Source: Myxococcales bacterium
GTDB lineage: Bacteria; Lernaellota; Lernaellaia; Lernaellales; Lernaellaceae
DNA: 33,090 bases
NCBI GenBank assembly: GCA_012517325.1
Contig: JAAYVF010000086.1
Coordinates: 1-33,090 of the forward strand
Direction: 5' to 3'
Below the pieces are notes generated by a model that was not told the DNA's origin, ran no database searches, and saw only the letters and a list, made by a program, of their open reading frames with translations. Positions 1 to 33,090 of the stretch are shown here, piece by piece. The position numbers and the translations under genes were made by a program. The stretch's first letter is position 1, and each line of letters starts with the position of its first letter.

Positions 1-123
1 AATCATTTTTAATACTTACGAGTGGCCTCCCATTGGCGATCATAGTTAAATCGGAAGTCACGGATAAATAAGCGAAAATTATTCGTTCCGGCAAATCCAG
101 CGGATGGTTTGAAGGAAAGGTGA

Positions 124-164
124 AATCGCGGCTGCTAAGCCGCTCTTACACCAGTCAGGTCGCT
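124..164 (+). repeat. REP-like repeat, copy 1
   Basis: GCGGCT (128-133), a four-base loop GCTA and AGCCGC (138-143) form a perfect six-base-pair hairpin followed by TCTTACA. The stretch 134-164 recurs with a single base change at 206-236. The stem followed by a TCYTACA tail resembles the REP elements of Pseudomonas and other Proteobacteria. That resemblance is from memory; the hairpin and the repetition are visible directly. Confidence 0.7.
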
Positions 165-205
165 GGCGCGCAATTGTTATATTTACGCAAATCCACCGGC
201 CCCAA

Positions 206-236
206 GCTAAGCCGCTCCTACACCAGTCAGGTCGCT
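206..236 (+). repeat. REP-like repeat, copy 2
   Basis: This 31-base copy matches 134-164 with one T-to-C change, and includes the shared tail CACCAGTCAGGTCGCT. The left arm of the hairpin is not conserved here, so only the right arm and tail are repeated. The exact 3' tail suggests recent duplication or common descent from a longer unit. Confidence 0.65.
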
Positions 237-290
237 TGCACTCCCGGTGTGGGTTCCGGCTTTCGCACGAAAAGACAGCGTAAGTTTTTA

Positions 291-315
291 TCGCGGCTGC
301 TAAGCCACTCCTACA
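291..315 (+). repeat. REP-like repeat, copy 3 (short)
   Basis: TCGCGGCTGCTAAGCC recurs here, followed by ACTCCTACA. The stem has one mismatch (GCGGCT against AGCCAC), and the CCAGTCAGG tail of the other copies is missing. It is a degenerate or truncated copy. Confidence 0.6.
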
Positions 316-352
316 GTGGACATGCGGTCGGCGATACCGGCGAGGATTCCGG

Positions 353-373
353 ATGCCGAAACAAGTTCGGCAT
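353..373. repeat. Perfect 8-bp palindrome, dispersed-repeat type
   Basis: ATGCCGAA (353-360), loop ACAAG and TTCGGCAT (366-373) form a perfect eight-base-pair stem. The sequence reads GGATGCCGAAACAAGTTCGG around its left arm. I recall similar AAACAAGTT-centred palindromes followed by ATGAC as dispersed repeats in unrelated bacteria. It lies between genes and lacks a T-tract, so it is not an obvious terminator. Confidence 0.55.
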
Positions 374-422
374 GACGGTGTGGTCGGCAGTGTGACGGGT
401 CGGTGGGCGGCTACGTGACGGA

Positions 423-452
423 TTGGTGGGCGGCGGCGCTCCTGGTTAGAAT
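423..452 (+). promoter_or_regulatory. Candidate promoter for yidD
   Basis: TTGGTG (423-428) and TAGAAT (447-452) are separated by 18 bases, about 50 bases before the yidD start. The -10 region sits in TCCTGGTTAGAATG. Nearly the same 14 bases recur at the candidate smpB promoter. Confidence 0.4.
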
Positions 453-502
453 GGGAAAACCGGTAGCCAGCGGGACTTTTTCCGCGCTAGAATTCCGGCC
501 GA

Positions 503-811
503 ATGAGCGCCGACATCAAAACCGCCATCCTGGTCCTTTGTCTGCTGGTCGCCCTGGCGGCGATCGACGCCCAACGACCACCCTCCCACCAGTGGGGAAC
601 GGCGTTGGTGCTGGCCGTGATCGACGCCTGGCAGGCGGTCACCGACCGCCACGAGGACATCGGCCGCTGCCTTTACACCCCGACCTGTTCCGTGTATGGG
701 GAATTGGCGATCCGCCGTTACGGGGCGTATCGCGGGGGTTGGCTGGCGCTGGCCCGCATCGATCGCTGCAACCCCAAATCCACCCGGGAGGGCGAAGACT
801 GGCTTCCATGA
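503..811 (+). CDS. yidD: YidD-family membrane protein insertion factor
   Basis: This 102-residue protein carries the YidD signature: CLYTPTCSVY at residues 56-65, then AIRRYGAYRGG, then DRCNP at 87-91, with the usual acidic and Pro residues near the C terminus. Family members are small, amphipathic, inner-face membrane proteins that assist YidC-dependent insertion. Residues 8-20 are hydrophobic and could anchor the protein, which is longer at the N terminus than the usual 70-85 residues. YidD usually sits between rnpA and yidC; here it stands apart and its stop overlaps the start of a lipoprotein gene (ATGA at 808-811), suggesting co-translation. The ribosome-binding site before ATG 503 is weak. 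The identity is secure; the role in this location is inferred. Confidence 0.9.
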   Translation: MSADIKTAILVLCLLVALAAIDAQRPPSHQWGTALVLAVIDAWQAVTDRHEDIGRCLYTPTCSVYGELAIRRYGAYRGGWLALARIDRCNPKSTREGEDWLP

Positions 812-2040
812 CACGGCGGCATACCGGCAAACGGCGGCTTCTGGCGCTGGCGGCGCTGGCGCTGGCGGCATGGCTCGGCGCCTGCGACGACCTGAAAACC
901 GCCGACGACCCGGTGGCGATCACCGCGCCCGACTCGCCCGAGGCCCAGGCCCGCCTCAAGCCGCTGCCCAGCCACCTGGAACTGCGCGTCGAGCGCGAAC
1001 AGGTCGACGTCTGCCACCGGCCCTTCGGCCTGGCCCTTTCCACCGACGGCGAAACGCTGTTCGTCGCCTGCGCCGGCAGCGGCCAGGTGATGGCGATCGA
1101 CACCGAATTTTTCGACACGCGCTGGACCAGCCGCAAGCTGTACGAACGCACCTACAAGCTGGTGGTCGATCCGCGCCGCAGCCGCGTTTACGCCATCGGC
1201 ATGAACGGCCGGCTGGTGCACGCGCTTGACAGCCGCACCGGCGCCGTCGTCGCCACGCTCAACGTCGGCGGCAACACGGCCGATCTGGCCCTGGTGCCCC
1301 AACTCGACCGCCTGATCGTCACCACCACCCAGCCGCCGCACGCGGCGCTGATCGACTTGGCCGACTTCCGCGTCGCCGGCACGGTCCGGTTCCCCACGCC
1401 GCCCGGTTCGCTGGCGATCCGGCCCGACGGCCAGCTCGCCGTGGCCAGCAGCGGCCTGTGGGAAGTCACGGTCGACAACACCGCGCCGGTCCAGGAGCCG
1501 TTGTATCTGTTCGATCCGCGCAAGTCGGGCCGCACGGTCGACAGCCTGGGGCTCGGCGGCACCCAGTCGCGCGAGGCGCTGTTCGTGCAAAACGGCAGCA
1601 TCCTGCTCGTGCCCGAACGGACCTCCGACACCGTCGCGGTGTACGACGTGGACAACCGCAGCCACCTGCGCACGATCCAGACCGGGGCGGCGCCGGAAAA
1701 AATCGTGCCGTCGCCCGACGGTCAATGGGCGTTCACCCAGGACAGCCTGGGCGCCTCGATCACCCGGATCGATGTCCTGCACGGCACGGCCAACGGCTAC
1801 GTGGTACTGCCCGCGAACCCGCAGGATCTGGTGGTGTCGCCGGACGGCACCGAACTGTACGCCGCGCTGTCCGGCGGTCCCGACAAACGGGGGCAACTGG
1901 CCGTCATCGACACCCAGTCGGTTTCGGTGGTCGACCTGATCGCCCTGGGCAAGGATCCCTGCCGCATCGCCTTCTCGCACGGCGGCCGCAAGGTCTACGT
2001 CACCAACTTCATCTCCGACACCCTCAGCGTGCTGGAATAG
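808..2040 (+). CDS. YVTN-type beta-propeller lipoprotein
   Basis: This protein of about 410 residues begins with a basic, hydrophobic signal and the lipobox LGAC (Cys about residue 26), so it is probably a lipid-anchored periplasmic or surface protein. The rest consists of repeated beta-propeller blades of the YVTN/40-residue type, such as SPDGTELYAALSGG and the C-terminal VYVTNFISDTLSVLE. Such propellers act as binding scaffolds; no catalytic residues are recognisable. I chose ATG 808 because it overlaps the yidD stop and gives a clean signal peptide; the frame stays open upstream to 403 but that part is the shadow of yidD. The gene ends just before the smpB promoter candidate. The ligand is unknown. 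Confidence 0.85.
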   Translation: MTRRHTGKRRLLALAALALAAWLGACDDLKTADDPVAITAPDSPEAQARLKPLPSHLELRVEREQVDVCHRPFGLALSTDGETLFVACAGSGQVMAIDTEFFDTRWTSRKLYERTYKLVVDPRRSRVYAIGMNGRLVHALDSRTGAVVATLNVGGNTADLALVPQLDRLIVTTTQPPHAALIDLADFRVAGTVRFPTPPGSLAIRPDGQLAVASSGLWEVTVDNTAPVQEPLYLFDPRKSGRTVDSLGLGGTQSREALFVQNGSILLVPERTSDTVAVYDVDNRSHLRTIQTGAAPEKIVPSPDGQWAFTQDSLGASITRIDVLHGTANGYVVLPANPQDLVVSPDGTELYAALSGGPDKRGQLAVIDTQSVSVVDLIALGKDPCRIAFSHGGRKVYVTNFISDTLSVLE

Positions 2041-2048
2041 CGCGAAGC

Positions 2049-2077
2049 TTGCCCGCCGCGGCGATCCTGGTTAGACT
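2049..2077 (+). promoter_or_regulatory. Candidate promoter for smpB
   Basis: TTGCCC (2049-2054) and TAGACT (2072-2077) lie 17 bases apart, ending 18 bases before the smpB start. The -10 context TCCTGGTTAGACTG matches the one before yidD at 13 of 14 bases. Confidence 0.45.
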
Positions 2078-2095
2078 GCCGGCCCTGGAGGCCAG

Positions 2096-2551
2096 GTGAG
2101 CGAAGGGGAAAAACAGATTGCCGTCAACCGGCAGGCGCGGTTCGAGTACGAGTTGCTCGAACGGACCGAGGCCGGCCTGGCGCTGGTCGGCACCGAAGTG
2201 AAATCGCTGCGCGAGGGGCGGTGCAACCTGACCGACGGCTTTGTGGAAATCCGCGACGGCCAGGCGTGGCTGCGCGACGTGCAGATCATGCCCTACTCGC
2301 ACGGCAATCGCATGAACCACGAACCGAAGCGCCGCCGCAAGCTGCTGTTGCACAAGAACGAAATCCGCAAGCTGCAAGCCAAGATCGCCGAGCGCGGCCT
2401 GACCTGCGTCCCCATCAGGATGTATTTCCGCGACGGCCTGGCCAAGGTCGAAATCGCCCTCGCCCGCGGCAAGAAGGCCCCCGACAAGCGCGAGGACATC
2501 AAGCGCCGCGAGGCCGATCGCGAGGCGCACCGGGCGATGAAGAACCGCTAG
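2096..2551 (+). CDS. smpB: SsrA-binding protein SmpB
   Basis: SmpB binds tmRNA and delivers it to stalled ribosomes for trans-translation. The 151-residue product has the family landmarks in order: NRQARFEYEL near residue 11, GTEVKSLREG near 32, the PYSHGNRMNHEPKRRRKLLL segment, and the basic C-terminal tail GKKAPDKREDIKRRE that enters the decoding centre. The start is GTG 2096, preceded by GGAGG in CCTGGAGGCCAG. I looked for the tmRNA gene next to it and found none in the window. It ends 42 bases from the converging Fe-S protein gene. Confidence 0.97.
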   Translation: MSEGEKQIAVNRQARFEYELLERTEAGLALVGTEVKSLREGRCNLTDGFVEIRDGQAWLRDVQIMPYSHGNRMNHEPKRRRKLLLHKNEIRKLQAKIAERGLTCVPIRMYFRDGLAKVEIALARGKKAPDKREDIKRREADREAHRAMKNR

Positions 2552-2593
2552 CCTGCCCCTTTTTCCCGGTGCGCCCCCGGTCTACGGCTCTCC

Positions 2594-3334
2594 TTACCCG
2601 ATCAACAAGCCTTCCAGGCGAATCCGCGTCCCTTCGGGCGTGTTTTGAATGAAGTTGATCAGGCCGCTGTGCCGCCATTGCAGCATGCACATCCGCGGCT
2701 GGAAAAAGTAACGCTGGCCGATGCGCAGTTCGGCGTTGGTGCGCGTGACGATGCCCTCGTAGGCCTCGGCGGAGTAATAGCCGATGTCCTTGAAGCCCTC
2801 CAGCCGCGGGCGCAGCGGGCCGGTGACGCACCAGACGATGACGCCGGTACGCTGGTCCACGTCGATGACCACGCCGCAGTGGGTGATCGGGCAGCCGCAG
2901 GACATGCCGAGCGGGCGGCCGATCATCACGTCGCCGACCTGCATGTTCAGTTCGCGGGTCAGCATCGGGTTGTGCGGCAGGCAGACCTCACGCGGGCCGG
3001 GATCCTCGGGCAGGTGTTCGAGGAAGAAATCGAAATCACGGCCGAGGCTGTCTTTCCACTCCGTCGGTTCCTGTTCCCAGGCGAAAGTCGGCAGCGGCGC
3101 GGGCGCGCAGGCGCCACAGACCGTCTGCGCTTCCTTCGCGCGTTTTACCGCGGCGGCCTGTTTCTGCGCGTCGATTTCGGCCTTGTCGCGTTCCTGCTGC
3201 TTGAGCAGCATCACGCAGCGTTTGAGCAAATCCGGCTGACCGGGCAATTTGTCCGCCAGCGCCTGACACGTCCGGTAACCGCACAGGCCGCAATCGAGAC
3301 CCGGCAGTTCGATGCCTTTCATTTCCGTCACCAT
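2594..3334 (-). CDS. Cys-rich Fe-S protein of an Rrf2-led operon
   Basis: This 246-residue cytoplasmic protein starts with a 4Fe-4S domain of the PF04060 type: C15-x2-C18-x4-C23-x16-C40, in LDCGLCGYRTC. That domain also occurs in the corrinoid Fe-S protein of acetyl-CoA synthase and in RnfB. A charged helix (about 45-70) follows, then CGAC (73-76), and a C-terminal domain of about 150 residues with C118, the cluster CGCPITHC (146-153), C169 and C216. These could hold further metal sites. I chose ATG 3334 because GAGGAGAG lies just upstream; earlier in-frame residues overlap the GTPase gene. It is the last gene of the Rrf2, ABC ATPase, GTPase operon. The function is not known to me; an Fe-S scaffold or redox partner is a guess. 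Confidence 0.8.
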   Translation of the reverse strand: MVTEMKGIELPGLDCGLCGYRTCQALADKLPGQPDLLKRCVMLLKQQERDKAEIDAQKQAAAVKRAKEAQTVCGACAPAPLPTFAWEQEPTEWKDSLGRDFDFFLEHLPEDPGPREVCLPHNPMLTRELNMQVGDVMIGRPLGMSCGCPITHCGVVIDVDQRTGVIVWCVTGPLRPRLEGFKDIGYYSAEAYEGIVTRTNAELRIGQRYFFQPRMCMLQWRHSGLINFIQNTPEGTRIRLEGLLIG

Positions 3335-3347
3335 GGTCGTCTCTCCT

Positions 3348-4049
3348 CTATTCCCCGCGGTACAGCAGTTGACCGTCGAGCGGCCGGACAACACCGAAGT
3401 GCTTTTCCCAGCCGATTTCCTTCTTGCCGACGCAGATCGTGCAGGTGCCGACCGGCGGGTTGCCGCGCAACGCCAGCGACTCCGGCGCTTCCGGGGTCTG
3501 CCGGACCATCTCGACCAGCGGATCGATGCCGATGCCGTACAAGGCGTTGACCTCGCGCACCTTCACCTCGGGCGCCGCCAACTGGATGCGGGCGCGGAAC
3601 ACCTCGCGCTCGGCCTGCGACACCAGGTCGATCTTGGTGACCACGGCGATGTCGGCGAGCGACAGGATGGGGCCGACCTTGAGGGGCAGGTTCATGCCGC
3701 TGGTCGCCTCGAGGACCGCGATGCCCAGGCCGCCGTCGGCGTAAGGCGCGCAACGCAGGCACAGGCCCGCCGTCTCGACCAGCAGGATCGTCGCCAGGTT
3801 CCGCTCCGCCCAGCGCAACGCGTCGCCCAGCACCATGACGCTGCAGTGATCCGGGCACAATTCGCCGGAGTACGTCTTGCGCGTCGGAATGTCGAATTCC
3901 TTCGCGAACAGTTCGTCCTCGTCGGCATACTGCACGTCGATTTTCAAAAACGCCGGGCGCTCGCCCATCCCGATCAGTTTCTTCGTGACGTGCCGCAGCA
4001 CCGCCGTCTTGCCGGTCGTCGCCGGCCCCGCGCAAATGACCAGTTTCAT
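3348..4049 (-). CDS. HypB/UreG-like GTPase with Cys metal motifs
   Basis: This 233-residue P-loop protein has GPATTGKT (8-15), an ETAG switch (92-95) and TKID (138-141) for guanine recognition. The fold and motif order match the SIMIBI GTPases HypB and UreG, which drive nickel delivery to hydrogenase and urease. It carries CPDHC (65-69), CLRC (97-100) and CTIC (203-206), giving several soft-metal or Fe-S ligands. There are no hydrogenase or urease genes in the window. The start overlaps the stop of the upstream ABC ATPase gene (ATGA at 4046-4049), and the Fe-S gene follows after 13 bases. The GTPase class is well supported; the metal and client protein are unknown. Confidence 0.85.
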   Translation of the reverse strand: MKLVICAGPATTGKTAVLRHVTKKLIGMGERPAFLKIDVQYADEDELFAKEFDIPTRKTYSGELCPDHCSVMVLGDALRWAERNLATILLVETAGLCLRCAPYADGGLGIAVLEATSGMNLPLKVGPILSLADIAVVTKIDLVSQAEREVFRARIQLAAPEVKVREVNALYGIGIDPLVEMVRQTPEAPESLALRGNPPVGTCTICVGKKEIGWEKHFGVVRPLDGQLLYRGE

Positions 4050-4828
4050 GCCAAACCTCCGACATCTTGCAGTTGCAATTGATTACCCAGGCGGATTTTC
4101 TCGCGCAGGGCCGTGTACATGTCGTCCCACCGGCTGACGGTGACGGCGCACTTCTTCTCTTCCTCGTTGGTTACCAGCAGCTTCGTGATGCAGCCGTTCT
4201 CCAGCACGATCCGGTAATCCGAAAGCAGCGCGATGCGCGGATCGTGGGTGACGAAAATGAAGATCTTGCGGTGCTGCCGCAGCAGTTCCAGCGCCCGCGT
4301 CCGGTTGATGCCCGCGTTTTCGACCTCGTCCAACAGCACGATCGGCGTGTTGCAGACGATCGTCGCGTCGGCGATCAGCATCGCGCGGGTCTGGCCGCCG
4401 GAAAGCTCGGTCATCGTGTTGGTCTCGATGATCGGCTCGCCGGTAAGCTGGTTGGCGAAGTCGATCGTCTGCTGCACCAACTCGCTCACCTTGGCGTTGC
4501 TGTCGCAACGGATGCCGGCGTGGATTTTCAAAAACTCGATCACCGACAGGTCGGAAAGAAAATTGGTGTGCTGGGTGATCAGGGCAATCGGATTGCTTGA
4601 CGGGTTGTAACGATAGGCCGCCGGTGGCCGTTTCCCGTCGATCAGCAGGCGCCGCCCGGTGGGCGTGTTGCCGTCGGCGAACAGCTCGATGTCGTTGATC
4701 AGCGTGGTTTTGCCCGAGCCGGTCGGCCCGACGATGCTGACCACGTCGCCCATGTTCATGTCGATGCGTTGGACCGGCTCCGGCGCGCCGTTTTTGCCGT
4801 GTCCGCCAATCAAAGTGATGGTCTCCAC
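4046..4828 (-). CDS. Soluble ABC-type ATPase without permease
   Basis: This 260-residue protein is an ABC nucleotide-binding domain: Walker A GPTGSGKTT (34-42), Q-loop Gln near 86, signature LSGGQ (142-146), Walker B VLLDE (164-168) and the switch His in FVTHD near 195. No transmembrane gene is nearby, so it probably acts as a soluble ATPase, like SufC or the methyl-coenzyme M reductase activator A2, rather than as a transporter. Walker B continues as DEVENAG rather than the usual DEPTSGLD, and the C-terminal 50 residues are a non-canonical extension. The gene lies 50 bases after the Rrf2 gene, with TAAGGAGGG ahead of its ATG, and overlaps the GTPase gene by four bases. Confidence 0.85.
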   Translation of the reverse strand: METITLIGGHGKNGAPEPVQRIDMNMGDVVSIVGPTGSGKTTLINDIELFADGNTPTGRRLLIDGKRPPAAYRYNPSSNPIALITQHTNFLSDLSVIEFLKIHAGIRCDSNAKVSELVQQTIDFANQLTGEPIIETNTMTELSGGQTRAMLIADATIVCNTPIVLLDEVENAGINRTRALELLRQHRKIFIFVTHDPRIALLSDYRIVLENGCITKLLVTNEEEKKCAVTVSRWDDMYTALREKIRLGNQLQLQDVGGLA

Positions 4829-4878
4829 AATACCCTCCTTAACCGATCGGATAAGTCATATTTAAGCGGAAAAAAAAG

Positions 4879-5283
4879 TTACACCACTTCCGCCAGGGTG
4901 GTTTCTTCCAACTTCTTCGCGGTGTAGTCGCGAATATCGCGAAAAACCGCGGTCAGGCGTTCTTCCTTTTCGATGGGGGTGGACTCGTAAAAATAGGTGC
5001 TGACCGATTCGGTCGGCGCCAGGGCGCCGTCGAAGAGGCGAATGATCTCGGCGATGGAGATTTCGCCGGCGTCGCGGGCGAGGCGAAAGCCGCCGTGTTG
5101 GCCCTTGGTGCTCATCACGATCCGGGCCCGTTTTAGCGCCAGCATGATCTGCTCGAGGAAACTCTGCGGGATGCCCTGCTCCTTCGCGATCCGCTCGGCG
5201 CTGATGTAACCCTCGTCGCCGTCGTGACGCGCCAGGTAAATCAAGGCCAGCAAGGCGTATTCGCTACGAGAAGTCAGCCGCAT
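4879..5283 (-). CDS. Rrf2-family transcriptional regulator, Cys-free
   Basis: This 134-residue protein shows the Rrf2 winged-helix pattern: MRLTSRSEYALLALIYLA, the recognition helix QGIPQSFLEQIMLAL (about 36-50) and the wing STKGQHGGFRLAR (about 58-70). IscR, NsrR and RsrR bind Fe-S clusters through Cys residues in the following loop; here that loop (about 88-106) has none, and the protein has no Cys at all. It may sense through another ligand or act without a cofactor. It heads the ABC ATPase, GTPase and Fe-S operon and probably regulates it and itself. A near-palindrome overlapping a candidate -10 lies 25-45 bases upstream. Confidence 0.9.
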   Translation of the reverse strand: MRLTSRSEYALLALIYLARHDGDEGYISAERIAKEQGIPQSFLEQIMLALKRARIVMSTKGQHGGFRLARDAGEISIAEIIRLFDGALAPTESVSTYFYESTPIEKEERLTAVFRDIRDYTAKKLEETTLAEVV

Positions 5284-5307
5284 GTTTCCGTCCCCGTATG
5301 TTTTACG

Positions 5308-5327
5308 ACTAGTCCGACCAGATTAGT
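5308..5327 (-). promoter_or_regulatory. Candidate Rrf2 operator
   Basis: ACTAGTC (5308-5314) and GATTAGT (5321-5327) are inverted arms with one mismatch and a six-base spacer. The site is just upstream of the Rrf2 gene and overlaps its candidate -10 element, a position suited to autorepression. GACTA-type half-sites are known for IscR-like Rrf2 proteins. Binding by this regulator is inferred. Confidence 0.4.
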
Positions 5328-5351
5328 AGCATAAGATAACAAGGCCGTCAA
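5323..5351 (-). promoter_or_regulatory. Candidate promoter of the Rrf2 operon
   Basis: Reading the minus strand, TTGACG (5351-5346) is followed after 17 bases by TACTAA (5328-5323). The -35 box is good and the -10 weak. The start codon at 5283 is about 40 bases downstream. Confidence 0.35.
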
Positions 5352-5440
5352 GCCGGATTTTTGAGCCATTTGGTCCCGGCCCGCCGCCGCCCCGGAGATT
5401 CGCCTTTCAGGATTCATTCCCCCTGGCGGCCGCAGCGAAA

Positions 5441-5461
5441 CGCCCCTAGCCACGAGGGGCG
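5441..5461. other. Hairpin in the leader of the aminotransferase gene
   Basis: CGCCCCT (5441-5447) and AGGGGCG (5455-5461) form a perfect seven-base-pair stem with a seven-base loop. It lies between the divergent Rrf2 and aminotransferase genes, about 45 bases before the latter. There is no good T-tract on either side, so a terminator is unlikely; it could be a leader structure or a dispersed repeat. Confidence 0.35.
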
Positions 5462-5506
5462 ACTCTTGTTAATGTAGCGCCGAATTTTCTCACACGGAGT
5501 ATGACG

Positions 5507-6628
5507 ATGGCTGTACCTCTTCTCGACCTCCAGATGCAATACAAGCAGATTCAAACGGAAGTGGAAGCGGCGGTGTTGGCGGGCTGCCGCTCGGGCCAGT
5601 ATATCCTGGGTGCCGCGGTCGAAAAATTCGAGACGGAAATCGCGGCTTATTGCGGCGCGGGCGCCGCGTTGGGCGTTTCCTCGGGCAGCGACGCGCTGCT
5701 GATGGCGCTGATGGACGCCGGCGTCGGGCCGGGCGACGAGGTCATCACGACGCCGTTTTCGTTCTTCGCGACGGTGGGGGCGATCGTCCGCCTGGGCGCC
5801 ACGCCCGTGTTCGCGGACATCGACCCGGACAGCTTCAACCTCGACGAGAACATCGCGCTGTCGAAATTCAATTACCGCACCAAGGCGGTGATCATCGTCC
5901 ACCTGTTCGGCCGCTGGTGCGAGTGCGACCGGCTGAAGGCGGCCTGCGAAAAGCACCACATCCCGCTGATCGAGGACGCGGCGCAGGCGATCGGCTGCGC
6001 GGACGCCCAGGGCCGGCGTGCCGGCAGCGTCGGCCACTACGGCGCGTTCAGCTTTTTCCCGAGCAAGAACCTCGGCGCGTTCGGCGACGGCGGGCTGATC
6101 ACCGTGCCGGATAAGGCGACCGGCGAGCGGGTGAAGCTGCTGCGCAACCACGGCATGAACCCGCCCTACACCCATCACGTGGTCGGCGGCAATTTCCGCC
6201 TCGACGCGCTGCAGGCGGCGATCCTCTCGGTCAAGCTGAAGTACCTGGAAGGCTGGCACGTCGGCCGGCAGGCCAACGCCGAGCGGTATCGCGAGTTGTT
6301 CGCCGAGGCCAAGGTCCCGGCGGAAAAGGTGAAACTGCCGACGACCGGCCCCGGCCGGCATATTTTCAACCAGTACACCATCCGCTGCGCCGACCGCGAC
6401 GGCCTGCTGGCGCATCTGCGGGCGCGCAAAATCGGCTGTGCCGTGTACTATCCCAATTGCCTGCACCTGCAGCCGTGCTTCGCGAGCCTGAACCACAAGG
6501 CGGGGGATTATCCGTTATCGGAGCAGGCGGCGCGGGAAGTGTTGTCGATTCCGGTTTATCCCGAATTGACGATCGATCAGCAGCGCGAAGTCGCGCAGGC
6601 GATCGCGGAATTTTATCGGAAGCGCTAG
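5507..6628 (+). CDS. DegT/DnrJ/EryC1/StrS-family aminotransferase
   Basis: This 373-residue enzyme belongs to the PLP-dependent sugar aminotransferases that act on keto-sugar nucleotides for glycan or O-antigen synthesis. Family marks are VPLLDLQ at the N terminus, SGSDALLMAL (phosphate-binding loop), EDAAQAIG near 157-164 (Asp to the PLP nitrogen, Gln stacking), and FFPSKNLGAFGDGG with the Schiff-base Lys near residue 187. I prefer ATG 5507 over ATG 5501 because CGGAG (5495-5499) is seven bases before the former and one before the latter. No sugar-nucleotide partner genes are adjacent, so the substrate cannot be named. Its stop shares CTAG with the stop of the converging membrane-protein gene. 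Confidence 0.92.
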   Translation: MAVPLLDLQMQYKQIQTEVEAAVLAGCRSGQYILGAAVEKFETEIAAYCGAGAALGVSSGSDALLMALMDAGVGPGDEVITTPFSFFATVGAIVRLGATPVFADIDPDSFNLDENIALSKFNYRTKAVIIVHLFGRWCECDRLKAACEKHHIPLIEDAAQAIGCADAQGRRAGSVGHYGAFSFFPSKNLGAFGDGGLITVPDKATGERVKLLRNHGMNPPYTHHVVGGNFRLDALQAAILSVKLKYLEGWHVGRQANAERYRELFAEAKVPAEKVKLPTTGPGRHIFNQYTIRCADRDGLLAHLRARKIGCAVYYPNCLHLQPCFASLNHKAGDYPLSEQAAREVLSIPVYPELTIDQQREVAQAIAEFYRKR

Positions 6629-7482
6629 ACCAGCAGAATCAGGATGGCGGCCGCCGCGCTGGCGAGCAAACCGACCAGGCCCAGCGCGGTGGGGCGTTTT
6701 TTCAGCCAGAAAAACGACAGCAGCGCGGCCAGGACGACCTGGCCGGCGGCCGCCAGCACGAAAGCCTCCCAACCCGGCATTTCCTTCAGGCCGAGCAACA
6801 GGCCGAGCAATGCGCCGAACAGCAGCGCGCCCAGCAACGCCCCGTGGTTATAGACCGGGCCGGTAAACGCCTGGCGCTTGCTCAGCCCCAGCAGCAAGTT
6901 CACCAAACCGCCGATGCCGAAAACCAGGAGCAGGAAAACGCCTTCGTTGTTCTGCACCAACACCACCGCCTGGAAAAGCTGCAGCCCGACGAACAACAGG
7001 GCGAACAGAAACAGCACCAGAAGGGTGCTGAGAAACCGATTGCCGGTGGACAGATCGCTTGCCGTGCGCGGCGCGCCCAAAGCGATCAGGAACAGCGCCA
7101 CCACACCGATGCCGACGCCGACCGCCTTCAACCCGAAAAGCTCGGCGGAGGAATCGAAAACTGTCAGCGACAACAAAATCGGCAAAGTCAGAACCACCGG
7201 CAGATGCCAGGGTTCGATCAGCAGGCTTTTTTCTTCCTGCGAACGCCAGAAGAAATAGGCGCCGACCGCCGCGATCAGGCCGACGATCAACCCGAACGGC
7301 AGCACCACCCATTCGACCACCGCGAATTGGCCGCGCACCGCCGCGTAAAGCACCGACAATACCGCCGCCGAGAACATTGCGATCGCCGTCAGCAAGTGCT
7401 GTGACTCGGTCCGGTCGCGGTCGCGCAACGCCGCCGGTAAAGCCAGCACGGAAAGCACGATGAAAGCGAGCAAATAAAGCAT
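6625..7482 (-). CDS. Polytopic membrane protein of unknown function
   Basis: About 285 residues forming roughly ten hydrophobic segments with very short loops, beginning MLYLLAFIVLSVLAL. I recognise no family motif. The organisation is reminiscent of small EamA-like or DUF-type integral membrane proteins, but no sequence signature supports that. I chose ATG 7482 because GGGGAG precedes it and the protein then starts directly with a membrane helix; ATG 7521 would add 13 polar residues and has AGGAAAGG ahead of it, so it remains possible. The gene converges on the aminotransferase gene, overlapping it by four bases, and lies downstream of the SGNH hydrolase gene on the same strand. Confidence 0.75.
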   Translation of the reverse strand: MLYLLAFIVLSVLALPAALRDRDRTESQHLLTAIAMFSAAVLSVLYAAVRGQFAVVEWVVLPFGLIVGLIAAVGAYFFWRSQEEKSLLIEPWHLPVVLTLPILLSLTVFDSSAELFGLKAVGVGIGVVALFLIALGAPRTASDLSTGNRFLSTLLVLFLFALLFVGLQLFQAVVLVQNNEGVFLLLVFGIGGLVNLLLGLSKRQAFTGPVYNHGALLGALLFGALLGLLLGLKEMPGWEAFVLAAAGQVVLAALLSFFWLKKRPTALGLVGLLASAAAAILILLV

Positions 7483-7652
7483 TTTCGGCGAACTCCCCAA
7501 TAGGACGTGGGGGCGACGCATACACCTTTCCTGGGCTGGTGCGCCGCCGGCGGCAACCGTCGTTTGTCGGCAAAAAAAGTTTCCTTGAGTCGACGGGGTT
7601 TGTCAAGCTAACGATGCCCCGAAAATGGACCAAACCGCCTTCCGCAAGACAA

Positions 7653-8690
7653 TTAGAAGCCCGTTTGGGGTTGGACGAATTCCGGCTGGCGGCAGCGGAT
7701 GATTTTTGCGGCGGCAAGTCGATCCCACAGGGCGTCGGCGATCAGCCGGTGGCCGAGGACATTGGGATGTACATCGTCGAGAAACGGATTTTCGTCGGCG
7801 GCCAGCGCGGCGCCGAACAGGCCCGCAAGATCCACGTCGCTTGCGCCGGGTCGCCATTTCAGAAAATACGGGCCCGGCCGCGCGCCGGCGTCCGAACGAT
7901 AAACGGCCGAAACGGTCGCCAGAAAACCGTGCTCCGGCGGCAACATCCGGCGCACCGCCTCGCGGTTGGCCCAAAAATCCTCCTCGCTCACCCGCACCCG
8001 CACCGCCGTCGGTTCCGCATCGCCGAACACCGCCCCCAACTGCCGCCCGAGATAATCGACATTGACGTTGCGGATCAAACGATACGAATAACTGGAACGG
8101 TAAAGCGCACGATGCAGAAAAAGGCTCCAGCGCGGCACGGCGGCCCAATCGCGATCAGCGCGGATCGGGGCCGGGCAGGCGTCGTTGGCGCCGAAAAAGA
8201 AAACGGCGCCGTCCGGCCGCAAACGGCCGGCGATTTCCGCCAGCAGCAAGCGTCCCTGGTAACTCGTGTACCCGGGTCGGCCGAAGTTCCAGACCTCGAC
8301 CCGTTGCTCGGGGCTACAGGCCGCGATCCGTTTTTCCAGCCGGACCGCAAAGGTTTCGTCCGCGTTCACTCCCAGGCCGTAGGTCGAGCTGTCACCCAGG
8401 CAGACCAGGCGGATCGTGCCCGCCGGTTTGGGCGGTACCGGGCCGGGGATGCGGTATTCGGCGGGATCGGGCGGATAGATTTTCACGCCCAGCGTCAGGT
8501 ATTCGTCCCAATCGACGCGCCCGCGGCCGACGGGGTGGCGCAGCCAGCGGTCGGTGTAGATCGCCTCGCCGGAACGGACGGTCACGCGCGCCAGACGCAA
8601 CCCGGCCTCGGTCGCCAGCAGGAACAGAAGGACCGCCAGGCAGGCATAGAACAGGCGGCGCCGGCGACGGATCGGCCGTAGTGACGCCAT
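7653..8690 (-). CDS. Membrane-anchored SGNH/GDSL hydrolase
   Basis: The 345-residue product has a basic N terminus and one hydrophobic helix (about 13-28), giving a signal anchor and an exported catalytic domain. SGNH blocks are visible in order: GDSSTYG (99-105) with nucleophile Ser101, Gly in FGRPGYTS (about 136-143), Asn in GAND (167-170), and the DDVH pair (about 305-308) supplying Asp and His. Such enzymes are esterases or acyl hydrolases, often acting on acetylated glycans or lipids. The gene starts 18 bases after the asd stop, so the two are probably co-transcribed. The substrate is unknown. Confidence 0.88.
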   Translation of the reverse strand: MASLRPIRRRRRLFYACLAVLLFLLATEAGLRLARVTVRSGEAIYTDRWLRHPVGRGRVDWDEYLTLGVKIYPPDPAEYRIPGPVPPKPAGTIRLVCLGDSSTYGLGVNADETFAVRLEKRIAACSPEQRVEVWNFGRPGYTSYQGRLLLAEIAGRLRPDGAVFFFGANDACPAPIRADRDWAAVPRWSLFLHRALYRSSYSYRLIRNVNVDYLGRQLGAVFGDAEPTAVRVRVSEEDFWANREAVRRMLPPEHGFLATVSAVYRSDAGARPGPYFLKWRPGASDVDLAGLFGAALAADENPFLDDVHPNVLGHRLIADALWDRLAAAKIIRCRQPEFVQPQTGF

Positions 8691-8708
8691 GTTCCTCCCC
8701 CGGGCAGA

Positions 8709-9731
8709 TTAGAGGTACTGGTCGATCAGCAATTCCGCGATTTGCACGGCGTTGAGCGCGGCGCCCTTGCGCAGGTTGTCGCTGACGATCCACAGGTTGA
8801 GGCCGTGGGGCACCGTCTCGTCGCGCCGGATGCGGCCGACGAACACCTCGTCGCGGCCGGCGGCGGCGAAATTGAGCGGATAGAGGTTGCCGTTCGGCTC
8901 GTCGGCGACGACGACGCCCGGGAATTTGGCGAGCAGCTCGCGCGCCGCCTCGGGCGACAGCTCTTTTTCGAACTCGACGTTCACCGCTTCGGCGTGGCAG
9001 GCGAAAGTGGGCACGCGCACGGTCGTCGGCGAGACGCGGATGGCCGGGTCGAGGATCTTGTTCGTCTCCCAGACCATTTTCATTTCTTCCTTCGTGTAGC
9101 CGTTGGGCTGGAAGACGTCGATGTGCGGCAGGCAGTTGAACGCGATCTGGTGCGGAAAACACTTCGGCTCGAACGGCTCCTGGTTGAACAGGGCGATCGT
9201 CTGTTCGGCCAGTTCGTCCATCGCTTCCTTGCCGGCGCCGGACACTGATTGATAGGTCGAGACGACGATGCGCTTGATCGTCGCCGCGTCGTGCAACGGT
9301 TTGAGCGCGACCACCATCTGGATCGTCGAGCAGTTGGGATTGGCAATGATGCCGCGCCGCGGGTAGCCCGCCGCCGCGTCCGGGTTGACCTCGGGCACCA
9401 CCAGCGGCACGTCGTCGAAATAGCGAAACGCCGACGTGTTGTCGATGACCACCGCGCCCGCCGCCGCGGCCAGCGGCGCGAATTCCAGGCTCACGGCCGC
9501 GCCCGGCGAGAAGAGCCCGATGTCGATGCCGGTGAAGCTGTTCCGGTCGAGCTTCTGCACCGTCAGGCTTTCATCGCCGAATTCCACCGTCCCGCCTTCG
9601 CTGCGGGCGGACGCCAGCGCGCGGACCTCCCCGACGGGAAAACCGCGCTCGGCGAGGATCGACAACATTTCGCCGCCGACCAGACCGGTGGCGCCGACGA
9701 CCGCGACGTTGTAAGTGCTTTTCTTGCCCAT
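8709..9731 (-). CDS. asd: Aspartate-semialdehyde dehydrogenase
   Basis: Asd reduces aspartyl phosphate to aspartate semialdehyde with NADPH, the branch point to lysine, diaminopimelate, threonine and methionine. The 340-residue protein has the N-terminal GATGLVGGEM nucleotide loop (about 13-22), the catalytic Cys134 in NPNCST, and the later QSVSGAGKEAMDEL and HIDVFQPNGYTKEE stretches of the family. Length is normal. The start follows CCCGGAA and a 176-base gap after the pssA terminator. It is followed at once by the SGNH hydrolase gene. Confidence 0.96.
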   Translation of the reverse strand: MGKKSTYNVAVVGATGLVGGEMLSILAERGFPVGEVRALASARSEGGTVEFGDESLTVQKLDRNSFTGIDIGLFSPGAAVSLEFAPLAAAAGAVVIDNTSAFRYFDDVPLVVPEVNPDAAAGYPRRGIIANPNCSTIQMVVALKPLHDAATIKRIVVSTYQSVSGAGKEAMDELAEQTIALFNQEPFEPKCFPHQIAFNCLPHIDVFQPNGYTKEEMKMVWETNKILDPAIRVSPTTVRVPTFACHAEAVNVEFEKELSPEAARELLAKFPGVVVADEPNGNLYPLNFAAAGRDEVFVGRIRRDETVPHGLNLWIVSDNLRKGAALNAVQIAELLIDQYL

Positions 9732-9830
9732 TTCCGGGACTCCGCCGCCGACCGCGCGTCAAGCGGGCGCGATCGGCCAATGATGGTTGCTGGTTGGATG
9801 CCGGCGCGATTTCGGGCCGCGGCCGACGGC

Positions 9831-9850
9831 CTTTTTCAACAGCCTGTTAG
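9831..9850. repeat. Possible dispersed motif with AACAGCCTGTT core
   Basis: CTTTTTCAACAGCCTGTTAG contains the palindrome AACAG-C-CTGTT. On the minus strand it reads CTAACAGGCTGTTGAAAAAG, a type of sequence I recall as a scattered intergenic repeat or insertion-sequence end in several phyla. Only one copy is seen here and there is no transposase. Confidence 0.3.
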
Positions 9851-9878
9851 ACCAACAAACATTCGGCGCGGTTTCAAG

Positions 9879-9897
9879 AAAAATCGGCGGGCGCCGA
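9879..9897 (-). terminator. Rho-independent terminator after pssA
   Basis: On the minus strand TCGGCG-CC-CGCCGA forms a stem (effectively five base pairs with a four-base loop) directly followed by TTTTT. It lies about ten bases after the pssA stop and closes the long pyrH-to-pssA operon. Confidence 0.65.
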
Positions 9898-9907
9898 AAA
9901 ATTCTTT

Positions 9908-10876
9908 TCAGGACTTGTCGCGGCCGGGTTCTACCGGCGCGGCCGGCGCCTGGCCGGCGCGCGGCTTGGCCCAGGGATAATGGCCCTGCCGGCGGTAGAC
10001 GAAGAACCAGGTCAGCGGCGCGCTGGCCGCGTAAACCGCCATCACGAGAAACAGGCTTTTGACCGGCTGCGCGAAGATGATGACCAGCACGATGATGATG
10101 AACAGGAACGTCCCGAACGGATGCCGGCGGTGAATGTCGAGATGCTTGAAGTTCGGATAGTAGAAGCGGCTGACCATCAGGAAGGCCGCCAGCACCGTCA
10201 ACACCAGAAACGGCCAATACGAAACGGCGGTGCCGTATTCGGTGATCCACTCGGATTCGTGAAACAACAAAACGGAAAAGACCAGCAGCAACGCGGCCGC
10301 CGGAATCGACAGGCCTTGGAACACGCCCTCGGGCAGTTTGTCGGTCGTGACGTTGAAGCGCGCCAGCCGCAGAGCGCCGCAGACGACAAACAAAAAGGCC
10401 ACGACCCAGCCCAGGCCCGTGCCCCGGTAGTCGTTCCAACCCCAGCGCAACGCGAAATTGTAAACCAACGCCGCCGGCGCCAGGCCGAAGCTGACCAGGT
10501 CCGACAGGCTGTCGTACTGCATGCCGAAGACGCTGGTCGTCCGGGTCAGGCGGGCCACCCGCCCGTCGAGGCCGTCGAAGATGCCGGCCGCGAAAATCGC
10601 CCAGGCGGCGCGCACGAAATACTCGACGCCCTCCTTCGGGTTGATGAACGCCCCGAAGGACATGGTGATGCTGTAGAAACCCAGCATCAGGCTCATGCTG
10701 GTGAGCAGATTGGGCAACAGATAGAAACCGCGGCGCGGCCCTTCCCGGCCGGCTTCCTCGCCGCTTTCTCCCGCCGTTCCGCCGCCCGGCAACCCTTCTT
10801 CCGGCGGTAACTTGGATTTCTTCGCCGTGCGACGCCGCGTCAAACGGCGGCGCAATTCACCCTGCGGAGCGTTCAT
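9908..10876 (-). CDS. pssA: CDP-diacylglycerol-serine O-phosphatidyltransferase
   Basis: PssA makes phosphatidylserine from CDP-diacylglycerol and serine. The CDP-alcohol phosphotransferase motif is complete: D104-G-x2-A-R-x8-G118-x3-D122-x3-D126. The 322-residue protein has about seven hydrophobic segments and begins with a charged, Gly/Glu-rich extension of about 50 residues that typical members lack. Its start overlaps the end of psd by 20 bases, so the pair is translationally coupled. This couples phosphatidylserine synthesis to its decarboxylation. CdsA, which makes the substrate, is encoded in the same operon. Confidence 0.93.
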   Translation of the reverse strand: MNAPQGELRRRLTRRRTAKKSKLPPEEGLPGGGTAGESGEEAGREGPRRGFYLLPNLLTSMSLMLGFYSITMSFGAFINPKEGVEYFVRAAWAIFAAGIFDGLDGRVARLTRTTSVFGMQYDSLSDLVSFGLAPAALVYNFALRWGWNDYRGTGLGWVVAFLFVVCGALRLARFNVTTDKLPEGVFQGLSIPAAALLLVFSVLLFHESEWITEYGTAVSYWPFLVLTVLAAFLMVSRFYYPNFKHLDIHRRHPFGTFLFIIIVLVIIFAQPVKSLFLVMAVYAASAPLTWFFVYRRQGHYPWAKPRAGQAPAAPVEPGRDKS

Positions 10877-11522
10877 CGGCCAACCTCCCGATTCGTGTCG
10901 ATGCGCCGAAGACCCGGTCGCCCCGGCGGACTTCGATCTCGGCCGCCGGCGGCAGGTACAGATCGACCCGGCTGCCGAAGCGGATCAGCCCGAACCGCTG
11001 CCCCTTGTACAGCCGGTCACCGGCTTTTGGGTAGCTGACGATCCGGCGCGCCAACATGCCGGCGATTTGCACCACGACGACCCGCCGGCCGCCCGGCGTT
11101 TCGAGAATCAACGCGGATTGTTCGTTGTCGAGCGAAGCCTTCTCGGCCGAGGCCACCAAAAACTTGCCGGGATTGTACCGGACCTCGAGCACGCGGCCGG
11201 TGACCGGCACGCGGTTGACGTGCACGTTGAAGGGGCTCATGAAAATGCAGACCCGCCGGCAACGGCCCATGCCGTACCGCGCATCGTCGATCTCCTCCAC
11301 CGCCACCACCTCGCCGTCCGCCGGGCAGATGATCGCGTCGTCGCCGGCGGCCAGATCGCGCTGCGGGTTGCGGAAAAAGGCGACGACGAAAATCGTCAGC
11401 AGCAACCACGGCAACGTCACGTACCACGGCAGCTTGAAAACGATCAGGATCAGCAGGAGCAAACCCGCGATCGCGATGAACGGAATCCCTTCCTTCAAAA
11501 TCGGCGTATTCTGGTTGTACAT
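10857..11522 (-). CDS. psd: Phosphatidylserine decarboxylase, short type
   Basis: Psd converts phosphatidylserine to phosphatidylethanolamine using a pyruvoyl group. The 221-residue product is the short form: two N-terminal hydrophobic stretches (about 13-50), PADG near 67-70, FNVHVNR with His101, and the self-cleavage site FGSR at Gly183-Ser184. Cleavage there gives a large beta and small alpha chain. A 110-base gap separates it from the upstream YdcH-like gene; I see no promoter or hairpin in that gap. The ATG is preceded by GGACGAGAG. Confidence 0.94.
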   Translation of the reverse strand: MYNQNTPILKEGIPFIAIAGLLLLILIVFKLPWYVTLPWLLLTIFVVAFFRNPQRDLAAGDDAIICPADGEVVAVEEIDDARYGMGRCRRVCIFMSPFNVHVNRVPVTGRVLEVRYNPGKFLVASAEKASLDNEQSALILETPGGRRVVVVQIAGMLARRIVSYPKAGDRLYKGQRFGLIRFGSRVDLYLPPAAEIEVRRGDRVFGASTRIGRLADERSAG

Positions 11523-11632
11523 CTCTCGTCCGTCGATGATTCCGGCCCGCCGGAGCGGCGAACCGGCGATGGAATTTTCTGGCCGGCCAGTCCCGGCGGG
11601 ATCGTCGCGGCGTCCGCGAAAAATCCCGGGAA

Positions 11633-11857
11633 TCAGGAGCCGGAATCGCCCTGGCGCTTGGCGACAATCTGCGCGATTCGATCCTTGTTGGCAAGCTTCA
11701 ATTTCGACAAGCGCTTGCGTTCCGCCTCTTCCACCGCAGTCCGCACGCGCCGCTTGTTGAGCGCGTCGACCTGGCGATTGAGCTCCCGGTGTTCGTCCAG
11801 GAGCCGGCGGAGTTCCGGATCCGTTGCCGCGAGTTGCGCCAATTCCTTGTCTTCCAT
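11633..11857 (-). CDS. YdcH/DUF465-like small coiled-coil protein
   Basis: A 74-residue, strongly charged helical protein: LRRLLDEHRELNRQVDAL followed by a basic helix with KRLSKLKLANKDRIAQI. The pattern of an EHxxL-type helix, a short turn and a second K-rich helix matches YdcH-like (DUF465) proteins, whose role is not established. It starts seven bases after tsaB ends and so belongs to the pyrH-pssA operon. Confidence 0.8.
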   Translation of the reverse strand: MEDKELAQLAATDPELRRLLDEHRELNRQVDALNKRRVRTAVEEAERKRLSKLKLANKDRIAQIVAKRQGDSGS

Positions 11858-11864
11858 TCCTGGC

Positions 11865-12551
11865 TTAGCCCTCCTTCACCGCGAATTTCGGGTTGAGTTC
11901 GGCGTCCGGCGGCCGGACGTAATTCGCCGCGAGCCCCCGTTCGCCCGCCGCGTAGGCTCGTTCGCCCAGCCAGCCGACGACGGTCGCGCGCGCCGGGCAC
12001 AAGGCCGCCGGCACCAGAATCGCGTCCGGCTTGGCGGCGCGAATCGCGTCGGCGTAAAGCTCGGCGCCGTCGCCGACGAACAGGCAATCGCCCGCGATGG
12101 TCCGCGCCCAGTCGGCGGCCGCCACCGAGACCTCGTCGCGCTCCGGCGTCAGGCCGCCGCGGCCGTCCGGCCGGTACAACGCGGCGAATACCTGCCGTTT
12201 GCGGGCGTCGAGCAGCGGACAAATCGGCGTGGCGCCGAAGGCGAGCGGCAGCGCGGTCGCTTCCAGGCTGTTGACGCCGATCAGCGGCCGGCCGCCGGCG
12301 AAGGCGATTCCCTTGGCCGTGGCCAGGCCGATGCGCAGTCCGGTGAAACCGCCCGGGCCCTTCGCGCAGGCGATCAAGTCGAGATCGGCGATCCGCCAAC
12401 CGGCTTCGGCCAGGCAGCGATCGATCACCGGCAGCAGCATTTCGGAGTGAGTGGCCGAAACGTCGAAAGTATAGGCGGAAACCACGCGGCCACCGGCCAT
12501 CAGCGCCACCGAACCGGCGCGGGTGCTGGTGTCCAGGGCAAGAAGTTTCAT
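11865..12551 (-). CDS. tsaB: tRNA threonylcarbamoyladenosine factor TsaB
   Basis: TsaB is the partner of TsaD in forming t6A37 on ANN-decoding tRNAs. The 228-residue protein has the ASKHA-fold start MKLLALDTST, then SATHSEMLLPVI (family HSE/HAE motif) and GPGGFTGLRIGLATAKG, the most conserved segment. The C-terminal part is variable as usual. I chose ATG 12551, which overlaps the rseP stop as ATGA; the longer open frame to 12587 would run into rseP. Its place after rseP matches the order I recall in related Deltaproteobacteria. Confidence 0.94.
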   Translation of the reverse strand: MKLLALDTSTRAGSVALMAGGRVVSAYTFDVSATHSEMLLPVIDRCLAEAGWRIADLDLIACAKGPGGFTGLRIGLATAKGIAFAGGRPLIGVNSLEATALPLAFGATPICPLLDARKRQVFAALYRPDGRGGLTPERDEVSVAAADWARTIAGDCLFVGDGAELYADAIRAAKPDAILVPAALCPARATVVGWLGERAYAAGERGLAANYVRPPDAELNPKFAVKEG

Positions 12552-14212
12552 GTGCCGAGCAGTTCCTTGATTTTGAAAAACACCCACCGGAAATCGTTAT
12601 AGAAGATCAGCAGAAACAGCGCCACGATCACCGCGATGCCGATGCGCAGGGCCAGGGCCATGGCTTTTTCGCCGAGCGGTTTGCCGGTGATCTTTTCGAT
12701 CGAAAACAGCAGCAGGTGGCCGCCGTCGAAGATCGGCACCGGCACCAGGTTGATGATCGCCAGGTTAAAACTGATGATCGCCATGAACATCAGGAATTGA
12801 ATGATTCCCATTTGCGCCGATTCGCCGGCCATCCGCGCGATGGCGATCGGGCCGCCCAGGCTGCTGGTCGGCACCTTGCCGATGATGATCAGGTAGATGC
12901 CCTTGACGATGCGCGTCGCCCAGATCCACGATTCCTGCGCCCCGCGCATAACGATTTTCACCGGATTCCAATAGCGCTCGGTTTCCTCGACCGTCGGGTT
13001 GAACACGATCATGCGCTGGATGCCGACCTGGCCGTAGGTTTCCTTCCGGCCCATCATGTCGAGGGTCTCGACCTTCTTCGGCGTCACCGAAACCGTCAAT
13101 TCCTCGCCCGCCCGGATCAACGTCAGGGTGAGCGGCTTGCCGGGGTTGGCGCGAACGACCTTGGTGAAATGCTCCCACGATTCGATCGGCCCGCCGTCGA
13201 GGCCGATCAGGCGGTCGCCTCTTTTCAGGCCCACCGCTTTGGCCGGGCCGTCGGCCGACACGTCGTAAATGGTTAGCTCGCCCGAACGCAAACCGAGGTC
13301 CGCCGGCGTCCAGGCGCCGGCCGGGGCCGGCGGGATTTTGATCGTGTCGGTCAACTGTGGGTTGTCTTGCAGAATATTGGGTTCGCCGCGCGCCACGCCG
13401 AGCGTCAGTTCGCCGCTTTCGGCCAGCCGCTCCGGCAGTTCCTCCAGAAACATGAGGGGCTTGCCGTTGACCGTCAGGATGAGGTCGCCGGTGCGCAGGC
13501 CGGCCTGATAGGCGGGCGAGTTCGCGTCGCTGACGTCCATCAGCGGCCGCATGCCGACGGGCGAAACCCCGATGGAGCCGCGCTCGGTCTCGAATTGAAA
13601 GAGCATGTCCGGGCCGGTGATCTTCTCGGGCGTGAGGGGGATTTCCAGCGGCCGATCGGCGCGCCGGACTCCCAGCACCAGCGGCTGATCGGGGCTGTCG
13701 GCGATGCGCAGGGACAATTCGTGCCAGAAGCGGATCGGTTCGCCGTTGATGGACGTGATGCGGTCGCCCGGCCGCAGGCCGGCCTTTTGCGCCGGGCTGT
13801 CGTCGCTGACGTTGCCGATGATCGCCGCCGGTGCGGGGAAGCCGACGAGAAAGATGACGCAAAACAGCAGGAAGGCGAGGACCATGTTCATCGCCGGTCC
13901 GGCGAAGACGGTCAGCATTCGTTTGTAAATCGGCGCGAGGTTGAAGGCCACGCTGCGCAGCTCGTCGGGGACGGGCTGGTCGGGTTCGTCCCCGATGAAT
14001 TTCACGTAGCCGCCCAGCGGCACGACGTTGATGCGGTATTCGATCCCGTCGCGTTTCCATTTGTACAGCGCCGGCCCGAAGCCGAAGGCGAATTTCTCGA
14101 CGCCGATCCCAAGCAGCCGGCCGGTCTTGTAATGGCCGTATTCGTGGACGATCACGACGATGGAAAGCAGGACCAGAAACGAGCCGATTGAAATCAAAAA
14201 CGATGAAATCAC
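12548..14212 (-). CDS. rseP: RseP-type site-2 metalloprotease with three PDZ domains
   Basis: RseP cuts membrane-embedded anti-sigma factors and remnant signal peptides in the inner membrane. The 554-residue protein has the zinc site HEYGH (23-27), GGYVKF near 67-72, and the second zinc motif NLVPVPIFDGGH (488-499). Between them I count three PDZ-like domains with GL(R/K)-x-GD loops, at about 130-195, 223-275 and 314-378. E. coli RseP has two and about 450 residues, so this one is about 100 longer. The start is GTG 14212, sharing a base with the dxr stop. Regulated proteolysis of an envelope-stress factor is inferred from the family. Confidence 0.93.
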   Translation of the reverse strand: MISSFLISIGSFLVLLSIVVIVHEYGHYKTGRLLGIGVEKFAFGFGPALYKWKRDGIEYRINVVPLGGYVKFIGDEPDQPVPDELRSVAFNLAPIYKRMLTVFAGPAMNMVLAFLLFCVIFLVGFPAPAAIIGNVSDDSPAQKAGLRPGDRITSINGEPIRFWHELSLRIADSPDQPLVLGVRRADRPLEIPLTPEKITGPDMLFQFETERGSIGVSPVGMRPLMDVSDANSPAYQAGLRTGDLILTVNGKPLMFLEELPERLAESGELTLGVARGEPNILQDNPQLTDTIKIPPAPAGAWTPADLGLRSGELTIYDVSADGPAKAVGLKRGDRLIGLDGGPIESWEHFTKVVRANPGKPLTLTLIRAGEELTVSVTPKKVETLDMMGRKETYGQVGIQRMIVFNPTVEETERYWNPVKIVMRGAQESWIWATRIVKGIYLIIIGKVPTSSLGGPIAIARMAGESAQMGIIQFLMFMAIISFNLAIINLVPVPIFDGGHLLLFSIEKITGKPLGEKAMALALRIGIAVIVALFLLIFYNDFRWVFFKIKELLGT

Positions 14213-15381
14213 TACATTTTCCCCCGACCCAGACGCTTGGTGACATCCACGGCTTTTTCCCGCGCGCGCCGATCGACTTCCAGCACGGCCTCCAAATGTT
14301 CGGCTTTGCCGCCTTCCACTATGTTAAGCACTTCGACGATGGTTCGGGCGATTTCGTTAAAACCGATTCGTCTTTCCAGAAACGCCTGCACCGCGACCTC
14401 GTTGGCCGCGTTGAGAATCGCCGGGCCCAGTTCGCTGTCGGCCAGAGCCTGGCTCGCCAGCCGCAGGCACGGGAATTTGTCGTGGTCGACCTCGTAAAAG
14501 TGAAGTGGGGAAACTTTCGTTAAATCGAGTTGTTGGATGGAATTCGGCAACCGTTCGGGATAGGCCAGCGCGTAGGAAATCGGCCCCTTCATGTCGGGAA
14601 CGCCCAGTTGCGCCACCACCTGCCCGTCGTGAAACTCCACCATGCTGTGAACGATCGACTCGGTGTGCACGACCACGTCGATTTTTTCCGGCGGTTGATC
14701 GAACAACCAATGGGCCTCGATCACCTCCAGCCCCTTGTTCATCAGCGTAGCCGAATCGATGGTGATCTTGCTGCCCATCCGCCAGGTCGGGTGCGCCAGC
14801 GCGTCGTCCGGCGTCGCCCCGGCGATCCGCGCGGCCGGCCATTCGCGAAAAGGACCGCCGCTCGCCGTCAACACGATCCGCCGCACTTCCTCGCGCCGAT
14901 GGCCGGCGAGGGACTGCATCACGGCGGAATGCTCGGAGTCGACCGGCAGCAGCGCCACGCGCTTTTCGCGCACGGCCCGCATCACCAGCGGCCCCGCCAT
15001 GACCAGCGTTTCCTTGTTGGCCAGCGCGACGTGCTTGCCCGCCGCGATCGCCTGCCACGTCGGTTCCAGGCCGGCGCTGCCGACGACCGCCGCGACGACC
15101 ATCTCGGCCTCGGGATGCCGGGCGACCGCGCCGATGCCTTCCGTCCCGACCTGAATCTCGGGAGCCGCCGCGCCGAGCAGTTCGCGCAGCCGGCTGGCCC
15201 CCGCCGCCGTCCGCACGCTGACCAGCGACGGCCGGAATTGCCGCACCTGCTCGGACAGCCGTTCGACGTTGTCGCCGGCCGCCAGGGCGACGACCGCGAA
15301 CCGCTCCGGGTTGGCCGCGACGACCGCCAGCGTGGAGACGCCGATGCTGCCCGTGCTGCCCAGTATTGCCAGTTTTTTCAT
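14212..15381 (-). CDS. dxr: 1-deoxy-D-xylulose-5-phosphate reductoisomerase
   Basis: Dxr converts DXP to MEP with NADPH, the committed step of the MEP isoprenoid pathway. The 389-residue protein shows the NADPH loop LGSTGSIG (7-14), the metal and substrate site VDSEHSA, TASGGPF, and the MNKGLEVIEAHWLF segment. Length and order are normal. It lies ten bases upstream of the cdsA stop on the transcript side and overlaps the rseP start. Together with uppS in the same operon it feeds undecaprenyl phosphate for wall and glycan export. Confidence 0.97.
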   Translation of the reverse strand: MKKLAILGSTGSIGVSTLAVVAANPERFAVVALAAGDNVERLSEQVRQFRPSLVSVRTAAGASRLRELLGAAAPEIQVGTEGIGAVARHPEAEMVVAAVVGSAGLEPTWQAIAAGKHVALANKETLVMAGPLVMRAVREKRVALLPVDSEHSAVMQSLAGHRREEVRRIVLTASGGPFREWPAARIAGATPDDALAHPTWRMGSKITIDSATLMNKGLEVIEAHWLFDQPPEKIDVVVHTESIVHSMVEFHDGQVVAQLGVPDMKGPISYALAYPERLPNSIQQLDLTKVSPLHFYEVDHDKFPCLRLASQALADSELGPAILNAANEVAVQAFLERRIGFNEIARTIVEVLNIVEGGKAEHLEAVLEVDRRAREKAVDVTKRLGRGKM

Positions 15382-15391
15382 TTTTTTCGGG

Positions 15392-16228
15392 TCAGGCTCC
15401 CAATTGGCGCATGATTTGCGTGAAATGCAGATTGATGATCGCGTAATAGAGGATCGGCGCGCCGAACAGGACGCTGTCGATGCGGTCCAAAACGCCGCCG
15501 TGGCCGGGCAGCAACAGGCCCGAATCCTTCAGGCCGGCGCCGCGCTTGAGAGCCGATTCGGCCAGGTCGCCCAGCGGGCCGACGATGCCCAGCACCACGC
15601 CCAGCAGGAAACCCTGCCCCAGGGTGAAATGATCGGACCAGACGCCGATCACCGCGCCGAGAATCACGCTCGCCGCGAAGCCGCCCACCGCGCCTTCCCA
15701 GGTCTTGTTGGGGCTGACGCGCGGCGCCAGCTTGCGCTTGCCGATGGCGCTGCCGACGAAATAGGCGCCGGTGTCGTTGATCCAGATCAGGGCGAAAAGC
15801 ATCAGCACCAGCTTGGTGTTGAAGAAGATCGACTCGTAGTTTTTCAGCGCGGCGACGTAACCCGCCAGCAACCCCGGGTAGATCGCCACGAACAGCAACT
15901 TCGCGGCGCGCCCGCCGGCCAGCGACAGATCGGTCGACAACAGACCGGCCAACACCATGGAAACCAGCAAAATGCCGACCAGGGCGACCGCCACCGTCTG
16001 GTCGTCGCCGCTGGCCGCCGCCAGGCAGGCCGCGAGCGAAAAGGCGGTCGCCGCCACGCGGCTGGCCAGCTCGTCCGGGCCGAAGACCAGCCGCGCGCTT
16101 TCCCAACCGCCCAGGCCCGCGCCCAACAGCATGAGCACGGTCAGTAGCAGGCAGTTCGGCGCCCAGCCGATCAGCCAGATAAACGCCGGCAGCAGCACCA
16201 AGGCCACGACGATTTTCTTTTTGTCCAT
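15392..16228 (-). CDS. cdsA: Phosphatidate cytidylyltransferase
   Basis: CdsA makes CDP-diacylglycerol from phosphatidic acid and CTP. The 278-residue protein has about seven or eight membrane helices, and the C-terminal family signature runs through SALKRGAGLKDSG and LLPGHGGVLDRIDS. Its product is the substrate of PssA further down the operon. The start lies three bases after the uppS stop. Confidence 0.95.
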   Translation of the reverse strand: MDKKKIVVALVLLPAFIWLIGWAPNCLLLTVLMLLGAGLGGWESARLVFGPDELASRVAATAFSLAACLAAASGDDQTVAVALVGILLVSMVLAGLLSTDLSLAGGRAAKLLFVAIYPGLLAGYVAALKNYESIFFNTKLVLMLFALIWINDTGAYFVGSAIGKRKLAPRVSPNKTWEGAVGGFAASVILGAVIGVWSDHFTLGQGFLLGVVLGIVGPLGDLAESALKRGAGLKDSGLLLPGHGGVLDRIDSVLFGAPILYYAIINLHFTQIMRQLGA

Positions 16229-16231
16229 GAC

Positions 16232-17017
16232 TCAGCCTTCCTCGCCGCCGGTCGCGGCGGTCGCGTGAAGTTGTTCGCCCGTCCGGCCGAACCGGCGCTC
16301 GCGCCGCGCGTACTCGGCCAGCGCCGCCACCAGTTCCGCTTCCCCGAAGTCGGGCCACAGGACGGGCGTCAGATACAACTCGGCATAAGCCGCTTGCCAG
16401 AGCAGATAATTGCTCAACCGCTGCTCGCCGCTGGTGCGGATGAGCAGGTCCGGATCCGGGATCCCCGCCGTGTCGAGGTGCGCCGCGAACAGCCGTTCGT
16501 CGATCGCCGCCGGCGCCAATTCACCGGCGCACGCCCGCTCGGCCAGCCGGCGGGCGGCGCGGACGATCTCGTCGCGCGACGAATACGACAACGCGATGAC
16601 CAGCGTCATCGCCCGGTGGTTGCGCGTCTGCGCCTCGACCCCCGCTAGCAGTTCGCGGACGTCGGCCGGCAGCCGCTCGCGGTCGCCGATCGCTGTCAGG
16701 CGGATCTCGTACTTGTCGAGCTTGGCCGTTTCGTTCTTGAGCACCCGCCGCAGCAGCCGCAGCAACAGCTCGACCTCGGGCCGCGGCCGGTTCCAGTTCT
16801 CGAGCGAAAAGGCATAAACGGTCAGGTAGGGGATTTCCAGCTTCCGGCAGGTTCGCACGACCGCTCGCAGGGATTCGACGCCCCGCGCGTGGCCCTGGGT
16901 CCGCTCCCGGCCCTGCCGGGTCGCCCACCGGCCGTTGCCGTCCATGATCACCGCCACGTGGCGAGGCAACCGGGCGCCGGCCAACGGACCGAACAAGGCG
17001 GCGGAGCCGGTTTCCAT
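16232..17017 (-). CDS. uppS: Undecaprenyl diphosphate synthase
   Basis: UppS condenses isopentenyl units onto farnesyl diphosphate to give the C55 lipid carrier precursor. The 261-residue protein shows VIMDGNGRWA (catalytic Asp26, Asn28, Arg30), GHARG with His43, YAFSLENWNRP, and LLIRTSGEQRLSNYLLWQ near the C terminus. I chose ATG 17017 because it gives the normal length and follows the frr stop by five bases; the open frame continues to 17374 only as a shadow of frr. Confidence 0.96.
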   Translation of the reverse strand: METGSAALFGPLAGARLPRHVAVIMDGNGRWATRQGRERTQGHARGVESLRAVVRTCRKLEIPYLTVYAFSLENWNRPRPEVELLLRLLRRVLKNETAKLDKYEIRLTAIGDRERLPADVRELLAGVEAQTRNHRAMTLVIALSYSSRDEIVRAARRLAERACAGELAPAAIDERLFAAHLDTAGIPDPDLLIRTSGEQRLSNYLLWQAAYAELYLTPVLWPDFGEAELVAALAEYARRERRFGRTGEQLHATAATGGEEG

Positions 17018-17022
17018 GGGTT

Positions 17023-17580
17023 TCAGATCTCCAGGATTTCGGTCTCTTTGCGGGCGATCACCTCGTCGACTTTTTTGATGTAGTCGTCGTGCAGCTTCTG
17101 GATCCGCTCGGTGCCCTTGTGGGAATCGTCCTCGGTGATGTCGCCGTCCTTCTGCAGGGCCTTGAGCATTTCGTTGGCGTCGCGGCGCTCCATCCGGACG
17201 GCCACCTTGTGTTCCTCGCCGATTTTCTTCACCTGCTTGACCAGTTCCTTGCGGCGCTCCTCGGTCAGCGGCGGAAAGGCGATGCGCACGACCTTGCCGT
17301 CGGACTGCGGATTCAGGCCGATGTCCGAGGATTGAATCGCCCGCACGATGTCGTTGCACTTGGGTTGTTCCCACGGCGCGATGACGATCAGCCGGTGTTC
17401 GGGCACGCTGACGGTGGCCATCTGGTTGATCGGCGTAGGCGTGCCGTAATAATCGACGCGGATCCCCTCGAGGATGGCCGGATTGGCGCGGCCCGTCCGG
17501 ATCTTCATCAGCTCGCGTCCCAGGTTGGCGATGCTTTTTTCCATGCCGCTTTTACATTCGTTATAAACGTCGTCGATCAC
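17023..17580 (-). CDS. frr: Ribosome recycling factor
   Basis: Frr, with EF-G, splits the post-termination ribosome. The product has the standard 185 residues, with LMKIRTGRANPAIL, YYGTPTPINQMA and the C-terminal DDSHKGTERIQKLHDDYIKK helix. The start is GTG 17580. It follows pyrH closely, as in many bacteria. Confidence 0.97.
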   Translation of the reverse strand: MIDDVYNECKSGMEKSIANLGRELMKIRTGRANPAILEGIRVDYYGTPTPINQMATVSVPEHRLIVIAPWEQPKCNDIVRAIQSSDIGLNPQSDGKVVRIAFPPLTEERRKELVKQVKKIGEEHKVAVRMERRDANEMLKALQKDGDITEDDSHKGTERIQKLHDDYIKKVDEVIARKETEILEI

Positions 17581-17584
17581 GGCC

Positions 17585-18301
17585 CTACTCCTTGATTAAA
17601 GTTCCGACTTTTTTCCCTTGCACCGCCCGCAAAATATTTCCCGGGCGAAGCAAATTGAAAACCAAAATGGGAATGGCGTTATCGCGGCACAGGCTGACCG
17701 CCGCGAGGTCCATCACCCGCAGATTTTTGGCCATTACCTCACCGAATGTCAATTGACGGTACAAGACGGCCGCCGGATCGACGATCGGATCGGCGCTGTA
17801 AACCCCGTCCACCTTGGTGGCCTTCATCAGGACGTCGGCGCCGATCTCCGCCGCGCGTAGCGCCGCCGCGGTGTCGGTGGTGAAAAACGGACTGCCGGTG
17901 CCGGCCGCGAACAGCACGACGTATTGCTGATCGAGGTGGTGGACGGCTCGCTGGCGGATGTACGGCTCGGCGACCGCCTGCATCGGCAGGGCGCTCATCA
18001 CCCGCGTGGGGCAGCCGGCCTTTTCCAGGGCGTGCTGCATCGCCAGGCAGTTCATCACCGTGGCGAGCATACCCATGTAATCGGCGCTGGCCCGATCCAT
18101 GCCCTTGCTGGCGCCCTTCAAACCGCGAAAGATGTTGCCGCCGCCGATGACCACGCCGATCTGCACGCCGGTGCGGTGCGTCTCGGCAATTTCCTTTGCG
18201 ATATCATCTAGTTGATTATCGTCGATGCCGTATTCGCCCTTGCCCATCAGCGCCTCGCCCGAGAGCTTGAGCAGAATCCGCTTGTACTTCGTCGCTTTCA
18301 T
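17585..18301 (-). CDS. pyrH: Uridylate kinase
   Basis: PyrH phosphorylates UMP to UDP. The 238-residue protein has [37 protein letters not shown] and [13 protein letters not shown], all hallmarks of bacterial hexameric UMP kinases. I chose ATG 18301, seven bases after AGGAG; a TTG one codon upstream is less likely. The usual rpsB-tsf pair does not precede it here; an exported protein gene lies 72 bases upstream instead. Confidence 0.97.
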
Positions 18302-18373
18302 CAAAGACTCCTGGATATTCGGTTGCGTGAAATGTACCCAAGGCGAAGGAAGGAAACAAGGTGTTTTGAATAT

Positions 18374-20374
18374 TTATTGCCGGATTCCCGCCAGCCAGCC
18401 GCCCCAATCGGGATCATTTTTTAAGGATGCGGCGACGCGGCGGGCGTCGGGGGTGAGGACGGCGGCAAGGTCGCGGAGCGCTTCGAGGCGCAGGGGGTCG
18501 TCGGTTTCGTCGAGGGCGACGTTCGAATACGCCGTGGCGGCGTCGGCCGCTTTGCCGTCGACGGCCAGGATGCGGCCGAAAATCAGCCAGTCGGCGCGGC
18601 GTTGCGCCGGGTTGTCGATCGTGTCCAGCAGCAGGCGCGCGGCACGTTCGGCGGCGGCCAGGGCGCGCGGGTCGCGATCGCGCGAAAATTCGGCAAATTC
18701 ACCGTCCCGCACGTTGCGCAACACCATTTCGCGGACGGCGGCGGCGGTTTTCGTCCGTCCGGCGAGCACCGGCAACGGAACCGCGACCGGTCCCTGTTCC
18801 TTCACGGCCAGACTCCAGGCCGATTCGGCGGCCAAATCCCCGGCCAACTGGCGGGCGACGGCCCGCGCCGCTTCCTTCTCGCCGGCCGCGTTCAGGACGG
18901 CCAGCAGCCGCAGGCCGGTTTCCGGCGCCAGAACCGACAGCGGATAATCGGCCAACAGCCAGCGAAGCACGTCGGCCGCCGCCGGGTAATGCCCCCGGGC
19001 GCACAATTCCGCCCCGGCGTCGAACAGGATCACCGCGCCCGACGGTTCGTCGGCGTTGAGCCAGGCTTGCAGCCGCGAAAACCGGACCACCGAGGGCTCG
19101 CGGTCGACCGCCGCCGCCAGATCGGCCGCGACCCGTCCGGCCAGCCCGCGCCAGAGCAGATCGCGATCCGCCCGCGGAGATTTTTCGTTTTCCAGCAGGC
19201 GCAATCGTTGCCAATTGACGGCCAGCGCACCTTTCGAATCGCCCGAACCCGCCGGAGATTGCGCCGTGATCTCCCAGCGAAAGATCGATTTGTCGTCGAC
19301 CGGGGCGTCGCCGGCCGCCGCGCCCGGCAAGCGGCGACTCCAATTTAAGGCCAGCAGCCGCGCCTCCGCCGCCAGCGCGGCGTCGCCGGTGCCGGCGGCC
19401 GCTTGCGTCGCCCACTTCGCCGCGACGGCGAATTTCCGTCCATGCGCCAGCGCCTTGGCGCCCAGCAGCAGCATTTCGGCGGTCGCGCCGGCCGGCGCGG
19501 CGGCGATTTCCCTTTCCGCGAGGCGGGCCGTCTGGCGATGATCCCAATTCCACCAGCCGAACAGCGGCCAGGACGGATTTTCCGCCAGCACGGCGATCAA
19601 CCGTTCGCGCGCCGCGTTCCGCTCGGTTTCGTAGGTTTGCCGCAACGCGGCGGCGGCCTGACTTTTGAGCACCGCCGCGGGCAGGCCGAGCGGTTCCTGG
19701 TGCAGCCAGCCGCCGGTCAGCGAAAAAAGGCTCGTCGCGGTTTCGGCGAACGGTTTGCCGACCCAGACCGACAACACCGGCCGCGCTCCCCCGCTGACGG
19801 TCACCACCAGTTCGCACAGCGCCGACCCGCTGATCAGCGGCGGCAGCGGATTGGCCGCGAGGAAACGTTCGACGGTTCGGTCCAGTTCCGGATCGGGCAG
19901 GCGGGAACCGCGGCCGGCGACGGTCAGATGGCTGTGGCCGAGGCGGCCCGGCTCGGTAATCAGGCGCAGCCAAGCGGAAAATCGCCACGCCTCGGCCGGC
20001 GCGGCGGGAACAGCATCGGTCAACAGCGCGGCCAGGCCGTCGTAAAGGGTGCTGAAATCGCCGGTGACGAAAACCGGCGGCGTTTCGAGAACGAGCGGCG
20101 GCGGCGCGGGCGGATCGAAGGCCGGCGGCGCGACCGGCGGCAGTTCGACGATTCGCTCGACGCCGTCTTTCCCGATCAGCCGGGCGTGATCGTCGTCCAC
20201 GGGAACCACGCGCAACCACACCTCGCCGCCGATCGAAACGCGGAATCCTTGCGTTTCGGGGGCCGGCGCGTCGCCGAGGCCGTGGCCGGGCAGCAGGTCC
20301 AGGCGCGTCTCCTGCGCCCGGGCGCCAAGGGCGAAACACAAAACGGCCAGAAAGACAAGCGGGATTTTTCGCAT
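18374..20374 (-). CDS. Large exported protein with helical repeats, unknown
   Basis: This protein of about 666 residues starts with a clean signal peptide, MRKIPLVFLAVLCFALGARA, and has no lipobox, so it should be periplasmic or secreted. Residues about 50-110 are Pro-rich, and a central part is beta-like. From about 250 on it is Ala/Leu/Arg-rich helix, with stretches such as AEARLLALNWSRRLPG that look like degenerate TPR or SEL-type repeats. I recognise no catalytic motif. The start could also be ATG 20383 or 20386; none has a strong ribosome-binding site. It lies 72 bases upstream of pyrH on the same strand and could share its transcript. The product is not similar to RpsB or Tsf. Confidence 0.75.
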   Translation of the reverse strand: MRKIPLVFLAVLCFALGARAQETRLDLLPGHGLGDAPAPETQGFRVSIGGEVWLRVVPVDDDHARLIGKDGVERIVELPPVAPPAFDPPAPPPLVLETPPVFVTGDFSTLYDGLAALLTDAVPAAPAEAWRFSAWLRLITEPGRLGHSHLTVAGRGSRLPDPELDRTVERFLAANPLPPLISGSALCELVVTVSGGARPVLSVWVGKPFAETATSLFSLTGGWLHQEPLGLPAAVLKSQAAAALRQTYETERNAARERLIAVLAENPSWPLFGWWNWDHRQTARLAEREIAAAPAGATAEMLLLGAKALAHGRKFAVAAKWATQAAAGTGDAALAAEARLLALNWSRRLPGAAAGDAPVDDKSIFRWEITAQSPAGSGDSKGALAVNWQRLRLLENEKSPRADRDLLWRGLAGRVAADLAAAVDREPSVVRFSRLQAWLNADEPSGAVILFDAGAELCARGHYPAAADVLRWLLADYPLSVLAPETGLRLLAVLNAAGEKEAARAVARQLAGDLAAESAWSLAVKEQGPVAVPLPVLAGRTKTAAAVREMVLRNVRDGEFAEFSRDRDPRALAAAERAARLLLDTIDNPAQRRADWLIFGRILAVDGKAADAATAYSNVALDETDDPLRLEALRDLAAVLTPDARRVAASLKNDPDWGGWLAGIRQ

Positions 20375-20498
20375 GGCCCGCATCATGCACAAGGGGTTTC
20401 CGGCTTGCAAGCCAAAAGCCGAAAGGCGATAAACGTAGGTGCGGTCCCCGCCGGAAAATCGAGTTCCGGCAGCGACGCCGTCGGCGGCGAATGGGGAC

Positions 20499-20527
20499 TT
20501 GCAATGCCCAAACGGCTGGTATATGAA
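20499..20527 (+). promoter_or_regulatory. Candidate promoter of the dksA-like operon
   Basis: TTGCAA (20499-20504) and TATGAA (20522-20527) lie 17 bases apart, about 40 bases upstream of the first gene. The region is locally AT-rich. It sits in the divergent gap opposite the large exported protein gene. Confidence 0.4.
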
Positions 20528-20566
20528 TACTACCCTTTTCGCATTAACGGGTAGGATGCTTGAGGG

Positions 20567-20914
20567 ATGAATCAGGCATTGAGCTCCGCAAAACAAATCG
20601 AATCCGCCGGCGCGGCGCCGGTCGTCAACGACCAGGGCCTGTTGGAAGCTTTGGAACAGGCGGCGACCGCGGTCGGCGTGCAGGTGCGCTACGACAAGGT
20701 CGCGACCGGCGACGTGAAGATCACCAGCGGCTCTTGCGTGATTCGCGGTGTGCAGACGGTCATCATCGACCGGCGGCTCTCACCGCGGGAGCGGGTTGCC
20801 GCCCTGGCTCGTGAGCTTTCGCGATTCAACTTCGAAAACGTCTATTTGCCTCCCGCGGCGCGGGAACTCATCGAACCATCCGGCACAAACGGCGAGGGGG
20901 GGAAGCAAGCATGA
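20567..20914 (+). CDS. Small conserved protein next to DksA
   Basis: A 115-residue soluble protein. The central part reads GSCVIRGVQTVIIDRRLSP, then RERVAALARELSRF, then NVYLPPAARELI. The strand-then-helix arrangement resembles the core of ImmA/IrrE metallopeptidases, where the helix normally carries HEXXH; here the equivalent is ARELSRF with no zinc ligands, so activity is not expected. I recall similar small proteins in Deltaproteobacteria, but know no function. The stop overlaps the start of the DksA-like gene (ATGA at 20911-20914), pointing to a joint role or shared control. Confidence 0.75.
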   Translation: MNQALSSAKQIESAGAAPVVNDQGLLEALEQAATAVGVQVRYDKVATGDVKITSGSCVIRGVQTVIIDRRLSPRERVAALARELSRFNFENVYLPPAARELIEPSGTNGEGGKQA

Positions 20915-21276
20915 GAAAACGCGATTTGGAAGAAATCCGGAAAAAACTCGTCCTGGATCGAGAGCGGATTCTCGGTAACGCCCGCAAGACGATGGACAAC
21001 ATCACCAACCCGAATCTCGACGACCTGAACGACGAGGGTGACGTGGCCAGTTCCGAAACCGACCAGACGATCAATCTACGGTTGCGGGACCGCGAGGCGA
21101 TGCTGTTGTCGAAAATCGAAAAGACCCTGAAGAAATTCGAGGAAGGCACGTTCGGCGTCTGCGAATCCTGCGGCGAGGACATCAGCGTGATGCGCCTGAA
21201 GGCCCGCCCGGTGGCCTCGTTGTGCATTCGCTGCAAGCAGGAAATGGAAAAAATCGAGAAGGGCTACGCCGATTAG
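20911..21276 (+). CDS. DksA/TraR-family zinc-finger regulator
   Basis: DksA-like proteins enter the RNA polymerase secondary channel and modulate initiation with ppGpp. The 121-residue protein has an N-terminal coiled coil with the acidic tip DxxDxA (D41, D44, A46) and a C4 zinc finger, C84-x2-C87 and C105-x2-C108. Residues before the coil are shorter than in E. coli DksA (151 residues). It is encoded between a small unknown protein and an M50 protease. The family is certain; whether it is the true DksA paralogue of this organism cannot be told from one window. Confidence 0.93.
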   Translation: MRKRDLEEIRKKLVLDRERILGNARKTMDNITNPNLDDLNDEGDVASSETDQTINLRLRDREAMLLSKIEKTLKKFEEGTFGVCESCGEDISVMRLKARPVASLCIRCKQEMEKIEKGYAD

Positions 21277-21293
21277 CCGAGGCTCGGCCGACG

Positions 21294-22373
21294 ATGTCCT
21301 ACCCTGAACCGGCGACCTCCGGCGAGCCGGCGCCCGCGCCGCCGCCCCGTTCGCGCAAAATTCCGCCTCATCGTTCGCCGGCGTTTTATCTCGGCATGCT
21401 TGCCGCCACCGTGGTGACCACGTTTTTATCCGGCTTGTTTTTGATCGATCCCAACGCGGCGATCGTCAGCCCCGCGATGGACGCGCTGACCTTTCCCGCC
21501 GCGCTGCTTTCGATTTTGCTGGCCCACGAACTGGGGCACTTCCTGGCCTGCCGCCGGCACGGCCTGGACGCCACCCTGCCCCTGTTTCTGCCCGGGCCGC
21601 CCTTCCCGATCGCCATCGGCACCTTCGGCGCGTTCATCCGTATCCGCGTCCCGATCCGCCGCCGCGGCCAATTGCTCGACGTTGGCGCCGCCGGCCCGCT
21701 GGCCGGGTTCGTCCCGGCCCTGATCTGGACCTATTTCGGCCTGCTGCTCAGCCACGTCGGCCCGGTGACGGGCGAGGAAGGGATGATTTTCGGCGAATCG
21801 CCGCTGTTCATGCTGCTGCGCCATGCCCTTTTCGGCGCGCTGCCCGACGGCCAGGACGTGTTTCTCCACCCGATGGCGCTGGCCGGCTGGCTGGGGCTGT
21901 TCGTCACCTCGCTCAACCTGCTGATGGCGGGCCAGCTCGACGGCGGCCACGTGGTGCACGCGCTGTTCGGTCGCTACCACCGGGTCATCTCGCGGACGGT
22001 CTTCGCCGGCCTGGTCTGGTGGGGCGTGCTGGGCGATCCGCTGCTGAAAAACTGGTACCATTGGCCGGTAATGGCCGGCCTGCTCCTCTGGTCGGTTGTC
22101 TTGTGTTTCCGCACCGGGCGCCGTAAGCTGGATCGTAATATTTTCATCGGGTTGGTTCTTTTGCACATCGGCCTGCAGATGGCGCTGGCCGAGGCCTCGT
22201 CCAGCAGCATGTGGCTCGTCTGGGGCCTGCTCGTGTATCTCTTCGGGCTGGACCATCCGCCCGTGAGCGATCCGGATCAGCCCCTGTCGCCGCTGCGGCG
22301 CCTCGTCGGCGTGTTGTGCCTGTTGATTTTCATCGGCACCTTCATGCCCTTGCCGATTCGCATCACGGGTTAA
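21294..22373 (+). CDS. M50-family site-2 protease, polytopic
   Basis: A 359-residue integral membrane protein with zinc motif HELGH (78-82) and the second motif NLLMAGQLDGGH (208-219), the pattern of site-2 proteases. It lacks PDZ and CBS domains and has six or more helices, with an early GPPFPIAIGTFGAFI segment typical of the EGY1-like group. A Pro-rich cytoplasmic tail (residues 1-27) precedes the first helix. I chose ATG 21294 because it follows the dksA-like stop by 17 bases and excludes a frame overlapping that gene. This is the second site-2 protease in the window, besides RseP. The substrate is unknown. Confidence 0.9.
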   Translation: MSYPEPATSGEPAPAPPPRSRKIPPHRSPAFYLGMLAATVVTTFLSGLFLIDPNAAIVSPAMDALTFPAALLSILLAHELGHFLACRRHGLDATLPLFLPGPPFPIAIGTFGAFIRIRVPIRRRGQLLDVGAAGPLAGFVPALIWTYFGLLLSHVGPVTGEEGMIFGESPLFMLLRHALFGALPDGQDVFLHPMALAGWLGLFVTSLNLLMAGQLDGGHVVHALFGRYHRVISRTVFAGLVWWGVLGDPLLKNWYHWPVMAGLLLWSVVLCFRTGRRKLDRNIFIGLVLLHIGLQMALAEASSSSMWLVWGLLVYLFGLDHPPVSDPDQPLSPLRRLVGVLCLLIFIGTFMPLPIRITG

Positions 22374-22391
22374 AGGGAAAGGTCGGAACGG

Positions 22392-22820
22392 GTGGCCAAA
22401 ACGATCCAATCCATCGTCATCAAGGCGCCGGCTCAGGCCTGTTACGACGCCATCTGGGATTTCGCGCGGTATCCGGAGTTTATCGACGAACTGAAAAAAG
22501 TCCGGATCCTGTCCGCCGACGAAAACGTGCGCTGCGTCGAATTCAACGTGAAAATCGTCAAGGAAATCAAGTATTCCCTCGACTTCACCGGCCATCCGCC
22601 CCAGGAAATCCACTGGACCCTGCACCAGGGATTTTTTAAAATGAACGAGGGCGTCTGGCGACTGCGGGAAGTGAGTCCCGATCGCACCTTGGTCGAATAC
22701 GAAATCGACATCGAATTCGGCTTGATGGTGCCGACCAGCGTGATCAAAATATTGCAGGAGAACAACTTGCCGAAAATGTTGCAAGCGTTTAAAAATCGTC
22801 TGGAAAGGAAAAGGGATTAA
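22392..22820 (+). CDS. SRPBCC/START-like protein (COQ10 group)
   Basis: The 142-residue protein has the SRPBCC pattern: an opening strand KTIQSIVIKAPAQACYDAIW, the AIWDFARYPEFIDELKKVRI segment shared with polyketide cyclase/COQ10-like proteins, alternating beta strands, and a long C-terminal helix with LPKMLQAFKNRLERK. These proteins bind hydrophobic ligands or lipids in a deep pocket. The start is GTG 22392, 18 bases after the protease gene. No specific ligand can be inferred. Confidence 0.85.
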   Translation: MAKTIQSIVIKAPAQACYDAIWDFARYPEFIDELKKVRILSADENVRCVEFNVKIVKEIKYSLDFTGHPPQEIHWTLHQGFFKMNEGVWRLREVSPDRTLVEYEIDIEFGLMVPTSVIKILQENNLPKMLQAFKNRLERKRD

Positions 22821-22874
22821 TCGAAATCAAGCGATCGGCCGTTAAGGTAATAAACGGAACCCGCGGGTAAAAAC

Positions 22875-23828
22875 ATGGACGAACAAGTTCTGCAAAACAT
22901 CGTGAAATTCAACAAACGGGTCAAACGGGACCAATACGCCAAGGTTTACGCGCCCTTGGGAGACGGTTACCGCCAGGTCAGCCTGATCGACGAAGCCCTG
23001 CAAACCTGCCAGACCGGCTTGGGTATTTTTCCGCGCTACCTCTCATGCCACGAAGTGCTCGGCAAAATCTATCTGAAACAAAACAAGCTGTCCGACGCCC
23101 GGCGGGAACTGGAAAAGGTTCACGCCGTGATCGGCGAAAACCTGCAATTGCGCAAGGCGTTGGCGAAGGTCTACGCCAAATCGGGCGACGAGGAAAAGGC
23201 CAGATTCATGCTCGATTGGGTCATCGAAAAAGACCCGTTCGACTTCGAAATGCGCAATATCCGCGCCCAGCTCCTTCGCGAGGCCGAACGCAAAAAGAAC
23301 CGGCAGGAAGCCGCGGACCGGGGCGAAAACCCCGACGCCGTCGATATTTACGAATTGGCCCAGAAACCAGCCGTCGTCGATATCCGCGCCATCGTCAGCA
23401 ACGAAACCGCCGCCCCGTTCGACCGCCAGGCGATCGAAAAAGCCACCGATTCCGCACTCGACAACCTCGAAGGAATCGAAGTCGAGATCGACGCCGAGGC
23501 CGACCGCCTCTTCCAGGCCGCCGCCGAACTCGAAGAAGAAAAAAAGGACGAACCGGAGAAGAAGCCGGCGCGGCGACGCGGCTCGAAGCTGCGCGAAAAA
23601 ATCCTGGCCAAAAGCGTCGAGGAAATCTCGGCGGCGGCGGTCATCGCACAGATCGAACTGGAAATCAGTTTGTTGGACGAAGTCGCCATTCTTTGCCGGC
23701 GCATGCTCGAAAAAGAGCCCGACGACGCCGACCTTCAGGAACTCTGCGCCAAATTCGACCAAAAACTGGAAGAAAAAGAAGCCGAACTGGAGCGCCTGGA
23801 GAATATCAACCTGGCTCACGGGCTGTAA
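22875..23828 (+). CDS. TPR-repeat protein with long charged C-terminal region
   Basis: A 317-residue soluble protein. Residues about 20-135 form TPR-like helix pairs (GDGYRQVSLIDEALQTCQTG, LGKIYLKQNKLSDARRELEK, LAKVYAKSGDEEKARFMLDW). The middle is acidic and variable; a KKPARRRGSK basic patch lies near 228-237; the C terminus is coiled coil with QKLEEKEAELERLENIN. It has no signal peptide. Such proteins are scaffolds; its partners are unknown. The gap of 54 bases before it has a ribosome-binding site too weak to settle the start further. Confidence 0.82.
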   Translation: MDEQVLQNIVKFNKRVKRDQYAKVYAPLGDGYRQVSLIDEALQTCQTGLGIFPRYLSCHEVLGKIYLKQNKLSDARRELEKVHAVIGENLQLRKALAKVYAKSGDEEKARFMLDWVIEKDPFDFEMRNIRAQLLREAERKKNRQEAADRGENPDAVDIYELAQKPAVVDIRAIVSNETAAPFDRQAIEKATDSALDNLEGIEVEIDAEADRLFQAAAELEEEKKDEPEKKPARRRGSKLREKILAKSVEEISAAAVIAQIELEISLLDEVAILCRRMLEKEPDDADLQELCAKFDQKLEEKEAELERLENINLAHGL

Positions 23829-23831
23829 CCG

Positions 23832-25409
23832 GTGGCCGATCGCGCGCGCTCGCGGCGTTTGGCGGGCCCTCGTTTTTTATCCCTGGCGCTGATCGGCATT
23901 CTGGCCGCGATTTTTTCCCTCCTGCTAGCTTGCGGCACCCCGCCCCCGCCGGGCGATACCCTGCGTATCGGCATTGAAGGCAATCCGACGAACCTCGACC
24001 CGCGTTTCGCCACCGACGCCTACTCCGTGCGCATCCTGGGCCTGGTTTACGAGGGCCTGTTCGCCGACGAGATCGACGGCGGCATCGCGCCGGCCCTGGC
24101 CGAAGGGTATGAGGTTCCCGACGAGCGCACCTACCGGATCACCCTGAAACCGGGCCTGGTCTGGCAAGACGGCTCGCCGATCGTCGCCGCCGACGTGGCC
24201 GCGACCTATCGCTTTCTGGCCGATCCGAAAAACGCCTCGCCGGCGCAGGACACCTTCGGCCGGCTGGTCGCCATCGAAACGCCGGACGACCGGACGGTCG
24301 TGCTGCGCCTCGCCGAGCCGTTTTCGCCCTTTCTGGACAAGCTGACGCGGCCGATCGTGCCCGCCCGCCTGCAGGATCCGGCCAAGCTGGCCGCCGCGCC
24401 GGTCGGCTCGGGGCCCTACCGCCTCGTGGATTTTCAACTCGGGCAGAAGGTGATCCTCGAAGCCAACCCGCGCTACCGCCAGGGGCCGCCGCCGATTCCC
24501 CGGTTGGAGTTTCGCGTCGTTGCCAACGACACCACGCGGTTGTTGCAGCTCAACAAGGGCGACCTGGATCTGGTGGTCAACGCGGTGCCCAACTTCGCGG
24601 TGAAATTCTTCGCCGAGATGCCGGGGCGGCTCGTGCAGCGCGAACCGGGCATCAATTACAGCTACCTGGGATTCAACCTGGCCGACCGGCACGGCATCGT
24701 CAGCCGCCGCGAGGTGCGCCAGGCGATCGCGCACGCCATCAACCGCGAGGAAATCATCGCGGCCCTCCTGTTCGGCATGGCCCGCCCGGCGACCAGCCTG
24801 CTCGCGCCCGGCAACTGGGCCTACGATCCCGGCGCGCCGACCTACCCCTACGATCCGGAACGGGCCAAGCAATTGCTCGACGCGGCCGGTTTTCCCGACC
24901 CCGATGGCGACGGCCCGGCGGTGCGGTTCACCCTGTCGTACAAAACCAGCACGAACAAACTGCGGATGCGCATCGCCGAGGTGATCGCCGGTCAGTTGGC
25001 GCGGGTCGGCATCGGCTTCGAGCGCCGCAGCCTCGAATGGGGCACGTTTTTCCAGGACATCAAGAGCGGCAATTTTCAGACCTATACGCTGACCTGGGTC
25101 GGGGTCAACGATCCCGATCACCTGTACTACGTCTATCACTCGTCGATGCAGCCGCCGCGCGGCGGCAATCGCGGCTTTTACGCCGACCCGCAGGTCGACC
25201 AGTGGCTCGACGCCTCCCGGCGCACCAACGACCGCGCCGAGCGGCGGCGGCTCTACGGCCTGGTCCAGCAAAAGGTGGCCGCCGATTGCGTCTACGTCGA
25301 TCTGTGGTGGGCCGACAACGTCGCCGTGCAAACCGACCGCCTGCAAGGGTTTTTCCTCCGGCCGAGCGGCGATTACCGCGCCCTGGCCACCGCGAGGCTG
25401 CGGCCGTGA
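23832..25409 (+). CDS. ABC transporter solute-binding lipoprotein, family 5
   Basis: This 525-residue lipoprotein (lipobox LLAC, Cys34) is a family 5 solute-binding protein like DppA and OppA, which present peptides or other solutes to an ABC permease. Family marks are LRIGIEGNPTNLDPRFATDA at the mature N terminus, GSGPYRLVDF, VRQAIAHAINREEI and YDPERAKQLLDAAGFPD. No permease or ATPase gene is near, so it either uses a distant transporter or acts as a binding protein alone. Start GTG 23832 lies three bases after the TPR gene, and its stop overlaps the next start (GTGA at 25406-25409). The ligand is unknown. Confidence 0.93.
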   Translation: MADRARSRRLAGPRFLSLALIGILAAIFSLLLACGTPPPPGDTLRIGIEGNPTNLDPRFATDAYSVRILGLVYEGLFADEIDGGIAPALAEGYEVPDERTYRITLKPGLVWQDGSPIVAADVAATYRFLADPKNASPAQDTFGRLVAIETPDDRTVVLRLAEPFSPFLDKLTRPIVPARLQDPAKLAAAPVGSGPYRLVDFQLGQKVILEANPRYRQGPPPIPRLEFRVVANDTTRLLQLNKGDLDLVVNAVPNFAVKFFAEMPGRLVQREPGINYSYLGFNLADRHGIVSRREVRQAIAHAINREEIIAALLFGMARPATSLLAPGNWAYDPGAPTYPYDPERAKQLLDAAGFPDPDGDGPAVRFTLSYKTSTNKLRMRIAEVIAGQLARVGIGFERRSLEWGTFFQDIKSGNFQTYTLTWVGVNDPDHLYYVYHSSMQPPRGGNRGFYADPQVDQWLDASRRTNDRAERRRLYGLVQQKVAADCVYVDLWWADNVAVQTDRLQGFFLRPSGDYRALATARLRP

Positions 25410-26224
25410 AAACCCTGCGCGGCGCCCTGGCGTTGGCGGCCGTCGCCCTGGCGCTGCTGATCGCCTACGCCTGGCAGATCGAACCCCGACAGTTCCGCGT
25501 CACCCGCCTGGCCCTGCCGCCCCGCCTGGCCGAGGCGCTGGCCGGCGAACGGGTCGTTTTTCTGGCCGATCCGCACATCGTGCGCGGCTGGCGCAAAGCC
25601 GAAAAACTGCGGCGGGCGCTGGCCGATCTGCGGCCGGACACGCTGTTGATCGGCGGCGACCTGGTGCAATACGACGAATCGGTCGATCCGGTGGTCGATT
25701 GGCTGCAGCGGCTCCCGGTGAAAAACGGGGCCTTCGCGGTGCTGGGCGATTCCGACTACACCGGCCGGGTGCGCAATTGCGCTTATTGCCACGTGCCCGG
25801 CCGGCGGGATTTGCGGCGCGATCTGCCGGTCCGCTTTCTACGCAACGAAGCGGCGCCGCTCGCCGGCGGCCGCGTCCGGCTGGTCGGCCTGGATGCCGAG
25901 GATCACGCGGGCTGGGGCGCGGCATGCGGGCCGGGGCCGGAACCCGATTTGCCGACCATCCTGCTGGCTCATTACCCGACCGCCGCGGCCGGGCTCGATT
26001 GCCGGGCCGATCTGATTCTCGCCGGCGACACGCACGGCGGCCAGGTCGCCCTGCCCGGCCCGCTGCTGAATCGGCTGGCGCACGAAAATCTTTCGTCTTA
26101 CCGCGCTGGTTGGTTTCAACTCGACGGCAAGCCGCTGTACGTCACCCGCGGCGTCGGCGAAGGGTATTTCCCGGTGCGATTCCTGACCCCGCCGGAAATT
26201 GTCGTGTTGGGAGGCGGCTCATGA
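25406..26224 (+). CDS. Exported metallophosphoesterase-fold protein with CXXCH motif
   Basis: The 272-residue protein has an N-terminal signal anchor (about 5-22) and a calcineurin-like fold close to YkuE/YaeI: LADPHI (D55, H57), GGDLVQY (D85), LAHYPTAA and AGDTHGGQV. Two metal motifs depart from the norm: GDSDY (114-118) replaces GNHDY, losing the usual Asn and His, and GDTHGGQ replaces GHTHGGQ. Just after the altered site lies CAYCH (125-129), a CXXCH c-type haem signature in an exported domain. I chose GTG 25406 because it overlaps the preceding stop; the longer frame to 25037 is a shadow. It could be an altered esterase or a non-catalytic derivative. Confidence 0.8.
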   Translation: MKTLRGALALAAVALALLIAYAWQIEPRQFRVTRLALPPRLAEALAGERVVFLADPHIVRGWRKAEKLRRALADLRPDTLLIGGDLVQYDESVDPVVDWLQRLPVKNGAFAVLGDSDYTGRVRNCAYCHVPGRRDLRRDLPVRFLRNEAAPLAGGRVRLVGLDAEDHAGWGAACGPGPEPDLPTILLAHYPTAAAGLDCRADLILAGDTHGGQVALPGPLLNRLAHENLSSYRAGWFQLDGKPLYVTRGVGEGYFPVRFLTPPEIVVLGGGS

Positions 26225-26757
26225 ATCCGCGCCGGTGGCTGCTGCTGGGCTTGTTGGCGACGGCGCTGACGGCGTGCGGGCAGCCGGACACGCTGTCGAT
26301 CAACGATTTCGAAACCGCCGGCGACCTGGAGCGGTTGACCTGGCGCTGCCCGTATTGGCTGGAACCAAGCACGGCGCTGGTCGTTTCCGGCAAATCCGGC
26401 CTGGCGATCGACTTTCCGGCGGGGATCTACCCGACGCTGGAATTGCGGACCGTGCCGGCGGACTGGCGCGGCTACCGCTATCTGGAAGCCGATCTATGGG
26501 CGCCCGACCCGGCGGCCCGCGAGCTGATGATCCGCATCGACGACGCCGGCGATTGCGACGCCTTTATCAATCGTTTCGAGGCGTCCGAACCGCTGAGCGG
26601 CCGACCGCAACACCTGCGCATCCTGCTGGAACGGATCGCCGCCGGCAACGGCGGCCGGACCTTGGACCTGGCGCACATCAAGCGTATCCTGTTTTACTTC
26701 AAACAAACGGACCGGCGAATCACCTGGTACCTCGACGGAGTGCGATTGACGCGATGA
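26221..26757 (+). CDS. Small lipoprotein with carbohydrate-binding-like domain
   Basis: The 178-residue product starts MNPRRWLLLGLLATALTAC, with lipobox LTAC (Cys19). The mature part has beta-sandwich features like CBM11 or galactose-binding domains: LSINDFETAGDLERLTWRC near the start, then YRYLEADLWAPD, and the end RRITWYLDGVRLTR. That pattern often binds glycans, but no ligand residues can be proved by eye. It overlaps the previous stop and the next start (ATGA at both ends), so it is made together with the phosphoesterase and the deacetylase, fitting a glycan-handling unit. Confidence 0.75.
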   Translation: MNPRRWLLLGLLATALTACGQPDTLSINDFETAGDLERLTWRCPYWLEPSTALVVSGKSGLAIDFPAGIYPTLELRTVPADWRGYRYLEADLWAPDPAARELMIRIDDAGDCDAFINRFEASEPLSGRPQHLRILLERIAAGNGGRTLDLAHIKRILFYFKQTDRRITWYLDGVRLTR

Positions 26758-27611
26758 ACGAACCGACGATCCGCAATGTCCTGACGGTGGACGTGGAGGA
26801 CTACTTTCACGTCGAGAACCTGGCGCCGTACATCCGGCCGGAAGAATGGGACGGCCTGCGGGAGGTGTGCCCGGACGCCGTGCGGCGGCTGCTGGCGCTG
26901 CTGGCCGAGCACCAGGTCCGCGCAACCTTCTTCGTGCTGGGCTGGATCGCCCGGCGGCACCCGGACCTGGTGCGCGTGATCGACGCCGCCGGCCACGAGG
27001 TCGGCTGCCACGGCACGATGCACCAGCCGGTCGACCGCCTGACGCCCGCCGAATTCCGCCAGGATCTCCACGAAGCCGCGCAACGGCTGGCGGACCTGCT
27101 CGGCAAACCGGTCCAGGGCTACCGCGCGCCGAATTTCAGCATCGGCCCGGCCAATCCCTGGGCGCTGGACATCCTGCTGGACGAGGGTTTCACCTACGAT
27201 TCGTCGCTGTTCCCCGGTCGCAAGGTGCCGGTCGGCTACCTGGGCGCCGACCGCGCTCCGGTGCTGATCCGCCGCGAAGGTCACGGCGATCTGGTTGAGT
27301 TGCCGCTCGCCCGCCTCGATTACCCGGGCGGCAGCCTGCCCTTCGCGGGCGGCGGCTACTTCCGGCTTTACCCTTATGCGCTGATTCGCGCCGGCCTGCG
27401 CCGGATCAACCGGCGCCATCGCGTCCCCGCCGTCATTTATTTCCACCCCTGGGAGATCGTCCCCGACCAGCCCCGCGTGGCCGCCGGCGCCAGGGCCCGG
27501 TTCAAGCACTACACCGGCCTGGCGACGTTCGAATCGAAACTGCGCCGCCTGCTGGGCGACTTTTCGTTCGGCCCGGCCGGCGATCTCGCCGCGACCATCC
27601 AAGCAAAATAA
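26754..27611 (+). CDS. Polysaccharide deacetylase, PEP-CTERM/XrtA type
   Basis: The 285-residue protein is a NodB-fold carbohydrate deacetylase: VDVEDYF (about 12-18) with the metal and base Asp residues, CHGTMH with His86 and His90 as zinc ligands, YRAPNFSI (about 123-130), and FHPWEI near the C terminus. This motif set matches the deacetylases found in exosortase-linked exopolysaccharide clusters, with a C-terminal DUF3473-like part. There is no signal peptide, so it probably acts in the cytoplasm on lipid-linked glycan. No exosortase or glycosyltransferase gene is in the window. It ends a run of four translationally coupled genes. Confidence 0.92.
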   Translation: MNEPTIRNVLTVDVEDYFHVENLAPYIRPEEWDGLREVCPDAVRRLLALLAEHQVRATFFVLGWIARRHPDLVRVIDAAGHEVGCHGTMHQPVDRLTPAEFRQDLHEAAQRLADLLGKPVQGYRAPNFSIGPANPWALDILLDEGFTYDSSLFPGRKVPVGYLGADRAPVLIRREGHGDLVELPLARLDYPGGSLPFAGGGYFRLYPYALIRAGLRRINRRHRVPAVIYFHPWEIVPDQPRVAAGARARFKHYTGLATFESKLRRLLGDFSFGPAGDLAATIQAK

Positions 27612-27627
27612 GCCGGGAGCGACCGGA

Positions 27628-27657
27628 TTGAATCTCCTTCGCGCTTGCCGCTAAACT
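27628..27657 (+). promoter_or_regulatory. Candidate promoter for the sulfatase-fold gene
   Basis: TTGAAT (27628-27633) and TAAACT (27652-27657) lie 18 bases apart, with GGGAG (27674-27678) and the start codon at 27684 following. Confidence 0.45.
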
Positions 27658-27683
27658 TGCGTTTTCCGTCGCCGGGAGTCAGC

Positions 27684-29684
27684 ATGGATCGAAAAACCTT
27701 GTTCGCCGAATTGAAAAAGCTGCCGTGGGTCTTGCCGGCTTTTCTCGTCGCGGGGTTTCTCGTCGGCGCCGGCGCGGCGGTGGCGCGGGTCTGGCGGTCC
27801 GGCGACTGGTCGCTCGGCCTCTGGCGCCTATCGATCCATACGGTCACCACGGCGATCAACTACTCGCTGTACGGCGCGTTGACGATCGCGACGGTTCTCC
27901 TGGCGGTCACGCTGGCGCAAATCCTGATCGGCCGGACGGCGAAAGCCGGACTGCGCACGGCGACGGGTGTTTTTCTATTTTATCCGACCTTTTTCCTCGC
28001 CCTGTGGCTGTTCGTGAATCAGGCGGTTCAGGCGTTTCACCTCGAAACGCACAAGATGCCGCACCTCATTCGCAAAAATGACGATCTCTACGAATTTTTT
28101 CAGGAATACCTGCTTTCCTATCTGAATTTCGCTTCCCTGCGGTCGCTGGTGACCGACCAGGCCCAATGGATTTTCCCCTCGCTGTTTCTCGCGGTGCTGT
28201 TCGGCGTTTGGTTCGACCGCTTCACCGCCTGGCTCGAAAACCGGTGGCGGCGTTGGCGGGCCGGCCGCGCGGCCGCCGCGACCAAGTCGCGCCGTTGGAT
28301 TTTTACCGCGCTGTTGATCGTCACCGGCGTTACGACGCTTCTGGTCAATATCGCCGCCAAGGCCGCCGACCTGACCAATCGCGAGCCGCGGCCGAACATC
28401 ATCCTGATCAGCATCGACACCCTGCGGGCCGACCGCCTGGGCTGTTACGGCAATCCGCGCGCCCGGACGCCCTTCCTCGACCTGCTGGCCAAGAACGGCG
28501 TCTTGTTCGAGGAAACGATCAGCAATTCCAGTTGGACCCTGCCGGCGCACGGCGCCATGCTGGCCGGCGTCCAACCGACCGCGCTGGGCCTGTTGCGGGT
28601 GACCGACCGTCTGAGCCCCAAAGCGCTGACGCTGGCCGAGGTCCTGAGCGAAAACGGCTTCGACACCGCCGCCATCGTCAGTTACATCCTGGTCAGCAAG
28701 GTTTACGGTTTCGCCCAGGGTTTCGACTCGTTCGATTACGAGGACAGCCAGCCGGCCGCCAAGGCCGTCGACAAGGCCATCGCCTATATCGAACCTCGCC
28801 AAATGCATAAATTTTTCTTGTTCCTGCATCTTTACGACGCCCACTGGCCCTACGAACCCAGCGAAGAGACCTCGCGCGCGGCCTGGCCGTACAACATCAA
28901 TCCCGATATCCGCCACCTGATCGACACCGGCGACTTCGCGCAATATGCGCTCCGGGTCATCCAGGGACCGAAAATCCTCAACGATTATTCCCTGGCGATG
29001 TACGACGGCGAAGTCGCCGACATCGACAAGGAATTGGGCCGCCTGTTCCGCTACCTGATCGATAAAAGCCTGATCGACCGGACGGTGATCATCGTCACTT
29101 CCGATCACGGCGAGGAATTTCTGGAGCACGGTTTGTTCGGCCACGGACTGACTCTTTACGAGGAATCCGTCCACGTTCCGCTGATCATGCGCTTTCCCCA
29201 TTTGCTGCCGGCCGGGGTGCGGGTGAAAGGCCAGGTGCAATCGCTGGACCTGTTCCCCACGGCGCTGGGATTGCTGGGATTGGATCCGAGCCGCTACGCG
29301 CTCGACGGACGCGATCTCCTGTTTTCCATCGCCTCGGAAAACGTGGACGCGTTGCCGATCGTGTTGGAAACCAGTATGAGCGGTGACCCGCGGTATGCCT
29401 TGCGCAACGGCGTCCATAAGCTGCTGACGCCGTTTTCCCTCGATTTCGGCCACGGCTTGCAGGTGCAAAAAGCCGAGGAAATTTATAATTTGGCCGAGGA
29501 TCCGCAGGAAACCGTCAACCTGGCGCCCGATCACCCGAAGATGTCCGAAGTGCTGCAGGCCGAAATGGCGACCCAGATGAACGCCATCCGGACGCGGTGG
29601 GGCGTCGGCGAGAAATTGTCTCGTTCGCAAGCCCTTTCGGCCGAGGAAGTCGAACGGTTGCGCAGCCTGGGGTACCTCAACTGA
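27684..29684 (+). CDS. Membrane-anchored sulfatase-fold hydrolase or transferase
   Basis: The 666-residue protein has five hydrophobic stretches in residues 15-220 and then an alkaline-phosphatase-superfamily domain: NIILISIDTLRADRLGCYG (about 238-256, metal Asp), SNSSWTLPAHGAMLAG (280-295) and TSDHGEEFLEHGLFGHG (near 470). True sulfatases carry Cys or Ser two residues before the Pro of this motif, converted to formylglycine; here Thr285 holds that place and His289 replaces the usual Arg. A Thr nucleophile is used by LtaS- and EptA-like phosphotransferases. The domain probably faces the periplasm. I chose ATG 27684 because GGGAG is five bases upstream. The substrate is unknown. Confidence 0.85.
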   Translation: MDRKTLFAELKKLPWVLPAFLVAGFLVGAGAAVARVWRSGDWSLGLWRLSIHTVTTAINYSLYGALTIATVLLAVTLAQILIGRTAKAGLRTATGVFLFYPTFFLALWLFVNQAVQAFHLETHKMPHLIRKNDDLYEFFQEYLLSYLNFASLRSLVTDQAQWIFPSLFLAVLFGVWFDRFTAWLENRWRRWRAGRAAAATKSRRWIFTALLIVTGVTTLLVNIAAKAADLTNREPRPNIILISIDTLRADRLGCYGNPRARTPFLDLLAKNGVLFEETISNSSWTLPAHGAMLAGVQPTALGLLRVTDRLSPKALTLAEVLSENGFDTAAIVSYILVSKVYGFAQGFDSFDYEDSQPAAKAVDKAIAYIEPRQMHKFFLFLHLYDAHWPYEPSEETSRAAWPYNINPDIRHLIDTGDFAQYALRVIQGPKILNDYSLAMYDGEVADIDKELGRLFRYLIDKSLIDRTVIIVTSDHGEEFLEHGLFGHGLTLYEESVHVPLIMRFPHLLPAGVRVKGQVQSLDLFPTALGLLGLDPSRYALDGRDLLFSIASENVDALPIVLETSMSGDPRYALRNGVHKLLTPFSLDFGHGLQVQKAEEIYNLAEDPQETVNLAPDHPKMSEVLQAEMATQMNAIRTRWGVGEKLSRSQALSAEEVERLRSLGYLN

Positions 29685-30047
29685 CCCCTTGGGACTCAAT
29701 TTTCAGCCGCGCGGCGCCATTCCGCCCGGTCAGGAAGGCTTCTCCCAAGCACTGAAAAAATATCGAATATCGGCCAAAACAAGTTTTAACTATTTGTTTT
29801 TACTGACTTTTGCACTTGTTTTCCTCTGCCGCCAAAAAAGGCCATTAAATCAACCAATTAGCTCTACTGCTGCCGTTTTTTCTTTCTTTTCAACCAGATA
29901 CAAGTTTTGGGGTGGTCGCATTTTTAACTTGACCGGCCTTTTACCCTTGTGATATTTGCTTACTCACTAAGCTCCTAGTGGGGGGCTGACGAGGTTGTTC
30001 GTTCACAAGAAATGTTTCACCAAAACATGGTAAGGAGGATTATTAAC
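29685..30047. other. AT-rich gene-free leader region
   Basis: About 360 bases between the sulfatase-fold gene and the small lipoprotein are strikingly AT-rich between 29750 and 29960, unlike the GC-rich surroundings. I find no convincing gene; an 87-codon open frame here has atypical composition. A candidate promoter lies at 29929-29956, leaving about 85 transcribed bases before the lipoprotein start. A strong ribosome-binding site AAGGAGG (30032-30038) is at the end. Confidence 0.55.
29929..29956 (+). promoter_or_regulatory. Candidate promoter for the small Asp/Cys lipoprotein
   Basis: TTGACC (29929-29934) and GATATT (29951-29956) lie 16 bases apart, or ATATTT at 17. The long AT-rich tract just upstream could act as an UP-type element. 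Together with the perfect ribosome-binding site and strong terminator it suggests high expression. Confidence 0.5.
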
Positions 30048-30407
30048 ATGAATAAACTGTTCTTGCTGGCGATCGTCTTCAGCGTAGTGTTGAGCCTGGG
30101 CCTCGTGGTTGCTTGCGGCGACGACGATGACGACGACGACAACGACACCGCCGACGACGACACCGGCGGCGATGACGACACCGGCGGTGAGATGGACTGC
30201 GCGGCCGTCTACGCCGAACTGTATGAAGACTGCGAATTGGCTCTGACCGACGCCGACGGCAATGAAATCGCCGAAGCCGACGCCGCTGCCTCTTGCGAAA
30301 ATGGCGACGCCGCTTACGCGCTGACCGGCGAAATCGCTGGTTGCGTGATCGCCAACACCGGCGACTGCGCCGCGATCGAAGATTGCATCATCGACGTGCT
30401 GAGCTAA
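30048..30407 (+). CDS. Small lipoprotein with Asp-rich linker and Cys module
   Basis: This 119-residue protein has a signal peptide ending in the lipobox VVAC (Cys23). After that Cys comes an Asp-rich linker (DDDDDDDNDTADDDTGG). The remaining 70 residues form a compact module with six Cys: C-x8-C near its start, AAASCENG, GC, GDC and EDC near the end, suggesting three disulfides. The module resembles the two Cys repeats of the large Asp-rich protein at the right end. I chose ATG 30048, preceded by AAGGAGG; the open frame upstream is untranslated leader. It is a single-gene unit with its own promoter candidate and terminator. Its function is unknown; surface location is inferred. Confidence 0.88.
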   Translation: MNKLFLLAIVFSVVLSLGLVVACGDDDDDDDNDTADDDTGGDDDTGGEMDCAAVYAELYEDCELALTDADGNEIAEADAAASCENGDAAYALTGEIAGCVIANTGDCAAIEDCIIDVLS

Positions 30408-30440
30408 GCGTTTCTTATCGCTTAGAGACTGATTAGCGCT

Positions 30441-30474
30441 AAACCCCCGAGCCTTGCGGCTCGGGGGTTTTTTT
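30441..30474 (+). terminator. Strong rho-independent terminator
   Basis: AAACCCCCGAGCC (30441-30453), loop TTGC and GGCTCGGGGGTTT (30458-30470) form a perfect 13-base-pair stem followed without a break by Ts up to 30474. It ends the small lipoprotein transcript. Confidence 0.92.
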
Positions 30475-30487
30475 ACCCCGGTCGGGC

Positions 30488-30516
30488 TTTCGCCCCCGCC
30501 CGTTTTTCTGTTTAAT
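30488..30516 (+). promoter_or_regulatory. Candidate promoter for the 30551 gene
   Basis: TTTCGC (30488-30493) and TTTAAT (30511-30516, five of six bases to consensus) lie 17 bases apart, right after the preceding terminator and 35 bases before the next start codon. Confidence 0.45.
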
Positions 30517-30550
30517 CAGGGCTGCAACCTATCGCGACACGGAGCCGCTC

Positions 30551-31042
30551 ATGCACGACGAGAACCGCAGTTGGAACGATGAAGACCGCCCGTCCTGGAG
30601 CGAGATCGACAAGCGGCGCAATCGCTCCGGTCATCGCCGCGAGGAAAAACCGGCCTTCGAGGGAACCAAGAAGCAGCAAGCCTACGCCCGCACGCTGGCG
30701 CTGAAAAACGCCAATCAAGCCTTTCAAATCAAGAAATCGCCGCAACGGCTCGCGGACGAGAAGGCCCTGGCCGCCGCCAAGGGCACCCCGGCTTTCGACG
30801 AACTGGCCCGGAACTTTTTCGCCGCCTACGGCGCCGCCGGCGACCGGCAGATGCAGCTTTTACTGCTCGATTGCTCGCTGGCCGAGGTCACGATTCCCGT
30901 CATCGAATCCCTGACCGAAACGGCCGACCGCCTGGAACCGGCCGAGAAACGGCTGATCGCCAGCAAACTCAATGTGCTGGCCATGACCGGCAAGATGAAA
31001 ATCAAGGCCGCCGCCAAAAAGGCCTTGGAATCCTTACAATAA
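30551..31042 (+). CDS. Small soluble protein of unknown function
   Basis: A 163-residue protein. The first 50 residues are highly charged (SWNDEDRPSWSEIDKRRNRS). The middle has an Ala/Lys-rich helix with QAYARTLALKNANQAFQIK, and the C-terminal two thirds are helical with DELARNFFAAYG and ESLTETADRLEPAEKR. No known motif is seen and there is no signal peptide or membrane helix. GGAG lies six bases before ATG 30551. It precedes the enoyl-CoA hydratase gene by 20 bases and probably shares its transcript. I recall similar proteins in Deltaproteobacteria only as hypothetical. Confidence 0.75.
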   Translation: MHDENRSWNDEDRPSWSEIDKRRNRSGHRREEKPAFEGTKKQQAYARTLALKNANQAFQIKKSPQRLADEKALAAAKGTPAFDELARNFFAAYGAAGDRQMQLLLLDCSLAEVTIPVIESLTETADRLEPAEKRLIASKLNVLAMTGKMKIKAAAKKALESLQ

Positions 31043-31062
31043 ACTCCACGGAGATCACGACG

Positions 31063-31854
31063 ATGAGCGAAACCCTGCTTCTGGTTCGCAACGAGGGAAG
31101 CGCCCGGATCCTCACTTTCAATCGGCCCGAAAAACGCAACGCGCTCAGCGTCGAGCTGATGCGGGATCTGGACCGCGCCCTGGAGGAAGCCGCCGAGGAC
31201 AGCGGCATCCGGACCGTCATCATCAACGCCAACGGCAAGGGCTTTTCGTCGGGCATCGACCTGGGTTCGCTCGCCGCCGTCGGCATGGGCGTGGAACCCG
31301 ACCGCTTCCGCCGTCTGGTGCGGATGCTGCAAGGGGTCATGAATAGGCTGGCGGTGCTGGAAAAACCCGTCATTTCGGTCATTCACGGTTTTTGCCTCGG
31401 AATGGCTCTGGAATTGATCCTGGCGGGCGATGTGCGGATCGCCGAAGCCGGCTGCGAACTGCATATCGCCGAGGTGCGCCTGGGCCTGATCCCCGACGTC
31501 GGCGGCACGACCCGCCTGGTGCGCGTGGTCGGCCTGCCGCGCGCCAAGGAACTGATCATGACCGGCAAGACCATCACCGCCGAAACCGCGCTTTCCTGGG
31601 GCCTGGTGAATGAGCTGGTCGAACCGGGCAAGGGTCTGGAAGCGGCTCTGCGCTGGCACGAGGAATTCGTCCAGGGCGCGCCGCTGGCCGTGGGCTTGGC
31701 GAAAATCCTTTTGGATCGCGCCTACGACCTGGATTCAGCCTCCTCGATGGCGCTGGAGGGCCTCGGTCAGTCGACGCTCTACAACTCCGAGGATTTCCGC
31801 GAAGGCGTCATGGCACGGATGCAGAAGCGGACGCCGAACTGGAAAAACAAGTAA
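31063..31854 (+). CDS. Enoyl-CoA hydratase/isomerase (crotonase family)
   Basis: The 263-residue protein has the crotonase pattern: FNRPEKRNALS, the oxyanion-hole segment GKGFSSGIDL, GFCLGMALELILAGDVRIA with a Glu at the first catalytic position, and AEVRLGLIPDVGGTTRL with Glu at the second. Both acids of the enoyl-CoA hydratase mechanism are therefore present, so hydratase activity in fatty-acid or amino-acid breakdown is likely, though isomerase or dehydratase variants share this frame. I chose ATG 31063; the upstream frame overlaps the previous gene. A bidirectional terminator follows. Confidence 0.93.
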   Translation: MSETLLLVRNEGSARILTFNRPEKRNALSVELMRDLDRALEEAAEDSGIRTVIINANGKGFSSGIDLGSLAAVGMGVEPDRFRRLVRMLQGVMNRLAVLEKPVISVIHGFCLGMALELILAGDVRIAEAGCELHIAEVRLGLIPDVGGTTRLVRVVGLPRAKELIMTGKTITAETALSWGLVNELVEPGKGLEAALRWHEEFVQGAPLAVGLAKILLDRAYDLDSASSMALEGLGQSTLYNSEDFREGVMARMQKRTPNWKNK

Positions 31855-31872
31855 CTCCCCGTTATTAAAGAA

Positions 31873-31901
31873 AAAAGGCGGCGTTTTCGGCGCCGCCTTT
31901 T
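31873..31901. terminator. Bidirectional terminator
   Basis: AAAAGGCGGCG (31873-31883), a seven-base loop and CGCCGCCTTTT (31891-31901) form a perfect stem with an A-run before and a T-run after, so it works on both strands. It lies between the converging enoyl-CoA hydratase and Asp-rich protein genes. Confidence 0.9.
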
Positions 31902-31920
31902 CGTTTATCGCGATGATCGC

Positions 31921-33090
31921 TTACGAACAACCGCACCCGTTGTCCGTCTCGTCTTCCTCGCTGCTGTCGACCGGACTATCACCGCCGGTATCGTCATCGT
32001 CTTCGGGCCATTCGAAATCATCGCCGTTGTCGTCATCGTCGGTCTGATCGTCGTCCGAGTCGTCATCGGCGCTCGTGTCGTCATCCGCGGGTGACGAATC
32101 GTCGTCGTCGCTTGGCGTGGTGTCGTCGTTATCGTCGTTATCGTCGTTGTCGTCGTTATCGTCGTTATCGTCGTTGTCGTCGTTATCGTCGTTGTCGTCG
32201 TTATCGTCGTTGTCATCGTTGTCGTCGTTGTCGTCGTTATCGTCGTTGTCATCATCATCATCGTCGTCGTCATCGTCGTCGTCATCGTCATCATCATCGT
32301 CGTCGTCGCCCGGCGTCGTATCATCGTCGGCCGGCGTCGTGTCGTCATCGGCCGGCGTCGTATCGTCGTCGTCATCGCCCGGGTTGTCGCAAGCCAGATA
32401 GCAAGCATCTCTGGCATCTATTTCCTCTTGCGTCGGCGGATCGGAGCAAGCGAGCGTTTGCGTGCAATCGTCGTAGCAAGACCAGGGTAGCGGGAGACTG
32501 TCGCAACTCGCGGCCATGTCCATTTCCGGAATCCAGTAATTCTCGTTGCTTCCGTAATGGGACGAAGCTTGCGAGCCGCAGGCATACATCATGTATACCG
32601 TATGGGCGCAATCGGTGCCGCCCGGATCGGCGGGTTCCAGGCAGGCGCCGAAGCAATCCGTGTCGCACGAGGTGCTGTTGAGACAATCGTACAGACAGGT
32701 CCAGAAAGGCGACGGGTCGATCATGCCAACCGAAGATTCACACCACTCCGTCATGCCGGCCTCGTCGACCGGACTGCCGTCGTTGCCGTTGAGGAAATAG
32801 GAGCAATCGTCCAGATCGCCGGCCACGGTCGCGCAATCGAAGGGCGCGGTGGTGTCATCGTCACCCGTCGTATCGTCATCGGCGGGCGTCGTATCGTCGT
32901 CGGCGGGCGTCGTATCGTCGTCGGCCGGCGTCGTATCGTCGTCGGCGGGCGTGGTGTCGTCGTCGGCGGGCGTGGTGTCATCGTCACTGGGCACCGAATC
33001 GTCGTCAGCGGGCGTGGTGTCATCGTCGATCGGCCCCGTGTCGTCGTCGCTGGGCGTGGTGTCATCGTCGATCGGCCCCGTGTCGTCGTC
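31921..33090 (-). CDS. Asp-rich repetitive protein with Cys modules, partial
   Basis: The gene's 5' end lies beyond the window: the frame is open to 33090, and the only start-like codon, GTG 32994, is an internal Val inside the repeat. At least 389 residues are seen. They comprise a long linker of seven-residue TTPADDD-type repeats, two tandem Cys-rich modules, a second linker of about 20 consecutive Asp and about 14 NDD units, a Ser/Asp-rich tail, and the end NGCGCS. The modules share a C...C start, a SC or WC central Cys, W(T/S)C then DC, and a final AC pair. An exported, perhaps surface, anchored protein is likely from the composition and Cys content; the signal peptide must lie outside. 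No enzyme motif is present. Confidence 0.85.
   Translation of the reverse strand, partial: DDDTGPIDDDTTPSDDDTGPIDDDTTPADDDSVPSDDDTTPADDDTTPADDDTTPADDDTTPADDDTTPADDDTTGDDDTTAPFDCATVAGDLDDCSYFLNGNDGSPVDEAGMTEWCESSVGMIDPSPFWTCLYDCLNSTSCDTDCFGACLEPADPGGTDCAHTVYMMYACGSQASSHYGSNENYWIPEMDMAASCDSLPLPWSCYDDCTQTLACSDPPTQEEIDARDACYLACDNPGDDDDDTTPADDDTTPADDDTTPGDDDDDDDDDDDDDDDDDDDDNDDNDDNDDNDDNDDNDDNDDNDDNDDNDDNDDNDDNDDNDDTTPSDDDDSSPADDDTSADDDSDDDQTDDDDNGDDFEWPEDDDDTGGDSPVDSSEEDETDNGCGCS
32122..32247. repeat. 9-bp minisatellite coding for NDD repeats
   Basis: Fourteen tandem units of the type RTCGTCGTT (variants ATCGTCGTT, GTCGTCGTT, GTCATCGTT) encode Asn-Asp-Asp on the minus strand. Unit length is a multiple of three, so copy-number change keeps the frame. 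Confidence 0.85.
32864..33090. repeat. 21-bp and 42-bp tandem repeats coding for TTPADDD-type linker
   Basis: Imperfect 21-base units encode the seven-residue TTPADDD motif. At the right edge a higher-order 42-base unit is seen at 33010-33051 and again, cut by the window end, at 33052-33090. A short block of the same kind recurs at about 32313-32375. The unit lengths preserve the reading frame. Confidence 0.8.

Follow-up and report, generated by a model that had tools for sequence, protein, structure and literature searches.

A conserved module of soluble ABC ATPase, HypB/UreG-fold GTPase and COG2000-type Fe-S protein associated with sulfur and Fe-S genes

What is the function of an operon that combines two soluble nucleotidases with an Fe-S protein? 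The question is raised by four minus-strand genes in the window, the whole stretch of 33,090 nucleotides analysed here. A preliminary description had read them as one transcript, and the coordinates bear this out. The operon encodes an Rrf2-family regulator (4879-5283, 134 residues; PF02082, 113 bits), a soluble ABC ATPase (4046-4828, 260 residues; PF00005, 58 bits), a G3E-type GTPase with the HypB/UreG fold (3348-4049, 233 residues; PF02492, cobW/HypB/UreG, 33 bits) and a COG2000-type Fe-S protein (2594-3334, 246 residues from its ATG; PF04060, 31 bits). The ATPase and GTPase genes overlap by ATGA and the GTPase and Fe-S genes are separated by 13 bases. For the Fe-S gene, a start at 3334 is more likely than the upstream GTG at 3394.

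A promoter-like TTGACG-N17-TACTAA is found on the minus strand. Its likely -10 element is overlapped by the inverted repeat ACTAGTCCGACCAGATTAGT (5308-5327, no strand assigned), located by an inverted-repeat scan of the sequence. This repeat is a candidate operator for the Rrf2 protein. TACT...GGxxTAGT strings, alike by eye, occur upstream of rrf2 in two other loci (L022 and L033). The regulator scores 120 bits with TIGR00738 and 70.1 with CymR (cut-off 195). Its family had suggested a link to Fe-S homeostasis, which was not recovered: the IscR score is 66.9 against a cut-off of 207.6 bits, and the orthologues lack cluster ligands. At the position of the IscR ligands they carry LAPxESVSxYFYxxTPxExE, in a region that is nearly always free of cysteine. 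Since the window protein contains no cysteine at all, IscR-style cluster binding via Cys ligands is impossible.

The rest of the window is occupied by housekeeping genes, encoding SmpB-like, DegT aminotransferase, GDSL lipase, Asd-like, phosphatidylserine decarboxylase, TsaB-like, M50 protease, Dxr, CdsA-type, UppS, Frr and amino-acid kinase proteins. None of these remaining genes is a candidate client enzyme, and no Rfam family or tRNA was detected in the window. A role in defence was rejected, the PADLOC matches being only cross-matches of the ABC domain. As first described, no permease gene accompanies the ATPase in the annotated 33 kb.

The ABC ATPase has a complete set of motifs (Walker A GPTGSGKT, signature LSGGQ, Walker B LLLDE, H-loop THD) and an unusual D-loop, ENAGI. 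It had been compared to SufC. This kinship was not supported: SufC (TIGR01978, cut-off 212.8 bits) is absent from the best 25 of its 176 NCBIfam matches, the lowest of those 25 scoring 37.6 bits, and the operon contains no SufB/D gene.

The GTPase belongs to the G3E superfamily, as shown by its P-loop, ExxG Walker B, [N/T]KxD motif (here TKxD), HypB/UreG fold and PF02492 score above the cut-off. In Foldseek searches, its AF2 model (pLDDT 82.5) best matches UreG (4hi0, 9e-12) and HypB (2wsm, 3e-11; also 2hf8). The CPDHC, CLRC and CTIC motifs reported in the preliminary description are all present. All 77 sequences compared, those of a sister type described below included, share residues C65-P-D-H68, C97, C100, C203 and C206 without exception. 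Like the HypB/UreG nickel GTPases, the protein has a G3E fold, ExxG, TKxD and a Cys/His site in the switch region, the CPDH segment aligning to the CPH region of UreG. It differs from them by its two additional invariant CxxC motifs, C97xxC100 and C203xxC206, by scores below the equivalog cut-offs of HypB (TIGR00073, 37.6 against 121.2 bits) and UreG (TIGR00101, 21.5 against 204.2 bits), and by the absence of a hydrogenase or urease link.

The Fe-S protein is composed of an N-terminal [4Fe-4S] domain (C15, C18, C23, C40), whose profile matches those of CFeSP and RnfB, and of a C-terminal domain that found no match at E<=0.001 in a PDB fold search. The AF2 model has a pLDDT of 88.2, mostly about 90 or higher in the C-terminal domain. 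The 12 cysteines counted previously are present, but only six are conserved (15, 18, 23, 40, 148 and 216). C40, C148, H152, C216 and H222 are invariant in 47/47 sequences.

Are the three structural genes inherited together? When public genome contigs were scanned, the GTPase matched 31 loci (54-88% identity), and further whole-genome searches extended the set to 54 bacterial and archaeal loci in which the GTPase gene lies on the same strand as a COG2000-type Fe-S gene. The ATPase gene adjoins that of the GTPase in 51 of the 54; the other three stop at a contig edge. Genes flanking the module were called with a simple codon model and then verified by six-frame profile searches. The order ABC-GTPase-[NifS]-COG2000 is conserved in bacteria and archaea, and its recurrence in 54 loci from different phyla and domains places the arrangement far above chance. 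The proposal of a dedicated set of soluble NTPases and Fe-S protein was therefore upheld. Scan records, many of them from metagenome-assembled genomes and named here as in the sequence records, include Deltaproteobacteria, Hydrogenedentota, Acidobacteriota, Opitutales, Planctomycetaceae, Anaerolineaceae, Omnitrophota, Delongbacteria, Burkholderiales, Gallionellaceae, Nitrospinota, Elusimicrobia, Methanophagales and Methanomicrobiaceae. Two isolates, Rhodoblastus sphagnicola and Thioalkalivibrio denitrificans, offer culturable bacteria with the module. In genome counts that pool GTPases of the COG2000 type and of the sister type with other partners, the GTPase was found in 10/386 diverse genomes at E<=1e-25 and, at E<=1e-60, in 12/247 of an Acidobacteriota sample, 8/68 Hydrogenedentota and 52/197 genomes of the methanogen phylum. 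The module is widespread across lineages, yet sparse and strongly conserved. The window proteins score 421 (GTPase), 436 (ABC) and 337 bits (COG2000) with the shared profiles, and their gene order is that of L047, an archaeal locus.

Some of the bacterial neighbourhoods suggest sulfur or Fe-S chemistry. In 8/34 bacterial loci, a NifS/IscS-type cysteine desulfurase gene is inserted between the GTPase and Fe-S genes. One of these belongs to a sister genome (L018), its GTPase sharing 88% identity with that of the window; archaeal locus L135 has the same insertion. On the GTPase tree (77 rows), the NifS label requires at least 5 changes on well-supported branches. This indicates repeated gain or loss of the desulfurase, and hence a recurrent association. 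The other 26/34 loci, including the window, have no adjoining desulfurase, so that in the window genome it would need to act in trans. An Rrf2 orthologue precedes the module in 11 bacterial loci. NifS and Rrf2 aside, no conserved neighbouring client of the bacterial module was found in the 31 loci.

Genes of Fe-S assembly recur as well. The module adjoins SufC and an SmsB/SufB homologue in two archaeal genomes (L134 and L135), followed in L135 by a gene of the IscU type and a further NifS. An ANME-1 locus (L035) is near NifS, NifU, SufC and a sulfide-dependent ADP-thiazole synthase. Genome-scale tests were made for a few families. NifU_N was found in 37/41 genomes (40 module genomes and one relative) and SUF was missing from 12/40. 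The hypothesis that the module replaces housekeeping Fe-S assembly was rejected on the NifU_N count; because housekeeping systems are present alongside, the module is additional.

In archaea, the usual order is ABC-GTPase-COG2000-MMP16-cysteate synthase-ComDE, and the three genes occupy most of the archaeal coenzyme M operons examined. Chadwick et al. (2025; PMC12068725) already noted that an ATPase, a "Ni2+ binding GTPase" and a COG2000 Fe-S protein adjoin coenzyme M genes in methanogens, without assigning them a role; in a full-text search, no other relevant paper mentioned COG2000. NCBIfam profiles confirmed the neighbours in L047 (MMP16, 510 bits; cysteate synthase, 559 bits; ComD/E also). 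Among 197 genomes of one archaeal phylum, MMP16 is above its cut-off in 44/48 with the module against 46/149 without (Fisher p=5e-14, a figure inflated by shared ancestry), and lies within about 5 kb of the GTPase gene in 33 of the 44 genomes having both. However, E. coli with M. jannaschii MMP16 alone is reported to convert sulfoacetaldehyde to coenzyme M (PMC12068725); the module is thus not strictly needed there. A published MMP16 mutant is auxotrophic for coenzyme M when sulfide is absent from the medium.

The window carries the same three families as the methanogen triad in the same order, with identities to the aligned archaeal loci of about 55-66% for the GTPase and 31-39% for COG2000. 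In contrast, the window and the bacterial form at large carry rrf2, and nifS in 8/34 loci, in place of coenzyme M genes: MMP16, ComDE or cysteate synthase was found near 0/34 bacterial loci. What is new is therefore a bacterial form without coenzyme M synthase, with nifS in 8/34 loci and rrf2 in 11. The lack of the synthase in these bacteria, together with the desulfurase in some of their operons, indicates a role that is not limited to coenzyme M and suggests sulfur or Fe-S chemistry. The search for a co-occurring enzyme thus succeeded for methanogens (coenzyme M synthase) and for a subset of bacteria (NifS), and gave no bacterial client. COG1900/HcyBio was rejected as a general client, being in only 4/32 module genomes, three of them archaeal. 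PF01837 had no match in the window genome and none in 28/32 genomes searched.

A related GTPase-ATPase pair has an SBP_bac_6 protein as its partner, usually with DUF1858, in 20 loci from Fusobacterium vincentii, other lineages and some archaeal genomes. The N-termini of these SBP proteins are unlike signal peptides, so a cytoplasmic location is probable. FecCD-type importers and DUF364 proteins lie next to the pair in a few loci. The Fusobacterium GTPase is 35% identical to that of the window and retains all eight of the invariant Cys/His/Pro/Asp residues, and the ATPase is 42% identical. The difference resides in the third partner, which replaces COG2000. The pair may fairly be read, from these comparisons, as a general engine with exchangeable client-binding partners. 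Association with a cytoplasmic SBP, or with a FecCD importer and DUF364, could mean handling of metal ions or small ligands rather than sulfur.

Overall, the desulfurase, coenzyme M synthase and SufC-SmsB are recurring partners that share a sulfur/Fe-S theme, which favours a function in this chemistry. We consider it probable, at roughly 0.58, that the proteins form a soluble module, powered by nucleotides, whose task is to handle sulfur or to build and repair an Fe-S (or metal-sulfur) centre on behalf of a dedicated client. From the gene set, its conservation, its genomic contexts and the invariant residues, all observed, we infer the following biochemical steps. Cysteine would be the source of sulfur through NifS, which a number of bacteria encode within the operon and which would act in trans in the window genome; in methanogens the source would be sulfide. 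The platform for this work may be the COG2000 protein, with electrons donated by its N-terminal [4Fe-4S] cluster and sulfur, a persulfide or a nascent centre carried at its invariant Cys2/His2 site. The HypB-like GTPase might load or check a metal or a cluster through its CPDH/CxxC/CxxC residues. The ABC ATPase would power opening and release, as SufC does for SufB. The most likely client in methanogens is coenzyme M synthase (MMP16/ComF), an enzyme that converts an aldehyde to a thiol; in bacteria, the client would be some other enzyme.

Such a module would resemble SUF/SMS in having a soluble ABC ATPase without permease, in the cysteine desulfurase that some of its operons include, and in sometimes adjoining SUF/SMS genes (L134 and L135). 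It differs in that its operon contains no SufB/D-type scaffold, the GTPase and COG2000 standing in its place, and in that its ATPase is not SufC-like. A bolder version, which we regard as possible though doubtful, is a separate machinery for Fe-S or persulfide assembly beside NIF, ISC, SUF and SMS/MIS, powered jointly by an ATPase and a GTPase, built on a COG2000 scaffold of new fold, distributed over bacteria and archaea, and put to use by methanogens for making coenzyme M. If the sulfur/Fe-S role of the module is confirmed, it would be a further machine of this chemistry, nucleotide-driven and with a new fold.

Two alternatives to the sulfur/Fe-S module are live. According to the first, the GTPase delivers nickel (or Fe, Zn or Co) to a metalloenzyme, with help from the other two proteins of the module. 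It agrees with the HypB/UreG fold, with the CPDH alignment, with the proximity of the related pair to FecCD importers and DUF364 "heavy-metal chelation" proteins and with the name Ni2+-binding GTPase given in PMC12068725. We nevertheless judge it unlikely: the GTPase falls below both equivalog cut-offs, the linked genes are sulfur genes, and a nickel enzyme as client was rejected, there being no conserved link and no match to PF00374 ([NiFe]-hydrogenase) in 11/40 module genomes. Weaker PF00374 matches in other genomes resemble complex I subunits. The neighbours tie the module to sulfur or Fe-S chemistry, and nickel is not supported, its sole basis being the HypB/UreG fold; sulfur/Fe-S chemistry is better supported than nickel insertion.

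In the second alternative, less likely again, the module is an electron donor driven by ATP or GTP. It would act as a reductive activator, comparable to the nitrogenase Fe protein or corrinoid activators, passing low-potential electrons from the COG2000 [4Fe-4S] cluster to the client. The match of the N-terminal domain to the electron-transfer domains of CFeSP and RnfB is consistent with such a role, which would, however, leave the operon desulfurase and the HypB-type Cys/His sites of the GTPase unexplained. Moreover, ABC ATPases of this type are not known to act as electron gates. Sulfur insertion by ComF requires 2 or 4 electrons, which fits a donor, but MMP16 already has its own ferredoxin domain (PMC12068725).

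Finally, a remnant of a classic ABC transporter, in which the ATPase would drive import of a metal or a sulfur compound via a permease encoded elsewhere, is very improbable: the ATPase scores resemble those of importers (ThiQ, 54.6 bits) and the sister system has an SBP_bac_6 protein, with FecCD importers flanking some loci, but all scores are far below transporter cut-offs, the D-loop is ENAGI, no permease gene is conserved in COG2000-type (type-1) loci and no resemblance to a signal peptide is seen at the N-terminus of the sister SBP proteins.

One bacterial group has neighbours of its own. In the class of Burkholderiales locus L037, the GTPase at E<=1e-60 was found in 1/274 genomes, L037 itself, with no further case. 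Genes for a P-type ATPase, MnmC and a TrpB-like protein adjoin the module in one Burkholderiales group and are confined to it.

An inverted repeat lies over the likely -10 element of the promoter of rrf2, the regulator gene heading the operon (positions 5308-5327 of the window). Because this candidate element partly resembles strings found upstream of rrf2 at other loci, it suggests that rrf2 may be autoregulated.

The bacterial-type module (soluble ABC ATPase, HypB/UreG-fold GTPase and COG2000-type Fe-S protein) adjoins SufC-SmsB in two archaeal genomes (L134:138-5241 and L135:4388-13928; L-numbers denote loci from other genomes, each with its own coordinates). The L135 operon includes NifS, with IscU nearby. 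In one of these two genomes, MMP16, the coenzyme M synthase of methanogens, is located about 1 Mb from the module. In an Elusimicrobia genome, genes resembling by eye the sulfate-activation genes cysN, cysD and cysC are convergent with the module (L045:6397-10958).

FecCD-type metal/siderophore importers adjoin the GTPase-ATPase pair at L071:1434-6191, L162:3494-10000 and L163:7756-12417, two of which also carry a DUF364/DUF4213 "heavy-metal chelation" protein.

In a sister system, a related GTPase and ABC ATPase are accompanied by an SBP_bac_6 protein in place of COG2000 (L049:8823-11807; L062-L070; L146, L148-L155 and L161). This protein usually occurs with DUF1858 and is predicted to lack a signal peptide. 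Hosts include Fusobacterium, further bacterial lineages and some archaeal genomes. A small, conserved, Cys-rich protein, zinc-ribbon-like, is encoded near such loci (L153:11466-11708, L154:7952-8194, L155:7702-7884). The L049 source, NZ_CP084075.1 (Fusobacterium vincentii), is classed as a plasmid; its 2.1-Mb size suggests a chromosome.
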